This document shows, one piece after another, positions 1 through 64,000 of a DNA stretch of 64,000 bases. Position 1 is the first letter of the stretch, and every line of letters starts with the position of its first letter. Where the stretch lies: NCBI RefSeq assembly GCF_022829465.1, contig NZ_JAKSXZ010000058.1:62001-126000 (forward strand), in the 5' to 3' direction. The stretch comes from Methylobacterium sp. J-067 (GTDB taxonomy: Bacteria; Pseudomonadota; Alphaproteobacteria; Rhizobiales; Beijerinckiaceae). The position numbers were made by a program, and so were the translations under genes. Below the pieces are notes generated by a model. The model saw only the letters and a list, made by a program, of their open reading frames with translations, was not told where the DNA came from and did not search any database.

Positions 1-114
1 ACTTTTTCGCTCAGATCATGCTGTGACGTGAGAAATCAACTCTATCCACAGCACGAAATGAATTTTTATTGATTGTTTCCGCAATTCATTAAGCATTCGC
101 GCCGTTCAGACAGC
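1..114. other. AT-rich intergenic edge
   Basis: This stretch is visibly richer in A and T than the rest of the window. It lies past the 3' end of the DUF2778 gene. I see no gene in it. It may hold the promoter of a gene beyond the left edge, but no clear promoter boxes can be assigned. Confidence 0.4.
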
Positions 115-1257
115 TTAACGGCTCCGATCGGCGAGATCGATCCGGGGCGAGCGGTTGCCGGCCACGACGACGAGGCGGCGCACCTCGCCGCGCAGGTAGG
201 CGCGCAGGAAGCGGTCGTAATCGCGGAACACGACGCAGCCGTTCGAGGCGCCGGGCTGGGCGCGCAGCATGTAGGTGTGGGCGAGGATGCCGTCGCGGCC
301 GTGGATCGCACCGCTGCCGCCGACCGGCGTCAGGCGGATCGCCCGGACGCCGTGGAACGGCGTCTCGCGCTCCCGCATGTCGTAGGTGCCGGGCGGGGTG
401 GCGCCGCGCATCCGCACGTGCACGTAGCGCGGGTCGTCCATCAGGTTGCCGTAGCCGGAATGGGCCTCCAGCACCTCGCCGCTGGGCAGCGTCACGGTGC
501 TGGCGCTGATGTCGTAGACCGCCGTACCCTCCGAAGCGCCGACCGAGGGGCTCGGGATGAGGCGGCCGCGCGACGGTGCGACCGCGTCCGGGTTGGCATA
601 GGCGAGGGCCTGCGGCGCGCCCTGGCCGGAGGAAGTCGCGTTGCCGCCGCCGAACAGGCGTTCGAGGAACGAGGGCTCCTCGGCGATGGCGGCGCGGAAC
701 ACGTCGCGGGTGCGGGGCAGGGCGCGGCGGGCGGCGATCCGCACCGGCGCCTGGGGGGTCGCCTGCACCGGAGCCTGGGCCTGGGCCTGCACTGGAGCCT
801 GGGCCTGCACCGGGCCCGGCAGGGCGGCGGGGCGGCGGACGGGCAGCGGCACCAGGGTCGGTTCGGCCGAGGCGACCCGGCGGACCGGCGTCACGGCGGC
901 GGGGGTCGGGACGCGGGCGGGCGCGGCCTCCGCGACCAGCGATGGGCGCAGGTTCGCCGGGGCGCTCGTGTTCAGGGCCAGAATCGGCAGGTCGCGGACG
1001 AAGCCGGCGGCGGCCTCGGCCCCGAGGATCGGCGCCGGGGCGAAGACCCAGGCGAGGTCCGACCGGAGCCGCAAAGCCGGGGCGGGCGTCGGCGCCTGGG
1101 CCTGGGCTTCCTCCTGCGCCGGAACGGTGAGGCGGGTCTCGCCCTCCGACCGGTTCAGGACCGTCCAGCCCGCCGCCGCGACGGCGGCGAGGCAGGCGAG
1201 CGCCGGCAGCTTCGAGCGCCGATGACGCGGGCGGCGGGCATACGCGATGCTGGACAT
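115..1257 (-). CDS. Tlde1-like (DUF2778) membrane-anchored protein
   Basis: A 380-residue protein that starts at the ATG giving MSSIAYARRP. A short basic N-terminus precedes one membrane segment (about residues 16-33), followed by a long Ala/Pro-rich linker with PVQAQ-type repeats. The C-terminal ~130 residues resemble the DUF2778/Tlde1 fold, related to L,D-transpeptidases: a His (motif AHTYML) is followed about 13 residues later by SNGC, the expected catalytic His-Cys pair. Family members trim or exchange peptidoglycan stem peptides in the periplasm, and some act as type VI effectors. No secretion genes are nearby, and the membrane anchor argues for a housekeeping wall enzyme. The neighbour, ampG, recycles wall fragments. 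The fold is assigned with fair confidence; the substrate is inferred. Confidence 0.7.
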   Translation of the reverse strand: MSSIAYARRPRHRRSKLPALACLAAVAAAGWTVLNRSEGETRLTVPAQEEAQAQAPTPAPALRLRSDLAWVFAPAPILGAEAAAGFVRDLPILALNTSAPANLRPSLVAEAAPARVPTPAAVTPVRRVASAEPTLVPLPVRRPAALPGPVQAQAPVQAQAQAPVQATPQAPVRIAARRALPRTRDVFRAAIAEEPSFLERLFGGGNATSSGQGAPQALAYANPDAVAPSRGRLIPSPSVGASEGTAVYDISASTVTLPSGEVLEAHSGYGNLMDDPRYVHVRMRGATPPGTYDMRERETPFHGVRAIRLTPVGGSGAIHGRDGILAHTYMLRAQPGASNGCVVFRDYDRFLRAYLRGEVRRLVVVAGNRSPRIDLADRSR

Positions 1258-1425
1258 GACGTGACTGGGCCCTGCTCGCCCCGTCGGGCAGCCGCCGTCC
1301 GTCGCCGCGGAACGCATCCGCGCACGTCGGCCGGGCAGGCCGGAACACCCGTTCGGGAAAACTCAACCGTGGCGATTAAGCGGGGATCAGGGTTAATCTC
1401 CGGCTAAGACCGGGCCGGAATCCGC

Positions 1426-2727
1426 TCAGGCCTCCATCGGGCCGTGCTTGCGCGCCACGTACACGCAAAGGGCGGCCACCGGCAGGCCGATGAGCGAGGT
1501 GCCCGCGAAGAACAGCGGGAAGCCGGTCTCCTCGATGACGAAGCCCGAGAAGCCCGCGAGCACGCTGCCGGGCAGGGCGCAGAGCGAGGTGAGCAGGGCG
1601 TATTGGCTCGCCGCGTGCTGCGAATCCGACAGGCGCGACATGTAGGTGATGAGCACGATGGAGGCGAAGGCGTAGGCGAACCCGTCGATGCCGACGCTCA
1701 TCGCGAAGGTCCAGAAGGCCGCGCCGCCATGGCCGCCGTGCCACGCGAGATAGGCCAGCGCGAGGTGCGAGGCCGAGGCCGCCACCGTCCCGATCAACAG
1801 GCTCGCCATCATGCCGACCCGCTGGATGATCGCGCTGGCGAGGAAGGTGCCGGCCAGCGCGATCCAGAAGCCGAACAGCTTCGTCACGGTGGCGATGTCG
1901 GTGTTCGAGTAGCCGAGCTGCTTGAACAGCGGGATCGCCATGGCGTTCGAGACGTAGCCGGGCATCCGGAACCCGGCCACCAGCAGCAGGACCGGCACGG
2001 CGAGCGGCCCGAGCCGGGCGAGGAGGTCGCGGATCGGCGCCCAGATCGTCTCCACGAGGCCCGCGCGGGTGGGCTGCCCCTCCGTCGAGGGTTCGGGGGC
2101 CAGGAGCGCGGCGATGGTGCCGGGCGCCATCAGCGCGGCCATGCAGAGATAGGCGACGCGCCAGCCATAGGCGTCGGCGAGGTAGAGCGCCCCGGCGCCC
2201 GCCGCGAGGTTGCCGCAGCGGAAGCCGATCTCGGCCCAGGACGACATCAGCGCCTGCCGCTCCAGCGGCGCCACGGCGATGCGCCAGCCATCGACCACGA
2301 TGTCCTGCGTCGCCCCCGCGACGCCGAGCGCCAGCGAGAACGCCACCGTCCAGGCAAGCCAATGGGCGGGGTCCCCGAAGGCGACGCCCGCGAGCGCCGC
2401 CGCCACGGCGATCTGCGCGGCGACGATCCAGCCCCGCCGCCGCCCGAGGAGGCGCCCGAGGAGGGGCGGATCGTAGCGGTCGAGGAAGGGGGCCCAGAGG
2501 AACTTGAACTTGTAGGCGATGGTCAGTTCGCTCATCAGGCCGATGGTCGCCAGGGGCACCTTCGCCTCGCTGAGCCATGCCGATTGCGTCGCGTAGACGA
2601 GGAGGAACGGCATCCCCTGCGCGAAGCCGAGGCCCAGCACCGCCGCCACGCGAATATCGGTGAAGAGCGGCGCGAACAGGCCCGGCTTGTCCGCCGGCGC
2701 CGTCCCGGCCCGCATCGTATCCGCCAT
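1426..2727 (-). CDS. ampG: AmpG-family muropeptide MFS permease
   Basis: A 433-residue polytopic membrane protein of the major facilitator superfamily. The N-terminal part has the AmpG pattern: GFAQGMPFLLVYATQSAWL in the first helix region, then KFLWAPFLDRY, then a GATQDIVVDGWRI motif in the middle of the N-domain. AmpG imports anhydromuropeptides released during wall turnover so they can be recycled. Often they also feed the signal that induces AmpC beta-lactamase. I chose the ATG of MADTMRAG because GGGGGA precedes it; an upstream in-frame start would add 17 residues. It lies 59 bp downstream of the CsoR-family repressor gene on the same strand and may share its transcript. Confidence 0.88.
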   Translation of the reverse strand: MADTMRAGTAPADKPGLFAPLFTDIRVAAVLGLGFAQGMPFLLVYATQSAWLSEAKVPLATIGLMSELTIAYKFKFLWAPFLDRYDPPLLGRLLGRRRGWIVAAQIAVAAALAGVAFGDPAHWLAWTVAFSLALGVAGATQDIVVDGWRIAVAPLERQALMSSWAEIGFRCGNLAAGAGALYLADAYGWRVAYLCMAALMAPGTIAALLAPEPSTEGQPTRAGLVETIWAPIRDLLARLGPLAVPVLLLVAGFRMPGYVSNAMAIPLFKQLGYSNTDIATVTKLFGFWIALAGTFLASAIIQRVGMMASLLIGTVAASASHLALAYLAWHGGHGGAAFWTFAMSVGIDGFAYAFASIVLITYMSRLSDSQHAASQYALLTSLCALPGSVLAGFSGFVIEETGFPLFFAGTSLIGLPVAALCVYVARKHGPMEA

Positions 2728-2786
2728 CGCACCATCCCCCGCCGGGCGGAGAGAGCCAGACTCAGGCTCCGGTTGCAACGGTCAGG

Positions 2787-3152
2787 CTAGGTGTCGAGCC
2801 GCATCGCCGCCCGCAGGACACGGGTGACGTCGGCGAGCGCCACGTCCTCGGAGGTCTCGGGGTCGGCGGCGATCTTCACGCCGGCCGTGACATGCTGGGC
2901 GATGATCGCCATGGCGACCTCACGCAGCGCCGCCGTCATGGCGTTGATCTGCTGCACCTCATCGAGGCAGTAGCGGTCCTCCTCGATCATCTTGCGCAGG
3001 CCCCGGACCTGGCCCTCGATCCGGTTCAACCGCTGGATGAGGGGACGCTTGGCCGCCGCGCCCCGCTTCAGCAGGATCCGGTCGCCGACCACATCTCCCC
3101 GGATGTCATCCTCGGTCTCGTCTACAGTCTCGTCTACGGTCTCGCGCGACAT
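2787..3152 (-). CDS. CsoR/RcnR/FrmR-family (DUF156) transcriptional repressor
   Basis: A 121-residue all-helical regulator. The DUF156 signature RLNRIEGQVRGLRKMIEEDR starts near residue 41 and is followed by YCLDEVQQI. The family's ligand positions can be read directly: Cys62 and His87 are present, but the residue four after the His, a Cys in copper-sensing CsoR, is Gly91. The set is therefore Cys-His without the third Cys, closer to FrmR-like aldehyde sensors than to Cu(I) CsoR. An acidic ~20-residue N-terminal extension precedes the core. Family members bind G-tract palindromes as tetramers and release on ligand binding. A matching palindrome sits before the manganese catalase gene upstream. 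A TATGAT box lies on the minus strand about 33 bp before the start. The inducer is unknown. Confidence 0.85.
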   Translation of the reverse strand: MSRETVDETVDETEDDIRGDVVGDRILLKRGAAAKRPLIQRLNRIEGQVRGLRKMIEEDRYCLDEVQQINAMTAALREVAMAIIAQHVTAGVKIAADPETSEDVALADVTRVLRAAMRLDT

Positions 3153-3210
3153 CCCCGCCCCGTTCGGAAAGTTCGAGCCTCCGTATCATAGGTTGAAACG
3201 AGACGCGGAG

Positions 3211-3238
3211 CCGCCGCCCGGCACGCACCGGGCGGCGG
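3211..3238 (-). terminator. GC hairpin after manganese catalase
   Basis: Perfect 11-bp inverted repeat (CCGCCGCCCGG / CCGGGCGGCGG) with a 6-nt loop, starting 8 bp past the catalase stop codon. There is no clean U-tract on the minus strand, so it may be a weak terminator or a 3'-end stabiliser that separates the catalase transcript from the repressor gene. Confidence 0.5.
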
Positions 3239-3246
3239 GGTCGGGC

Positions 3247-4098
3247 TTACATCTGCTCGGTCTGGGCGCCGCTGTCGGGCCGGGCCGGGCCGAGGACGGG
3301 CTCTTCGCCCAGGGGCTTGTTCTTGAACACGCTGTAGGTGCTCTTGCCGTCCAGCGACGGGCCCTGCGTCCAGCGTCCTTCCGGCGTCGTGCCGTCGATG
3401 GAACTGACGTAGAAATTGTAGGCGTTCTCGCTGTCCTCCTTCTCCTGCGGGAAGGAGTTCGGGATCGGCAGGGCACCCTGATGGCCGCCGAGTTCCTCGA
3501 TCACCGCCAGCCACTGCTGCTGGTGCATCGTGTCCCGGGCGATCATGTAATGCAGCATGTCCTTCATGCCGGCATCGTGGGCGGCGTTGTAGAGGCGCAC
3601 GGCGAGGACGCGGCCGGTGCTCTCGGCGGCGACGTTGCAGTACATGTCCGCCGCGAGGTTCCCGCTGGCGTAGATGTGGCTCATGTCGAAGGGCACGCCC
3701 TCGCAATTGGCGGGGAAGGCGGCCATGCCCGTCGAGAGGACGTGCCGGTGCAGCATGCCTTCGATGGTGTGGCGGGCGTTGCCCCCGCCCATGACGGCGC
3801 CGACGACGCCATCCGCCGCGCCCTCTTCCTGCAGGGCGGTCGGGGCGTTCTCGAGGTTCAGGGCGACGGCGGTCGCCAGCATCTCGATATGGCCCATCTC
3901 CTCGGTGGCGGTGTTGAGGAGCATGTCGCGGTACTTGGTCGTCGGCCCCCGGGCGCCCCAGCCCTGGAAGAAGTACTGCATGCAGACCCGGATCTCACCC
4001 TCGATCCCGCCGATCGCCTGCTGGAGCATGCGCGCGTAGATCGGATCGGGGTTTTCGACCTTCACGGGATACTGAAGGCGCTTGTCGAAATAGAACAT
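3247..4098 (-). CDS. Manganese catalase
   Basis: A 283-residue non-haem catalase that disproportionates hydrogen peroxide at a di-manganese site in a ferritin-like four-helix bundle. The expected ligands are visible: Glu35 in GGIEGEIR, Glu67 and His70 in TEEMGHIE, Glu159 in AAESTGR and His192 in RDTMHQQQW. The length is typical for the family. A strong ribosome site (GGAGGAACCTCC) precedes the ATG. A 27-bp CsoR/RcnR-class operator lies 34-60 bp upstream of the start, so the gene is probably repressed by the DUF156 protein encoded next. Family and active site are seen directly; the regulation is inferred from operator shape and proximity. Confidence 0.92.
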   Translation of the reverse strand: MFYFDKRLQYPVKVENPDPIYARMLQQAIGGIEGEIRVCMQYFFQGWGARGPTTKYRDMLLNTATEEMGHIEMLATAVALNLENAPTALQEEGAADGVVGAVMGGGNARHTIEGMLHRHVLSTGMAAFPANCEGVPFDMSHIYASGNLAADMYCNVAAESTGRVLAVRLYNAAHDAGMKDMLHYMIARDTMHQQQWLAVIEELGGHQGALPIPNSFPQEKEDSENAYNFYVSSIDGTTPEGRWTQGPSLDGKSTYSVFKNKPLGEEPVLGPARPDSGAQTEQM

Positions 4099-4131
4099 GG
4101 AGGTTCCTCCCTGCGAAAGCGCAGCGGACCC

Positions 4132-4158
4132 GGACGATACTCAGGGGGAGTATCGTCC
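4132..4158. promoter_or_regulatory. CsoR/RcnR-class operator of the manganese catalase gene
   Basis: A perfect inverted repeat with 11-bp arms (GGACGATACTC and GAGTATCGTCC) around AGGGG. Its core reads TACT-CA-GGGGG-AGTA, the layout known for RcnR-type sites (TACT, a G-tract, AGTA). It lies in the expected promoter or leader region of the catalase gene, and a gene for a repressor of the same family lies just downstream of catalase. Binding is inferred; the palindrome is certain. Confidence 0.72.
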
Positions 4159-4235
4159 GATCTCAGGGGTTGAACCTCGCGGATCCGGGAAGGTTCGGTC
4201 GCGCCGGGGAGAAAAGAAGGGGGGCGGGTCTTTCC

Positions 4236-4427
4236 CCTCTCCCCGTCTTGCGGGGAGAGGCCCGTTTGCACCTCGTCGTGCAAACGGGGAGCGGAGGCGA
4301 AGCCGTAGCGGCGGTGAGGGGGGTTGCCGGAGGAGTCTCGTTCGGCTCGCCCCCTCACCCCCGGCTGCCGCCTCGCCGCGCCGATGACGGGGTCGTCGCG
4401 GCCCTCTCCCCGCTCGCGGGGAGAGGG
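4236..4427. repeat. Mosaic of four GC-rich hairpin repeats
   Basis: Four inverted repeats follow one another: CCTCTCCCCG/CGGGGAGAGG (arms 4236-4245 and 4251-4260); CCCGTTTGCAC/GTGCAAACGGG (4261-4271 and 4278-4288); GGTGAGGGGG/CCCCCTCACC (4313-4322 and 4350-4359); and CCCTCTCCCCG/CGGGGAGAGGG (4402-4412 and 4417-4427). The first and last share the same CTCTCCCCG core, so the unit is bounded by related palindromes. This resembles the interspersed palindromic elements common between genes in alphaproteobacteria. It may also end the mfd transcript. Confidence 0.75.
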
Positions 4428-4456
4428 AATGAGCAGGCAGGTCGGCGCGAAGCCCC

Positions 4457-7400
4457 CTACGCCGCCTTCTTCCCCCGCCCGGCGATCTTCACGAGGTTGC
4501 GCAGGACGTCGGTGGCGATCTTCAGCCGCGACGGGATCGACGGCAACTCGCGCACGAACACCACGCTCATGTCCGGCCGCACCTTCGCGAAGGAGGCCTG
4601 CTCCGCGACGAAGGCCACGAGACCCTGCGGATTCGCGTAGGACCGGTCGCGGAAGTGGACGACCACGCCCTTCGGCCCGGCCTCGACCTTCTCCACGTTG
4701 GCCTTGAGGCACAGGATCTTGATCGTGCCGATCTTGAGCAGCTGCTCCACCTCCGGCGGCAGCGGCCCGAACCGGTCGATCATCTCGGCGCCGAAAGCCT
4801 CCATCTCGGCATCGTCCTGGATGGTGGCGAGCCGCCGGTAGAGGCCGAGGCGCACCGACAGGTCCTCGACGTATTCCTCCGGGATCGTGACCGGGACGCC
4901 CAGCGCGATGGTCGGGGACCACGCCTCCTCCGGCACGTCCTCGATGCCCGCCTTGAGGGCCGTGACCGCATCCTCCAGCATCTGCTGGTAGAGCTCGTAG
5001 CCGACCTCCTTGATGTGGCCGGACTGCGCGTCGCCCAAGAGGTTGCCGGCGCCGCGGATGTCGAGGTCGTGGCTCGCCAGCTGGAAGCCCGCGCCCAGCG
5101 TGTCGAGGCCCTGAAGCACCTTCAGCCGCTGCTCGGCCTGCGGGGTCAATTGCCGCCCGGCCGGCGTCGTGAACAGGGCGTAGGCCCGCGCCTTGGAGCG
5201 GCCGACGCGCCCGCGCAGCTGGTAGAGCTGGGCGAGGCCGAACATGTCCGCCCGGTGGACGATCAGCGTGTTGGCGGTCGGGATGTCGAGGCCCGATTCG
5301 ACGATGGTCGTCGAGAGCAGCACGTCGAACTTGCCCTCGTAGAAGGCGGTCATCACGTCTTCGAGCTGCCCCGCCGCCATCTGGCCGTGGGCCACCGCGA
5401 CCTTGATCTCCGGCATCTCCGCGTCGAGGAATTTTTTGACTTCCGCGAGGTCCTCGATCCTCGGCACCACGTAGAACGATTGCCCGCCGCGATAGCGCTC
5501 GCGCAGCAGCGCCTCGCGGATCGAGAGCGGGTCGAAGGGCGTGATGAAGGTGCGGACCACCAGCCGGTCCACCGGCGGGGTCGCGATGATCGACAGTTCG
5601 CGCACGCCGGTCATGGCGAGTTGCAAGGTGCGCGGGATCGGCGTCGCCGAGAGGGTGAGGACGTGCACGTCCGCCTGCAGCGCCTTCAGCCGCTCCTTGT
5701 GGGAGACGCCGAAATGCTGCTCCTCGTCCACGATCAGCAGGCCGAGATCCTTGAAGGCGATGTTCTTGGCAAGCAGCGCGTGCGTGCCGACGACGATGTC
5801 GACCGTGCCCGCCGCGAGCCCGGCGCGGGTCTGCTTCATGTCGGCCGTCGAGACGAAACGCGAGAGCTGCGCCACCTGCACCGGCAGGCCTTTGAAGCGC
5901 TCGGCGAAGGTCCGGTAATGCTGGCGGGCGAGCAGCGTCGTCGGCACGATCACCGCCACCTGCTTGCCGGCGATGGCGCAGGCGAAGGCGGCGCGCAGGG
6001 CCACCTCGGTCTTGCCGAAGCCGACATCGCCGCAGACCAGCCGGTCCATCGGGCGGCCGGCATTGAGGTCGTCGAGCACCGCCTCGATGGCGTTCGCCTG
6101 GTCCTCGGTCTCCTCGAAGGGGAAGCGCGCGGCGAACTCGCCGTAGAGCCCCTCCGGCGCGTGGAGGACGGGGGCCTTCTTCACGAAGCGCTGCGCCGCG
6201 ACCTTGATGAGCTCGCCCGCCATCTCGAGGATGCGGCGCTTCATCTTGGCCTTGCGGGCCTGCCACGCGCCGCCGCCGAGCCGGTCGAGGGCGACTTCCG
6301 AGTCCTCCGAGCCGTAGCGGGTCAGGAGCTCGATGTTCTCCACCGGCAGCAGCAATTGGCCGCCGTTGTATTGCAACTCCAAACAATCGTGCGGGGCGCC
6401 CGCCGCGTGGATCGTCTTGAGGCCGATGAACCGGCCGATGCCGTGGTCGGCATGGACGACGAGATCGCCGGGCTGGAGGGCCTGGACCTCCAGGATCACG
6501 TCCTGCGGGCGCTTGGCCTTGCGCTTCTGGCGCACCAGCCGGTCGCCGAGGATGTCGCCCTCGGACACGACCGCCAGCTCGCCCACGGTGAAGCCGGCCT
6601 CCAGCCCCCACACCGCCACCGCCGTGTCGGTGCCGCGCTTGAGGGCGTAGACGTCCGCGAGCCGGGTGATCGCCACGGGCTTCCTGAGGCCGTGGTCGGC
6701 GAGCACGCCGCAGAGCCGGTCGCGGGAGCCGTCGGACCAGGATCCCAGGATCACGTGATGACCGGATCCCTGCAGGTCGCGGATATGGGCGACCGCCGCG
6801 TCGAAGACGGCGGCATGTTCGTCCGCCCGCTCGGGGGCGAAGCTCCGGCCGGGCTTGGCGCCGCAATCGATGACCGTGCGCGCCTCCGAATCCGGCTGAT
6901 CGAAGGGCGTCATCCGCGCCACCGTGGCGGTGGCGAAACGCTCCTTCAGTTCGTTCTGCATCAGGTAGAGGGCGCGGGGCGGCAGCGGCTTGTAGGGCGC
7001 CACGCCCGCCTGCGGCTGCTTGAGGGCGGTCTCGCGGGCCTGGAAGTAATCCTGCACCAGGGCGATGCGCTCGGCCGCCGCCTCCTCCACCTGCGGATCG
7101 AGGAGGAGCGGCACCCCGGCGAGGTAGTCGAACAGGGTGTCGAGCCGGTCGTAGAACAGCGGCATCCAGTGTTCGAGGCCGGCATAGCGGCGGCCCTCGC
7201 TCACGGTCTCGTAGAGCCGGTCGTCGCGGGTCGCGGCACCAAAGCTCTGGATGTAGTTCTGCCGGAAGCGCCGGATCGTCTCGGTGGTGAGCTGCACCTC
7301 GCTCATCGGCACGAGGTCGAGGGAGCGGAGCTGCCCGGTGGTGCGCTGCGTCTCGGGGTCGAAGGCGCGGATCGATTCCAGCGTGTCGCCGAAGAAGTCG

Positions 7401-8053
7401 AGACGGATCGGGGCGGCCAGGCCCGGCGGCGACAGGTCGAGGATACCGCCGCGCACCGCGTATTCGCCGGTATCGCGGACGGTGCCGGTGCGCAGGAAGC
7501 CGTTCGCCTCCACCCAGGCGACGATGTCGTCCATCTTCACGACGTTGCCGATGGCCGCCGAGAAGGTCTCGCGGGCGATGTGCGCCTGGGGCGGCACCCG
7601 CTGCACCAGGGCGTTGATGGTGGTGCAGAGGATGCGCGGGCGCTCCTCGGAGGAGCGCGTCCGTGCGAGGCGGGCGAGCGCCGTCACCCGCTGGGCGGCG
7701 ACGCCGGTCGTCGGCGAGACCCGGTCGTAGGGCTGGCAGTCCCAGGCGGGCAGGGACATGATGTCGAGTTCGGGGGCGGCGAAGCCGAGCGCCGCCTGGA
7801 ACGAGGCCGAGCGCCCCGAATCACGCGCCACGTGGACCAGCACCGCCGGCCCCTTGGCGTCCGGCGCGAGGGCGCGGGCGAGGTCGGCGGCCACGACGGC
7901 GTCGAACCCCTCCGGCACGCCCGCGAGCGTCGGGCTGTCGCCGCGCTTGAGCGCGTCCATGGCCTTGGCCAGGGCGGAGGATTTCGGCAGGGCGAAGCGG
8001 GCGGTCTGCTGTTTGGGGGCAGCCGGCTGCGGCTTCGGTTGAGGCTTGGCCAT
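4457..8053 (-). CDS. mfd: Transcription-repair coupling factor Mfd
   Basis: An 1198-residue ATP-driven translocase that pushes stalled RNA polymerase off lesions and recruits UvrA. The N-terminal UvrB-like half includes the motif LPAWDCQPYDRVSP. The polymerase-interacting domain reads VHADHGIGRFIGL. The RecG-like motor has Walker A GDVGFGKT, the DEEQ helicase box in LLIVDEEQHFG, and the late motifs SATPIPRTLQLA and GRVGRSKARAYA. The C-terminal TRCF domain is present, so the protein looks complete and of usual length. The gene reads away from the BrnT/BrnA pair and is probably a single transcription unit. Confidence 0.97.
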   Translation of the reverse strand: MAKPQPKPQPAAPKQQTARFALPKSSALAKAMDALKRGDSPTLAGVPEGFDAVVAADLARALAPDAKGPAVLVHVARDSGRSASFQAALGFAAPELDIMSLPAWDCQPYDRVSPTTGVAAQRVTALARLARTRSSEERPRILCTTINALVQRVPPQAHIARETFSAAIGNVVKMDDIVAWVEANGFLRTGTVRDTGEYAVRGGILDLSPPGLAAPIRLDFFGDTLESIRAFDPETQRTTGQLRSLDLVPMSEVQLTTETIRRFRQNYIQSFGAATRDDRLYETVSEGRRYAGLEHWMPLFYDRLDTLFDYLAGVPLLLDPQVEEAAAERIALVQDYFQARETALKQPQAGVAPYKPLPPRALYLMQNELKERFATATVARMTPFDQPDSEARTVIDCGAKPGRSFAPERADEHAAVFDAAVAHIRDLQGSGHHVILGSWSDGSRDRLCGVLADHGLRKPVAITRLADVYALKRGTDTAVAVWGLEAGFTVGELAVVSEGDILGDRLVRQKRKAKRPQDVILEVQALQPGDLVVHADHGIGRFIGLKTIHAAGAPHDCLELQYNGGQLLLPVENIELLTRYGSEDSEVALDRLGGGAWQARKAKMKRRILEMAGELIKVAAQRFVKKAPVLHAPEGLYGEFAARFPFEETEDQANAIEAVLDDLNAGRPMDRLVCGDVGFGKTEVALRAAFACAIAGKQVAVIVPTTLLARQHYRTFAERFKGLPVQVAQLSRFVSTADMKQTRAGLAAGTVDIVVGTHALLAKNIAFKDLGLLIVDEEQHFGVSHKERLKALQADVHVLTLSATPIPRTLQLAMTGVRELSIIATPPVDRLVVRTFITPFDPLSIREALLRERYRGGQSFYVVPRIEDLAEVKKFLDAEMPEIKVAVAHGQMAAGQLEDVMTAFYEGKFDVLLSTTIVESGLDIPTANTLIVHRADMFGLAQLYQLRGRVGRSKARAYALFTTPAGRQLTPQAEQRLKVLQGLDTLGAGFQLASHDLDIRGAGNLLGDAQSGHIKEVGYELYQQMLEDAVTALKAGIEDVPEEAWSPTIALGVPVTIPEEYVEDLSVRLGLYRRLATIQDDAEMEAFGAEMIDRFGPLPPEVEQLLKIGTIKILCLKANVEKVEAGPKGVVVHFRDRSYANPQGLVAFVAEQASFAKVRPDMSVVFVRELPSIPSRLKIATDVLRNLVKIAGRGKKAA

Positions 8054-8183
8054 CGGGGCTCGTTCGCGGGATGTTCGTCCGCCAGGGCGGCGTCCACGGG
8101 TCAGGCGGGCGTTAGCCCATCGCGCTGCATCGATCCAGGGTTCCGGATGCGCCTGCGGGCCGCAGCGGCCACATCGCTGGCGC

Positions 8184-8205
8184 GGGTATAGATTCGGGTA
8201 TAGAC
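8184..8205 (+). promoter_or_regulatory. Direct repeat at the BrnT/BrnA promoter
   Basis: Two copies of CGGGTATAGA lie 12 bp apart, and the second ends nine bases before the toxin start. Each contains TATAGA, which could serve as a -10 box; if so the toxin mRNA would be leaderless or nearly so, which fits the lack of a ribosome site. Antitoxins of this class repress their own operon, so the repeats are the natural operator candidate. That role is inferred from position only. Confidence 0.45.
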
Positions 8206-8214
8206 GATGCGTTC

Positions 8215-8493
8215 ATGGAACGGCTGTTCGGCTGCGATCCCGGCAAACGCCACCTTCTGCTGAGCGAGCGGCATCTCGACCTGCTCGACATGGCCGAAGT
8301 GTTTTCCGATCCCGATCGGCTCGACGTGGTCGATGCCCGGCGGGATTACGGCGAGGTCCGAAGGGTCACGGTCGGCGCGGCGTTGGGCGGCGTCTATACG
8401 GTCGTCTACACGATGCGCGGGCCGGTGACGTGGCTCGTCACCGCCTGGCCGGCCAACCGGAAGGAGCGGGCACGCTATGGCGAACGCCTCTGA
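8215..8493 (+). CDS. brnT: BrnT-family type II toxin
   Basis: A 92-residue protein with the BrnT layout: a short N-terminal strand, AEVFSDPDRLDVVDARRDYGE, then a GxVYTVVYTMRG strand pair and a C-terminal NRKERARY tail. BrnT is a RelE-fold ribonuclease that stops translation under stress and is neutralised by BrnA. The usual FEWD start is degenerate here (ERLFGCDPGK), and the usual RxISAR motif reads WLVTAWPANRKE, so activity may be weakened. It overlaps brnA by 17 bp. No ribosome site precedes the ATG, which suggests a leaderless message. Confidence 0.75.
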   Translation: MERLFGCDPGKRHLLLSERHLDLLDMAEVFSDPDRLDVVDARRDYGEVRRVTVGAALGGVYTVVYTMRGPVTWLVTAWPANRKERARYGERL

Positions 8494-8824
8494 GATCCTC
8501 TTCACCCGCCTGTCGGACGGCACGCTGCTGCGTCGCCAGCCGGACGGGTCCTATCGGCCCACGGAGGGCCGGAGCGATCACGCCAAGCTCGCCGCGCTAA
8601 CCGAGGCGGAGATCGAAGCCCTGGCGGCCTCGGATCCCGACCACCCCGCCCTGGACGACGATTTCTGGGACGGGGCGCTGGCGCCGGTGCCGGCGAAGGA
8701 GGCGATCTCGATCAAGCTCGACAGCGACGTGCTGCGCTTCTTCCGCCGGGACGGGCGCGGCTACCAGACCCGCATCAACGCCGTCCTCCGGCATTACATG
8801 CGGGCCAACGAGAACGCGGGCTGA
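8477..8824 (+). CDS. brnA: BrnA-family antitoxin
   Basis: A 115-residue partner of the toxin gene it overlaps. The C-terminal part has the BrnA signature: AISIKLDSDVLRFFRRDGRGYQTRINAVLRHYM split over strand and helices, a ribbon-helix-helix-like DNA-binding fold. The middle contains DDDFWDGA, the region that in this family wraps the toxin. The protein is expected to bind BrnT and repress the operon. The gene ends 6 bp from a convergent gene. Confidence 0.82.
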   Translation: MANASEILFTRLSDGTLLRRQPDGSYRPTEGRSDHAKLAALTEAEIEALAASDPDHPALDDDFWDGALAPVPAKEAISIKLDSDVLRFFRRDGRGYQTRINAVLRHYMRANENAG

Positions 8825-8830
8825 GCGTCC

Positions 8831-9070
8831 TCACTCCTTCGCCATGATCTCCTGCAGGGCCATCTCCACCCGGCCGCGGAAGAACTCCGCGTTGGGCATG
8901 CCCTCCGTCATGGCGGCGGCGCGGCTGCCGGCTTGGCGCAGGATCTCGGCGCGCAGCGTCGGGTCGGAGCGCTCCAGCATCTCCAACATCACGCGCACCA
9001 CCAGTTCGGTGGCGATGGAGCGGGCCGGGTGGTCGTAGGGGGCCTTCGGCACGGTGCTCTCCTCGCTCAT
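8831..9070 (-). CDS. Small conserved hypothetical protein in the sdhE operon
   Basis: A 79-residue soluble, helical protein that I do not recognise as a named family. It starts MSEESTVPKAPYDHPARS and ends with a MALQEIMAKE helix. It lies 11 bp downstream of sdhE on the same strand, so the two are probably translated from one message. The start is the ATG of MSEEST; the extension upstream overlaps sdhE and is unlikely to be coding. No function can be given. Confidence 0.6.
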   Translation of the reverse strand: MSEESTVPKAPYDHPARSIATELVVRVMLEMLERSDPTLRAEILRQAGSRAAAMTEGMPNAEFFRGRVEMALQEIMAKE

Positions 9071-9081
9071 CGCGGGCTCCC

Positions 9082-9378
9082 TCACGAATGGATCGGCGCG
9101 TCGTGGCGGTGGAAGTCGCGCAGGCGCCGCCACACCGCCGTGTCGTAGTTCGAGGGCGTCTCGGCCTCGCCGGTCAGCCACTTGAACAGGTCGCGGTCGG
9201 GCACCTCGATCAGCGCCTCGAACTCGTCGAGTTCGCTCTCGGACAGGTCGCCGATCTCCGCATCGGCGAAGCGGCCCATGATCAGGTCCATCTCGCGGAT
9301 GCCCCGGTGCCACGCCCGGAACAGGGTGCGGCGCCGGCGGGGGTCGAGGTCGGCGCTCGTACGGGTGGTGCCGGACAT
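9082..9378 (-). CDS. sdhE: FAD assembly factor SdhE (DUF339)
   Basis: A 98-residue four-helix protein of the SdhE/SDHAF2 family, which promotes covalent FAD attachment to the flavoprotein subunit of succinate dehydrogenase. The signature RGIREMDLIMGRFAD is intact, followed by the acidic ELDEFEALIEVPDRDLFKWLTG stretch typical of the family. I chose the ATG giving MSGTTRTS, with GGAAAGG upstream, over a TTG three codons earlier. Succinate dehydrogenase genes are not in the window. Confidence 0.9.
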   Translation of the reverse strand: MSGTTRTSADLDPRRRRTLFRAWHRGIREMDLIMGRFADAEIGDLSESELDEFEALIEVPDRDLFKWLTGEAETPSNYDTAVWRRLRDFHRHDAPIHS

Positions 9379-9450
9379 GAGTCCCAAACCTTTCCGTTCA
9401 CAAGGATACCCCGTGAGATACGCCTGCCGGCCGGCGGTATCCAGTGCGCG

Positions 9451-11385
9451 TCAGGGCGCATCCGCGCCGAACAGGTCGCGCCAGCCCGTCCGCACGCGCC
9501 GCCCGTCCGCGATCCGCGCGGTGAAGCCGACCGCGTCGAAATGTTCGAGCACCGGCATCGTCATGTTGCGGCCGATCCCGGCCGCCTCGCGAAACCGCCC
9601 CACGGTGAGCAACCCCTCCGGATGCTCGCCGGCCACCGCCTCGGCGATCCGGGCGAGGTCGGCCAGCAGCGGCGGCGGGAGGTAATAGGCCTTCGAGACC
9701 CGCCGCAGCCAGCCGATGCGCCCGACCTTGTCGAGGAGGGGGCGCACGGCCTCCGGTTCCCGCCCGAGGCGCTCGGCCAGCAGATGCAGGCGCGGCTGGT
9801 CGCGCCCGGCCGCCTCCACCACCGCGCGGATCTCCGCGTAGAGCGCCGCGTCGGCGGGGGCGAGGCGCGCCTCGTGGCCGGGCCGGTGATGCAGGGCACC
9901 CCGCCGGGCGAGCGCCCCGGCGCGGGTGAGACCGTCGAGGACGAGGCGGGCGAGGGGCCGGTCGGCGGCGGACAGGTCGGCCGCGACCTCGTCCGCCGAG
10001 AGGCCGGGATTGTCGGGCTCGGCGGCGTGGCGCGCCTCGAACAGAGCGACGAGCCGCGCCTCCAGATCCGCGACCCGCGCGGCCGGGAAGGCGAGGCGCC
10101 GGCCTTCCGTATCCACGACCCGCGCGGCGTGCCCGGCAAGCAGCCCGTCGAGGGCCGGCGGCGGGATGTTGCGCAGGCGCGCGAAGCGCCCGACCTCGAG
10201 CCCCGCCGGCTCCGCATCGAGCAGCGCGGCGAGGGCGGCCCCGTCCTTGGGCTCGGCCAGGGCGGCGAGGACGGCCCGGCGGGCGGGGAGCCACGCCCCC
10301 CGGCGCGGCCCGTCGGCGTCGATCACCCGGCCGCCGCCGATCGTGCGCGCGGCGACGGCATCGCGCAGGACGAGGCGGTCGCCGGTGAGGGCATGGAGGG
10401 GCGCGTCGAGGGCGATCCGCGCAAAGGCCTCGCCCCCCGGCGGGATCGCGGGCGCCTCGGGGGCGAGGAGCACCCGGCCGGTCACGCCGGCCGCGCCGCA
10501 ATGGACCTGCACCGCCGCCCGGTGGCGCAGGGGCCGGGCCTCCCCCGGCAGCAGGCGGATCCGCGCGTCGAGGCGCGTCGCCGTGCCGGACAGGGCGGGG
10601 GCGAGCACCCACTCGCCCCGGTGGATGTCGTCGCGCGACAGGCGGGGGCCGGTGAGGTTGAGGGCGCAGCGCTCGCCGGCCCGGCCCTCCGCCGCGACCT
10701 CGCCCTGGGCATGGATGCCGCGCACCCGCGCCTCGATGCCCTTTGCCGACACCAGCACCCGGTCGCCGACCCGCACCGTACCGGCATGGACGGCCCCCGT
10801 CACCACGAGGCCTGCGCCCGGCAGGGTGAAGCAGCGGTCGATGGCGAGGCGGAAGCCCCGCTCGGATCCGGCCCCGCGCGGGGCCACCCCGTCGCCGGCC
10901 TTTTCCAGCCGCGCCAGCACCTCGGGAATGCCGGCGCCGGTCAGGGCGGAGCAGGGCAGGATCGGCGCCCCGGCGAGGCCGGTGCCGGCGAGGAGGGCGC
11001 GCACGTCCTCGGTGACGGCGGCGATCCGCTCCGGCCCGGCCCGGTCGGCCTTGGTGAGGGCGACGATCCCGCGGGAGAGGCCCAGCAGGTCGAGGATGGC
11101 GGCGTGCTCGCGGGTCTGGGGCATCACGCCGTCGTCGGCGGCCACCACGAGGATGGCGCAATCGACCCCCGTCGCCCCCGCCACCATGGTGCGCACCAGC
11201 CGCTCGTGGCCGGGCACGTCCACGAAGCCGAGGGAGAGGGCGCCCCGCCGGGCATAGGCGAAGCCGAGATCGAGGGTGATGCCCCGGGCCTTCTCCTCCG
11301 GCAGCCGGTCGGCATCGATTCCGGTCAGCGCCTTCACCAGCGCCGTCTTGCCGTGGTCGATATGCCCCGCCGTCGCGACGATCAT
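9451..11385 (-). CDS. selB: Selenocysteine-specific elongation factor SelB
   Basis: A 644-residue GTPase that carries selenocysteinyl-tRNA to in-frame UGA codons by binding the SECIS hairpin in the mRNA. The G-domain motifs are complete: GHIDHGKT (7-14), the RGITLDLGF switch (35-43), DVPGH (56-60) and TKAD (111-114). EF-Tu-like domains 2 and 3 follow, and the last ~250 residues form the winged-helix region that reads the SECIS. The ATG has AAAGAAGA upstream. The gene lies 64 bp downstream of a binding-protein gene that carries an in-frame UGA, on the same strand. selA, selD and tRNA-Sec are not seen in the window. Confidence 0.96.
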
Positions 11386-11449
11386 TCTTCTTTGGACTTC
11401 GCGTCGTGGATGGGAGGGGCGGCGCGGATCCACTCCGCGCCGCCTCGTA

Positions 11450-12940
11450 TCAGCCCTTGATCCGGGTCTCGGCCAGTTCCGACATGCAGGTGTCGTAGGG
11501 CGTGAACGCCACCCTGTCCGACACCGCGAACAGGGTGAAGGGCGAATACAGGAACAGGGCCTTGGCCTCGTCCTGCAGGTAGCGCTCCACCTCCCGCACC
11601 ACGCCCTCCTGCGCCTCCGGCTCTGCGGTGTGCAGGAGCTTGTCGTAGAGGGCGTCGAAGGCGGGATCCTCCGGGCCCTGGCGCAGGGTCGCGTCCTTCC
11701 CGAAGAACTCCCGGTGGACGCAGGCGACCGGATATTGCGGCGTCCAGTCGAAGTACCATTCGAGCTTGACGTCGAAATCCTCCGGCAGGTCGCCCCGGTC
11801 GCTGACGAACCGCGCCGAGAGGCCGATCTCCGCGAGGTTCCGGCCGATCGCCTCGACCACGCCCGTCCAGGCGGGCGACGCGACGAACACGAGCGCCCGG
11901 CCGCCGAGCCCCGCCTTCTCCAGCACCGCTTTCGCGGCCTGGGGATCGTGCGGGAACGGTTTCAGGCCGGGATCCGCGCCGTAGCGGCCGGGCTGGATGA
12001 AGGCCGGGATCACCGTGCCGTAGCCGTGCGCCCCCTGGTCGAGCACCGCCTGCCGGTCGATGGCGAGGTTGAGCGCCCTTCGCACCGCCGGGTCGCGCCA
12101 GGGCGAATCCGGCCGGTTCTCGTTGAAGACGCCCGTCAGGATCGTCTTGGCCTTCTTGGTCTGGATCTTCCCCTTGTCGCTCGCCGGGAAGGCCTTCGCC
12201 TCGTCCGGCGTCAGGTCGAACACCACGTCGACCCGGCCGTCACCGGCCGCCACCGACTTGATGCCCTCCGCCTTGCCGATGACGTTGTCGTAGACGATGC
12301 GGACGCTCGGCCTGCGGGCCGGGTTCCAGTAGGTCGGGTTGGGCTCCATCACGACCCTGTCGGAGCGGGAATCGATCAGCGAGACACCCTCGGTGAGCAC
12401 GAACGGGCCAGTCCCCCACGGACCGGGCGCGTCGATCACTCACCAATGGCCTTCGGCCGATCCCGTCTTCGGGTCGATGAAGCCCCACTCGTTCCAGAAC
12501 CGCGTCGAGGGCAGGTGCATGCCCCGCAGCTTCATCAAAGCGGCGGAATCGCCGCCGGGGAAGCGCATGCGGATCGTGCGGTCGTCCACCGCCTCGCAGG
12601 TCACGTCGCGGGCGAAGTTCAGGAAGGCCCCCGGCGGATGCGGGTTGGTCCATTCCTGCACCTTGTCGAAGCCGAGCTTGAACATGCCGGCATCGAAGCG
12701 CTCGCCATCCTGGTAGATGGCCTCGCGCATCGTGAGTTCGAGGGTCTCCCCATCGAGCCAGCGCCAGGATTCGGCGAGGCTCGGCTGGCCGATCCCCTCG
12801 TGATCGACCCGGTTGGCCTCCTCCATCGTGTTCCAGGTGATGGCGAGCCAGTTCACCGGCGACGGATCGACCACCGTCACCGTGTTGTGGGGGCCGAGGG
12901 CGCCGCCGCCTCCGGGATCCCCGGTCGCATGCGTGTCCAT
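11450..12940 (-). CDS. Candidate selenocysteine-containing peptide-type substrate-binding protein (in-frame UGA)
   Basis: The SBP_bac_5 reading frame is open on both sides of one TGA at 12440-12442. Read through, it gives 496 residues with the special codon at position 167, in the context [19 protein letters not shown]. The start has a near-perfect ribosome site (GGAGGAAGC-ATG). The N-part shows [17 protein letters not shown] and [19 protein letters not shown]; the C-part shows [16 protein letters not shown] and ends with a normal terminal domain, with no other stop or frameshift. No signal peptide is visible, which is odd for a periplasmic receptor. No permease or ATPase genes adjoin it. A hairpin with SECIS geometry follows the UGA, and selB is the next gene. 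I infer a selenoprotein; a nonsense-mutant pseudogene is the main alternative. Confidence 0.75.
12408..12426 (-). promoter_or_regulatory. SECIS-like hairpin after the in-frame UGA
   Basis: On the mRNA strand a 7-bp stem, CCGGUCC/GGACUGG (one G-U pair), closes a 5-nt loop GUGGG. The stem begins 13 nt and the loop 20 nt after the UGA. Bacterial SECIS elements have a short upper stem, a small apical loop with a G in its first two positions, and a loop about 16-37 nt from the UGA; all of these hold here. Pairing is read from the sequence; binding by SelB is inferred. Confidence 0.65.
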
Positions 12941-13146
12941 GCTTCCTCCTGTCATCGCCCGCATGGCGTGCGGGACGCCCGCCGGATTGGCGGTGCGCAA
13001 CCTATGATAGAGCGCAATCGGTCGCGCGCAATCGACCTTTCCGATCCGTTGGCGCAGGCCGCTTGCCAAGCCGGCTTCGGGCACCCAAACACCGTCGGGC
13101 CGCAGGGCACCCGCGTGGGGCAGGGGCCGGGCTGGCGGAGGCGGGG

Positions 13147-13859
13147 ATGGAACCGGGCGGGATGACGGGCAGGGCACAGGCCGGGGTGCGGGCGGTGGAC
13201 CTGCGGCTCTACGGGCTCCTCGATACCGGCGTGAGCAGCTTCGACGGCGCGGCGCTCGGCCGCCTCGGCGCCGAGGCGGTGGCGGGCGGCTGCACCCTGC
13301 TCCAGTACCGCGAGAAGGACATCGCCGATGCCCGCGCGGCGGTGGAGCGCCTGCGGGCGATCCGCGCCGCGATCGGCGGGCAGGTGCCGCTCCTCGTGAA
13401 CGACCGCGTCGACCTCGCCCTGGCGGCGGGGGCGGACGGGGTTCATCTCGGCCAATCGGACCTGCATCCGGCCGACGCGCGGCGGCTGCTGGGGCCGCAG
13501 GCGATCATCGGCCTCACCGTAAAGACGGCCGCCCAGGCGGACGAGCTCTACCGGCTCCCGGTGGATTACGCCTGCATCGGCGGGGTCTTCGCCACGACGA
13601 GCAAGGACAACCCGGACCCGCCGGTCGGGCTCGACGGGCTATCGCGCATCCTGTTCCGGGCGCGGCTGGCGCGGGGGCCGGGCCTGCCGGTCGGGGCCAT
13701 CGCCGGCATCAACGCCGACAACGCGGCGCAGGTGATCGCGGCGGGGGCGGACGGGGTCGCCGTCATCTCGTCCCTGTTCGGCGTCGAGCCGGTGCGCCAG
13801 AATGCCCGCCACCTGCGCGGGCTGATCGACGCCGCCCTCGCCGAGCGCGGAGCGCACCG

Positions 13860-13863
<4 letters not shown>
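13147..13863 (+). CDS. thiE: Thiamine-phosphate synthase ThiE
   Basis: A 238-residue TIM-barrel enzyme that joins HMP pyrophosphate and the thiazole phosphate to give thiamine phosphate. Visible motifs are LLQYREKD (pyrophosphate-binding Lys/Arg strand), [22 protein letters not shown], the GLTVKT phosphate loop, [17 protein letters not shown] and [13 protein letters not shown] chose the ATG with GGAGG about 8 bp upstream; a second ATG five codons later is possible. It overlaps thiD by 4 bp (ATGA), so the two are translationally coupled. No TPP riboswitch is apparent upstream. It is divergent from the candidate selenoprotein gene. Confidence 0.93.
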
Positions 13864-14666
<803 letters not shown>

Positions 14667-14729
14667 TGTGCATCGCCCCCGCCGAAACCTTGCGCCCGTC
14701 ATCCGTTTGCGTTTGAAGAAGCGTACGAT

Positions 14730-14742
14730 CGTTCGATGAACG
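14730..14742. promoter_or_regulatory. Palindrome upstream of the XRE-cupin regulator
   Basis: CGTTC-GAT-GAACG is a perfect 5-bp inverted repeat 26 bp before the regulator start. XRE-cupin regulators often control their own gene, so this is a plausible operator. Function is not shown by the sequence alone. Confidence 0.3.
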
Positions 14743-14767
14743 GAACGGCCGGGCGGATCGAAGGACC

Positions 14768-15409
14768 ATGCGGGATCAGGTGGAACGGCAAGCAGACCGC
14801 CCGGAGAAGGCCGGCAGGACGCGCGATCTGCTGACCGGAGCACAGGTCCTGTCGGGGCAGCTCGGCAAGACGATCCAGCGCCTGCGCAAGGCCTACAACC
14901 TGTCCCTGTCGGACCTCGCCGAGCAATCCGGCGTCGCCAAGTCGATCATCAGCCAGATCGAGCGCAACGAGACCAACCCGACGCTCGCCACCATCTGGCG
15001 CCTGTCCCAGGCGCTCGACGTGTCCATCGAGCGGGTGCTCGCGGCGGGCGACGAGGAGCCCTTCATCGAGAAGACCTCCCGCGCCGACACGCCGATCCTC
15101 CTCTCCGAGGACGGCAAGGTGCGGCTCGCCATCGTCGGCTGGATCAAGACGGTCGAATGGCTGCAATGGTACGAGGTCAGCGCCGATCCCGGCGGCGTCC
15201 TCGATTCCGACCCGCACCAGCGCGGCTCGGTGGAATCGCTGTCGGTGACGGAAGGCGTGTTCGAGGTTGAGGTCGGCGGTGCCCTCCAGCGGGCGCGGCC
15301 CGGCGAGACCCTGCGCTACCGCTGCGACCGGCCGCACCTCGTGCGCTGCGCGGAGGGGCCGGGGCGGGCCACCATGGTGGTGATCATGAAGGCCGCCGTG
15401 ATGGAATAG
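14768..15409 (+). CDS. XRE-family regulator with C-terminal cupin domain
   Basis: A 213-residue one-component regulator. Residues ~35-90 form the HTH: LGKTIQRLRKAYNLSLSDLAEQSGVAKS, then SQIERNETNPTLATIWRLSQAL. The C-terminal ~80 residues are a cupin sensor with GSVESLSVTEGVFEVEVGG and PGETLRYRCDRPHLVR. Such proteins usually repress catabolic, transport or stress genes in response to a small ligand bound in the cupin barrel. GAAGGACC precedes the ATG. The target cannot be named; it may be itself, since a palindrome lies in its promoter region. Confidence 0.85.
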   Translation: MRDQVERQADRPEKAGRTRDLLTGAQVLSGQLGKTIQRLRKAYNLSLSDLAEQSGVAKSIISQIERNETNPTLATIWRLSQALDVSIERVLAAGDEEPFIEKTSRADTPILLSEDGKVRLAIVGWIKTVEWLQWYEVSADPGGVLDSDPHQRGSVESLSVTEGVFEVEVGGALQRARPGETLRYRCDRPHLVRCAEGPGRATMVVIMKAAVME

Positions 15410-15454
15410 CCGGGGCGCCGCCCCGGCACCCCGCCAAAGGGCGCCGCCCTTTGG
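15410..15454. terminator. Double hairpin between convergent genes
   Basis: Two palindromes in tandem: CCGGGGC/GCCCCGG (loop GCC), then CCAAAGGGC/GCCCTTTGG (loop GCC). They sit just past the regulator stop and before the convergent lipoprotein stop. Position fits a bidirectional terminator, though the U-tracts are poor. The sequence looks like a repeated intergenic element. Confidence 0.5.
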
Positions 15455-15464
15455 GATCCGTGAC

Positions 15465-16046
15465 TTACCGCCCGGTGTTCACCCAGCTCACGATGTCGGC
15501 CAGGACCATGACCAGCGCCTGATCGAGGGCGCGGGCACCGGAGCCCGCATCGACCGAGCCCACCGGTACGCGCGCCGTGAAGATCCGCGCCGCCGCGACG
15601 CGGCCCGTGCCGTCCGCCACCAGCTTGAGCGACAGGTCCACCACTGCCTCACCCGTGGCGGTCTGGATGTCGAAGGCGCGGATCTCGCTGATGAGCTGGT
15701 AATCGGCCGTGACCTTGTCGCCCGGACGGCTCACCGAGCGAAGGCGGCCGGCATTCTCCAGGCTCTGAATGATCCGCGTCTGGATCAGGCGCGGCAGGCG
15801 GTCGGCCCACTGGCCGCCGCCGAGGAAGGACAGGGAGCCGCCGCCCTCGCGCACGATGATCCGGTCCGCCTCGAAGGGCTGAATCCCCACGGGTTCCGAC
15901 ACCACGATCGCCCGCCCCGACGCCACGGGCCGCCCGCCCGCCGGGAGGGCGGCGAGGTCGAAGGTGAGGGGCGCCGCGCCGCCGGCGCAGCCGCCGAGCA
16001 GGGCGGCCACCAGCAGGGTCGCGGTCGGAAGGACCGAACGGATCAT
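15465..16046 (-). CDS. ABC-type transport auxiliary lipoprotein (PqiC/MlaD-operon type)
   Basis: A 193-residue lipoprotein: a signal sequence with lipobox LLGGCAG puts the lipidated Cys near residue 20. The mature part matches the ABC-type transport auxiliary lipoprotein family (PqiC-like): VSEPVGIQPFEADRIIVREG, then WADRLPRLIQTRIIQSLENAG, and a C-terminal LDQALVMVLADIVSWV helix. The protein probably sits in the outer membrane and docks the MlaD ring so lipids can pass. It is last in the mlaE-F-D operon. Confidence 0.82.
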   Translation of the reverse strand: MIRSVLPTATLLVAALLGGCAGGAAPLTFDLAALPAGGRPVASGRAIVVSEPVGIQPFEADRIIVREGGGSLSFLGGGQWADRLPRLIQTRIIQSLENAGRLRSVSRPGDKVTADYQLISEIRAFDIQTATGEAVVDLSLKLVADGTGRVAAARIFTARVPVGSVDAGSGARALDQALVMVLADIVSWVNTGR

Positions 16047-16169
16047 GCACACAACCTAATCGAGCCTGCCGACGAGAGCCGGCAGGTCACCAAAGCCATT
16101 CAACCGAAACTATGCCGTACGGGAAAGGCTGCGGTGCGGCTCAGCACAAACGTGGCCTTGGGGCCTAAG

Positions 16170-17252
16170 TCAACGACCACCGTTGTATTCGGGCAACGAC
16201 GGCTTGCCGCCGAATATGACCTGCGAAGGGTCCTTCTCCAGGCTGCGTACGGTGCGGTTGAGGGTGCCAAGGGTGCGCTGCCCGTCGCCGGACAGGGCCT
16301 CGACCTCCCGGCGGCTGGTCCCCGAGAGGCGGCCGAAGCTCGTGGAGATGCTGGCGGTGCGCTTGTCGAGGTTCTCCGACATGGTGCGGAAGGCCCGGCC
16401 CGCGTCGCGCACCGAGATCGCCGCCTCGCGGATCTCCACGAAGGTGCTCGTCCCCTCCTTGCCGGCGGCCGAGCCGAGGAAGCCCTCCGCGCCCTTCAGC
16501 ACCGCGTCGATCCGGTCGGCCGAGGCGTCAAGCTTGGCCGCGAGCGAGCGGGCGTCGTGGAGGCCCGCCTGGATGTCGGGGGCGGAATTGGCCAGCGCCG
16601 TGGAGAACTTGTCGGCGTTGTCGATCACCCGGACGACGCGGTTGCCGTCCACCGCCTTTACCAGGGACGACATGGCCGGCGCCGCGTCGGCCAGGGTCTT
16701 CGAGAAGGTCTCGACGTTGGCGAGGGAGCGGGAGATCGCGCCCTCGTTGCCCGCGACCAGCCGGTCGAGGTGCGCGAGCATGTCGTCCGCCCGCTGCGCC
16801 ACCTGCCGGGCCAGCGCCATCATGTCCTGCATGTCGGAGGTCTGGGCGAAGATCGTCGCCGGCTCGCCGTTGGCGCCGGGCTTCAGGGGCGGCGCGTCGG
16901 CGTCGCCGCCGGTCAGCGCGATCACCGAGACGCCGGTCAGCATCGCCGAATCGAGGCGGGCGCGGGTGTCGGACTTGAGCGGCGTCGAGGGCTCGACCTT
17001 GACCATGGCGAGCACCCGGCGCGGGTCCTGCGGGGCGAGGTGGATGTCCGTCACCTCGCCGACCTTGATGCCGTTGAAGGTCACGCTCGATCCGCGCGAC
17101 AGGCCGCCGACCGAGCCGGAGAAGACGATGCGGACCTGCTCGCTCACCTGCCGGGACGAGCCGCCCGCGATCCACAGGGTGAAGCCGAAGCCCGCCAGGA
17201 TGACGGCGAGGGTGAAGGCCCCGATGAGGGCGTAGTTCGCGCGGGTTTCCAT
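16170..17252 (-). CDS. mlaD: MlaD/MCE-family lipid transport protein
   Basis: A 360-residue periplasmic protein anchored by one N-terminal helix (about residues 8-29). The MCE domain follows: IVFSGSVGGLSRGSSVTFNGIKVGEV and, later, TGVSVIALTGG. The remaining ~210 residues are helical and likely form a coiled needle, longer than in enterobacterial MlaD. MCE proteins form hexameric rings that carry phospholipids across the periplasm. GGAGG lies inside the end of mlaF, 4 bp away, so translation is coupled. Confidence 0.92.
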   Translation of the reverse strand: METRANYALIGAFTLAVILAGFGFTLWIAGGSSRQVSEQVRIVFSGSVGGLSRGSSVTFNGIKVGEVTDIHLAPQDPRRVLAMVKVEPSTPLKSDTRARLDSAMLTGVSVIALTGGDADAPPLKPGANGEPATIFAQTSDMQDMMALARQVAQRADDMLAHLDRLVAGNEGAISRSLANVETFSKTLADAAPAMSSLVKAVDGNRVVRVIDNADKFSTALANSAPDIQAGLHDARSLAAKLDASADRIDAVLKGAEGFLGSAAGKEGTSTFVEIREAAISVRDAGRAFRTMSENLDKRTASISTSFGRLSGTSRREVEALSGDGQRTLGTLNRTVRSLEKDPSQVIFGGKPSLPEYNGGR

Positions 17253-17256
17253 GAGG

Positions 17257-18075
17257 TCAGCCTCCGGTCGCTGCGACGAGGGGGTCCTGGTGCGGCGCGC
17301 GCACGGCCGAGGGCCCGCCCGCGACGGCGCGGGCGCGCTTGCCGTGGAAATACGAGCGCAACCAGGGATGGGGGTTTTCCAGCATCTCCTCCACCGTACC
17401 GGCGGCGATGATCTGGCCGTCGCCCAGCGCCGCGATGCGGTCGCAGGCGGTGTAGAGGCTGTCGAGGTCGTGCGTGACCATGAACACGGTCAGGCCCAGC
17501 GTCTCCTTGAGGGTGGAGACGAGGTCGTCGAACTCGCCCGCGCCAATCGGGTCGAGGCCCGAGGTCGGCTCGTCGAGGAACAGGATCTCCGGGTCCAGCG
17601 CCAGGGAGCGCGCCAGCGCGGCGCGCTTGATCATGCCGCCCGAGAGTTCGGAGGGGAGCTTGTCGGCGGCGTCGGGCTTGAGGCCGACCATCTCGATCTT
17701 GAGCCGGGCGAACTCGTCGAGGAGCCGGCCGGAGAGCTTCAGGTGCTCGCGCATCGGCACCTGGATGTTCTGCTTCACGGTGAGGGCGGAGAACAGGGCG
17801 CCCTGCTGGAACAGCACGCCCCAGCGGGTCTCCATCCGCCGCCGCTCGGCATAGGTGAGGCCGTCCACGTCCTGGCCGAACACCTCGATCGTGCCCGAGC
17901 GCTTCGGCACGAGGCCGAGGATCGTGCGGGTGAGCACGGACTTGCCCTGCCCGGACGGGCCGACGAAGCCCAGGATCTCCCCCCGGCGGATGTCCAGGTT
18001 GAGGCCCTTCAGGATGGTCTTGTCGCGGAAGCCGACCACGAGGTCGCGCACGCGGATGATGGGGCTGTCGCTCAC
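17257..18075 (-). CDS. mlaF: ABC transporter ATPase MlaF
   Basis: A 272-residue cytoplasmic ATPase of the MCE lipid importer/exporter. Walker A GPSGQGKS, the ABC signature LSGGMIKRAALARSL and Walker B ILFLDEPTSGLDP are intact, followed by the VTHDLDS switch His. I chose the GTG giving VSDSPIIRVRDL, 10 bp after the mlaE stop; an upstream ATG would run inside mlaE. It powers the permease encoded before it. Confidence 0.94.
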   Translation of the reverse strand: MSDSPIIRVRDLVVGFRDKTILKGLNLDIRRGEILGFVGPSGQGKSVLTRTILGLVPKRSGTIEVFGQDVDGLTYAERRRMETRWGVLFQQGALFSALTVKQNIQVPMREHLKLSGRLLDEFARLKIEMVGLKPDAADKLPSELSGGMIKRAALARSLALDPEILFLDEPTSGLDPIGAGEFDDLVSTLKETLGLTVFMVTHDLDSLYTACDRIAALGDGQIIAAGTVEEMLENPHPWLRSYFHGKRARAVAGGPSAVRAPHQDPLVAATGG

Positions 18076-18085
18076 CGGGCGGAAC

Positions 18086-19255
18086 TCAAAAGTCGATGGC
18101 GGCGAAGAACACCGCGAACAGGCCATCGAGGACGATGACCATGAAGATAGACTTCACCACCGAGGCGGTGACGCGGCGCCCGAGGGACTCGGCCGAGCCC
18201 TCGACGGCGAAGCCCTCGATGGTGGCGATGAGCCCGATGGTGAGCGCCATGAACGGCGCCTTGACGAGGCCGACGACGACGTGGTGCACGCCCACCGCCG
18301 CCTGCAGCCGGGCGAGGAACTGATCGAGGGTCAGCCCGCCGTAGAGCATCGCCGTGAGGCCGCCGCCGGCGAGCGCCGCGAGGTCGCCGAGCAGGGTCAG
18401 CATCGGCAGGCTGATCATCAGCGCCAGGACGCGCGGGACGATGAGGATCTCGGTGGCGTCGAGGCCCATGACGCGCAGGGCGTCGACCTCCTCGCGCATC
18501 CGCATCGAGCCGATCTCGGCGGTGATGGCCGAGCCGGAGCGGCCCGCCACCATGATCGCGGTGAGCAGCACCCCGAGTTCGCGCAGGATCAGCAGGCCGA
18601 TCAGGTTGACGACGAAGGTCTGCGCCCCGAACCGCTGGAGCTGGAAGATGCCCTGCTGCGCGACGATGCCGCCGACGAGGAACGAGATCAGCACGATGAT
18701 CGGCGCGCCGTTCAGCGCCATCTGCTGGACTTGGTTGACCAGGGCGGTGCCCCGGAAGCTGCGCGGGCGCAGGGCGACGCGGGCGCAGGCCGCCACGACC
18801 TCGCCGAGGAAGGCGATGCCGGTGCCGAATTCCTTGCTCCCCCGCACGACCTGCCGGCCGGTCCCGTCGAGGAGCGACAGGGGGAAGCGCAGGCGCGGGG
18901 CGGGGGCCGGCGGCTCACCCCTTATCACCACCTCTCCGAGGAGCGTCTGGTGCTCGGGCCGCGTGCCGAGATAGGCGAGGGTGCCCCCCGACGCCTCGAC
19001 CTCCGCGCGGGTCCGTTCCAGCACCCAGGCGCCGAGGGTGTCGAGCCGCTCGATCTCCCCGAGGTCGACCGCGAGGCGCGCGGGTCCGCCCGCCGCGATC
19101 CGGGCGGCCGCGGCCTCCACGGCCGGCGCCTGGTCGGCGGTCCAGCGACCGCCGAGCCGCAACCGCCCATCAGCCGCCTCCGTCAGCGATGCGGTGCCGG
19201 GCGCGAGCCCTTCGGTCAGCAACAGGGGGTACTCCTTCACCGGCGCGCGTCGCAC
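18086..19255 (-). CDS. mlaE: MlaE-family permease with N-terminal STAS domain
   Basis: A 389-residue membrane protein. The first ~110 residues form a STAS-like domain (VDLGEIERLDTLGAWVLERTR) fused to the MlaE permease, whereas in E. coli the STAS protein MlaB is separate. The permease shows QQGIFQLQRFGAQTFVVNLIG, TAIMVAGRSGSAITAEIGSM and the EEVDALRVMGLDATEI coupling region, then hydrophobic helices. The start is uncertain: I chose a GTG with GGGAG upstream, and another GTG lies five codons later. It heads the mlaE-F-D-lipoprotein operon. Confidence 0.9.
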   Translation of the reverse strand: MRRAPVKEYPLLLTEGLAPGTASLTEAADGRLRLGGRWTADQAPAVEAAAARIAAGGPARLAVDLGEIERLDTLGAWVLERTRAEVEASGGTLAYLGTRPEHQTLLGEVVIRGEPPAPAPRLRFPLSLLDGTGRQVVRGSKEFGTGIAFLGEVVAACARVALRPRSFRGTALVNQVQQMALNGAPIIVLISFLVGGIVAQQGIFQLQRFGAQTFVVNLIGLLILRELGVLLTAIMVAGRSGSAITAEIGSMRMREEVDALRVMGLDATEILIVPRVLALMISLPMLTLLGDLAALAGGGLTAMLYGGLTLDQFLARLQAAVGVHHVVVGLVKAPFMALTIGLIATIEGFAVEGSAESLGRRVTASVVKSIFMVIVLDGLFAVFFAAIDF

Positions 19256-19370
19256 GATCGTTGCCGCTCCCGCGCCGGGAGCGGATCGTAAGGCCAGGCT
19301 TGCCCCGCCCCGTCCGTGCGGGAGGACACGCCATCGCGAGACGCCATGCTGCGCCACGGTTATGACGAGA

Positions 19371-20528
19371 TTACGGTTGACGCTTTCTCTCTTGTGCAGC
19401 GGCCAGCGCCAGAATGACGCCGCAGGCCGAGAGCGGCGCCATGGCGAGGAAGACCAGCGGCCCCGCCTCGCGGTAGATGAGCCCGCTCGCCAGCGTCGCC
19501 GTGACGGCGATTCCCGCGTTCACCGCCGAGAGGGTACCCTGCGCCCGGCCCCGCGCGCCCTCGGGCGACAGGGACGAGACCGCCTCCATCGCCCCGAGCT
19601 GCGTCGCGCCGAAGGTGAGGCCGTGCAGGACCTGCAGCGGCACCAGCGTCTCCATCCGGTCCCCGACCAGATAGAGCCCCACCGCCCGCAGGATGCCCGC
19701 CGCCCCGCCGAGGACGAGGAGCGGCACCGGCCCACGCCAGGAGGCGGGCAGGCGAGGGGCCGCCGCGAACAGGACGATCTCGGCGAGCACCCCCGTCGCC
19801 CACAGGGCGCCGACCTGTGTCGCGGAGAGGCCGTGCGCGGTCCAGTGGATGCTGCCGAAGCCGTAGATCGCCGCGTGCCCCGCCTGGATCGCGGCGGCGG
19901 CGCCGATGCACAGCCACAGCCGCCGAGGCAGGGGCGGGCCCTTGCCCCCGGCCGCGCGGCGGGGGGCAAGGGCCGGGGTGCGGTCGAGGAGCGCGGTGAA
20001 GCCGGCGATCAGGGCGAGGCCGGTGAGCAGGATCGGCACGGCGAGCCGCCCGCCGAGCGCCGCGAGCAGCGCCCCGCCCGCGAGGTTGGCGAGGAGGAAC
20101 GCGATCGAGCCCGCCATGCGGATCCGCGAATAGGCGAGGCGGGGATCCCGCCGGGCGGCGGCGAGCGTCAGATAGTCGATGGAGGGCACGAGAGGCGCGG
20201 CGGCGACCGCGTTCAGCACGGTCAGCACCGCGAGCGCGGGCCAGCCGAACCCGGAGGCCGGGGCCATGGCGGCGTAAGTCGCCGCGACGCCGAAGCTGCC
20301 CGCCACGATCAGCCGCCGCGCCCCGAGCCCCCGGTCGATCAGCCCCATCAGCGGCGCCGTGGCGACGATCCGCGTGGCGATGGGCAGCGCCAGCAGCAGG
20401 CCGATCACCCCGGCATCGAGCCCGAGCGTGGCGAGCCAGACGGGCAGGAACGGCATGGCGATGCCGATCTCGGTGAAGACGACGGCGTAGAGCAGCGACA
20501 GGCGCAGCGCGCCGGAGGAAGCGGGCAC
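19371..20528 (-). CDS. MFS transporter, HcaT-like (MFS_1_like)
   Basis: A 385-residue permease with about 12 hydrophobic segments. The N-terminus, LLYAVVFTEIGIAMPFLPVWLATLGL, resembles the phenylpropionate/nucleoside permease branch of the superfamily. Later helices contain GHAAIYGFGSIHW and LHGLTFGATQLGAME, also typical of that branch. The substrate cannot be set from sequence. The start is a GTG with no strong ribosome site. It lies upstream of the lipid operon on the same strand, with a 115-bp gap. Confidence 0.82.
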   Translation of the reverse strand: MPASSGALRLSLLYAVVFTEIGIAMPFLPVWLATLGLDAGVIGLLLALPIATRIVATAPLMGLIDRGLGARRLIVAGSFGVAATYAAMAPASGFGWPALAVLTVLNAVAAAPLVPSIDYLTLAAARRDPRLAYSRIRMAGSIAFLLANLAGGALLAALGGRLAVPILLTGLALIAGFTALLDRTPALAPRRAAGGKGPPLPRRLWLCIGAAAAIQAGHAAIYGFGSIHWTAHGLSATQVGALWATGVLAEIVLFAAAPRLPASWRGPVPLLVLGGAAGILRAVGLYLVGDRMETLVPLQVLHGLTFGATQLGAMEAVSSLSPEGARGRAQGTLSAVNAGIAVTATLASGLIYREAGPLVFLAMAPLSACGVILALAAAQERKRQP

Positions 20529-20660
20529 GGGGGAAAGGGGCTGTGGGACGGAGGGTGTCGTAAGCGCCCGTTAAACCGCTTCTGTCAATCTTGAGGGGTT
20601 CGGGACGCGCCGGGCGCGGGGTCTTCGCTCCGCCGGACGCCCCTGTCGGAAGCGCCGTCG

Positions 20661-21650
20661 ATGTCCGGTCTGCCCAGCGCCCACGCGATCGATGCTGCGG
20701 AATACGCGGCGATCGAGGCGACGATCGGCGCCAGCGAGCGCGGCCAGCACTTCCTCGCCGAGCATGCCCGCCGGGCCCGCGCCGAGGAGATGGCGACGGT
20801 GCTGACCGCCATCGAGCGGCTGGAGCGCAGCGTCACCGCCGAGCGTCCCGTCGATGCGGTGGGCAGCCTGCGTGGCGGCCTCGCGGAGATGGCCGAGGCG
20901 ATCAGCCGGACCAAGGCCGAGATCTCGGCGATCAGCGTTCCGGACGGCGACCAGACCCGCCTCACCTCGGCCTCGCAGGCCCTCGACGCCATCGTGCGGG
21001 CCACCGAGCAGGCGACCTCCGACATCCTCGGCGCCGCCGAGGCGGTGCAGGAGGCGGCCTGGACCCTGCGCGAGCGCAACGTCGAGCCGGAGACCTGCGA
21101 GGCCCTCGACCGCCACGCGACCGCGATCTACACGGCCTGCTCCTTCCAGGACCTCACCGCGCAGCGCACCGCGCGGATCATCTACACCCTCCGCTACCTG
21201 GAGGACCGGATCGCCTCAATGATCGCGATCTGGGGCGACGAGATCGCGCGGGTCCCGCCTGCTCCGGGCGCGACCGAGGGCGCCCTGCCCATCGACGAGG
21301 ATCTCTGCCAGATCGACGTGGACCGCTACATCGCCATGTCGGTGCCGGCCATGACGGCGGCGGCCATCGTCGCCCAGCCGGGCAGCCCGGCCCTGCACGA
21401 GGACATCGTGTTCGTCCCGGTCTCGACGCCGCCGGAACTCAGGGCGGAGCCCAAGTCCGAACCCAAGCCGGAGCCGGAGCTTAAGTCCGAGCCCGCGCCG
21501 GAGCCCAGGTCGGAGCTTTCGCCGCCGCACTGGACGGAAGAGGAGCCCGCCGACGCCCTGTTCGAATTCTCCCTCGCCGAGCCGGAGGCGATGAGCCTCG
21601 ACGGGCTCGATGCCGAGCCGGCCGAGAAGCGCCTCGCCCTCTTCGCTTGA
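20661..21650 (+). CDS. CheZ-like protein phosphatase
   Basis: A 329-residue, mostly helical soluble protein. The CheZ active-site motif SFQDLTAQRTARII is present, with Asp164 and Gln168 at the positions that act on phospho-CheY in enteric CheZ. The N-terminal half forms long helices compatible with the CheZ hairpin dimer. The C-terminal third is acidic and Pro/Glu/Lys-rich (EPKSEPKPEPELKSEP-type repeats), unlike classical CheZ, and may hold a short target-binding end. No chemotaxis genes are adjacent, so the response-regulator partner is unknown. Confidence 0.72.
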   Translation: MSGLPSAHAIDAAEYAAIEATIGASERGQHFLAEHARRARAEEMATVLTAIERLERSVTAERPVDAVGSLRGGLAEMAEAISRTKAEISAISVPDGDQTRLTSASQALDAIVRATEQATSDILGAAEAVQEAAWTLRERNVEPETCEALDRHATAIYTACSFQDLTAQRTARIIYTLRYLEDRIASMIAIWGDEIARVPPAPGATEGALPIDEDLCQIDVDRYIAMSVPAMTAAAIVAQPGSPALHEDIVFVPVSTPPELRAEPKSEPKPEPELKSEPAPEPRSELSPPHWTEEEPADALFEFSLAEPEAMSLDGLDAEPAEKRLALFA

Positions 21651-21703
21651 GGCCGTCCGAGCCGATATAGGGGGCGCCCGACCGCGTCAGCCCCCATCGT
21701 TCC

Positions 21704-22117
21704 TTGGCCCTGCACCTCATCAAGCTCAGCGTGGGCCCGGCCTCCATGGCCGATCTCGCCGCGCGACAGGCGAGCCAGCCGGCCCAGCCGGTCCACGTCA
21801 CGCGCACCCTGCCCAAGCGGCATCGGGAGATTGCGGGCAAGGGCTCGATCTACTGGGTGATCCGGGGCAGCCTGTGCTGCCGCCAAGCGATCGTCGCCCT
21901 CGAGCCCCTGACCGGCGAGGACGGGATTCCCCGCTGCCGCATCGTGCTCGCGCCGCCCCTGGTGCCGGTGGTGCCCCGGCCCTGCCGCCCGTTCCAGGGC
22001 TGGCGATACCTCGCGCCGGGGGACGCCCCGGCCGATCTCGGCGCGGGGCTCGGCGGCGACGTCGCCGAGATGCCGGAAAAGCTCCGCCGGGAACTCGCCG
22101 CCCTCGGCCTCCTCTAG
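21704..22117 (+). CDS. DUF1489 domain protein
   Basis: A 137-residue soluble protein of a family restricted mainly to alphaproteobacteria, with no known function. It opens with ALHLIKLSVGPASM, typical for DUF1489, and contains RHREIAGKGSIYWVIRGSLCCRQ and PCRPFQGWRYL. The start is a TTG; the homology begins at its first residues and no better ATG exists upstream. It follows the CheZ-like gene with a 53-bp gap. Confidence 0.82.
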   Translation: MALHLIKLSVGPASMADLAARQASQPAQPVHVTRTLPKRHREIAGKGSIYWVIRGSLCCRQAIVALEPLTGEDGIPRCRIVLAPPLVPVVPRPCRPFQGWRYLAPGDAPADLGAGLGGDVAEMPEKLRRELAALGLL

Positions 22118-22155
22118 GACCGCGCCCCCCGTGAAGGCGCGCGATCCCGTCTCGC

Positions 22156-25100
22156 TCAGGCCCCCTCGAAGCGCCCGCTGGCATGGGCCAGCATCGTGTA
22201 GACCTTGCCCGTCTCGGAAGTGAGGTAGGCGTCGGTCCGCTTGGCGTCGGGGTCGTTCTTCACCACGTCGCCGAGCAGGCGTTCGAACTCGCTCACGTAG
22301 CGGTCCACGCTGCGCCGGAACTCCTGATCCGAGCGGTAGCGCCGCTGGATCTCGGTGAAGGTCGTCTGTCCCTGCGCCGTGTAGATGCGCGGCGTGAACA
22401 GGTTCGGCTCGCCCCGGCGGTACCGCTCCCACAGGTCGACGGCGGTGCGGTGCTCGATCATCCGCGCGATGTCGGTGGAGATCGTGTCGAGGGCGATCCG
22501 GCCGGTCTCGGCGGCGGGCTTCCCATTGCGCGGGGCAGGGGAGGCGGCCGGCGCCGGGGTCGGAGCCGGTGCCGTCCGGGCCGGGGTGGCCGGAGCGGTC
22601 GCGGCCGGGTTCTCCTCGTCGTCATCCAGCGAGGCGCGGGTGAGGAGGTCGGAGAGCCAGCCCTTCTTGTTGGCGCCCGCCCCCGTGGCGGGGGCCGGGT
22701 TGACCGGACGCGGCGTGACCGGACGGGTCTCGCTGCGCACCGGGGCCGGGCGGGGCGCCGGGGCGGGCGCCTGCACCGGGGCGGGGGCCGGGGTCGGCGC
22801 CGAGGCGCTGGGCGCCGGCGCGGCCGAGGCCGCCGGAGACGAGGCGGGCGCCGCGAGGGAGCGGCTTCCCCCCTCCGCGACGCGACGCTGCGTCTGGGCG
22901 ATGGGCTGCGCGACGTCCACCGAGCGGCCGGTGCGGGCGACCAGGGCCGACAGCTCGTTGAGGGCCTTGATCTGGTCGGCCACGACCCGGCGCATCTCGC
23001 CGGCCGCGTCCTGGGTCTCGCGGGGCAGTTCGAGGACGCCGCGGGCGAGGTCGGCGCGGGTGGATTCGAGCTCGCTGCGGATGGACGAGGCCATCTCGCG
23101 CAGGTTCGTCACCGATTCCCCGAACCGGCTCTGCGCCTCCTCCAGGCCCTCCCGCATCTCGCGGGAGGCGGCGTCGAGGGCTTCGCGCACCCCGGCGGCG
23201 GCCTTCTCGGCCTCCGCCCCGGCATCGTCCTTCAGGCCGGCGAAGGCCCCCGTCACCTGCTCGCCCGCGCTCTCGGCGGAGCGGGCGAGGGCGTCGGTGA
23301 GCGCGCGCGCCCGGTTCTCGGCCTCGCGCAGGACCTTGTCGATCTGGCCGGCGAAGGCCGAACCGCGCGATTCCAGGGTCTCGGCCCGGGCCTCGAACTC
23401 GGCCATGGCGGTGGCGAGCGCCCGCTCCCGCTCGGTGAGGGCGGAGGAGAGACGGGTCTCGACCGCGTCGAGGGAGGTCGCCGCCCCGTCGAGGTTGCGG
23501 GCGAGGTCGTTCGCCTCGCGCAGGGCCCCTTCCGAGGCCTCGCGCAGCGCCGCGACCTGGGTCGAGACGTCGGCCCCGGCCCGGTTGGTCTCGGCGGCGA
23601 CCCGCTCCAGTTCGGTGCGGATCTGCGAGAGCCGGCCGGAGAGGTTGCGCTCGATGGCGCCGAGGTTCGAATCCGCCCCCGCCACGAGGCCGGTCAGGGC
23701 CGCGTTGGCGCTCTCGACGCGGACGATCACGCCGCCCAGCTCGCGGGTGAGCCGGTCGTTGGTCTCCGCGAGGTCGGCGAGCGTCCGGGCCGCGCCCTCG
23801 TCCACCGCCGCGCGGAGGATGTCGGCCGAGGCGCGGGTCTGGATCGCGAGGCGTTCGGTGCTGGTGCGCAGGGTCTCGGCCAGCGGCAGGCCGGTCTCCT
23901 CCAGCACGCGCTCGATGGTCCCGGCCCGGTCGGACAGGGCGTCGGCGAGGTCGCGCATCGGGCCGTCCACCGCCGCGCGGAACCGCGAGACGTGGCCTTC
24001 GAGTTCGGAGCCGACGCTGTCGCCGCTGGCGTTGAGGCTGTCGAGCAGGGCGCCGCCCCGCTCCTCGATGGCCCGGACCAGGGTCTCGGCACTCTCGGCG
24101 AGGCGGCGGGCGAGGGCTTCGCCACGGGCGTCCACCAGGGAGCCGAGGGCGTTGGCCCGCCGCTCGAAGCCCATGCCCATCGCTTCGGCGCGCTGGTCGA
24201 TGAGGGCGGCCAGCGCCGCCTCGCGGGCGGCGAGCGTCGCGGCCAGGGCCGCCGTGTGGGCCTCGACCTGTTCCGCATGGGCCTGCGCCCGTGCGTCCAG
24301 GGCGGCGCCCAGGCCGGCGGTGCGCTCGTCCATGAGGCCGGCGAAGGCGTCGTGCCGCTCGTCGAAGGCCGTGGCGAGGGCGTCGGCGCGCTGGCCGACG
24401 AGATGCGCGAAGCGCTGGATGCGGCTGTCGATCCGCTGGGTGAAGGCATCCGCGCGGGCGTCGACCTCGCGGGTGAGGTCCTGCGTGCGGCCTTCCACGA
24501 CCCCGTCGAGGTCGCGCAGACGGGTCTCGAACACCTCGGTGAGGGCGCCGACCCGGTCGTCGGCGGCCTCGATCAGGCCGCGGCTGCGGCTGTCGAGGAG
24601 CCCGTCGATGGCCGTGCGAGCCTCGTCGAAGGTGGTCCGCAGGGCCGCGAGGCGGGCGTCGAACAGGTCGGCCATGCCGGCGGGCGCCGTGTTGAGGACG
24701 CTGCGGATCTCGTCGGTCTGGGTGGCGATCGCCTGGGCGATGTCGCCGCCACGGGTCTCCACGAGGTCGCGCAGGCCGTCCTGGGCCTCCTCGAACAGGG
24801 CGCGCAGGCGCTGGGTACGGCTGTCGAGGGTCGCAGCGAGCTGGCGCTCGCGGGTCTCGACCAGGGCCGCCACGGCGGCGGGGGCCTCCTCGAGCAGGCT
24901 GCGCAGGGTCTGCAGGCGCTCGTCCACGGAGGCGGCGAAGCGACCGCTGCCGCCTTCGACCGCCGCGTCGAGGGTGGACTGGGCCTCCTCGAACAGGTTG
25001 CGAAGGCCCTCGGCGCGGGCGTCCAGGGTCTCGGCGAGGCGGTTGCCCCGGCCCTCGACCAGATCCTCCAGGCGCCCGAGGCGGGCGTCGAACAGGTTGC

Positions 25101-28100
25101 CCAGGGCCTCGGTGCGGCTCTCCAGCGCCCCGGCGGCGCCCGTCAGCGCGCCTTCCAGCGCCGTGACGAGTTCGCGGCCACGGCCGTCCAGGGCCTCGCT
25201 GAGGGGGCCCGTGCGCCCGTCCAGGGTCTCGACCAGGGTGCGGGCATGCCCGTCCAGCATGGTGCGGATCTGGTTGGTGCGGTCGTCGAGCAGGCCGTGC
25301 ACGGTGCGCACGCCCTCGTCCAGCAGGCCGCTGATGTCGCCCGTGCGGCTCGCCAGCGTGTGGCCGAGGCGGCCCTCGCCCTCCTCGAGCATCCGCTCGG
25401 CGTCGGCGATGGTCTGCTGCAGCTTGGCGAGGACGCCCTCGCCCCGGTTGTCGATGAGTTCGGCGAGCGAGGTGCTGCCGCTGTCGAACAGGCGGGCGAG
25501 CTCGGTGATGCGGTTGCCGATGACGCCGAACACCGCCCGGCCCTTCTCGTCCAGCTCCTTGGACATCGCCTCGGTGCGCTCGTCGATGAGGCGCCCGAGC
25601 AGGTCGGAGCGTTCGGCGAAGGCGGCGCGCACTTCGTCGGTGCGGGCCGACAGGGCGGTGTCGGCGGCGGTGGCGCGCTCGTCCACGAGGGCCGCGATCT
25701 CCTCCGCGCGGGCGGCGAGGGAGGTGTCGAGGGCGCGGGTGCGCTCCTCGACGGCGCCGGTCAGGGCGGCGATGCGCTCGGCCATGGCCGCATCGAGCCC
25801 GCCCGTGCGGGTCTCGATCGCCTCCACGAGGTCGCGGGTGCGCTGGGTCAGCTCCGCATCGACGGCGCGGGTGCGCGCCTCGATCAGGCGGATCGCCTCG
25901 AAGGCCTGCGAGCCGAAGCTCTCGTCCACGAGGCGGGCGCGCTCTTCCAGCGTCGCGCCAATCTCCTCCAGGCGGCGCAGGACCGTGCCGTCGAACCGCT
26001 CGGCGCCGGTATCGAGGGCGCGGGCGATCTCGCCGGTGCGGCGCTCGACCTCGGCCCCGAAATCGACGGAGCGGGTCTCGAAGTCGCGGGCGGCGGCGGC
26101 GAGGTGGGAATCCACGGATTCCACGAGGCCGCGACCGCCTTCCTCGACGATCCGGGCCATCTCGCCCGTGCGGGCCGACAGGGCCTCGTCCAGGGCGGCG
26201 GTGCGGGCGCCGAGGGACTCGTCCAGCGTCGAGGCGCGGGTGGCGAAGGTCTCGTCCAGGGCGGCGGCGCGGGTGGCCAGCGCCTCTGTGAGGGCGGCGG
26301 TGCGCGCGGTCAGGGTCTCGGTGAGGGCGGCGGCGCTGGTGCCAATCTGCCCGTCGAGCTGGCCGACCAGGGTGGCCATGGCCTCGGCTACCTCGGCGGT
26401 GCGCTTGGCGACCTCGGCCGTGTGCCGGGCGGAGCGCTCCTCCAGGGAGCCGAGATGGGTCTCGATCAGGCTGCCGGCCTCGCGGGCCTGGCCCGCGATG
26501 GTCTCGGCCACGGCCTGGCCCCGGTCGGAGAGGAGGCGCGTGACCTCGTCCAGCTGGTGGCCCACGGTCTCGCCGAGGGCGGCGGTGTCGCGGCCGATCC
26601 GGTCGGCGAGGATGTCGCCCCGGGCGATGGTCTCCTGCAGGGCGGCGAGGCGGCTGCCCAGCACCTCCTCGATGACCTTGACCCGCCCGTCGGCGGTCTC
26701 GGCGAAGGTGTCGCCGCTGCGGCCGAGGCTGTCGGCGATGCGCGCGCCCTGGCTGGCCACGGCGAGCACGATGTCGCGGCCGGTGCCGGCGATGCGGGCG
26801 TGGGTCTCCTCCGCGTGGGTGGAGAGCAGGTCGGCCACGTCACGGCCATGGGCGCCGAAGGTGGCCTCGATCTCCCCGAGGCGGTTCGACAGGTCGGACG
26901 CGACCTGCGCGGCGGCGCGCTCCAGGGCGCCGGTCGTGGCGCTGGTGCGGGCGGCGAGCTCCCGGTCGAGCCCTTCGAGGGCGACCCGCAGTTCCGTGAC
27001 GGCGGCGCCGCCCCGCGCGCCCAGCTCCTCGGTCGCCCGCTCGGCGGCTTCGCGGAAGCGGGTGAGCAGGATGGCGGATTCCGCCTCGATGGCCCCCGTC
27101 ACCTCGGCCGAGGCGGTGCGCAGCAGGCCCAGGCTCTCGGTGAGGCGCGTCGCGGCCTCGGCGACGCGGGTCTGCGCCGCCTCGCCCGCATTGGCGGCGG
27201 CCGCGCGGATGATCTCCGCCGCCTCGCTGGCGCGGCCGTCGATCTCGCCCGAGAGGTGCTCGACGCTGGTGCGCAGGCTGCGCACGGCATCGCCCGCGCC
27301 GGTCTCGAAGCCCCGGCCGAGGGTCGTGAAGGCCGCTTCCAGGCCCTCGGCGGCTTCCCGCGCCCGCCCGGCGACGAGGCCGCTGGCCCGCTCGGCCGCT
27401 GCGTCGAGGCGGCTCTCCAGGCCCGCCCCCTCGACGGCGATGGTCTCGTGCAGGCGGGTGACGATGCCCTCCATCCGCTCGGCGAGTTCGCCGCCGCGTC
27501 CGCTGACGGCATCCCCGATCCGGTCGGCGGCCGCGACGATGTCGTCGCGCACGGCGTCGGCGCGGGCGGCCAGCGTCGCCGCCGCGCCGTCCGCCGCCTG
27601 GGCGAGGGTGTCCTGCGCCGTCCGGCCGCTCTGCGCGATGGCGCCGACGATGTCGCGGCCGGCCGTCTCGATCTCGGTGCGCAGGGCCGTGCCCCGGCCC
27701 GACAGGTCCTGCGTGAAGGCCGCGCCGACCTCGGAGAAGCGGCCGGTGATCTCGGCGCCCGTGGCGGCGAAGCGCTCGGTGAGTTCGGTGCCCCGGTTCA
27801 GGAAGGCGCTCTCCAGGCTCGACGCGGAGCGCTCGAAGCTCTCCCGCACCGCCTCGCCCTGCCGCGCGATGGCCGCGCCGACACCGGCCCCGGTCTCCGC
27901 CAGGGATACCGCGACCTGGCCCGCGCTCTCGGCGAGCCGCCCGGTGAGGGCCTGCCCCGTCGCCTCGAACGAGCCGGTGAGGGCGGATGTGCGCTCCTCG
28001 AAGGTGCGGACGAGGTCGGCGCCGACGCCTTCCAGGCTCTCGCGCACGCCGGAGCCCGTCTGCGACAGGCGCTCGATCAGCGTGTCGCCGCGCTCGCTCA

Positions 28101-29154
28101 TCAGGCCGGTGACGCGCTCGCCCACCTCGCCCAGCGAGGCGGTGATGGCGAGGCCCCGCTGGTCGAGGGCGCCTGTCACGCGCTCGCCGGCCCCGTCGAG
28201 GGCCGAGACGATCCGCTGGGCCGCCCCGTCGAGTTCCTGGGTGAGGTTGGTGTGCGAGCCGGCGATGGCGCCGCGCACCCGCTCGGCATTGGTGACGATG
28301 GCCTCGCGCTGCGCGACCAGTTCATCGACCAGGGAGCGGATGCGGATCTCGTTGTCGGAATAGGCGCGCTCCAGGGTGGCGATCTCGCCGCGTACCAAAG
28401 TTTCGAGTTCGCCCGCCCGGGCCAGGGCGCGCTCGACGCCGTCGCCCACCGCCGCGACCTCGCGGCGGACGGTCTGCGACATGGTCAGCACGGCGTCCGT
28501 CGAGAAGCCCTCCGGCTCCGCGAGGCGCACCGCGACCTCGCCCACGGCGCGGGCGACGAGGCGCATCTCCTGGGCGCGCATGGCGAGCATCGCCGCGACG
28601 ACGAACAGGATCACCGGCCCGAGCAGCGCCGAGACGGCGCCCATGGCCTGGAGCGGCGGCAGGCCGGCGACGAAGCCGGCGAGGTCGCCGCCCGATTGCG
28701 ACCAGACGATGCCGCCGAGCGCCCCGACCCAGGCGAGGCCGGCGAGCGAGGCGACGATGTAGGGCTTGCGCGAGGGGCGCACCCGCAGGGTCTGCTGCAG
28801 GATGCCGATGTTGCGCCGGTCGTCGTTGGCCACCAGGGAGCGGTCGGGCGGCAGCAGGCCACCCTCCCGGCGGGGCCGGTCGAGATCGGGGGAGGGCAGG
28901 TCCGAGGCGAGGGGCGGATCCTGTGTCAGCGGCATCGGGCCGCCCGGCGGGCGCTCGATGTCGAGGCGGGGCGGAGGCAGGCGGCCGGAGGCGTCGCGCC
29001 CGCCCTCGAGCAGCGGTTCGGTGTCGCCGACATCCGGGAGCCGGGGCTCCGAACGGGCGCCGCCGTCGCGCATCAGGGCGTCCAGGCTCAGTGCCTGCTC
29101 AATGGCTGAGAGAGCGGCCTCGGCCGGGTCCTTCAGCTTCTTGTCCGTCGCCAT
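22156..29154 (-). CDS. Giant coiled-coil polar growth protein (GPR/RgsE-like)
   Basis: A 2332-residue protein. An acidic/proline-rich cytoplasmic N-terminus (~130 residues) is followed by two membrane segments (about 131-151 and 170-193), then about 1800 residues of helical repeats of the form ALDERTxALxxxLxART, similar to apolipoprotein A/E repeats. A Pro/Ala-rich linker and a conserved ~130-residue C-terminal domain (DISTDIARMIEHRTAVDLWERYRRGEPN) close it. The size, the two membrane helices and the apolipoprotein-like repeats match the Growth Pole Ring protein of Agrobacterium and RgsE of Sinorhizobium, which form a ring at the growing pole. The ATG has GAGGCG upstream. Repeats are regular, with no break. 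Function here is inferred from family. Confidence 0.82.
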   Translation of the reverse strand: MATDKKLKDPAEAALSAIEQALSLDALMRDGGARSEPRLPDVGDTEPLLEGGRDASGRLPPPRLDIERPPGGPMPLTQDPPLASDLPSPDLDRPRREGGLLPPDRSLVANDDRRNIGILQQTLRVRPSRKPYIVASLAGLAWVGALGGIVWSQSGGDLAGFVAGLPPLQAMGAVSALLGPVILFVVAAMLAMRAQEMRLVARAVGEVAVRLAEPEGFSTDAVLTMSQTVRREVAAVGDGVERALARAGELETLVRGEIATLERAYSDNEIRIRSLVDELVAQREAIVTNAERVRGAIAGSHTNLTQELDGAAQRIVSALDGAGERVTGALDQRGLAITASLGEVGERVTGLMSERGDTLIERLSQTGSGVRESLEGVGADLVRTFEERTSALTGSFEATGQALTGRLAESAGQVAVSLAETGAGVGAAIARQGEAVRESFERSASSLESAFLNRGTELTERFAATGAEITGRFSEVGAAFTQDLSGRGTALRTEIETAGRDIVGAIAQSGRTAQDTLAQAADGAAATLAARADAVRDDIVAAADRIGDAVSGRGGELAERMEGIVTRLHETIAVEGAGLESRLDAAAERASGLVAGRAREAAEGLEAAFTTLGRGFETGAGDAVRSLRTSVEHLSGEIDGRASEAAEIIRAAAANAGEAAQTRVAEAATRLTESLGLLRTASAEVTGAIEAESAILLTRFREAAERATEELGARGGAAVTELRVALEGLDRELAARTSATTGALERAAAQVASDLSNRLGEIEATFGAHGRDVADLLSTHAEETHARIAGTGRDIVLAVASQGARIADSLGRSGDTFAETADGRVKVIEEVLGSRLAALQETIARGDILADRIGRDTAALGETVGHQLDEVTRLLSDRGQAVAETIAGQAREAGSLIETHLGSLEERSARHTAEVAKRTAEVAEAMATLVGQLDGQIGTSAAALTETLTARTAALTEALATRAAALDETFATRASTLDESLGARTAALDEALSARTGEMARIVEEGGRGLVESVDSHLAAAARDFETRSVDFGAEVERRTGEIARALDTGAERFDGTVLRRLEEIGATLEERARLVDESFGSQAFEAIRLIEARTRAVDAELTQRTRDLVEAIETRTGGLDAAMAERIAALTGAVEERTRALDTSLAARAEEIAALVDERATAADTALSARTDEVRAAFAERSDLLGRLIDERTEAMSKELDEKGRAVFGVIGNRITELARLFDSGSTSLAELIDNRGEGVLAKLQQTIADAERMLEEGEGRLGHTLASRTGDISGLLDEGVRTVHGLLDDRTNQIRTMLDGHARTLVETLDGRTGPLSEALDGRGRELVTALEGALTGAAGALESRTEALGNLFDARLGRLEDLVEGRGNRLAETLDARAEGLRNLFEEAQSTLDAAVEGGSGRFAASVDERLQTLRSLLEEAPAAVAALVETRERQLAATLDSRTQRLRALFEEAQDGLRDLVETRGGDIAQAIATQTDEIRSVLNTAPAGMADLFDARLAALRTTFDEARTAIDGLLDSRSRGLIEAADDRVGALTEVFETRLRDLDGVVEGRTQDLTREVDARADAFTQRIDSRIQRFAHLVGQRADALATAFDERHDAFAGLMDERTAGLGAALDARAQAHAEQVEAHTAALAATLAAREAALAALIDQRAEAMGMGFERRANALGSLVDARGEALARRLAESAETLVRAIEERGGALLDSLNASGDSVGSELEGHVSRFRAAVDGPMRDLADALSDRAGTIERVLEETGLPLAETLRTSTERLAIQTRASADILRAAVDEGAARTLADLAETNDRLTRELGGVIVRVESANAALTGLVAGADSNLGAIERNLSGRLSQIRTELERVAAETNRAGADVSTQVAALREASEGALREANDLARNLDGAATSLDAVETRLSSALTERERALATAMAEFEARAETLESRGSAFAGQIDKVLREAENRARALTDALARSAESAGEQVTGAFAGLKDDAGAEAEKAAAGVREALDAASREMREGLEEAQSRFGESVTNLREMASSIRSELESTRADLARGVLELPRETQDAAGEMRRVVADQIKALNELSALVARTGRSVDVAQPIAQTQRRVAEGGSRSLAAPASSPAASAAPAPSASAPTPAPAPVQAPAPAPRPAPVRSETRPVTPRPVNPAPATGAGANKKGWLSDLLTRASLDDDEENPAATAPATPARTAPAPTPAPAASPAPRNGKPAAETGRIALDTISTDIARMIEHRTAVDLWERYRRGEPNLFTPRIYTAQGQTTFTEIQRRYRSDQEFRRSVDRYVSEFERLLGDVVKNDPDAKRTDAYLTSETGKVYTMLAHASGRFEGA

Positions 29155-29271
29155 GAAACGCCTCGCACGCACGGGTCCGGCACTTGCATGCCGAAGACGC
29201 AACTTCCCGTTTACCACCCGAGCCTAAAGTCCGGCACCCTGCTTCGATAGGAGCGGGGGAGACCGCCCCCA

Positions 29272-29295
29272 GGTAACATTAACCGAATGGTTACC
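29272..29295. promoter_or_regulatory. Nested palindrome between divergent gpr-like and Hpt genes
   Basis: GGTAAC and GTTACC form the outer arms, 12 bp apart, and AACC-GAAT-GGTT lies inside. The TTAACC half-site resembles half of a CtrA box. It lies 118 bp upstream of the giant gene and 105 bp upstream of the Hpt gene, and could control either. Binding is speculative. Confidence 0.35.
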
Positions 29296-29399
29296 GCGAC
29301 CGGCCCGAGGGGCGACGCCATCGTGCCAGGGACGGAGCGGAATCGCGAGGCGATGGGTGGGGGCACCCGGCCGATACCATGTGGATTGCGGGGTCTCCG

Positions 29400-29720
29400 A
29401 TGGCAGAAATCGACCGCGCGGCCCTGGATGCCCAGACCGGCGGGGATGCCGACCTCGCCCGCGAGGTGCTGGCCCTGTTCGCGGGCGAGTGCCGCCGCCT
29501 GCTTCCCGCGCTCACCGACCCGGCCCGTCCGGCCATCCACCGGGCCGATATCGCGCACACCCTGCGGGGCGCGGCGGCCGGGCTCGGCGCGGCCCGCGTG
29601 CAGCGCCTCGCCGGGGAGGCGGAGCAGGCGCTCCGCGCAGGGACGGCCGGGGCCGGGGAGAGCGTGACCGTCCTGGCGGCGGCGATCCGGGACGCCGTGG
29701 CCGAGATCGAGGGAGCCTGA
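29400..29720 (+). CDS. Orphan histidine phosphotransfer (Hpt) protein
   Basis: A 106-residue four-helix protein with the Hpt motif AHTLRGAAAGLGAARV, where His53 is the phosphorylated residue; Arg replaces the usual Lys after Leu. Hpt proteins pass phosphate between hybrid kinases and response regulators. No kinase or regulator is adjacent. I chose the ATG of MAEIDRAALD; an ATG seven codons upstream is possible. It is divergent from the GPR-like gene, so a link to polarity or cell cycle is tempting but unproven. Confidence 0.75.
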   Translation: MAEIDRAALDAQTGGDADLAREVLALFAGECRRLLPALTDPARPAIHRADIAHTLRGAAAGLGAARVQRLAGEAEQALRAGTAGAGESVTVLAAAIRDAVAEIEGA

Positions 29721-29858
29721 GGCTTCGAAAGGTCGCCCCTCGGCGTCGCCGTCCGGGGCCTCGATCCGCTTGCTTTCCGGTCGGCGAGCCGCCAAGCAGA
29801 CACCGCCGTCCGCCGAGCCGCCCCCACGCGGCTCGGCGCGCACGAGGAGCCTGTGAGC

Positions 29859-30179
29859 ATGCCCAAGATCACCTACGTCGATCACGCCGGGACGGAACGC
29901 ACCGTCGAGGGCAGCGTCGGCGCCACCGTGATGGAGACGGCTCTGCGCAACAACGTGCCCGGCATCGACGCGGAATGCGGCGGCGCCTGCGCCTGCGCCA
30001 CCTGCCACGTCTATGTCGACGATGCCTGGATCGCCGTCGTGGGCAAGGCCCAGGACATGGAGCAGGACATGCTCGATTTCGCCACCGACGTGCGCGAGAA
30101 TTCCCGGCTGTCCTGCCAGATCAAGATCACGCCGGACCTCGACGGCCTGAAGGTCGCGACCCCCGCCCAGCAGGGCTGA
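29859..30179 (+). CDS. Adrenodoxin-type [2Fe-2S] ferredoxin
   Basis: A 106-residue electron carrier. Cluster ligands are Cys40, Cys46, Cys49 (CGGACACATC spacing C-x5-C-x2-C) and Cys86 in [10 protein letters not shown]. The layout, with [15 protein letters not shown] at the start and [10 protein letters not shown] before the last ligand, is that of vertebrate/alphaproteobacterial adrenodoxin-type (FdxB-like) ferredoxins that feed P450s or Fe-S assembly. GAGGAG lies 9 bp before the chosen ATG. It stands alone. Confidence 0.93.
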
Positions 30180-30188
30180 GGCCGCCCC

Positions 30189-31364
30189 TCAGCGCACCAG
30201 CGCGCGGGCGGCGGCATCGAGCCCGTCGAGGGTCATCGGGAACATCCGCCCCGCCATCAGGCGCTGCACCATCCCGATCGATGGCGTGTAGGCCCAATGG
30301 GTCTCCGGCACGGGGTTGAGCCACGCCGCCTTGTGGAAATGGTCGAGGAGCCGCCCGAGCCACACGGCGCCGGCCTCCTCGTTCCAGTGCTCCACCGAGC
30401 CCCCCGGCGCGGCGATCTCGTAGGGGCTCATGGAGGCGTCCCCCACGAAGACGACGCGGTAGTCGCTGCCGTAGGTGCGGATCACCTCGGTGAGCGGCGT
30501 GCGCCCGTCGTGGCGCCGCGCGTTCTCCGTCCAGACGCCCTCGTAGACGCAATTGTGGAAGTAGAAGTGGACGAGGTGCTTGAACTCCGACCGGGCGGCG
30601 GAGAACAGCGCCTGCGCCTGCTCCACGTGCCAGTCCATCGAGCCGCCGACATCGAGGAAGAGCAGCACCTTCACCGCGTTGCGCCGCTCCGGCCGCATCC
30701 GCACGTCGATATAGCCCTGGCGGGCGCTCTCCCGGATCGTGCCGTCGAGGTCGAGCTCGTCCGCCGCCCCGGTGCGGGCGAAGCGGCGCAGGCGCCGCAG
30801 GGCGAGGCGCATGGTGCGGGCGCCGATCTCGGCGTCGTCGTCGAAATCGCGGAACTCGCGGCGGTCCCACACCTTCACCGCCCGGAAGTTGCGGTTGCCG
30901 TCCTGCCCGATGCGGATCCCCTCCGGGTTGTAGCCGTAGGCGCCGAACGGGGAGGTGCCTCCCGTGCCGATCCATTTCGAGCCGCCCTGGTGGCGGCCCT
31001 TCTGCTCGGCGAGCCGCTGCTTCAGGGTCTCGAACAGCTTGTCCCAGCCCAGCGCCTGGAGCTGCGCCTTCTCCTCGTCGGTGAGGTACTTCTCCGCGAG
31101 CTTGCGCAGCCATTCCTCGGGAATCGGCACCGCCTCCACCGCCTCGCCGACGGTCTCCAGCCCCTTGAACACGGTGCCGAACACCCGGTCGAACCGGTCG
31201 AGATGGGCCTCGTCCTTCACGAGCGCGGTGCGCGACAGGAAATAGAATTCCTCGACGCTCTTGTCCGGCAGGTCGCGTTCGAGCGCGCCCAGCAGGACGA
31301 GGTACTCCTTGAGGGTGACGGGCACCTTCGCGTCGCGCAGGGCCGTGAAGAACTGGAGCAGCAT
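30189..31364 (-). CDS. CoxE-like VWA domain protein
   Basis: A 391-residue protein. The N-terminal half is helical (LQFFTALRDAKVPVTLKEYLVLLGAL), followed by a Gly-rich segment SKWIGTGGTSPFGAYGYNPEG. The C-terminal VWA domain has VLLFLDVGGSMDWH, where the metal-binding DxSxS is changed to DxGxS, and a later VVFVGDASMSPYE. Such proteins usually work with a MoxR ATPase to remodel or insert metal into a target. A MoxR gene lies about 5 kb away on the other strand, not in an operon. The start is ATG of MLLQFF. Confidence 0.82.
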   Translation of the reverse strand: MLLQFFTALRDAKVPVTLKEYLVLLGALERDLPDKSVEEFYFLSRTALVKDEAHLDRFDRVFGTVFKGLETVGEAVEAVPIPEEWLRKLAEKYLTDEEKAQLQALGWDKLFETLKQRLAEQKGRHQGGSKWIGTGGTSPFGAYGYNPEGIRIGQDGNRNFRAVKVWDRREFRDFDDDAEIGARTMRLALRRLRRFARTGAADELDLDGTIRESARQGYIDVRMRPERRNAVKVLLFLDVGGSMDWHVEQAQALFSAARSEFKHLVHFYFHNCVYEGVWTENARRHDGRTPLTEVIRTYGSDYRVVFVGDASMSPYEIAAPGGSVEHWNEEAGAVWLGRLLDHFHKAAWLNPVPETHWAYTPSIGMVQRLMAGRMFPMTLDGLDAAARALVR

Positions 31365-31712
31365 GGAGCGACAACGCGCGAGCCCCGCGCCGGGGTCAAG
31401 TGCGACCGTCGATCCCGCGGTGCCGCACGACGCGCCGCGCCGCAATCGCCGAATCGGAGCGAATCGCGCCAGAGTCTTGACGGCTTGGCGTTAAGTGGAA
31501 TGCGGCGCTGCGGAAGACTTCGGCGGGGGCTTCGCGGCGCTGGACTCGGCTCATAAGGCCTGAATCTGGGTATAAGTCCCGAATCCTGTTGATATCCTGC
31601 CTCGCGAGACTCGCGCAGTCACTTAAACCGTCACGGGAATCACCCCAACTCATCCCGAACGGTGGCGCGTCCGCGATCCTGCGGGCGAGAGCCGGTGTCG
31701 AGGAGACCTGCC
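31365..31712. other. Intergenic region between VWA and a hypothetical gene
   Basis: No gene is supported. It contains a relatively AT-rich stretch (31556-31640) and a perfect palindrome CGCGAG-A-CTCGCG at 31603-31615. Divergent promoters for the two flanking genes are expected here, but I cannot place confident boxes. Confidence 0.5.
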
Positions 31713-32126
31713 GTGGCGGTCATCCTGCGTAGTTTACCCGAGTTCAAGCGGTTTCTCGCGAAGCCGGGTGCGACGATTCAAGTGGTGCGCAACACCTTCA
31801 TGGACCGGCAGCCTGAGGCGACGCGGGCGGCCTACCGGGACCGGGGGATGTACGCGCCACGGGCGGTGCAGGCGCTGTCGAAGAAGGCGGCGGTGTTCAG
31901 CCTGCGCGGCTTTCCGGGCACCGTCTGGCTCTACTGGGACAAGGGCGCGCGCGGCTGGCGCTTCCAGGGGGACACCGTCACCGTGCCCCTGGTGACGGGG
32001 CTCGGCGCCCCGGATGAGATCACCTACCGCTGCAGCTTCGCGGAGGGCTACGAGCCCGTCGCCCGAGCGCGGGCGCCCCGCCGGAGCGCCGCCCCCCGCG
32101 AGGAGGCGGCCCCTCCGCCGCCCTGA
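31713..32126 (+). CDS. Hypothetical protein, basic C-terminus
   Basis: A 137-residue protein I do not recognise. The core (residues 1-110) has a plausible folded pattern: LRSLPEFKRFLAKPGATIQVV, then AVFSLRGFPGTVWLYWDKGARGWRF and ITYRCSF, so mostly beta. The last ~25 residues are Arg/Ala/Pro-rich and likely disordered. The GTG start has GAGGAG 7 bp upstream; an upstream GTG is less likely. Possible nucleic-acid contact through the basic tail is only a guess. Confidence 0.6.
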   Translation: MAVILRSLPEFKRFLAKPGATIQVVRNTFMDRQPEATRAAYRDRGMYAPRAVQALSKKAAVFSLRGFPGTVWLYWDKGARGWRFQGDTVTVPLVTGLGAPDEITYRCSFAEGYEPVARARAPRRSAAPREEAAPPPP

Positions 32127-32136
32127 CCGGGGCGCC

Positions 32137-33984
32137 TCAGGCGCTCCCGACCCTCGCCTGCGGTTGAGCCGGCGCGGGGGCCTTCTCCGGCTCGGATCGC
32201 GGGGCCTTCCCCACGGTCCGCCGGGCGCGGAACACCGGCTTCGCGTCGTTCTCGCGCTTCTTGAGCAGCGTCCGGTACTCGTCCCGCCGCTCGTGGATCG
32301 AGGCGATCACGAGGCCCATCGGCACCCCGACATCCACCAGCACGGCCTCCGACAATTGCAGCGAGGCCTCGATCGTCTCCGGCACGGCATCGTCCACGCC
32401 GAGTTCGTAGAGCGCGGTGGCGTGTCGCGCGTCGCGGGCGCGGGCGACGATGGTGAGGTCCGGCCGCTCGCTGCGCGCCGCCATCACCGCCTCCTCGACG
32501 GAGCGCGGCGTGTCGAGGGTCACGACCAGGGCGCGGGCGGTGTCGATGCCGCTGCGGCGCAGGATCTCGACGTTGCCGGAATCGCCGAAATAGACCGGCG
32601 CCCCCGTGCGGCGCTGCTCGGCGACGCGGGCCGCATCGGAATCGAGGGCGAGATAGGGGATGCGGTGGCGGGCGAGCATCTCGCCCACCTGCCGCCCGAC
32701 CCGGCCGTAGCCCGCGATGATGACCCGGTTCTCGACCTTCTCCGGCAGGGGCTCGGCCGTGACCGTCCCCCGGGCGGTGGTGGCCGCGTGCCGACCGATC
32801 CGGCGGCCGAGGGAGGCCAGCGCCGGGATGAGGATCATCGTCACCGTGGTGACGATCAGCGCGGCGGCCCCGACCTCCTCCGGCACGAGCCCGGTGACCA
32901 TGGCGCCGCCGATGAGCACGAAGGCGAACTCGCCCCCCGGCCCGAGGAGGAGCGCGGCCTCCAGGGCCACCGCCCGCGACAGGCCGAGCACCGGCCCGGC
33001 CATCACCACCACGCCCGCCTTGATGAGGACGAGGGCCAGCGACAGGCCGAGGATCGCGCCGGGCGAGGCCATGAGCTGCGCCGGATCGAGGTTCATTCCC
33101 ACCGAGACGAAGAACACCCCGAGCAGGAGACCCTTGAACGGGTCGATCGTCGCCTCGATCGCCCGGCGATACTCGGTCTCGGCCAGGAGCAGCCCGGCGA
33201 CGAAGGCGCCGAGCGTCATCGAGAGGCCGCTCGCCGCCGCCGTCAGCGCCGTGCCGACGATCACGAGGAGGCAGGCCGCCATGAAGAGTTCGGTGGAGCG
33301 GGTGCGCGCCACGAGCTGGAACAGCGGGCGCAGGGCGAGGCGCCCCGCCACCACGATCAGCACCAGCGCCACCGCTGCCTGCCCGAGGGCCAGCGCCAGG
33401 GCGAGGCCCTTGTCGCCCCCGGTATCCTGGCCGAGCACGGCGATGGCGAACAGGGCCGGGGCCACCGCGAGGTCCTGGAACAGCAGCACGGCGAAGCTCG
33501 CGCGCCCGGTCGGCGTGTTAAGCCGCCTTTGCTCGGCGAGCACCGGCAGCACCACCGCCGTCGAGGAGAGGGCGAGGCCGATCCCGACGATCACCGCGCC
33601 GGTCAAGGGCACGTCGAGCCCGTAGAGGATGACGCCGAGGATCAGGGTCGAACACCCGACCTGCAGGGAGCCGAGGCCGAAGACGAGGCGCCGCAGGGTC
33701 CGCAGCCGCTCCCACGACAATTCGATGCCGATCATGAACATCAGGAAGATCACGCCGAACTCGGCGAGGTGCGAGATCTCCGTGCGGTTGCCGATGGTGA
33801 AGAGGTGGACGGCCGGCCATTGGTTGGCGAGGCGCCCCAGTCCGAACGGGCCGAGCAGGGCCCCCGCCCCGATGAAGCCGAGCACCGGGGAGATTCGCAG
33901 CCGGTGGAAGAGCGGGACCACGATCCCCGCCGTCACGAGGAACAGGATCGCTTCCTTGTAGGAGCCGGCATGGACATCTGGCAT
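32137..33984 (-). CDS. Kef-type CPA2 cation:proton antiporter with RCK domain
   Basis: A 615-residue inner-membrane protein: about 12-13 helices of the Na/H exchanger fold (FMIGIELSWERLR, ALSSTAVVLPVLAEQRRLN, DLAVAPALF), then a RCK_N domain with the nucleotide-binding GYGRVGRQVGEML, and a short basic tail. It resembles KefB/KefC, which release potassium during electrophile stress when gated through NAD or glutathione adducts. Whether it binds glutathione cannot be told. No KefF/KefG-like gene adjoins. A divergent 266-bp spacer separates it from the next gene. Confidence 0.88.
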   Translation of the reverse strand: MPDVHAGSYKEAILFLVTAGIVVPLFHRLRISPVLGFIGAGALLGPFGLGRLANQWPAVHLFTIGNRTEISHLAEFGVIFLMFMIGIELSWERLRTLRRLVFGLGSLQVGCSTLILGVILYGLDVPLTGAVIVGIGLALSSTAVVLPVLAEQRRLNTPTGRASFAVLLFQDLAVAPALFAIAVLGQDTGGDKGLALALALGQAAVALVLIVVAGRLALRPLFQLVARTRSTELFMAACLLVIVGTALTAAASGLSMTLGAFVAGLLLAETEYRRAIEATIDPFKGLLLGVFFVSVGMNLDPAQLMASPGAILGLSLALVLIKAGVVVMAGPVLGLSRAVALEAALLLGPGGEFAFVLIGGAMVTGLVPEEVGAAALIVTTVTMILIPALASLGRRIGRHAATTARGTVTAEPLPEKVENRVIIAGYGRVGRQVGEMLARHRIPYLALDSDAARVAEQRRTGAPVYFGDSGNVEILRRSGIDTARALVVTLDTPRSVEEAVMAARSERPDLTIVARARDARHATALYELGVDDAVPETIEASLQLSEAVLVDVGVPMGLVIASIHERRDEYRTLLKKRENDAKPVFRARRTVGKAPRSEPEKAPAPAQPQARVGSA

Positions 33985-34250
33985 CGGCGGCGGCTCTAAC
34001 CTCGCGCTATCTTGGGATCGGCTGAGCCGCGATCATGAGGGCACGGGCGCGATACGGCAACCGTCATACCGGTTGAATCGTACCCGGACCGGGGGCCGAT
34101 GCGCCATCGCCTGAGACATTTGCGCCCGCTCGCCCGAGGTTCCGGTGGAGAGCCGCGCGGCGGCGTAAAATGGGCACAATGCCGGGATACGGAAACATTT
34201 AAGAGAGCCTTACGCTCGACCCGGACCGAGCCCTGACAGTGACGAGGCCG

Positions 34251-35525
34251 ATGAATTCGCTGAAGTCGATCTTCTCACGGGCCGGGCGGTCCCCGAACGG
34301 GCCGCCGAGCCGCGAGGTCGCCCGCGAGCGCCGGGAATGGCGGCTCGAATCCGACCGGTGGACGCACCAGCGGCACGTCGAGAAGGGCTACCGCATCAAG
34401 TGGGGCTACGTCGCCATCGCCTATCTGGTGGAGTTCATGGTGATCGGCGCCTCGCTCGCCGGCGCATGGCTCTTCGCGGGGGTCTATAGCGACGGGGACT
34501 GGCACGCCTTCTACTTCATGCTGCTGGCGCCGCTGGTCTACGCGGCGGTGGAGCTGTGCCGGGTGCCGCTGGGCATCCTGGCGCGCACCCAGCGCTCGTA
34601 TTTCATCCGGGGGCTCGCGATCCTCGGCATCATCTTCGCGGCGGGCGTCACGACGAAGTCCGTCTCGCAGCTCGGCGAGATGATGTTCCACCCCCGCCTG
34701 ATGGAGGCGGCCCGCACCAAGACCGCCCTGAAGGACGCCCAGGCCGACCGCGCCACGATCGAGGACCGCATCAAGGCGGCCGACGACCGGGTGGCCTCGT
34801 ACACCGCCGAACTCGACCAGATCGAGAAGCGCGCCGCCGACAACGCCCAGCAGCTCGCGGGCCTGCCGGCCCAGCGCTGCGAGCGGGTGTTCGGCACCAA
34901 CTCGAAGGGCATGCGCTACCAGAACCTGAAATGCGTGACCGATCCGCGCGTCGCCGCCCTCTCGGCGGGCGTGACGAAAGCCAGCGCCGACCGCACCGCG
35001 CTGGTGAAGGACCTCGAGGTGGCCCGCAAGGACCGCGCCGCCCTCGACCGGGGCGCCGCCGACCGCAAGGTCGCCGACACCGAGCAGGCATACCGGAACG
35101 CGGTGAACCGCTCGCAGCTGCACTCCTTCACGGCCATGGTTTACGGCGTCGATCCCATCGACGTGACCGAGCAGCAGGTCCACGCCTTCCTGCGCATCTT
35201 CGTGTTCCTGCCGGCGCTCTGTGCCGCCTTCGCCTCGACCATCCTGGCGCTGTGCGCGGTCTCGACCCGCCGGACCTTCATGGATGAGGACGACCTCGGC
35301 GCGGCGGTGAACCCGGAGGCGGCACCGTACATGCTCGACGCCATCGCCGACGCCCTGCGCTCCAACCCGTCGGTGGTACGGGCCGCGCCCGCGTCCCAGG
35401 CGTCGGTCATCCCGATGAACCGACCGGCGGCGCAGGCGCTGCCGGGCCAGACCCTTCCCGGCCAGGCTGCGGCGAACCAAGGCCTGCCCGGCCCGACCCT
35501 TCCTGCCGCTGGAGCCGGCGCATGA
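34251..35525 (+). CDS. Unknown membrane protein with periplasmic or cytoplasmic coiled coil
   Basis: A 424-residue protein with no family I can name. After a basic N-terminus come membrane segments at about 52-78, 86-102 and 119-133. Residues ~150-280 form a charged coiled coil (AQADRATIEDRIKAADDRV; TAELDQIEKRAADNAQQL). Another membrane segment (~305-330) follows, then a Pro/Gly-rich tail with PGQTLPGQ repeats. Two Cys (in QRCERVFG and LKCVTDP) lie in the coiled part and could pair. The ATG is chosen over a GTG four codons earlier. It overlaps the next gene by 4 bp. Confidence 0.72.
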   Translation: MNSLKSIFSRAGRSPNGPPSREVARERREWRLESDRWTHQRHVEKGYRIKWGYVAIAYLVEFMVIGASLAGAWLFAGVYSDGDWHAFYFMLLAPLVYAAVELCRVPLGILARTQRSYFIRGLAILGIIFAAGVTTKSVSQLGEMMFHPRLMEAARTKTALKDAQADRATIEDRIKAADDRVASYTAELDQIEKRAADNAQQLAGLPAQRCERVFGTNSKGMRYQNLKCVTDPRVAALSAGVTKASADRTALVKDLEVARKDRAALDRGAADRKVADTEQAYRNAVNRSQLHSFTAMVYGVDPIDVTEQQVHAFLRIFVFLPALCAAFASTILALCAVSTRRTFMDEDDLGAAVNPEAAPYMLDAIADALRSNPSVVRAAPASQASVIPMNRPAAQALPGQTLPGQAAANQGLPGPTLPAAGAGA

Positions 35526-36166
35526 ACTACGTCGCCTCCGGCACGCCTGAGAACATCGCCCTCGCGCAGCAGGTGAACACCCGGCTGCGCGCGGATGCGA
35601 GCTACGTCGCCGCCCGCGCCTTCCTGTTCCGGGCGCTGGGCCTCGGCGCCTTCCTGTGCCTGACCGGGGCGGGGATCGGCGCGGCGGCCTATGGCTGGGC
35701 GACGATGAACCAGTTCGACACCGCCGCCGAGAAGATCGCCGCCGCGATGCAGGCCGCCCTGGCCGACGTGACCCTGAAGACCAAGGGCGAGGTGACGCTC
35801 ACCGACAACACCTTGAAGCTGGAGGGCCTGCCCAAGCTCGCCGGCGGCCCGCCGACGCCGACCAAGGCGCAGCTCGGCGAGCAGGCGAGCCCGGCTTCCA
35901 AGGCGCAGGTGAACACCACCTTCACGGTGTTCAAGCAGGTGCCCTATCTCGACGGCCAGATCGTCACCGGCTGGAACTTCAAGGACGGTGCCGAGCAGCC
36001 CTACCAGCAATATTGCTACTTCTCCCGCCGCTCCAACGAGAGCAAGGGACAGGTCGAGCTGAAGATCGACCTCGCGATGGACGGCAAGACCCTGCCGCAG
36101 CCGCAGAAGTCGGACGTGAATCTCGAGATCCTGTCCCGCAACTGCGTGTGGCACGAGAAGGGCTGA
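35522..36166 (+). CDS. Unknown single-pass membrane protein, partner of the preceding gene
   Basis: A 214-residue protein translated by ATGA overlap with the gene before it. One membrane segment (~38-60) is followed by a soluble domain with predicted beta pattern: KGEVTLTDNTLKLEGLPK, TVFKQVPYLDGQIVTGWNF, and two Cys in QYCYFSRR and SRNCVWHEKG that may form a disulphide if outside. I do not recognise the family. The coupling suggests a two-protein membrane complex. Confidence 0.72.
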   Translation: MNYVASGTPENIALAQQVNTRLRADASYVAARAFLFRALGLGAFLCLTGAGIGAAAYGWATMNQFDTAAEKIAAAMQAALADVTLKTKGEVTLTDNTLKLEGLPKLAGGPPTPTKAQLGEQASPASKAQVNTTFTVFKQVPYLDGQIVTGWNFKDGAEQPYQQYCYFSRRSNESKGQVELKIDLAMDGKTLPQPQKSDVNLEILSRNCVWHEKG

Positions 36167-36227
36167 GCGCTTGCGGGGGCGGCGGGCGCCGCGTAACTCC
36201 GGAACGAGGCCAGCCTTCGAGACCGCG

Positions 36228-37079
36228 ATGCGATTTTCCGGCACCGACACCTACGTCGCCACCCCCGACCTGACGGCGGCGGTGAACGCGGCCGTCACCC
36301 TGGAGCGCCCGCTCCTCGTGAAGGGCGAGCCCGGCACCGGCAAGACCGTGCTGGCCGAGGAGATCGCCAAGGGGCTGAACGCGCCGCTCATCGTGTGGAA
36401 CGTGAAGTCCACGACGAAGGCGCAGCAGGGGCTGTACGAATACGACGCGGTCTCGCGCCTGCGGGACTCGCAGCTCGGCGACCCGAAGGTCTCGGACATC
36501 GCCAACTACATCCGCCGGGGCAAGCTGTGGGAGGCCTTCACCGCCCCCGAGCGGCCGGTGCTGCTGATCGACGAGGTCGACAAGGCCGACATCGAGTTCC
36601 CGAACGACCTCCTCACCGAACTCGACCGGATGGAGTTTCACGTCTACGAGACCGGTGAGACGGTGAAGGCCATCCGCCGGCCGGTGGTGATCATCACCTC
36701 GAACAACGAGAAGGAATTGCCGGACGCGTTCCTGCGCCGCTGCTTCTTCCACTACATCCGCTTCCCCGACGCGGACACGCTGCGCGCCATCGTCGAGGTG
36801 CATTACCCCGGCATCAAGCACCGTCTCGTGGAGGAGGCGCTGCGGGTGTTCCTGGAGACCCGCGAGGTGCCGGGCCTCAAGAAGAAGCCCTCGACCTCCG
36901 AACTGCTCGACTGGCTGAAGCTCCTCGTCTCCGAGGACATCGCCCCCGAGACCCTGCGCGAGCAGGACGGCCGCAAGCTCATCCCGCCGCTGCACGGGGC
37001 GCTTCTCAAGAACGAGCAGGACGTGAGCCTGTTCGAGAAGCTCGCCTTCATGACCCGGCGCGAGGGGCGGAAGGGATGA
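36228..37079 (+). CDS. MoxR-family AAA+ ATPase
   Basis: A 283-residue ATPase. Walker A GEPGTGKT (33-40), Walker B LLIDEVDKAD and a sensor region IITSNNEKELPDAFLRRC are intact. MoxR ATPases act as chaperones with VWA partners to assemble or metallate large enzymes. This sequence belongs to the branch next to CoxE-like VWA proteins, and such a gene lies about 5 kb away. I chose ATG of MRFSGTD, where homology begins. It overlaps sixA by 4 bp. Confidence 0.9.
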   Translation: MRFSGTDTYVATPDLTAAVNAAVTLERPLLVKGEPGTGKTVLAEEIAKGLNAPLIVWNVKSTTKAQQGLYEYDAVSRLRDSQLGDPKVSDIANYIRRGKLWEAFTAPERPVLLIDEVDKADIEFPNDLLTELDRMEFHVYETGETVKAIRRPVVIITSNNEKELPDAFLRRCFFHYIRFPDADTLRAIVEVHYPGIKHRLVEEALRVFLETREVPGLKKKPSTSELLDWLKLLVSEDIAPETLREQDGRKLIPPLHGALLKNEQDVSLFEKLAFMTRREGRKG

Positions 37080-37618
37080 CGGATCCCATCGCCATGCGCC
37101 GCCTCATCCTCCTCCGCCATGCCAAGTCCGACCGGCCGGCGGGCGTGCGGGACCTCGAACGGCCGCTGAACAAGCGCGGCAAGCGGGCGGCGCCCGTCGT
37201 CGGCGAGCGGATCGCGGCGGAGGGCCTGCGCCCGGACCTCGCCCTCGTCTCGCCGGCACAGCGCACGCGCGAGACCTGGGCCGCCGTGAAGGGCGCCCTC
37301 GGCGACCCGCGCGACGAGACCGTGCCGGAAATCTACGAAGCCGCCGCCGAGGACATCCTCGCCGCGATCCGCACCGCGCCGGACGAGGCGGGCACGCTCA
37401 TCGTCGTCGGCCACAATCCCGGCCTCGGCGACCTCGCGGTGATGCTGGCGGGGCAGGGGCCCCGGGGCCTGCGCGCCCTGCTGGCGAGCGAATTCCCCAC
37501 CGCCGCCTTCGCGGTGATCGACTTCGATGCCGAGACCTGGGCCGGGGTCGCGCCGAGCCGGGGCCGGCTTGAGCATTTCGTCCGCCCCCGCGACATCGAC
37601 CCCGCCCTCGCGGGCTAG
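37076..37618 (+). CDS. sixA: SixA-type phosphohistidine phosphatase
   Basis: A 180-residue histidine phosphatase. The catalytic LILLRHAKSDR motif, SPAQRTRETW and the second His in VVGHNPGL are visible. SixA removes phosphate from His residues of phosphotransfer proteins. It follows the MoxR gene by ATGA overlap. Its stop codon overlaps the stop of the convergent hydrolase within CTAG. Confidence 0.9.
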   Translation: MTDPIAMRRLILLRHAKSDRPAGVRDLERPLNKRGKRAAPVVGERIAAEGLRPDLALVSPAQRTRETWAAVKGALGDPRDETVPEIYEAAAEDILAAIRTAPDEAGTLIVVGHNPGLGDLAVMLAGQGPRGLRALLASEFPTAAFAVIDFDAETWAGVAPSRGRLEHFVRPRDIDPALAG

Positions 37619-38643
37619 ACCGGCACGGGCGCCGCGTGCTGTGCGACCTCCGCGTGGGTGGGGAGGTCGGTGCCCGGCATGAAGGCGTCGAAGGCCGCCC
37701 AGAAATCCTGCCGGATCGCCTCGCGCTCGCTCAGGATCTCGTGGCGGGCATCCGGCAGCACGAGGATGTGCCCCGCCTTCAGCCGCGCGGCGAAGCGCTC
37801 GGTGATGGGCGTGCCGCAGACCGGGTCGGCGCCCGCCGCGACGATCAGCGTCGGGAGGGTGATGCGCGGCGCGGCGCGGGGATGGCGCAGGCGGGCCATG
37901 GCCCGGAACGCCCCCGCGAGCCACGCGATGGTCGGATCGCCCACCGCCCCGGCGCCCACCTGCCGTGCGGCCTCGGCGTTGCGGGCGTAGCGCTCGGGAT
38001 CGCGGCACAGGCGATTGCCGGCGAAGGGCTTCGTGGCGATCGAGACCGGCTTGCCGAAGGGGATGTAGCGGCGGCCGAAGCCGAGGCGGTGCAGCCCCCG
38101 CGCCAGGATCGAGGCCGCGAGCGGCAGGCGGATCATGCGGATCGACAGCATCGGCGCCACGGTCACGAGCCGCCGGAACGGCAGCCAGCCGTCGAGGGCG
38201 CCGGTCAGGGCGACGCAGCCGCCCATGGAATGGGCGAGGCAGAGATGCGGGGCGGGCATCGTCGGCAGCACCGAATCCGCGACGGCCAGGATGTCGAGGC
38301 GGTAATCGTCGAAGCGGTCGACATGGCCCTTGTGCGGGTCGTCCACCCGCCGGTCGGAATCGCCCTGGCCGCGCCAGTCGAAGGCCACCACCGCGAAGCC
38401 GCGCCCGCGCAGGTCGCGGATCGTCTCGTAATACTTCTCGATGAACTCGGCCCGCCCCTGGAGCAGCGTGACCGTGCCCCGGCAACTGCGCGTGGTCGGC
38501 CGCCACGTCGCCGCGCGCAGGGTGCAATCGTCCCCCGTGCCAACGGCCACGATGGTGCCGCCCGGCGGGGCCGGGTTGCCCGGCGTGTCGCGCAGGCTGA
38601 GCATCGCGGGCTTGGGCCCGTCCTTGCCGTCGAACCGTGTCAC
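37615..38643 (-). CDS. Alpha/beta hydrolase, lysophospholipase/monoacylglycerol lipase type
   Basis: A 342-residue serine hydrolase (Hydrolase_4 family, PldB-like). The oxyanion-side strand is FAVVAFDWRGQGDSDR; the nucleophile lies in CLAHSMGGCVAL; the acid is probably the Asp of VAAGADPVCGT and the His of PDARHEIL. Such enzymes cleave lysophospholipids or monoacylglycerols. The GTG start has GGGGAGG upstream; an ATG 13 codons later is an alternative. No signal peptide is seen. Confidence 0.88.
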   Translation of the reverse strand: MTRFDGKDGPKPAMLSLRDTPGNPAPPGGTIVAVGTGDDCTLRAATWRPTTRSCRGTVTLLQGRAEFIEKYYETIRDLRGRGFAVVAFDWRGQGDSDRRVDDPHKGHVDRFDDYRLDILAVADSVLPTMPAPHLCLAHSMGGCVALTGALDGWLPFRRLVTVAPMLSIRMIRLPLAASILARGLHRLGFGRRYIPFGKPVSIATKPFAGNRLCRDPERYARNAEAARQVGAGAVGDPTIAWLAGAFRAMARLRHPRAAPRITLPTLIVAAGADPVCGTPITERFAARLKAGHILVLPDARHEILSEREAIRQDFWAAFDAFMPGTDLPTHAEVAQHAAPVPV

Positions 38644-38726
38644 CCGCGCCGCCTCCCCGTCACTGCCCCCGGGGCAGCCTGATCCGTGCCCCGGAAAAAA
38701 TCCGTTTTCCCGGCCCGCCGGAGGGT

Positions 38727-38755
38727 CTTGCGACCCCGATCCGGCGCCCCGATAT
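38727..38755 (+). promoter_or_regulatory. Sigma-32 (RpoH) type promoter of hsp20
   Basis: CTTGCG and CCCCGATAT are separated by 14 bp, close to the heat-shock consensus (CTTGAA and CCCCATWT). Transcription would start near 38762, leaving a leader of about 84 nt that coincides with the RNA thermometer. Confidence 0.75.
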
Positions 38756-38761
38756 CCCGTC

Positions 38762-38845
38762 TGTGCCGGCCCTTAGGCGGCACGAGAGACCGGTCCGGCC
38801 CATTGGGCGGACCACCGAACATGTTGCTCTTCAAGAGGATATGTC
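38762..38845 (+). ncRNA. ROSE-type RNA thermometer in the hsp20 leader
   Basis: The leader can fold into three hairpins: GTGCCG/CGGCAC (38763-38783), GGTCC/GGACC with an inner GCCC/GGGC (38792-38813), and a final one in which TTGCTCTT pairs with AAGAGGA around the ribosome site. TTGCT opposite AGAGGA is the hallmark of ROSE elements, which hide the ribosome site at low temperature. It ends directly at the hsp20 ATG. Confidence 0.82.
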
Positions 38846-39331
38846 ATGCGTCAGTTCGATCTTGCTCCCCTTTATCGCTCCACCGTCGGTTTCGACCGCC
38901 TGTTCTCCGCCCTCGATCAGTTCGCGAGCACCGAAACCGCTCCGAGCTATCCGCCCTACAATATCGAGCGCACGGGCGAGAACGCCTACCGCATCACCGT
39001 CGCGGTGGCCGGCTTCACCGATGAGGACCTGTCGATCGAGGTTCGGGAGAATGCCCTGACCCTGCGCGGCGAGCGCAAGGGCGAGGCCGAGAAGCGCGCC
39101 GAGTTCCTGCACCAGGGCATCGCCGCCCGGGCGTTCGAGCGCCGCTTCCAGCTCGCGGACCACGTGCAGGTGACGGGCGCCGTCCTCGAGAACGGCCTGC
39201 TCCACGTCGACCTCGTCCGTGAGGTGCCGGAGGCCAAGAAGCCCCGCCGCATCGAGATCGCCTCGGGCCGTCGCCCCACCGCGCCGGTGATCGAGGGTCA
39301 GGTCTCCGAGGGCGACCGTCAGGCCGCGTAA
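38846..39331 (+). CDS. Hsp20/IbpA-family small heat shock protein
   Basis: A 161-residue holdase that keeps unfolding proteins soluble. It opens with FDLAPLYRSTVGFDRLFSALD, typical of class A rhizobial sHsps, and has the alpha-crystallin domain from YPPYNIERTGENAYRITVAV to AVLENGLLHVDLVREVPE. The C-terminal I-x-I/V-like motif is weak (VPEAKKPRRIEI). Expression is set by a sigma-32 promoter and a ROSE thermometer, and a clean terminator follows. The gene is monocistronic. Confidence 0.95.
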   Translation: MRQFDLAPLYRSTVGFDRLFSALDQFASTETAPSYPPYNIERTGENAYRITVAVAGFTDEDLSIEVRENALTLRGERKGEAEKRAEFLHQGIAARAFERRFQLADHVQVTGAVLENGLLHVDLVREVPEAKKPRRIEIASGRRPTAPVIEGQVSEGDRQAA

Positions 39332-39359
39332 GCGCGCCTGCAACCTCCGCGTGAGGGAG

Positions 39360-39387
39360 CGCCCCGGCCACCGGCCGGGGCGTTTTC
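39360..39387 (+). terminator. Rho-independent terminator of hsp20
   Basis: CGCCCCGGCC-ACC-GGCCGGGGCG followed by TTTT. A perfect 10-bp stem with a 3-nt loop, 28 bp past the hsp20 stop codon. Confidence 0.88.
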
Positions 39388-39476
39388 ATGCGGCCCGGAC
39401 TGTCATAATGCCGTGCTCACCTCATGGTGATGTCGAAACCCGCAGCGCCCGGTCGGGCGCGCGGGGCGAGGGGGCG

Positions 39477-40469
39477 ATGGCCGCGAATCTGTTCCACCGC
39501 GAGGCGGTTGCCGCGCTGGGTGCCGGGCTGCACCGGGGCGTGCAATGGGGCGTCACCGCGCCGCTCGCCAAGCTGACGCGCCGGCCGACCTCCGCCGAGA
39601 TCGCCGACGTCCTGGCCGAGGCGGATGCGATCCGCCTACCGGAGCCCGGCGCGGACGGCCTCAAGGGCCGCAGCCTCGGGCGCATCGGAAACCTCGAGGT
39701 CCGCCTCGCCACCCGCCGCTCGGAGATCCGCCGGGCGCAGCGCCTGCGCTTCAAGGTGTTCTACGAGGAGATGTCGGCGGTGCCGACCGGCCTCGCCTCC
39801 CTGTCCCGGCGGGATGCGGATGCCTACGATTCCCTGTGCGATCACCTCCTGGTGCTCGACCACGACATCCTGAAGCCGGCCAAGACGCCGTTCCGCGCCC
39901 CCCGGCCCAAGGTGGTGGGCACCTACCGGCTGCTGCGCGGCGAGGTGGCCGAGCGCCATCACGGCTTCTACTCCGAGGGCGAGTACGACCTCTCCCCCGT
40001 GCTGGCCGCGCAGGGCGGGCGGCGCCTCCTCGAACTCGGGCGCTCCTGCGTGCTGAAGCCCTACCGGGGCAAGCGCACCGTCGAACTGCTGTGGCAGGGC
40101 ATCTACGCCTACGTCCTGCACCACCGGATCGACGCGCTGATCGGCTGCGCCTCCCTGGAGGGGACGGACCCGGATCGCCTCGCCCTGCCGCTCTCCTTCC
40201 TGCACCACCATGCCCGCGCCCCCGAAGCGTGGCGCGCCTGTGCCCTGCCGGAGCGGGCGGTGCGCATGGACCGGCTCTCGAAGGAGGCGGTGGACCCGAA
40301 GGCCGCGCTGCAGGCCCTGCCGCCGCTCATCAAGGGCTACCTGCGGCTCGGCGCCACCTTCGGCGACGGCGCCGTGGTGGACCGCCAGTTCGGCACCACG
40401 GACGTGTTCGTCGCCCTACCGGTGGAGCGCATCGGCGCCCGCTACAGGGGGCATTTCGCCCCGGCCTGA
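39477..40469 (+). CDS. olsB: OlsB-type L-ornithine N-alpha-acyltransferase (GNAT)
   Basis: A 330-residue acyltransferase of the hemolysin-like GNAT family. The N-terminal LEVRLATRRSEIRRAQRLRFKVFYEEM, the VVGTYRLLRG strand and LELGRSCVLKPYRGKRTVELLW are characteristic of OlsB, which makes 3-hydroxyacyl-ornithine, the first step to phosphate-free ornithine lipids. The second-step gene olsA is not adjacent. GAGGGG precedes the ATG. It may also act on another amine, but the match to OlsB is good. Confidence 0.82.
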   Translation: MAANLFHREAVAALGAGLHRGVQWGVTAPLAKLTRRPTSAEIADVLAEADAIRLPEPGADGLKGRSLGRIGNLEVRLATRRSEIRRAQRLRFKVFYEEMSAVPTGLASLSRRDADAYDSLCDHLLVLDHDILKPAKTPFRAPRPKVVGTYRLLRGEVAERHHGFYSEGEYDLSPVLAAQGGRRLLELGRSCVLKPYRGKRTVELLWQGIYAYVLHHRIDALIGCASLEGTDPDRLALPLSFLHHHARAPEAWRACALPERAVRMDRLSKEAVDPKAALQALPPLIKGYLRLGATFGDGAVVDRQFGTTDVFVALPVERIGARYRGHFAPA

Positions 40470-40535
40470 GCCCGGCTGCGGCGCCCGCCTCCGTTGACAG
40501 GCCCGGCCCCGAGGCGGATACCCCCGGCCGATCCG

Positions 40536-42518
40536 ATGCAGCAGCGCCTCGCCAAGACCGCGGTGATGGTGGCCCACGATCTCGCGGCGACCGCCGCGGC
40601 CGTGGTGCTGACCTTCCTGTTCCGCTTCCAGGGGGCGATGCTCGCCGAGCGGCTGCACGCCCTGCCGCTGCTGCTGCCGCCGTTCCTCGTCGTCGCGGGG
40701 ATCGTCTACGCCCGGTTCCGGCTCTACCGGACCAAGTGGCGCTTCGCCTCCCTGCCGGACCTCGCGGGCATCGTCCGCGCGGCGAGCGTGCTCGCCCTGG
40801 TGCTCCTCGTCGTCGACTGGGTGCTAGTCTCGGCCGATCTCTACGGCTTCTACTTCTTCGGCAAGATCGCCATCCCCCTCTACTGGGTGTTGCAGATCTT
40901 CCTGCTCGGCGGGACGCGGGCGGCGTTCCGCTACCTGAAATACACGCGCTCGCGGCAATCGAACGCCAAGGCCGCCACGGTGCCGACGCTGCTCCTCGGG
41001 CGCGGCTCCGACATCGACGTGCTCCTGCGGGCCATCGAATCCGGCGCGGTGAAGAAGCTCGCGCCGCGGGGCATCCTGTCCCCCCGCCGGGACGAGGCCG
41101 GGCAGTACATGCGCGGCGTGCCCGTGCTCGGCGATTTCACCGAGCTGGAGCGGGTGGTGATGGATTGCGGCGCGCGGGGCGAGCCGATCCGCCGGCTGGT
41201 GGCGGCGCCGAGCGCGCTGGCCCCGGAATCCGCCCCCGACGACCTCATCGCCCGCGCGCGGCGCCTCGGCCTGCCCCTCGCCCGCGTGGTCGGGCTGGGG
41301 GAGGGCACGCAGGGGCCGGAGCTGGCGCCGCTGGAGATCGAGGACCTGCTGCTACGCCCGACCGTGGCGATCGACCGGCCCCGGCTGGAGGGCTTCCTCA
41401 CCGGCCGCCGGGTGGTGGTGACGGGGGGCGGCGGCTCCATCGGCTCGGAGATCTGCCTGCGCGCCGTGGCCTTCGGCGCCGCCGCCGTGCTGGTGCTCGA
41501 ATCCTCCGAGCCGGCGCTGCACGGCATCCTCAGCCACCCGGCGATCATCGACGCGCCGGCCGAGGTGACGGGCGTCATCGCCGACATCCGCGACCGCGAG
41601 CGGACCTTCGCGGTGATCGCGGCCTTCCGGCCGGATTACGTGATGCACGCCGCCGCCCTGAAGCAGGTGCCATTCCTCGAACGGGACTGGCAGGAGGGCA
41701 TCAAGACCAACGTCTTCGGCTCCCTCAACGTGGCCGAGGCCGCCGTGGCCGCCCGCGCCCGGGCCCTGGTGATGATCTCCACCGACAAGGCCATCGAGCC
41801 GGTCTCGCAACTCGGCGTCACCAAGCGCTTCGCGGAGATGATCGCCCAGTCCCTCGACGCGGCGCAGGCTCGCCTGCCGGGCCACCCGACCCGGCTGATC
41901 GCCGTGCGCTTCGGCAACGTGCTCGGCTCGGCGGGCTCGGTGGTGCCGGTGTTCAAGGCGCAGATCGCCCGGGGCGGCCCGTTGACCGTGACCCACCCGG
42001 ACATGGTCCGCTACTTCATGACCGTGCGCGAGGCCTGCGACCTCGTGCTCACCGCCGCCTCCCATGCCGACGGCGAGGCGCGGGCGGACGGGGGCGAGCA
42101 GGCCGCCGTCTACGTGCTGAAGATGGGCCAGCCGGTGCGGATCGCCGAACTCGCCGAGCGGATGATCCGGCTCGCGGGGTTCGAGCCCGGCACCGAGATC
42201 GAGATCGCCTATACCGGCGCCCGGCCCGGCGAGCGGCTGAACGAGATCCTGTTCGCCCGCGAGGAGCCGCGCATCGGCCTGCCCGGCATCGAGGGGGTGA
42301 TGGCGGCCCAGCCGATCTTCGCCGACCGGCCGCGCCTCGACGCCTGGATCGCCCGCCTGCGCGCCGCCGTGGAGAGCGGCGACCGGGCGGCGGCGGATGC
42401 GGTGTTCGAGGAGGCGGTGCCGCATTTCCGCGAGCGCGGGGCGGCGAAGGCGGAGGCCGCCGCGCTGCCGGCCGCGCCGATGGTCCCCGCCGCCGCCGAG
42501 CCCGTGGCCCTAGGCTGA
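40536..42518 (+). CDS. CapD/WbpM-type nucleotide-sugar 4,6-dehydratase-like membrane protein
   Basis: A 660-residue protein with four N-terminal membrane helices, a linking CoA-binding-like domain, then an extended SDR domain with VVVTGGGGSIGSE (about residue 290) and MISTDKAIEP. Relatives such as WbpM and PglF convert UDP-GlcNAc to the 4-keto-6-deoxy sugar for surface glycans. In them the catalytic Tyr is Met within MxxxK; here the aligned residues read LGVTK, so that position is Leu. The role is capsule/O-antigen sugar synthesis, with activity uncertain. The ATG is preferred over an upstream TTG. Its end overlaps the convergent epimerase by 9 bp. Confidence 0.85.
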   Translation: MQQRLAKTAVMVAHDLAATAAAVVLTFLFRFQGAMLAERLHALPLLLPPFLVVAGIVYARFRLYRTKWRFASLPDLAGIVRAASVLALVLLVVDWVLVSADLYGFYFFGKIAIPLYWVLQIFLLGGTRAAFRYLKYTRSRQSNAKAATVPTLLLGRGSDIDVLLRAIESGAVKKLAPRGILSPRRDEAGQYMRGVPVLGDFTELERVVMDCGARGEPIRRLVAAPSALAPESAPDDLIARARRLGLPLARVVGLGEGTQGPELAPLEIEDLLLRPTVAIDRPRLEGFLTGRRVVVTGGGGSIGSEICLRAVAFGAAAVLVLESSEPALHGILSHPAIIDAPAEVTGVIADIRDRERTFAVIAAFRPDYVMHAAALKQVPFLERDWQEGIKTNVFGSLNVAEAAVAARARALVMISTDKAIEPVSQLGVTKRFAEMIAQSLDAAQARLPGHPTRLIAVRFGNVLGSAGSVVPVFKAQIARGGPLTVTHPDMVRYFMTVREACDLVLTAASHADGEARADGGEQAAVYVLKMGQPVRIAELAERMIRLAGFEPGTEIEIAYTGARPGERLNEILFAREEPRIGLPGIEGVMAAQPIFADRPRLDAWIARLRAAVESGDRAAADAVFEEAVPHFRERGAAKAEAAALPAAPMVPAAAEPVALG

Positions 42519-43427
42519 GCGCGAGAGCCGCGCCAACCCCTCTCGCGTCGGCATGGCCGGCTGCCAGCCGAGGCGCGCGAGGCCGTCGCCGCGCGCGACG
42601 AGACCGCCCGCCACCCGCTCGAACAGCTCGCCACGCCCGGTGAGCCGGCAGGCGAGGCCGAGGAGCGATTCCGGCACCGGCAGCAGCCCCGGCCGGCGGC
42701 CGAGCCCGTCGCGCAGGGCGGCGATCATCTCCGGCAGGGTCAGCGGGTCCGGGTCGGCGGCGATGAACGGCGCCCGCAGGGGCTCCGACGCCCGCAGCAG
42801 CGTGTCCACCGCCGCCGCAAGGCTCTCCACCGAGATCAGCGAGCGCTCGGCCCCCAAGCCTCCCACCGGCAAGGGATAGGGCGAGCGGGCGAGCCGCAGC
42901 AGGGTCTCCAGATTGCCCTTCGCGCCGGGGCCGTAGACGAGGACCGGCCGCAGGGCTGCCCAGTCGAGCCCGGTGGCGGCGAGCGCCTTCTCGGCCTCGC
43001 GCTTCGAGCGGCCATAGGGGTCGGTGGGGCGGGGCTCGTCCGCCTCCGTGACGATGCCGGATGCGGTCGCCCCCGTCTGGGCGCGGATCGAGGAGAGGAA
43101 CACGAAGCGGCGCACCTTCGCCCGCTCGGCGGCCTGGGCGAGGCGGGCCGTCGCCTCGGTGTTGAGGGTGCGGTAATCGTCCTCCGGCGCGCCGGACATG
43201 GCGTGGGCGAGGCCGGCGGAATGGACCACCGCGTCCACGTCCGACAGGGCGGCGGCCATGTTGATCGGCCGGGTGAGATCGCCCACCACCGCGCTCGCCG
43301 CCCCCGGCGGCACCTCGACCGGCCGGCGCAGCAGCACCCGCACCCGGTAGCCCCGCGCCGTCAGCGCCGCGAGGAGGTGGCGGCCGATGAAGCCCGTCGC
43401 CCCGGTGAGCGCCACGAGACCGGTCAT
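42510..43427 (-). CDS. NAD-dependent epimerase/dehydratase (UDP-glucose 4-epimerase-like)
   Basis: A 305-residue extended SDR enzyme. LTGATGFIGRHLLAAL gives the NAD-binding Gly motif; FLSSIRAQTG and DPYGRSKREAEKAL provide the Ser and YxxxK catalytic residues. It likely converts a nucleotide sugar for the lipid-linked glycan made by the adjacent transferase, since the two genes overlap by ATGA and often travel together in O-antigen loci. The exact sugar is unknown. Confidence 0.87.
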   Translation of the reverse strand: MTGLVALTGATGFIGRHLLAALTARGYRVRVLLRRPVEVPPGAASAVVGDLTRPINMAAALSDVDAVVHSAGLAHAMSGAPEDDYRTLNTEATARLAQAAERAKVRRFVFLSSIRAQTGATASGIVTEADEPRPTDPYGRSKREAEKALAATGLDWAALRPVLVYGPGAKGNLETLLRLARSPYPLPVGGLGAERSLISVESLAAAVDTLLRASEPLRAPFIAADPDPLTLPEMIAALRDGLGRRPGLLPVPESLLGLACRLTGRGELFERVAGGLVARGDGLARLGWQPAMPTREGLARLSRSA

Positions 43428-44425
43428 GAGGCAATCCCCGCGAAGCGGCGCAGCAGGAGGGCGACGATCCCGCCCCCCGCCGCCAGGGCGGCGAGCGAGA
43501 CCGGCCAGGACGGCCATACCACGCTCGCGGCGGCGAGGCCCGCGAGCGCGAGATTCGCCAGGAACACCCGCCCCACCACGCCCCGGACGGTGAGGCCGTT
43601 CACCGTCGCCCGCTGGTAGAAATGGGAGCGGTGCGCCTCCCACACGCGCTCCCGCCGTCTCGCGCGGGCGGCGAGGGTGAGGCTCGCATCCGCGAGGTAG
43701 ACGAGCGGCAGCAGGAGCGCCGCCGCAAAGCCGCCGGTCGCCGCGAGGTGCCAGAGCAGCCACGCGGTCACGAGGCCCACGGGCAGGGAGCCGACATCCC
43801 CGAGGAAGAGGCCCGCCACCGGCCGGTTGAACGGCGCGAAGCCGAGCATCGCCCCGAGCAGGGAGGCCGCCACCAGGGTCGGCAACAGGGGCAGGATTCC
43901 GGCGAGGCCGAACAGCACGAGGGTCGCCGCGACGGGGACGATCTCGGCGACCGTCATCCAGTCGAGCCCGTCCATGAAGTTCGTGAGGTTCACGAACCAC
44001 AGGCCGGCGAGCGTCGCGAGGGCGCGTTCCAGCCACAGGGGGATCTCCGGCACGAGCCGCCCGTCGAGATGGGAGACCAGCAGCCCGACGACGAGGATCT
44101 GCACCGCGAGCCGGGGCAGGGCAGGGAGTGGGCGCAGGTCGTCCACCGCCCCGAGCACGGCGAGGGCCAGAGTGCAGCCCGCGAGCCAGGTCCAGGCCTC
44201 GCGCGGGCCGACCTCCGGTGCCCCGGCGAAGAGCCCCGAGACGGTGACGAGGGCCGTCACCACCGCGATGCCCCCGCCCTGCGGCGTCGGCACGACGTGG
44301 CTCGACCGGGCGTTCGGCCGGGCCAGCGCGTAGCGGCGCAGCAGGGGCATCAGCCGCAGGATCAGCCCCGCCGAGAGGGCGGCGGCCAGCGGCGCGGCGA
44401 GGAGGGGAATCCAGGCGAAGGTCAT
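43424..44425 (-). CDS. WecA/WbpL-type undecaprenyl-phosphate sugar-1-phosphate transferase
   Basis: A 333-residue polytopic enzyme of glycosyltransferase family 4 (MraY/WecA fold). Visible motifs are RSSHVVPTPQGGGIAVV, GAVDDLRPLP with the Asp pair for Mg, NLTNFMDGLDWM and FLGDVGSLPVG, and the HRSHFYQR loop. It would start O-antigen or capsule repeat units by moving a sugar phosphate onto the lipid carrier. Start ATG of MTFAWIP. It is divergent from the HTH gene. Confidence 0.9.
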   Translation of the reverse strand: MTFAWIPLLAAPLAAALSAGLILRLMPLLRRYALARPNARSSHVVPTPQGGGIAVVTALVTVSGLFAGAPEVGPREAWTWLAGCTLALAVLGAVDDLRPLPALPRLAVQILVVGLLVSHLDGRLVPEIPLWLERALATLAGLWFVNLTNFMDGLDWMTVAEIVPVAATLVLFGLAGILPLLPTLVAASLLGAMLGFAPFNRPVAGLFLGDVGSLPVGLVTAWLLWHLAATGGFAAALLLPLVYLADASLTLAARARRRERVWEAHRSHFYQRATVNGLTVRGVVGRVFLANLALAGLAAASVVWPSWPVSLAALAAGGGIVALLLRRFAGIAS

Positions 44426-44568
44426 GCTGTCGCGGGGCTGTAGCCCGGCCGGCGCCGCCGGGCCAGGGCCGTTTCCGGTGGATGAATGACCGGCGTCCTT
44501 GCGCAACTTCGCCGTTCCCGGCACGTTCTCTCCCTGAGACGAGGCTGGGCCGACGGAGGACGGCGCCC

Positions 44569-45012
44569 ATGGCGACGCTCAAGGAATTCGAGGAAGCCCT
44601 GCGCGAGCACGGCATGAACATGGCGCTGGCGCTGCTGGAGCGCCTGCGGGAGCGCGACCGCGCGACCCGCACGGTGAAGCCCGCCCGGCGCCTCACGGGG
44701 CAGAAGATGACCCCGGAGCTCGCCCGCTCGATCCTGGAGCTTCATGCCAGCACGGGGATGACCCAGCAGGAGATCGCGTTCAAGGTCGGCGTGAACCAGG
44801 GCCGGGTGAACGAGGTCATCAAGCGCGGCAAGTGGCTCACCGACGATCCGCACGCCCCCGAGGCCGTAGCCCGCGACAGGGCCGTCGCCCGCCTGCGCGG
44901 CGATCCGAAGCCACGCAAGCCCGCCTCGACCAAGGCGCCGGTCAAGGCCAAGGACAAATCCGCCCCGCCGGGACGCCGCAACCAGGGGCAGCTCGTCTTC
45001 GGGGACCTGTAG
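44569..45012 (+). CDS. Putative HTH DNA-binding protein
   Basis: A 147-residue protein with a central helix-turn-helix pattern, [21 protein letters not shown], resembling short phage or sigma-like HTH segments. An N-terminal helix pair precedes it, and the C-terminus is basic and Lys/Ala/Pro-rich, ending in [14 protein letters not shown] lies upstream of the ATG. I cannot place it in a named family. It may regulate the divergent polysaccharide genes, but that is only context. Confidence 0.65.
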
Positions 45013-45079
45013 GGCGGACTCGCAAAGGTCGCATCGGGCCGCCATGTGTGGCGGACGTTCGGCACGACCCCGAGAGACC

Positions 45080-46012
45080 ATGAACCTCACCGGCATCCAC
45101 CATCTGACGGCCGTCACCGCCCGCGCGGCGGACAACCTCGCCTTCTACACGGAGGTGCTCGGCCTGCGGCTCGTGAAGCAGACGGTGAACCAGGACGACG
45201 TCTCCGCCTACCACCTGTTCTACGCGGACGGGCTCGCGAGCCCCGGCAGCGACATCACCTTCTTCGACTGGCCGGCGCCCCCTGAGCGCCGGGGCGCGAA
45301 CAGCATCGTCCGCACGCACCTGCGGGTGGCGGGCGGCCTCGACGGCTGGTGCGAACGCCTCGACCGGGCCGGCGTGACGCGCGGCGCGCCCGAGACCCGC
45401 GACGGACGCCTCACCCTCGATTTCGACGATCCGGAAGGCCAGCGCCTCGCCCTCGTGGACGATAGCGGCGCGGGCGAGGCCCATCCCTGGGACCGCTCGC
45501 CGGTCCCGGCCCCCGAACAGATTCGCGGCCTCGGGCCGATCCGCCTCGCGGTGGCCCAGCCGGAGCGCACGGGTGCCGTCCTGACCGACGTTCTGGGCAT
45601 GCGCCGGGAGCGGGGCTTCGATGCGCCGGAAGGGTGGGTTGAGGTCTTCGCCATGGGTCCCGGCGGTCCGGCGGCGGAGATCCAGCTTCTGCGCGACACC
45701 TCCGCTCCGGCGCGGGCGGGAGCGGGCGGCGTCCACCACGTCGCCTTCCGCATCCCCGATGCGGAGCACGAGGCCTGGGCCGACCGGCTGCGGGCGAACC
45801 GCGTCCCGTCGAGCGGGCCGGTGGACCGTTACTACTTCCGCAGCCTGTATTTTCGCGAGCCGAACGGCATCCTGTTCGAGATCGCCACCGATGGGCCGGG
45901 CTTCGCTGCCGACGAGCCCCTGGAGACGCTCGGCGAACGCCTCGCCCTGCCGCCGTTCCTCGAACCGCGCCGGGCAGCCATCGAAGCAGGTCTCAAGCCC
46001 CTGCGTCGTTAA
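45080..46012 (+). CDS. VOC-family ring-cleaving dioxygenase-like protein (MhqO type)
   Basis: A 310-residue protein with two vicinal-oxygen-chelate domains. Metal-ligand candidates are the His in GIHHLTAVT, the His in GVHHVAFRI and the Glu in [28 protein letters not shown] and YHLFYAD match the family of putative ring-cleaving dioxygenases tied to quinone/electrophile resistance. The substrate is not known. GAGAGACC precedes the ATG. Confidence 0.85.
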
Positions 46013-46151
46013 GAATTTCGAACGATTCCAGGGGGTTCACTTCTGCGCGCGGTGTGGCGTCGCGTGCCTTGACGCGCGTGTCGCAGCGCGGGAAAAGCCA
46101 GCCAAATCCGAAATCGCCAGACCATGCCAGGCTGTGGGGACTGATGCCGCG

Positions 46152-46925
46152 ATGAGCAAGTATTACGAAGAGCGGGTGCTGTCGGTGCACCACTGGACCG
46201 ACACACTGTTCTCGTTCCGCACCACGCGGGATCCCGCTTTCCGCTTCCGCAATGGCGAATTCACGATGATCGGCATGGAGGTCGAGGGGCGGCCGCTCCT
46301 GCGCGCCTACTCGGTCGTCTCGGCCAATTACGAGGACGAGCTGGAGTTCTTCTCCATCAAGGTGGCGAACGGCCCGCTCACCTCGAAGCTCCAGCATCTC
46401 AAGGTCGGCGATCCGATCATCGTCGGCAAGAAGCCCACCGGCACCCTGGTGCTCGACAACCTGATGCCCGGCCGGCACCTCTACCTCCTCGGCACCGGCA
46501 CCGGCCTCGCGCCCTTCCTGTCGATCATCAAGGACCCCGAGACCTACGACCGGTTCGAGAAGGTCGTGCTGGTCCATGGCTGCCGTCAGGTGCAGGAACT
46601 CGCCTATGGCGAGACGATCACGCAGGACCTGCCGCAGCACGAGTTCCTGGGCGAGATGATCGCGAGCCAACTGATCTACTACCCCACCGTGACCCGCGAG
46701 CCGTTCCGCAACCGCGGCCGGATCACCGACCTGATGGTGTCGGGCAAGCTGTTCGAGGATATCGGCCTGCCGCCGATGTCGAAGGACGCCGACCGCTTCA
46801 TGCTCTGCGGCTCGCCGGACATGATCCGCGACACGCGCCAGCTCCTGGCCGATGGCGGCTACGAGGAAGGCAACCACGGCGAGGCCGGTCACTTCGTGAT
46901 CGAGAAGGCCTTCGTCGAGAAGTAA
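46152..46925 (+). CDS. fpr: Ferredoxin-NADP(+) reductase Fpr
   Basis: A 257-residue FAD enzyme that moves electrons between NADPH and ferredoxin or flavodoxin. The FAD motif RAYSVVSANYEDELEFFSIKV, the NADP motif GTGTGLAPFLSI and the C-terminal AFVEK tail are those of subclass I bacterial reductases. In alphaproteobacteria it is often under oxidative control; no clear box is visible. A strong terminator follows. A ferredoxin gene is 16 kb away. Confidence 0.94.
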   Translation: MSKYYEERVLSVHHWTDTLFSFRTTRDPAFRFRNGEFTMIGMEVEGRPLLRAYSVVSANYEDELEFFSIKVANGPLTSKLQHLKVGDPIIVGKKPTGTLVLDNLMPGRHLYLLGTGTGLAPFLSIIKDPETYDRFEKVVLVHGCRQVQELAYGETITQDLPQHEFLGEMIASQLIYYPTVTREPFRNRGRITDLMVSGKLFEDIGLPPMSKDADRFMLCGSPDMIRDTRQLLADGGYEEGNHGEAGHFVIEKAFVEK

Positions 46926-46949
46926 GCGTCCCGCGCTGACGGAACCGGG

Positions 46950-46979
46950 CCCGGTGCGAGGGATCGCGCCGGGCTTTTT
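46950..46979 (+). terminator. Rho-independent terminator of fpr
   Basis: CCCGGTGCG-AGGGAT-CGCGCCGGG followed by C and TTTTT. Nine-base stem with one G-U pair, 24 bp after the stop codon, also just past the convergent AsmA-like gene. Confidence 0.87.
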
Positions 46980-46981
46980 CG

Positions 46982-49900
46982 TCAGCGGTCCCCGACCGGA
47001 GCCCCCGGCACGCCCTCGGCGAAGGGTCCGCCGCCCGCGCTGAACAGCTTGCGCAGGAAGCCCGGCGCGATGGCCGAGAGGGGGTTCACGGTCACGTCCG
47101 GGCTCGACAGCCGGCCGGACACGCGGAAATTCACGGCGAACAGTCCCTCGTTGTTTCCGCCTCCGAGGAGTGGCCCGACGATCGGCAGCTGCGCGGCGAC
47201 GTTGTTCAGCCCGTAGAGCGGCACGAAGGTGCCGTTGATGTCCGTGCGCTCCCGGCCCGTGTCGAGCCAGCCGGACAGGGTGAAGCCCAGCGCCGCGTTC
47301 GAGATCGCCGCATCGGTGAAGTCGACCCGCGTCCCCGTGCGCACGAAGTTCGCCCGCATCCGGTCGAAGGTGACGGAGCCGGTGGAGGGCGCCGGGGCCG
47401 GCGCCGCCTTGCGCCCGCGCGGGGTCGGCGCCGGCTCGGCCTCGGCCGGGTCCGGCCCCTGGGCCATGATGCTCGACAGGGCCGGCTCGTTGCGCAGGGA
47501 GAAGTCGCGGATCTGCACCACGCCCGTCTGCGGCCCGTCGTTCAGGCCGATTCCGGCGGCGAGGCGCCCGCCATACATCTTCTTGTAGATGTCGAGGAAG
47601 CGCAGCGTCGCCCCCGCATCGGCCGATTCCACCGCGAGCGTCGGCGCGCCGCGCTCCCCGCGCGTCACGTTCGCCACCAGGGGCGCCGAGCGGAAGCGGC
47701 CGGAGATCGTCCCCGAGCGCAGGTCGTGGCCGCGTAAGGAAAGCTTGAAGTTGGCGCTGGTGATCGCCTCGTCGTTGAAGCCGGTGACGATCGGAACCTG
47801 GATGTCGGCCTCGATATCCTTCGGCGCTGCCTCCTTGCCGCCCTTGCCGTCCGGCCCGGAGAGGGACTTCAGGAAGGGCCGTGCATCCAGCACCGCGCCA
47901 CGGACCACCACCTTGTAGGTGCTGCCGCTGCGGTCCACCACGACGCGCAGGTCGTCCCCCGGCGAGAGCTTCACGCTGGTGAGTTCGGCCCGCTCCAGGC
48001 CCCCCTCGGTGGAGAGCGTGGCGCTGCCCCGCACCGAGGCCTGCCCGGCATCGACGGCGATGTCGCGCAGGTCGTAGCCGCCCTCGCGCTCGGTGAGGGT
48101 CATGGCCATCTTGCCCGCCCGGCCCGACGGCTTGGCGAAGCCCGGCAGGATCCCGTCGATCCCCGCCTTGGTGAGGTCGGCCTCGATCCGCACGGGGGTC
48201 TTGGTCGCGCCCGGCTTACCGAAGGCGATCACCGCCTTCACCGGCACGGTGCCGGTGAGCTGCGGCGCGGCCGGCAGGCCCTTCTTCACGCGCAGGGCGT
48301 CGTCGAGGGCGAGGCTCACCACCGCCTCGCCCGGCGCCCCGATCTTGGCCTGATGCATCTCGACGGTGATCGGCGCGCCGCCGACCCGGCCCTCGCCCTT
48401 CACGGCGACGGCGCCCTTGTCGTAGCTCACCGCGAAGCGGCCCGCTTCCAGCCGGTCCTTGCCGACGACCTTGTCCACCGACAGGTCGGTGAGCGCGCCC
48501 GACAGGGTGATCGGCATGTCCGCGAGCTCGGGGATGTGCTTGAGGTCGAGGGGGAAGTCGACGCGCAGGTCGACATTGCCCTTCACGGTGGCCGGATCGA
48601 CCTCGGCGCTGAGCACGCTCTTGAACAGCTTCGATTCGATAACGCTGGCGAGGCCGTCCGCGCCGCCGGAGAGCCGCAGGCCGATCTGCGCCACCACGTG
48701 GTCGGGGTTCGCGTCCGCGATCACGAAGCTGCCGTCCGAGAGGGAGACGGAGCGTCCGTCGGGGCCGCGCACCTCGGCGGTCACGTTGCGGATCGTAGTG
48801 GAACGGCCGGTGATCAGGCCGATGACCGAGCCCTTCACGATGGGCGGCGCATCTGACGAGACGTCGATCGCCGCGTCCGAGACCCGGAAGGCGATGTTCA
48901 GCCCCTTGTCGGGCAGTGGCGCGCCCTTGGTCGCCTCCGCGATCTCCGTGCCGGTCATCACGACCTTCATGTCGGCATTGTCGACATGGCCGCCGCGGAG
49001 CTGGTCCGCGAGGTAGTAGCGCACGGCCGGGGCGATGTGTTCGGGCCAGAGGCGCAGGAAGGTCCGCACCTCGCCTTCGCTGGCGAGGATGTGCAGGTTG
49101 ATGCCGCCGTCGTCGGCCTCGGTGCCGACCGTGCCGGTGATGTGCCCTTTCACGCCGGGGCCGGAGAGAGCGAAATCGTCGATGACGATGCCGCCGTTGC
49201 GGCCCGTGAGGCGGGTGTCGAGGCTGTCGATCCGCACCGGCACGTCCTTCGACGTCGCCCCGCGCAGGGTGCCGTCGCGGCCGGAGAGCGAGGCCGTCCA
49301 GGCGGAGTCGGCGCCGGGCGGGCTCTGGGCCCAGTTACCGGTGAGATGGAGCGTGTTGCCGCCGCCCACGTAGTCGAGGGCGCTGAGGGCCATGGTCCGG
49401 GCGGCCTCGTCCCAATCGAGGGTGGCGCTCAGGTCGTCGATCGTGACCGGGTTGAAGTCCTTCTCCTCGATGAGGAACGTGCCCTCGCCGGTATGGACCT
49501 TGGCGCTCATCGTGGTGATGGCGCCGTTCTTCAGGGCCACGTCGGCGCGGGCCGAGAGCTTCAGGTCCGTGGTGAGCGGCAGGCCGGATTGGCCCGCGAG
49601 CAGCAGGAGATCGGTGACGGGTAGGTCGTCCAGGCTGATGCGGCCGGAGCGGGCGCCCTCGCCGTTCTCGTGCAGGCTGCCGCCGAAGCGCCACTCGCCG
49701 TGCGGGCCGTCGAGGCGCAGTTCGAAGCTGCGGGTGCCGTTCACCGGGTCGCGCCCGAACAGGCCGTTGACCCGGGCGAAGACCGCCCGCTCCCGGCCGT
49801 CGTCGTCGATGAGGCGCATCCGCGCGTCGGTGATCCGCGCCCGGTCGAGGGCGCCGACCACGCCGCCGGGATCGAGCACCACGCCGAAGATCGAGGCCAG

Positions 49901-50440
49901 GGCCGCCGAGAGGGGCGAGACGTTGCCCCGGGCCGCATCGACGCTCGGGGGCGTGTGCGGCTCTATGTCGACGGGCTGGGCCGCCTCGGAGGCGGCGAAG
50001 GCGATGGAGCCGTCCTTGTGGACGAGGGCCGTGGTCTGGGTGTCGCGGAACTCGATGGAGCGCGGCTTCAGGCTCAGCGTCAGCAGGCCCCAGGGGTCGA
50101 GGCTGACCAGGGCCAGCGGCGCCCGCACCACCAGCGCCCCCTGCGGGTTGCGGATGTCGAGCCCGGTGAAGCGCAGGGCCAGCGCGTTCTCGCGGTCGAG
50201 TTCGAGGCTGCTGCCGCGGAGCGCGATCGACCAGCCGGGGCCGATCCGCTCGGCCACCGCCTTGGCCACGGCGGCCGACAGGCCGTCGATCCGCATCGGG
50301 CCGTTGGACAGGCGGATCGCCGCGACCCCGATCACGAGGCCGAGCAGCGTCACGGTGCCGACCATGCCCAGAAGGCAACGCCAGCCCCAATGCCGTTGTC
50401 CCTGCCTCGTCGGGCGACTCGTGATCTTCAGATCCGCCAT
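46982..50440 (-). CDS. AsmA/YhdP-like protein (DUF3971)
   Basis: An 1152-residue protein anchored by one N-terminal helix (about 22-45) with a long periplasmic beta-rich body. It contains DUF3971-like and AsmA-like C-terminal segments (GYDLRDIAVDAGQASVRGSATLS; NAALGFTLSGWLDTGRERTDINGTF; QLPIVGPLLGG). AsmA-like proteins, including YhdP and TamB, are thought to bridge inner and outer membranes and carry phospholipids. AAGGGG lies upstream of the ATG. The length and architecture fit the alphaproteobacterial form. A role together with the Mla genes is possible. Confidence 0.88.
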   Translation of the reverse strand: MADLKITSRPTRQGQRHWGWRCLLGMVGTVTLLGLVIGVAAIRLSNGPMRIDGLSAAVAKAVAERIGPGWSIALRGSSLELDRENALALRFTGLDIRNPQGALVVRAPLALVSLDPWGLLTLSLKPRSIEFRDTQTTALVHKDGSIAFAASEAAQPVDIEPHTPPSVDAARGNVSPLSAALASIFGVVLDPGGVVGALDRARITDARMRLIDDDGRERAVFARVNGLFGRDPVNGTRSFELRLDGPHGEWRFGGSLHENGEGARSGRISLDDLPVTDLLLLAGQSGLPLTTDLKLSARADVALKNGAITTMSAKVHTGEGTFLIEEKDFNPVTIDDLSATLDWDEAARTMALSALDYVGGGNTLHLTGNWAQSPPGADSAWTASLSGRDGTLRGATSKDVPVRIDSLDTRLTGRNGGIVIDDFALSGPGVKGHITGTVGTEADDGGINLHILASEGEVRTFLRLWPEHIAPAVRYYLADQLRGGHVDNADMKVVMTGTEIAEATKGAPLPDKGLNIAFRVSDAAIDVSSDAPPIVKGSVIGLITGRSTTIRNVTAEVRGPDGRSVSLSDGSFVIADANPDHVVAQIGLRLSGGADGLASVIESKLFKSVLSAEVDPATVKGNVDLRVDFPLDLKHIPELADMPITLSGALTDLSVDKVVGKDRLEAGRFAVSYDKGAVAVKGEGRVGGAPITVEMHQAKIGAPGEAVVSLALDDALRVKKGLPAAPQLTGTVPVKAVIAFGKPGATKTPVRIEADLTKAGIDGILPGFAKPSGRAGKMAMTLTEREGGYDLRDIAVDAGQASVRGSATLSTEGGLERAELTSVKLSPGDDLRVVVDRSGSTYKVVVRGAVLDARPFLKSLSGPDGKGGKEAAPKDIEADIQVPIVTGFNDEAITSANFKLSLRGHDLRSGTISGRFRSAPLVANVTRGERGAPTLAVESADAGATLRFLDIYKKMYGGRLAAGIGLNDGPQTGVVQIRDFSLRNEPALSSIMAQGPDPAEAEPAPTPRGRKAAPAPAPSTGSVTFDRMRANFVRTGTRVDFTDAAISNAALGFTLSGWLDTGRERTDINGTFVPLYGLNNVAAQLPIVGPLLGGGNNEGLFAVNFRVSGRLSSPDVTVNPLSAIAPGFLRKLFSAGGGPFAEGVPGAPVGDR

Positions 50441-50618
50441 CGAGCCCCTTGGTCCGGGTGTTCTCGTTCGGTGATCGCAGGGCGGGACGGGATTCCCGCT
50501 TGCGGTGAATCGGTGCGCATGCGGCCTTTACAGCGGCGGCGCGCCGGGCTTGGCTGTCCGGGCGGGGCGCCGGAACTGGCGTTCACCCACACCATCAATC
50601 GGCCGAAAGGAAGGCACG

Positions 50619-51086
50619 ATGGCCTTGAGCGAGGGGGCTGCCGCCCCGGATTTCGACCTGCCCGCCTCGGGAGGAGGGCGCATCGCACTGGCTGCGCTCA
50701 AGGGACACAAGATCGTGTTGTACTTCTATCCAAAGGACGACACGAGCGGTTGTACTCTGGAAGCGCAGGGATTCAACGCCCTTCTGCCGGCTTTCGAGAC
50801 GGCTGGAGCGCGAATCATTGGAATGTCGCCCGATCCGGTGAAGAGCCACGACAGGTTCTGCGGCAAGTACGGGCTCGCCTTCCCCCTCGCCTCGGACGAG
50901 GACAAGGCGGTGCTCGGCGCCTATGGCGTCTGGGTCGAGAAGAGCATGTACGGCCGCAAGTACATGGGCGTGGAGCGGACCACGGTCCTGATCGACCGGG
51001 AGGGCACGGTCGCCCGCATCTGGCCGAAGGTGAAGGTGCCGGGCCATGCGGAGGAGGTGCTCGAGGCCGCCCGCGCCCTGCCGTAG
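50619..51086 (+). CDS. bcp: Peroxiredoxin, BCP/PrxQ type
   Basis: A 155-residue thiol peroxidase. Peroxidatic Cys45 lies in DDTSGCTLEAQGF. The usual resolving Cys50 is Gln, but Cys81 in DRFCGKYG sits where the other PrxQ class (resolving Cys in helix 3) has it, so a two-Cys cycle is likely. It reduces hydroperoxides with thioredoxin. AAGGAAGG precedes the ATG. It is divergent from the AsmA-like gene. Confidence 0.92.
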   Translation: MALSEGAAAPDFDLPASGGGRIALAALKGHKIVLYFYPKDDTSGCTLEAQGFNALLPAFETAGARIIGMSPDPVKSHDRFCGKYGLAFPLASDEDKAVLGAYGVWVEKSMYGRKYMGVERTTVLIDREGTVARIWPKVKVPGHAEEVLEAARALP

Positions 51087-51157
51087 AGGAATAGGGTCCG
51101 CACGGATCCTTAACCCTGATCGGGTCTGAATACGGGGAACGCCTTCGAGCCTCCCGA

Positions 51158-52363
51158 ATGATTCGAACGACTTCCGCCCACATACAGGATGGGGCGCCCC
51201 GGCGCCTCAGGCCGTGGCTCGGCGCGGGACTCGCGGTGAGCCTGCTCTGGTCGGGCACCGCGACCTACCTCGTCCTGTTCCGGGACGAGGCGCTCGGCCG
51301 GATCGTGGCCGGGCAGGTGGCGATGCGCAACGCCTACGAGGCGCGGATCGCCGGGCTGCAGGAGCGCGTCGACGGTGCCCGGCAGGAGGGTGCCGAGGCC
51401 CGGGCGAGCCTCGCCGCGCGGGTGCAGGGCGCCCTGGACCGGCAGGCCGAGCTGGAGCGCCGGCAGGCCGCCCTCTCGGGCCTGATCGACACCGCCGCCA
51501 CCGGCTCTCTTCCCGCCTCGGCAAGGGCCTACGCCGCCCCCCTGACCGGGTTCGAGTTGCGGCAGGACTCCCCCGCCGAGGCTACTCCAGCATCCTGGTC
51601 CGCCCCTTCGCCCGACCGCCGCAGCGCCCTGGAGACCGAGGATGGTCTGATCCGCCTCGAAGCCCGCCTCGGCGGGCTGGAGGAGGCGCAGGGGGCCCAT
51701 CTCGGGCGCCTCGCGCGGGGCGCCGAGACCGGCATCGCGCGCCTGCGTGCCGTCGTCGCCCGCGCCGGGATCGATCCGTCGCGCCTGCTGCCGCCCGCGC
51801 CGGGCGAGCGGGTCGGCGGCCCCCTCGTGCCCCTCGACGCGACGGCCATCGAGCAGCAGGGCTTCGACGGCGGCCTGAGCCTCGTCGGCCGGCTGATCGG
51901 CAACGGCCAGCGCCTGCGGCAGGCCGTCGGGGACCTGCCCCTGCGCAAGCCGCTCTCCGGCGAATCCAGCCTGTCGAGCCCGTTCGGACCCCGGCTCGAC
52001 CCGTTCACGAGGGGCCTCGCCCTGCATACCGGCCTCGACTTCAAGGCCGAGTACGGCGAGCCGGCGCGGGCCACGGCGCCGGGCGTCGTCACCGAGGCCG
52101 AATGGGCCGGCGGCTACGGCAACATGGTCGAGCTCACCCATGGCCACGGCCTCGCCACGCGCTTCGGCCACCTCGCCCGCATCGTGGTGCGGCCGGGCCA
52201 GCGCGTCGCGGCGGGCGACGTGATCGGCTATGTTGGCTCCACCGGCCGCTCCACGGGCGCGCACCTGCATTACGAGACCCGGATCGACGGCGAGCCGGTG
52301 GATCCGCAGCGCTTCCTGGAAGCCGGCCGCTCCCTCGACGGCCTGCGCCTGGGCGGCGGCTGA
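51158..52363 (+). CDS. M23-family (LytM-like) peptidase with N-terminal anchor and coiled coil
   Basis: A 401-residue protein: one membrane helix (about 18-41), a coiled coil (~50-110), an Ala/Pro linker, and a C-terminal M23 domain with HTGLDFKAEYG, GYGNMVELTHGHGL and GAHLHYETRIDG, which contain the zinc ligands and catalytic His. It cleaves peptidoglycan cross-links or activates amidases, as EnvC/DipM-type proteins do. All key residues are present, so it is probably active. The ATG has no strong ribosome site. Confidence 0.9.
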   Translation: MIRTTSAHIQDGAPRRLRPWLGAGLAVSLLWSGTATYLVLFRDEALGRIVAGQVAMRNAYEARIAGLQERVDGARQEGAEARASLAARVQGALDRQAELERRQAALSGLIDTAATGSLPASARAYAAPLTGFELRQDSPAEATPASWSAPSPDRRSALETEDGLIRLEARLGGLEEAQGAHLGRLARGAETGIARLRAVVARAGIDPSRLLPPAPGERVGGPLVPLDATAIEQQGFDGGLSLVGRLIGNGQRLRQAVGDLPLRKPLSGESSLSSPFGPRLDPFTRGLALHTGLDFKAEYGEPARATAPGVVTEAEWAGGYGNMVELTHGHGLATRFGHLARIVVRPGQRVAAGDVIGYVGSTGRSTGAHLHYETRIDGEPVDPQRFLEAGRSLDGLRLGGG

Positions 52364-52450
52364 TCGCCCCTCCGGCCACGGAGAACTCGACGGCGGCACG
52401 CCTTTGCGCGACATCTGGCGGGATAGCGGATTCTCCAACGCGCGAGCGCA

Positions 52451-52798
52451 GTGCCCTTGCCCCACTTCGATGACTTCTACGCCGCCAAGCTGCGCGGCTC
52501 GCTGGGCGTCACGGACGCCGAATCGGTGCTCGACCTGCGCGGGGCCAACAAGGCGACGGCCGAGGCGTCCCTGCGGGAGATGATCGAGCGCAGCCGCTTC
52601 GCGAAGGGCAAGACCGTCGCCGTGCGGCTCGATCCCCCGCCGGAGGGCGGCGGCGAGACCCTGTTCCAGCCGGCCGGACGGCTTCTCCTCGACGCCAAGC
52701 GCCGGGGCCTCGTGGAGCGCCTGCAGACCTTGCCGGCCCAGGACGGGCTCGGCTTCTACGTCGCCCTCACCGGCCGGGCCGAGAAGGCGGGAGCCTGA
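52451..52798 (+). CDS. Small hypothetical protein, faintly Smr-like
   Basis: A 115-residue protein. The stretch VLDLRGANKATAEASLREMIERS resembles the LDLHG start of Smr nuclease domains, with His changed to Arg, and a beta strand VAVRLDPP follows. The usual downstream GxG motif is replaced by PPEGGGET. I would not assign activity. The start is GTG. It lies between the M23 peptidase and DUF1206 genes on the same strand. Confidence 0.55.
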   Translation: MPLPHFDDFYAAKLRGSLGVTDAESVLDLRGANKATAEASLREMIERSRFAKGKTVAVRLDPPPEGGGETLFQPAGRLLLDAKRRGLVERLQTLPAQDGLGFYVALTGRAEKAGA

Positions 52799-52848
52799 AC
52801 GGATGGCGCCGCTCGCGCGTTGAGCGGGGTCCACACAGCCCCGGTCCC

Positions 52849-53715
52849 ATGCCCAGCGTCCCGTCTGCGAAGACCATCCCCGGCGGGCGCAACGCCCTCG
52901 AACGCCTCGCCCGCTACGGCTACGGCGCGCGGGGCACCGTCTACGTCCTCGTGGGTGGCCTCGCCCTCCTGGCGGCCTTCGGCGGCGGGCGGCCGGGGGA
53001 CAGCCACGACGCCCTGCGCACCGTCCTCGTCGGGCCGTTCGGCGCCGTGCTCGTCGGGCTGATCGCGCTGGGGCTCCTCGCCTTCGCCCTGTGGCGCGCG
53101 GTGGAGGGGGTGACGGATGCCGACCGGCGCGGCACCTCCCTGAAGGGCCTCGTGACGCGCGGCGCCCACCTCGTGAGCGCGCTGCTCTATCTCGGGTTGG
53201 CCGGCACGTCGGCCTCGCTCTGCCTGGGGCTCGGCTTCGGCGGGGGCGACGGCGTGCATGACGGCACGGCGTGGCTGCTGGCCAAGCCGATGGGCCGGTG
53301 GCTGGTGGCGCTGGTCGGCCTCGCCGTGGCGGGGACGGCGGTCGGCTACCTCGCCCGCGCCTGGAAGGGCGACACGACGGCCCGCCTCGCCCTCGACGGG
53401 GAGGCGCGGCGGCGCTGGGCCGAGCCGACCGGCCGCTTCGGCTACGCGGCGCGGGGGGTGGCGTTCCTGATCATCGGCGGCTTCGTCGCCGCCGCCGCGT
53501 GGTACCAGAGTTCGGCCGAGGCGAAGGGCCTCGGCGACGCCTTCGTGCTGCTGCGGCGCCAGCCCTACGGCACGGTGCTCCTCGCCCTGGTCGCCGCCGG
53601 CCATATGGCCTTCGGCGCCTTCGGCCTCATCCAGGCCCGCTACCGCCACATCGACGCCCCCGACGTCGACCGGGTCGACGACGAGGCGGTGGCGGCGGTG
53701 CGCCGGCTGGCCTGA
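52849..53715 (+). CDS. DUF1206 membrane protein
   Basis: A 288-residue protein made of three copies of a two-helix repeat, each starting with an aromatic/Gly motif: ARYGYGARGTVYVLVGG, TRGAHLVSALLYLGLAG, and GRFGYAARGVAFLIIGG. DUF1206 is widespread and its function is unknown. The copies may form a small channel or lipid-binding bundle. It ends 7 bp before the convergent M16 gene. Confidence 0.87.
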   Translation: MPSVPSAKTIPGGRNALERLARYGYGARGTVYVLVGGLALLAAFGGGRPGDSHDALRTVLVGPFGAVLVGLIALGLLAFALWRAVEGVTDADRRGTSLKGLVTRGAHLVSALLYLGLAGTSASLCLGLGFGGGDGVHDGTAWLLAKPMGRWLVALVGLAVAGTAVGYLARAWKGDTTARLALDGEARRRWAEPTGRFGYAARGVAFLIIGGFVAAAAWYQSSAEAKGLGDAFVLLRRQPYGTVLLALVAAGHMAFGAFGLIQARYRHIDAPDVDRVDDEAVAAVRRLA

Positions 53716-53722
53716 CCCGGCC

Positions 53723-55006
53723 TTAGAGCCCCACGGGGCGGCCGGCGGCAACGACGAGCATCTTGCCGTCGGCGAAGGTGCGGGCGGCGGCGCGGCGGAT
53801 GTCGGCCTGGGTCACGGCCTCCACCATCGCGTTGCGGCGGGCGATGTAGTCCATGCCCAGATCCTCGAAGGCGATCTGCACCAGCTGGTGCGCGATCTTG
53901 GTCGAGGTGTCGAAGCCCAGCGCGTAGGACCCGGTGAGGTAGTCCTTGGCCTTCTGCAGCTCCTCGTCGGAGGGGCCTTCCGTGATGAGCCGGCCGATCT
54001 CGTCGCCGATCACCGACAGGGCCTCGCCGACGCGCTCGTTCTTGGTGGCGGTGTAGCCCCAGATCATCGCCGCCGAACGGTGGCTGACCAGCGACGTGCC
54101 GACCGAATAGGCGAGGCCGCGCTTCTCGCGCACCTCTTGGAACAGGCGCGAGGTGAAGGCCCCGCCGCCGAGCACGTGGTTCAGCACGTAGGCCGGGATG
54201 AAGTCCGGGTCGCGCCACGGGATGCCGGCCATGCCGAAGCGGATGACCGATTGCGGCACGTCGAGATCGACCACGATCTTGCGGTCGAGCTCCTTGATCT
54301 GCGTGCGTGGCACGGCGGTCAGGGCGCCGGCCTCGGGCAGGGTGCCGAAGGCGCGGGTGAGAGCTTCCGCCAGGGCCTCGGCCCCGATGGCGCCCACCGC
54401 CGCGACCTTGATCCGCCCGCGCCCGATCAGCCGCGCATGCATGGCGAGGATGTCCTCGCGGGTGATCGCCGCGACGCTCTCGATCGTGCCCGACGAGGGC
54501 CGGGCATAGGGATGCCCGTCGAAGGCCTCCTTGAAGAACCGGCGGGAGGCCATCACGCCCGGATCGTTCTGCTGGTAGCGCAGACCCGCCATCACCTGCG
54601 CCCGCACACGCTCGATGGCGTCCGGGTCGAGGCGGGGCTTGGCCAGCGCCAGGGCGAGGAGGTCGATGGCCTCGTCCGCGTGCTTGAGCAGCATCTTCAG
54701 CGAGCCGCCGAGCGCGTCGGGGCCGGCATGGAAGGAGAGCTCGATGGCCCGCGCGGCCAGCCGCTCCTGGAAGGCGTCGGAGGTCAGGTCGCCCGCGCCC
54801 TCATCGAGGAGACGGGCAAGCATCTGCGCGCAGCCGGCCTTGCCCTCGGGGTCCTGGGCGGCGCCGCCCTCGAAGGTGAAGGACAGGGCGATCATCGGCA
54901 CGACGTTGGACTCGACGTGCCACGCCTCGACGCCGGGAACGGCCACGACCGGCAAGGCCGTCGTGGGGCTCGTGGCGTTCTGCGTGTCTGTGTCGGCCAG
55001 GTTCAT
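53723..55006 (-). CDS. M16-family protein, probably the non-catalytic subunit
   Basis: A 427-residue protein with the M16 (pitrilysin/processing-peptidase) fold. The zinc motif HxxEH is missing; the aligned region reads AQMLARLLDEGAGD. The C-terminal half keeps REKRGLAYSVGTSL, the Arg/Tyr pair that in two-subunit M16 enzymes completes the active site of the partner. The gene follows the catalytic subunit by 54 bp, so an alpha/beta-type heterodimer in the periplasm or envelope is likely. Confidence 0.88.
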   Translation of the reverse strand: MNLADTDTQNATSPTTALPVVAVPGVEAWHVESNVVPMIALSFTFEGGAAQDPEGKAGCAQMLARLLDEGAGDLTSDAFQERLAARAIELSFHAGPDALGGSLKMLLKHADEAIDLLALALAKPRLDPDAIERVRAQVMAGLRYQQNDPGVMASRRFFKEAFDGHPYARPSSGTIESVAAITREDILAMHARLIGRGRIKVAAVGAIGAEALAEALTRAFGTLPEAGALTAVPRTQIKELDRKIVVDLDVPQSVIRFGMAGIPWRDPDFIPAYVLNHVLGGGAFTSRLFQEVREKRGLAYSVGTSLVSHRSAAMIWGYTATKNERVGEALSVIGDEIGRLITEGPSDEELQKAKDYLTGSYALGFDTSTKIAHQLVQIAFEDLGMDYIARRNAMVEAVTQADIRRAAARTFADGKMLVVAAGRPVGL

Positions 55007-55060
55007 GGCAGCCTCGTATGTTCTCGTTGCGGTCGCGGGCGGGAGGCGGTTCGGACGAAC

Positions 55061-56470
55061 CTACTCGGCGGCCAGCGCAACCGGGGCGTCGGGGTCCCGG
55101 GCCTTGGTGAGGTAGCCGGTCACGGAACGGGCGGGGGAGAGCCAGCGCTCGCAGGCCGCCTGAAGGCGCTCCCGCGACACCGCCTCGATGTCCGTCGGCC
55201 AGCGGCGGACGTCCTCGATGGATTCGCCGATGGCCAGCGCCGAGCCGTAGATGCGGGCGAGGGAGGATTGGCTGTCCGACGAGTAGACGGTCTCCGCCAC
55301 GAGGCGGGTCTTGGCCCGCTCGATCGCGTCGGGGGCGAGGGCATCCGCCGGGGCGCGGGCCAGCACCCGGTCGAGGGCGGCTTCCAACTGCTCCAGGCTC
55401 ACGCCCTCGGCGGGCACGGCGTAGACGGAGAAGCGGGTGTCGTCGATGGCCGAGCCCATGTACCAGGCGCCGGCATTCACCGCGATGCCCTGCTCCAGCA
55501 CCAGCTTGCGGTAGAGGTAGGAGGTCGAGCCGCCGCCCAGCACCTCGGCCAGCAATTCGAGGTCGTGACAGCCGCCATCGGTGGCGGTGATGCAGGACGG
55601 GGCCAGATAGAGCCGCTGCAGCGTCGGCTGCTCGACCTTCGGATCCGCCACCGAGACCCGGCGCAGGGCGCGGGGCTCCGGCTCGCGGGGGCGGCGGCGC
55701 TCCGGCCGGGCGCCGCGCGGGGCGACGCGGCCATAGGTGTCGTCGGCCAGCCGTCGCACCTCGTCCGGGGTCACGTCGCCGGCCACGATCAGGATCGCGT
55801 TCTCGGGCGTGTAGAAGCGGTTGTAATAGTCGAGGGCGTGCTCGCGGTTCAGCCCCTCGATCTCGTGCATCCAGCCGATGATCGGGATGCCGTAGGGGTG
55901 GTGCACGAAGAGCGAGGCCGCCATCGCCTCGGAGAGCTGGGCGGAGGGGTCGGTCTCGACCCGCATCCGGCGCTCCTCAAGCACCACGTCGCGCTCGGGC
56001 GCCACCACCGCGTCGTCGAGGACGAGGCCGTGCATCCGGTCCGCCTCGAAGGCCATCATCGTGCCGAGATGGTCACGGGCGACCCGCTGGAAATAGGCGG
56101 TGTAATCGTAGCTGGTGAAGGCGTTCTCCTGGCCGCCGAGGCCAGAGACGGCCTTCGAGAAGGCGCCCACGGGGTGCTTCTCGGTGCCCTTGAACATCAG
56201 GTGCTCGAGGAAGTGGGCGATGCCGGACTGGCCGAGCGGATCGTCCGCCGACCCGTTGCGGTACCAGATCATGTGGGTCGCCACGGGCGCCCGGTGATCG
56301 GGCACCACCACCACGTCGAGGTTGTTGTCGAGGGTGAAGGACGAAACCTCCGGCCCGCCGGCCTCGGAGCCCCCGAAGGCGGCGGCCTCCCCCCGCCCGG
56401 CGGTGGCCGCGAAGCGGGAGCCCCGCATCGAGGGGAAGAGGGTCGGCGTGCCCGTCCTGAAGAGGTGCAT
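55061..56470 (-). CDS. M16-family zinc peptidase, catalytic subunit
   Basis: A 469-residue protein with the inverted zinc motif HFLEH (86-90) in GIAHFLEHLMFKGT and the third ligand Glu about 75 residues later in RDVVLEERR. The fold is that of mitochondrial processing peptidase-like M16B enzymes. It probably degrades or matures envelope peptides together with the following inactive subunit. The ATG of MHLFRTG is chosen over TTG. No clear signal peptide is seen. Confidence 0.92.
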   Translation of the reverse strand: MHLFRTGTPTLFPSMRGSRFAATAGRGEAAAFGGSEAGGPEVSSFTLDNNLDVVVVPDHRAPVATHMIWYRNGSADDPLGQSGIAHFLEHLMFKGTEKHPVGAFSKAVSGLGGQENAFTSYDYTAYFQRVARDHLGTMMAFEADRMHGLVLDDAVVAPERDVVLEERRMRVETDPSAQLSEAMAASLFVHHPYGIPIIGWMHEIEGLNREHALDYYNRFYTPENAILIVAGDVTPDEVRRLADDTYGRVAPRGARPERRRPREPEPRALRRVSVADPKVEQPTLQRLYLAPSCITATDGGCHDLELLAEVLGGGSTSYLYRKLVLEQGIAVNAGAWYMGSAIDDTRFSVYAVPAEGVSLEQLEAALDRVLARAPADALAPDAIERAKTRLVAETVYSSDSQSSLARIYGSALAIGESIEDVRRWPTDIEAVSRERLQAACERWLSPARSVTGYLTKARDPDAPVALAAE

Positions 56471-56643
56471 CAAGCTTGTCCTTACCCGGCTCCGCCCTCG
56501 GCGACCCCTCCCTGACAGGCGGGCCGGAACGCGGAGCCTTTGCGATTCCCGGCGGCAAGAGCCGTACCGGGAAAGTCCCTATGTTGCCGTCGTCGGCCCA
56601 TGTCGCAACTGCGCCACGGTATCCCGCACGGACGCGGCCGGCG

Positions 56644-57303
56644 TCAGCGCCGCTGCTGCGACCGGAGGTAGGCGCCCGGATCGGCCTCCTCGCGCTCGGC
56701 GCTGGCGTTCTTCACCGGCTCGCCCTCGGTGCGCACGAGCTTCTTCGGCGCCTGCCGGTAGCCCTTCGGCGGCTCGACCAGCGTCTCGCGGGTCGGCTCG
56801 ACATCCGAGGCCTGCTTGTCCTCGCTCTTGCCCTTGAACAGTTCGAGCGGGTCGAGCCACGAGGCGCGGCGGGCGTTGTCGCCGGGCTTGTCCTCGGCCT
56901 CGGTGGTGAGGTTCGCCCCGGCGCGGCGGCCGGCGCGCATCTCATCGACCGACATGGTCGCGTTGTTGTCGTTGTAGCGGCCGGCGGTCTGGTTGCCCTT
57001 GGGCACCCGCCGCTCCTCGACCTCGCGCTCGCGGGCGACGATCTCGGGATCCTTCGGCCAGGCCGCGTTCTTGGCGCGGGCGCGGGGCGCGGGCAGGGCG
57101 TTGCCGTCGAGCTTCGGCGGCATCACCAGCGGCGCGCGCTCGTGATAGTCGATCGGCGCCTGCGGCTTTTCGAGGAGGCCGATGCCGGAGAGGGCGTCGC
57201 GCATCAGCTCGCCGCTCTGCTGCGCCTGGGCCGAGCCCGCCGCGACGACCGGAACGAGGGCCGCCACGGAGAGGAGGAGTCGAAGCCTGCGTTGCGCGCT
57301 CAT
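56644..57303 (-). CDS. Secreted hypothetical protein
   Basis: A 219-residue protein with a cleavable signal (residues 1-28, ending AGSAQAQ). The mature part is polar, Pro/Lys/Glu-rich and likely disordered, with YHERAPLVMPPKLDG and ASWLDPLELFKGK as the only conserved-looking motifs. I do not recognise the family. It lies between lspA and the M16 genes on the same strand and may be part of that envelope operon. Confidence 0.72.
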   Translation of the reverse strand: MSAQRRLRLLLSVAALVPVVAAGSAQAQQSGELMRDALSGIGLLEKPQAPIDYHERAPLVMPPKLDGNALPAPRARAKNAAWPKDPEIVAREREVEERRVPKGNQTAGRYNDNNATMSVDEMRAGRRAGANLTTEAEDKPGDNARRASWLDPLELFKGKSEDKQASDVEPTRETLVEPPKGYRQAPKKLVRTEGEPVKNASAEREEADPGAYLRSQQRR

Positions 57304-57463
57304 GCTACCTCACGGGTGCCGGCCGAGGATTCGGCGCGGGGACGGCCGCCGCGCGGCCTGATCCGACGAAGACCGGGGTGAAACCGGTTTCCGGCGATCG
57401 TATGGCGCCTTGACCACGCCCGACCAGTCCAGACGTACTGGGAGGCCCTGTGTGTTCTGCGTA

Positions 57464-57973
57464 TCACGGCCGCGGCGCGGCGTTGTCGCGCGCCCGCCCG
57501 GCGGTGGCCGGGATGAGGCTGTCGAGGATCAGCCCGATCACGCCCGCCACGATGGCCGCGTCGGCGACGTTGAACACGTACCACGACCACCCGCCCGCAT
57601 GGAGGTGGACGAAATCGAACACCGCCCCGTAGACGGCCCGGTCGACGGCGTTGCCCAGCGCCCCGCCGACGATGAGGCCGAGCGCCACGGCCAGCAGCCG
57701 GGAGCCGGCCCGCATCATCCAGAGGCCGAGCCCCAGGGCGGCGACCAGGGAGAGCGCCACCAGCAGCCAGCGGCCGAAGGCGCCGTCCTGCTGGAACATC
57801 CCGTAGGAGACGCCCCTGTTCCACACCACCACGAGGTCCGTATAGGGCCCGTAGCGCCAGGGCTGGGTGAGCACGAGGTCCGTGCCGAAATACAGCCCGA
57901 GCTTCGTCGCCTGGTCGGCGACGAGTGTGAGGACGAGGGCCAGGAGGCCCGCGCGGGGAGGGGTAAGCCTCAC
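57464..57973 (-). CDS. lspA: Lipoprotein signal peptidase LspA
   Basis: A 169-residue inner-membrane aspartyl protease that removes signal peptides from lipidated prolipoproteins. Four helices are visible, and the two catalytic Asp lie in [10 protein letters not shown] and [12 protein letters not shown] start overlaps the ileS stop by 4 bp (GTGA). The lipoprotein near 15.5 kb would be a substrate. Confidence 0.94.
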
Positions 57974-60954
57974 GCCGCGCTGGCCTCCGGATGCGCCGCA
58001 TCCCATTCCCGCAGGGCCTGGGCATCGCGCGGCGTCACCTCGGGGAACTCCGCGTCGGTGCCGACTTCGGGGCTGACCCGCCAGGAGCGGGCGCATTTGC
58101 GGCCCTGCGCCGGGGCCGGGACCACGGCGACGCCCTTCACCTCGTCGAGGCGGAAGGCCTCGGCCGGACCCTCGCCCGCCTCCACCGCGATGGCGGAGGT
58201 GATGCAGGTGTCCGCGAAGGCGGTCAGGCCCAGGGATTCCACCGCCGCGCGCAGGTCCGCATCCGCGATGAAGACCTTGGGCGCGGCCTCCAGGCTCGCG
58301 CCGATGCGCTTGGCCGCCCGCTCGATCTCAAGGGCCCCCGTCACCACCCGGCGCACCCGGCGAATCTTCTGCCACTTGGCCGCCAGGGTGTCGTCCCGCC
58401 AGGAGGCGGGCGTCTCCGGCAGGGTCTGGAGGTGGACCGAACCCTCCTCGGACGGGGTGCGGTCGAGCCACGCCTCCTCCGCGGTGAAGGCCAGGACGGG
58501 CGCGAGCCACACCACGACCCGCTTGAAGGTTTCGTCGATCACCTGCAACGCCGCCCGCCGCGTCGGCGAGGAGATCGGATCGCAGTAGAGCGCATCCTTG
58601 CGCACGTCGAAGTAGAAGGACGACAGGTCGCCGGTCATGAACCCGTTGAGCAGGGCCACGATCCGCTTGGTGTCGTAGGTGGCGTAGGCCTCGCGGATCT
58701 CGCCATCGAGTTCGGCGAGCCGGTGCAGGATCAGCCGCTCCAATTCGGGCATTTGCTCGAACGGAACGTCGTCGCCGGGGACGCGGTGCGCCAGCGAGCC
58801 CAGCATCCAGCGGAGCGAGTTGCGCAGCTTGCGGTAGGTTTCCGCGAAGGTCTTGATGATCTCCGGGCCGATGCGCAGGTCGTCGGTGTAGTCGGAGGCC
58901 GCCACCCACAGGCGCAGGATGTCGGCGCCCGAATCCTTGATGACGCTCTGCGGCGCGACGACGTTGCCCTTCGACTTCGACATCTTCAGGCCCTTGCCGT
59001 CGAGGACGAAGCCGTGGGTCAGCACCACGTCGTAGGGCGCCCGGCCGCGGGTGCCGGAGGATTCGAGCAGCGAGGACTGGAACCAGCCGCGATGCTGGTC
59101 CGACCCTTCGAGGTACATCACCTTGTCCTGCCCGCCGTCGCGGATCCGCGTGACGCCGGAGAGGCCGGGGAAGGCCTCGGGATCGTCCAGCACGAAGGCG
59201 TGGGTCGAGCCGGAATCGAACCACACGTCGAGCACGTCCATCACCTGCTCGTAGGCGGCCGGATCGTGCTCGGGGGCGAGGAAGCGGGCGGCGGCGCCGG
59301 GGGCGAACCACGCGTCGGCGCCCTCAGCAGCGAAGGCCGCGTGGATGCGGGCGTTGACGGCCTCGTCCTTTAGAACCTCACCGCTCTCCTTGTGGACGAA
59401 GACGGTGATCGGCACGCCCCAGGCACGCTGGCGCGAGACCACCCAATCCGGCCGGTTGCCGACCATGCCGTCGATGCGGTTCTTACCCTGCGGCGGCACC
59501 CACTGCGTGTCGTTGATCGCCTGCACGGCGACCTCGCGCAGCGTCCGGTTGCCGAGGGCATCGACCGGCCGGTCCATGGCGATGAACCATTGCGGCGTGT
59601 TGCGGAAGATGACCGGCTTCTTCGAGCGCCAGGAATGCGGATACTGGTGGCGCAGCACCCCGCGCGCGACCAGCGCACCGGCCTCGGTCAGCGCCGCGAT
59701 CACCGCCTTGTTGGCGTCGCCCTTCTCGCCCTTCTCGGTGTAGACGCGACGGCCCTCGAAGCCCGGCGCCGCCTTGGTGAGCGTGCCGTCGGCATCGACC
59801 GTGTAGGGGATCGTGGTGTCGATGCCCCGCTCGGCGAGGCGGCGGCCGGAGGCCATCCAGATCTCGAAATCCTCGCGGCCATGGCTCGGCGCGGTGTGGA
59901 CGAAGCCCGTGCCGGATTCGTCGGTGACGTGGTCGCCGTCGAGGAGCGGCACGTCGAAGCCGTAGCCGAGGCCCGCCAGGGGATGGGCGAGGGTGAGGCC
60001 CGCAAGCGCGTCGGCGGGGACGTCCGAGACCCGCTCGAACGCCTCGACGCGGGCGGCCTTGAACACCGTCGCCGCCAGGGAATCCGCGAGCACGTAGGTC
60101 TCGCCGGGCTTGGCCCAGTTCTCCTCCGGCGCCGCCGTGACCTTGTAGAGCCCGTAGGCGATCTTCTTCGAATAGGCGACGGCGCGGTTGCCCGGCATCG
60201 TCCAGGGGGTCGTCGTCCAGATCACGACCCGCGCCTCGGAAAAGGCTTCGCCGCCCTGGGTGATCGGGAAGGCCGCGAAGATCGTATCGGAGACGTGTTC
60301 CTCGTACTCGACCTCGGCCTCGGCGAGCGCGGTCTTCTCAACCACCGACCACATCACCGGCTTCGATCCGCGATAGAGCTGGCCGGTGACGGCGAACTTC
60401 ATCAGCTCGTCGGCGATGGCGGCCTCGGCCGGGAAGGCCATGGTCGCGTAGGGATGGTCCCAGTCGCCGGTGACGCCGAGCCGCTTGAACTCCTCGCGCT
60501 GCACGTCGAGCCAATGCGCGGCAAAGGTCCGGCATTCCTGCCGGAACTCGATCACCGGCACGTCGTCCTTGTTGCGGCCCTTGGCGCGGTATTGCTCCTC
60601 GATCTTCCACTCGATCGGCAGGCCGTGGCAGTCCCAGCCGGGGACGTAGTTGGCGTCCTTGCCCAGCGTCCCCTGGCTGCGGACGATCACGTCCTTCAGG
60701 ATCTTGTTCAGCGCCGTGCCGATGTGGATGTTGCCGTTGGCGTAGGGGGGGCCGTCGTGCAGCACGAATTTCGGCCGCCCCGCCGCCGCCTGCCGGATCT
60801 TCTCGTAGAGGCTGATCCGCGCCCAGCGCTCCAGCAGCAGCGGCTCGCGGGTCGGCAGCCCGGCGCGCATCGGGAACTCGGTGCTCGGCAGAAACAGGGT
60901 CTTGGAATAGTCGCGGGCCGGCGCGGCGGGCGCGTTCGTGTCGGGGGTGGTCAT
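57970..60954 (-). CDS. ileS: Isoleucyl-tRNA synthetase IleS
   Basis: A 994-residue class I synthetase. The HIGH motif reads NIHIG (75-79) in [16 protein letters not shown], and the KMSKS motif is intact (about residue 657, [10 protein letters not shown]). The editing domain and the anticodon-binding domain follow. The C-terminal zinc-binding Cys set of other bacterial forms is reduced to a KCARSWR remnant, as in some alphaproteobacteria. The ATG of MTTPDTN is chosen since the long upstream region is not coding. It is followed by lspA. Confidence 0.97.
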
Positions 60955-61255
60955 CGGGTCTCGCAAGGTCGGGCCGATCGGGCGGCCATAAGGGGGCGCT
61001 GGGGACAGGCGGCGGATCCCGGCCGTCCGCGAAAGCCCTGCCGCACCACGCGCGCGGGCCCTCAGGCGGCGGCCGGGCTCGTAATTCGCCGTCCGCCGGG
61101 AGCGGGGCGCGATGCGCGGGGAGGGACCATCCCGCCTCTCTAGCAGCCGGCCCCGGCGGATGCCAGCGGGAGGGCGGAGCGGCCCTGCAACGATTCGCGG
61201 CTCCGGCCGTTCGGAGGGAGTGCCGATGTCCGGCCACGCTTCAGGAGGAATGCCC
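60955..61255. other. Intergenic region upstream of ileS and the small secreted gene
   Basis: Very GC-rich, with no gene. It must hold the divergent promoters of ileS and the next small gene, but no boxes stand out. A strong GGAGGA is present at its right end for the small gene. Confidence 0.5.
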
Positions 61256-61546
61256 GTGAGACTCTCCCTCAGAACCGCCCTCGTCGCGGCCGCGCTCGCC
61301 GCCGGCTCCCTCACCGCCGCGATGCCGGCGCAGGCCCAGGGTCTGGTCGGTGGCGTGCAGCGCGGCGCGGCCGAGGGTGATCGCGTCGGCGGACCCATCG
61401 GCGGCGTGGTCGGTGGCGCCGTGGGCGGCGCGGTCGGCACCGTGAACGGGGCGCTCGGCATCGATCCGGGCCGGCGCGCCTACCGCACCGACATGCGCTC
61501 GCGCCGGGCCTACCGCCGCGCCCATCACCGCCGTCATCACCGCTGA
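61256..61546 (+). CDS. Small secreted glycine-zipper-like protein
   Basis: A 96-residue protein with a signal peptide ([17 protein letters not shown]... to AQAQ, about 28 residues) and a mature part with [19 protein letters not shown], a glycine-zipper-like segment that could insert into membranes, and a basic Arg/His tail. The GTG start is set by GGAGGA 7 bp upstream; an ATG only 1 bp from that site is less likely. Function unknown. Confidence 0.65.
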
Positions 61547-61556
61547 GAGCGGGGAG

Positions 61557-61579
61557 GGCCGGGGCAGGGCGCCCCGGCC
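61557..61579. terminator. Hairpin between convergent genes
   Basis: GGCCGGGG/CCCCGGCC with a 7-nt loop, between the stop codons of the small secreted gene and the DMT exporter. No U-tract, so probably a bidirectional stabilising or weak terminator hairpin. Confidence 0.45.
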
Positions 61580-61581
61580 GC

Positions 61582-62517
61582 TCACGCCGTCCGGCGAAGG
61601 GTGTCCTGCGCCAGGAGATACAGCCCCGAGCCGATGACGATCATCGCGCCGACGATGGTCCAGCGCCCCGGCAGGTCCCCGAATAGCAGGAAGCCGAGGG
61701 TCACCGACCAGAGCAGCTGCGTGTAGATGAACGGCGCGAGGACGTTGGCCGGCGCCCGGGCATGGGCCAGCACGAGCAGCCAGTGGCCGATCGTACCGAA
61801 CAGGGCCACCGCCAGCAGCAGCGCCCAATGGCTCCACTGCGTGGGGTTCGACCAGATCCAGGGCAGCAGCGGCGCCATCAGGGCGACGCCCGCGAGCCCG
61901 GTGTAGAACATGGTCGTGGCGGTGGAATCGTAGGACGCGAGCTTGCGCGTCACGATGGCGTAGAGGGCGTAGACCAGCACGTTCGCCACGCTGAGCAGGG
62001 CGGCCGGATGCATGGTGCCGACGCCGGGGCGCACGATCACCAGCACGCCGAGGAAGCCGATGCCGATGGCGGTGAGCCGGGCGCGGGACGACCATTCCCC
62101 CAGCAGCGGCCCCGCGAGCAGGGCGACGGTGAGCGGCGCGGCGAACTGGATCGAGATCGTCTCGGCCATCTGCAGGTAGCGCAGGGCCATGAAGTTCAGG
62201 GCCGTGGAGGCGAAGAGCAGCAGGGAGCGCACCACCTGCAGGCCGAGCCGGCGGCTGCGCACCACGCTCGGCGTGCGCACCGGGTTCACGAAGAGCGAGA
62301 TCATCGCGACGCTGGCCGCGTAGCGCATGAAGGTGGTGACCAGGGGATCGACCCCCGCCCGCGCCAGGGTCTTGCCGCAGGCATCCAGGCTCGCGAAGAA
62401 GGCGACCGCGCCGCACATGAGCGCGATGCCCACCATCCGGCGACGCCGGGCGGCCTCGGCCTCACTGGCGGTGGCGATCCCGGCCGGGGCCGGGACGGTG
62501 GAGGCGGAACTGGCCAT
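61582..62517 (-). CDS. DMT-family (EamA) transporter
   Basis: A 311-residue membrane protein with about ten helices arranged as two EamA halves. Motifs: FFASLDACGKTLARAGVDPLVTTFMRY in the first helices, YLQMAETISIQFAAPLTVALLAG in the first half and FIYTQLLWSVTLGFLLFGDLPG in the second. Most relatives export amino acids or metabolites. The substrate is not identifiable. ATG start of MASSAST. Confidence 0.87.
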   Translation of the reverse strand: MASSASTVPAPAGIATASEAEAARRRRMVGIALMCGAVAFFASLDACGKTLARAGVDPLVTTFMRYAASVAMISLFVNPVRTPSVVRSRRLGLQVVRSLLLFASTALNFMALRYLQMAETISIQFAAPLTVALLAGPLLGEWSSRARLTAIGIGFLGVLVIVRPGVGTMHPAALLSVANVLVYALYAIVTRKLASYDSTATTMFYTGLAGVALMAPLLPWIWSNPTQWSHWALLLAVALFGTIGHWLLVLAHARAPANVLAPFIYTQLLWSVTLGFLLFGDLPGRWTIVGAMIVIGSGLYLLAQDTLRRTA

Positions 62518-62671
62518 GGATGCGAATCGCGAGGGGCGCGGGAAACCGCGACGCTGGCGGCACGATGCCATGCGTGCCACGGCACAGGTAGGCGCGGCGG
62601 CGCAACCGAACCATGCGGCGAGGTCGCGGGACGCGCAGGCGCCGCTTACCGTTCGTTAACGCTTCGGCGCG

Positions 62672-63010
62672 TCAGCGCTTCGCGGCCTTCTTCGGAGCCG
62701 GCGCGCTGGCGTTCGCCATCAGGGCGGCGAGGTGCGACTGGTCGAGTTCGGAGGGCTGCGGCGCGCGGGCCACGGCCGGGCGCGGCGCGGCGGGGGCCGG
62801 CGCCACGGCCTGCCGCATCTCGACGGCCGGCGGCGGTGCGCTGGCGCGGGGCGAGATCGAGCCCGTCGTCTCGGGATCGGCGATGCTGGCGATGGCGGGG
62901 GTGGTCAGCCCGTCCGAATCCCGCTGCAGGCGCAGGGCCCAGTGGATCCCGGTGGAGAGGGCGGCAACGGCCAGGATGGCCTTGATCCCGCTTGTGAGCA
63001 GGGAACGCAT
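62672..63010 (-). CDS. Small membrane-anchored hypothetical protein
   Basis: A 112-residue protein: one N-terminal hydrophobic segment (about 5-23, SGIKAILAVAALSTGIHWAL) and an Ala/Pro-rich tail ending in KKAAKR. Low complexity, with no recognised domain. The coding call rests on a clean start and codon composition similar to neighbours. Confidence 0.5.
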   Translation of the reverse strand: MRSLLTSGIKAILAVAALSTGIHWALRLQRDSDGLTTPAIASIADPETTGSISPRASAPPPAVEMRQAVAPAPAAPRPAVARAPQPSELDQSHLAALMANASAPAPKKAAKR

Positions 63011-63430
63011 GCAATCGAAACCCGAATGAACGCCCGAACGATGGACCGGATCCCGGCCCATCGCGACCTTCGCACCGGAGCGTGAAGAAAGCGGGAAGAC
63101 GGAGGGGTGCCCCCTGCTCCGCTTCGGGACACGGGCGTCTCGACCGGGGAGAGAAAGTGAGTGGGCCTTGCGCCTGATCCGCGGTTCCTGTTCCCCGCGC
63201 CTCCGACACCCCTGCAGCCGCTCGGCCCACTAAGCCTCACAGGCGCGGCCCAGAGAACTGGTCCGGACCGCCCCGTCACTGCCGACCCCGCTACCATGCA
63301 GGCCCGAGAGGGCTCGCGAAACCGTCAGGCGCATCGGCCACGGGGAAGGCCCGTGTAAGGGGTCGCAAGCGAGCCGGCAACCGAAGCCGGGCGGTGACCC
63401 GGCGCCGCATGGGGCGCCGGGACTTCGACC
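63011..63430. other. Long structured intergenic region
   Basis: No gene is supported in 420 bp. It holds a long-range stem AGTGGGCC/GGCCCACT (63160-63167 with 63224-63231) and, near the right end, a stretch with several short hairpins and a strong final one. A structured RNA on either strand is possible; its class is unknown. Confidence 0.5.
63398..63421 (-). terminator. Hairpin after the aminotransferase gene
   Basis: CCCGGCGCC/GGCGCCGGG, 9-bp stem with a 6-nt loop, 9 bp past the aminotransferase stop on the minus strand. No U-tract follows, so termination strength is uncertain. Confidence 0.5.

Positions 63431-64000
<570 letters not shown>

Follow-up and report, generated by a model that had tools for sequence, protein, structure and literature searches.

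An inventory of 119 prokaryotic selenoprotein families (2026) has in its Table 1 no entry for PF00496 (SBP_bac_5), the profile of the family-5 solute-binding proteins (SBPs), and SaoB (NF040727) and SaoX (NF040735) are given as predicted selenoproteins named ABC transporter substrate-binding proteins (PMC13188914). With these two the protein described here shares its class and a predicted selenocysteine (Sec), but it differs from them in belonging to PF00496, in its motif W-U-V-I-D, the listed motifs being CUxxT or UxP, and in its linkage to selB; when compared with NCBIfam at E 0.001 it matched neither the SaoB nor the SaoX model. By its profile and Foldseek matches it resembles the PF00496 proteins of the NikA, AccA and AppA/DppA type, from which it is set apart by the lack of a recognisable signal peptide and of a dedicated permease or ATPase beside the gene. 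A further known system is present in the same genome, namely FdhA(Sec), which likewise shows a UGA with a downstream hairpin-forming sequence, although its UGA-CAC-GGY-CC with the loop AGUYU (by inspection) contrasts with the loop GUGGG of the SBP family. As to cysteine counterparts, the deep-Sep paper has it that every known selenoprotein now seems to possess a Cys homolog (PMC12013277); such homologs are usual for selenoproteins and not required. Searches of an open-access library, preprints excluded, brought up no title or abstract that describes the present family, which does not prove absence from print.

In the present study a window, meaning the whole stretch of 64,000 nucleotides analysed, from a Methylobacterium genome of 5.36 Mb in 146 contigs was investigated with regard to an SBP gene interrupted by one TGA. 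The explanation that fits best as a whole, with a probability of roughly 0.85, would be a true selenoprotein gene with a specialised second SelB and a Sec-bearing family-5 SBP as its product. Computational support is strong for the decoding of TGA167 as Sec, in what would be a new selenoprotein family paired with its own SelB, and the selenoprotein reading itself appears well supported.

Reading frame, distribution and selection

The proposed selenoprotein CDS, a family-5 SBP of the C-form described below, is located at 11450..12940 on the minus strand (496 codons plus a TGA stop) and contains an in-frame TGA at codon 167 (12440..12442, minus), the proposed Sec167. The earlier note had reported a single TGA in an otherwise intact SBP_bac_5 frame of 496 codons, and the frame from 12940 to 11450 was confirmed; the near-perfect ribosome site it had named corresponds to a Shine-Dalgarno-like AGGAGG ahead of the ATG, read from the sequence at 12945..12950 (minus). 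The read-through product matched PF00496 at 3.5e-39 over residues 52-378 and with 135.4 bits against a gathering score of 32.4, both the profile query and the query P0001 ending in a residue 497 that stands for the terminal stop. This match runs across the TGA, which lies inside its span. Five further matches to the window protein were found in the source genome, at 28-31% identity and none with an internal stop.

Full-length copies of the gene were gathered from 61 relatives, genome contigs, plasmids, 397 same-family genomes (matches at 1e-40 or better only) and hits of the SECIS covariance model, leaving out two broken copies (L054, L055) and the duplicates L007, L008, L009, L012, L143, L144 and L145. 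All 25, the copy of the window included, differ in DNA, carry TGA at the position of codon 167 and possess exactly one internal stop, and they extend down to about 50% identity. The assertion that there is no second lesion holds for all of these full-length copies, and the argument that a nonsense mutation would be a large coincidence is borne out by 25 distinct sequences sharing the codon. In the named records the family loci belong to Methylobacterium, Methylorubrum, Beijerinckiaceae MAGs and one Rhodospirillales MAG. Among the strains with the gene pair is M. fujisawaense DSM 5686. Two whole SBP-selB pairs occur in one genome of M. pseudosasicola (G021, contigs C56 and C61; L047 and L036), and another pair is carried by plasmid pNYY1_1 of M. 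radiotolerans (L142; 658 kb, typed mobilizable), for which the PLSDB table, incomplete and listing no pseudogenes, annotates selB and gives no feature over the TGA-bearing gene.

Seven of the 61 relatives have the SBP gene, and each of the seven belongs to the 18 genomes whose selB exceeds the family cut-off; the gene occurs in 0/43 of those lacking such a selB (p = 7e-5, uncorrected for kinship). No sense-codon ortholog, with Cys or any other residue, was detected in the genomes sampled (385 from the class, 398 from the phylum and, for matches at 1e-40 or better, 397 from the family), and a search of 72,556 plasmid records at 1e-30 brought up no Cys homolog; outside the family nothing exceeded 94.5 bits in the profile searches of the class and phylum samples or 99.8 bits in the single-protein search of the 61 relatives. 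The comparison of homologs with and without selB that the earlier note had proposed hence yielded TGA in every full-length copy and a gene confined, within these relatives, to selB-bearing genomes, and neither of the outcomes which it had set against its own proposal appeared in the genomes sampled, namely sense-codon orthologs or decayed homologs in species lacking selB.

Nei-Gojobori omega between the window copy and four others from Methylobacterium (L036, L047, L011, L048) amounted to 0.05-0.15 upstream and 0.18-0.28 downstream of the TGA, and median pn/ps over all pairs was 0.11 before and 0.37 after it (274 and 275 of 276 pairs with enough synonymous change), the maxima of 0.81 and 0.96 belonging to distant pairs in which synonymous sites look saturated. 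By these values the part behind the TGA is selected as protein, if less strictly than the part before it. Of the broken copies, L054 is disrupted after codon 190, and in L055 (6001-7077, Methylobacterium sp. 2A) a deletion brings selB codon ~352 directly behind SBP codon ~84, so that the first half of selB is gone as well; neither retains an intact SelB, and the fusion in L055 looks as if the SBP-selB pair decays as a unit.

The SECIS-like hairpin and the second SelB

Constraints for bacterial SECIS elements given in the inventory comprise a loop of 3-9 nt, a stem of 4-16 bp, a G in the first two loop positions, a spacing of 16-37 nt and an MFE of at most -7.5 (PMC13188914). A SECIS-like hairpin with a 7-bp stem and the loop GUGGG, 20 nt past the TGA, was recognised at 12408..12426 (minus) by pairing, by these published constraints and by a covariance model. 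In 25/25 copies the values lie inside these ranges (5-nt loop GUGGG, 7-8 bp, 20 nt, -8.5 to -13.6 kcal/mol). The test behind this count, a simplified, bulge-free version, is weak and unspecific: 175 of the 1119 TGAs of the window (15.6%) pass it too, 51 of them with equal or lower energy, and the FdhA of the source genome fails it.

Over the 48 bases from the TGA, 24 copies align without gaps and 35/48 columns are invariant. Every cell of the 7-bp stem (columns 17-23 with 29-35) is paired (100%); one-sided variation is seen in two of its pairs and a compensatory, two-sided change in none. A longer consensus structure, built on 21 copies, shows broken pairs in its lower part and, also there, a single two-sided change. 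Compared with shuffled sequences the hairpin of the window is not unusually stable (z -1.0; L050 -0.9, L049 -2.1, L051 -2.8). After the TGA the codons GGT, CCG and GGG are fixed in 24/24 copies, and ACT is used in 22/24 even though these genes use it for 4.4% of their Thr residues. Counting invariant residues of at least four-fold codon families, single-codon columns number 3/8 in the first 12 codons versus 2/75 elsewhere (Fisher p 0.0055, uncorrected for kinship), or 3/10 versus 13/119 without the four-fold restriction (p 0.11). On these alignments the SECIS-like hairpin is conserved, synonymous sites included.

A stronger test than the fit to SECIS constraints is a predictive search, for which the 48-base region starting at the TGA was made into a covariance model and 39 genome handles were scanned with it. 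It matched 15 family handles, representing 14 distinct genomes (G061 and G895, which gave identical contigs and positions, were counted as one), largely by construction; it also found L190 from the Rhodospirillales MAG, which was absent from the training rows and turned out to belong to the family and to carry the TGA. In 24 SelB-bearing genomes of the order outside the family it gave 0 matches. Absence of the gene was judged by the SECIS model in all 24 and by a protein search of the selB flanks in 19, in which no SBP match appeared. Within the window Rfam at gathering thresholds indicated no known element and ARAGORN no tRNA.

The SBP gene is followed on its own strand by a gene for a SelB (9451..11385, minus; TIGR00475 347.7 bits, cut-off 242.25), here called the cassette SelB, with its ATG at 11385 and 64 bp behind the SBP stop. 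The earlier note was right about this adjacency; the cell has more than one selB, the adjoining gene being a second, family-linked one. Its product shows PF25461 and PF09107 over and PF09106 just under the cut-off; in the PF09107 domain (SelB-wing_3; 9496..9615, minus; residues 607-646 of the 660-aa frame) R-[NH] replaces R-K. SBP-adjoining SelBs reach 345-365 bits; the SelB encoded elsewhere in those genomes scores 241-276. A tree built from 22 SelBs groups the 17 of family genomes in one clade (support 100/99), outside of which are placed the E. coli SelB, the FdhA-neighbouring SelB of L076 and, on a branch of 2.29, three members of the other Methylobacterium SelB. All 17 cassette SelBs have R-N or R-H in the winged-helix motif, whereas the five non-cassette SelBs of the tree set have R-K. 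At 19 selB-flank loci (L153-L171) a SelB frame was obtained in ten, six with R-K and four with no motif match.

The source genome possesses tRNA-Sec (73.5 bits), SelD, two SelBs and an FdhA with TGA; SelA was not found in the source-genome stretches examined; L050 and the two Methylorubrum do have it. Methylorubrum suomiense and M. salsuginis carry tRNA-Sec, SelA, SelB and SelD, with no TGA-bearing FdhA among the matches listed. Such an FdhA occurs in at least 11 of 16 genomes tested, and the 11 all have a non-cassette SelB, that of G061 being a fragment at a contig end and below the cut-off. Among the matches listed, no TGA-FdhA over the cut-off was seen in the family genomes G062, G063 and G064, which hold the cassette SelB only, or in the MAG G066 with both SelBs, and G001 has neither a TGA-bearing FdhA among the matches listed nor a non-cassette SelB. 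As the distribution of TGA-FdhA against SelB types fits it, a division of labour is suggested, in which the adjoining SelB would be a specialised second SelB for the SBP SECIS and another SelB of the same cell would serve formate dehydrogenase; from the sequences we infer separate SECIS elements for the two. That this amounts to two parallel UGA-to-Sec channels fed by one tRNA-Sec, an AGUYU-reading SelB for FdhA and a diverged SelB for GUGGG, the latter in a mobile two-gene cassette with no Cys form, is a tentative proposal to which we would give a little less than even odds.

An FdhA-profile match below the cut-off in G062 was rejected, as its TGA borders on, and precedes, the open frame of a molybdopterin oxidoreductase, without the U-H-x-P context. 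In addition to the main TGA-bearing FdhA, second FdhA-like genes with an internal TGA were seen in G026 (C1:523405-526407) and in G061 (C297:10427-13423), where a TAG is present too.

Protein fold, two forms and gene neighbourhood

The window protein matched PDB chains of NikA and AccA by profile (E ~1e-17 to 2e-20) and family-5 structures by Foldseek (E ~1e-25 to 1e-21, TM ~0.55-0.65, 15-23% identity), the latter with a weak AlphaFold model as query (pLDDT 64, pTM 0.58, pLDDT <50 at 160-180, around Sec). In five printed alignments to solved SBPs, three of them to near-identical AccA chains, the W-U-V segment faces a gap just before the GTGPF motif, and Sec therefore seems to lie in a family-specific insertion. 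W166 and U167 are invariant in a 13-row alignment and no cysteine is, which makes an internal selenenylsulfide unlikely; the sequences would agree better with exchange involving a partner protein, TlpA-like for example, or with a soft metal or a thiol as bound ligand. Sec would most likely be reactive or a soft-metal ligand, with thiol, disulfide, hydroperoxide or metal-chelate as putative targets.

A tree of 17 proteins is split into 4 and 13 (support 100/100). The four secreted-looking P-forms (L051, L053, L147, L190) have an apparent signal peptide at the N-terminus (by eye), are cysteine-free except for Sec from the NTV motif on, and are each encoded behind a gene for a TlpA-like CxPC thioredoxin, a gene order from which this dedicated thioredoxin may be supposed to keep the P-form Sec reduced. 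The cytosolic-looking C-forms comprise 21 copies, including those outside the tree, and are directly followed by the cassette selB in 21/21, the P-forms by selB in 0/4. By eye no recognisable signal peptide was present in the window protein or in other C-forms with printed N-termini, and the window form probably works in the cytoplasm. 'Binding protein of a transporter' is hence a putative label. Two MAG genomes hold one copy of each form, and in Methylorubrum the P-form is clustered with tRNA-Sec, selA and selB, in M. salsuginis also with selD on the same contig.

Judged by eye from the ORF lists, Dpp-type permease or ATPase genes are absent directly beside the SBP gene in the window, L148, L149 and L191; OppD/F-like ORFs lie ~6 kb away in L141 and a sugar-type ABC set ~4 kb away in L149, and no dedicated permease or ATPase was found next to either form. 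A MarR-type regulator, OhrR-like by eye, precedes the SBP gene in L036 (5319-5777), L038, L044, L045, L052 and L142 (8283-8750) and also the PhnDCE-sel operon of Methylorubrum (L138 9558-10052), the copies being 79-89% identical to that of L036; as functional context for the SBP gene these regulators are weak. A PhnD/PhnC/PhnE-like ABC importer, whose permease has no Pfam match, is situated directly before selB-selA in Methylorubrum (L138 10130-13249) and near tRNA-Sec in the source genome (contig C102, L073 232-1784 and L192). As the inventory states that prokaryotes have no known high-affinity transport system specific for selenium (PMC13188914), this importer is a candidate selenium transporter.

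Alternative explanations and meaning

That the TGA is a nonsense mutation in a pseudogene, or a sequencing error, is hardly credible. Broken copies do exist, and the incomplete PLSDB table, in which pseudogenes are not listed, shows no feature over the plasmid copy; yet an identical TGA recurs in every full-length copy across many assemblies and down to about 50% identity, no second stop accompanies it and within the genus omega is far under 1 before as well as after it, by which this explanation is largely refuted at the level of sequence. The TGA might also act as a working stop or be read through by an ordinary tRNA, yielding a 166-residue N-terminal product or a mixture of short and long proteins, in either case without selenium. 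The stronger conservation of the first half would agree with this, but the downstream half is under purifying selection and stop-free in 25/25 copies, the SBP domain runs across the TGA, a SECIS-like element follows it and the gene is restricted to selB-bearing genomes among the 61 relatives, and we regard such an outcome as very unlikely.

A less remote, though still unlikely, explanation sees in the UGA gene chiefly a selenium-status switch, that is an autoregulatory leader in which UGA decoding or SECIS-bound SelB sets the translation of selB. SECIS-based translational control in E. coli was reportedly described by Thanbichler and Bock in 2002, and selB lies directly downstream of all 21 C-forms; a protein of 496 codons, conserved along its length, far exceeds the needs of a leader, however, and none of the four secreted forms is directly followed by selB. 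Rather more weight, while remaining improbable, is given to a role in selenium acquisition, in which the ligand bound or delivered by the protein would be a selenium compound and not something else. In its favour, the gene is linked with selB, selA and tRNA-Sec in Methylorubrum and L050 and, in M. salsuginis, with selD as well, but selenoprotein genes may neighbour sel genes merely as a transferable set, no permease adjoins the SBP gene, and the PhnDCE-like importer beside selB is the better candidate importer.

The preferred reading is accordingly that of a selenoprotein gene in which TGA167 would be decoded as selenocysteine with the help of the SECIS hairpin, the product being a putative family-5 SBP with Sec in the insertion before GTGPF. 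Its basis is the conserved UGA, the SECIS-like hairpin, the linked SelB and the SBP family; together with the confinement to selB-bearing relatives, these support the candidate selenoprotein of the earlier note. Sec incorporation, a dedicated SelB and Sec as ligand or redox centre would follow as inferences.

The window protein appears to represent a previously unlisted kind of selenium-bearing binding protein, and within the genomes sampled the family would be an exception to the Cys-homolog rule of PMC12013277. If true, it adds a selenoprotein family that methods based on Cys/Sec pairs are built to miss, because such methods need Cys homologs. It also raises the question why selenium should be spent on a single residue of a binding fold, the secreted form of which is otherwise cysteine-free. 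Where one cell naturally contains SelB-SECIS pairs that seem to differ in specificity, SelB-SECIS recognition would become directly testable, and matched pairs of this kind could aid site-specific Sec insertion.
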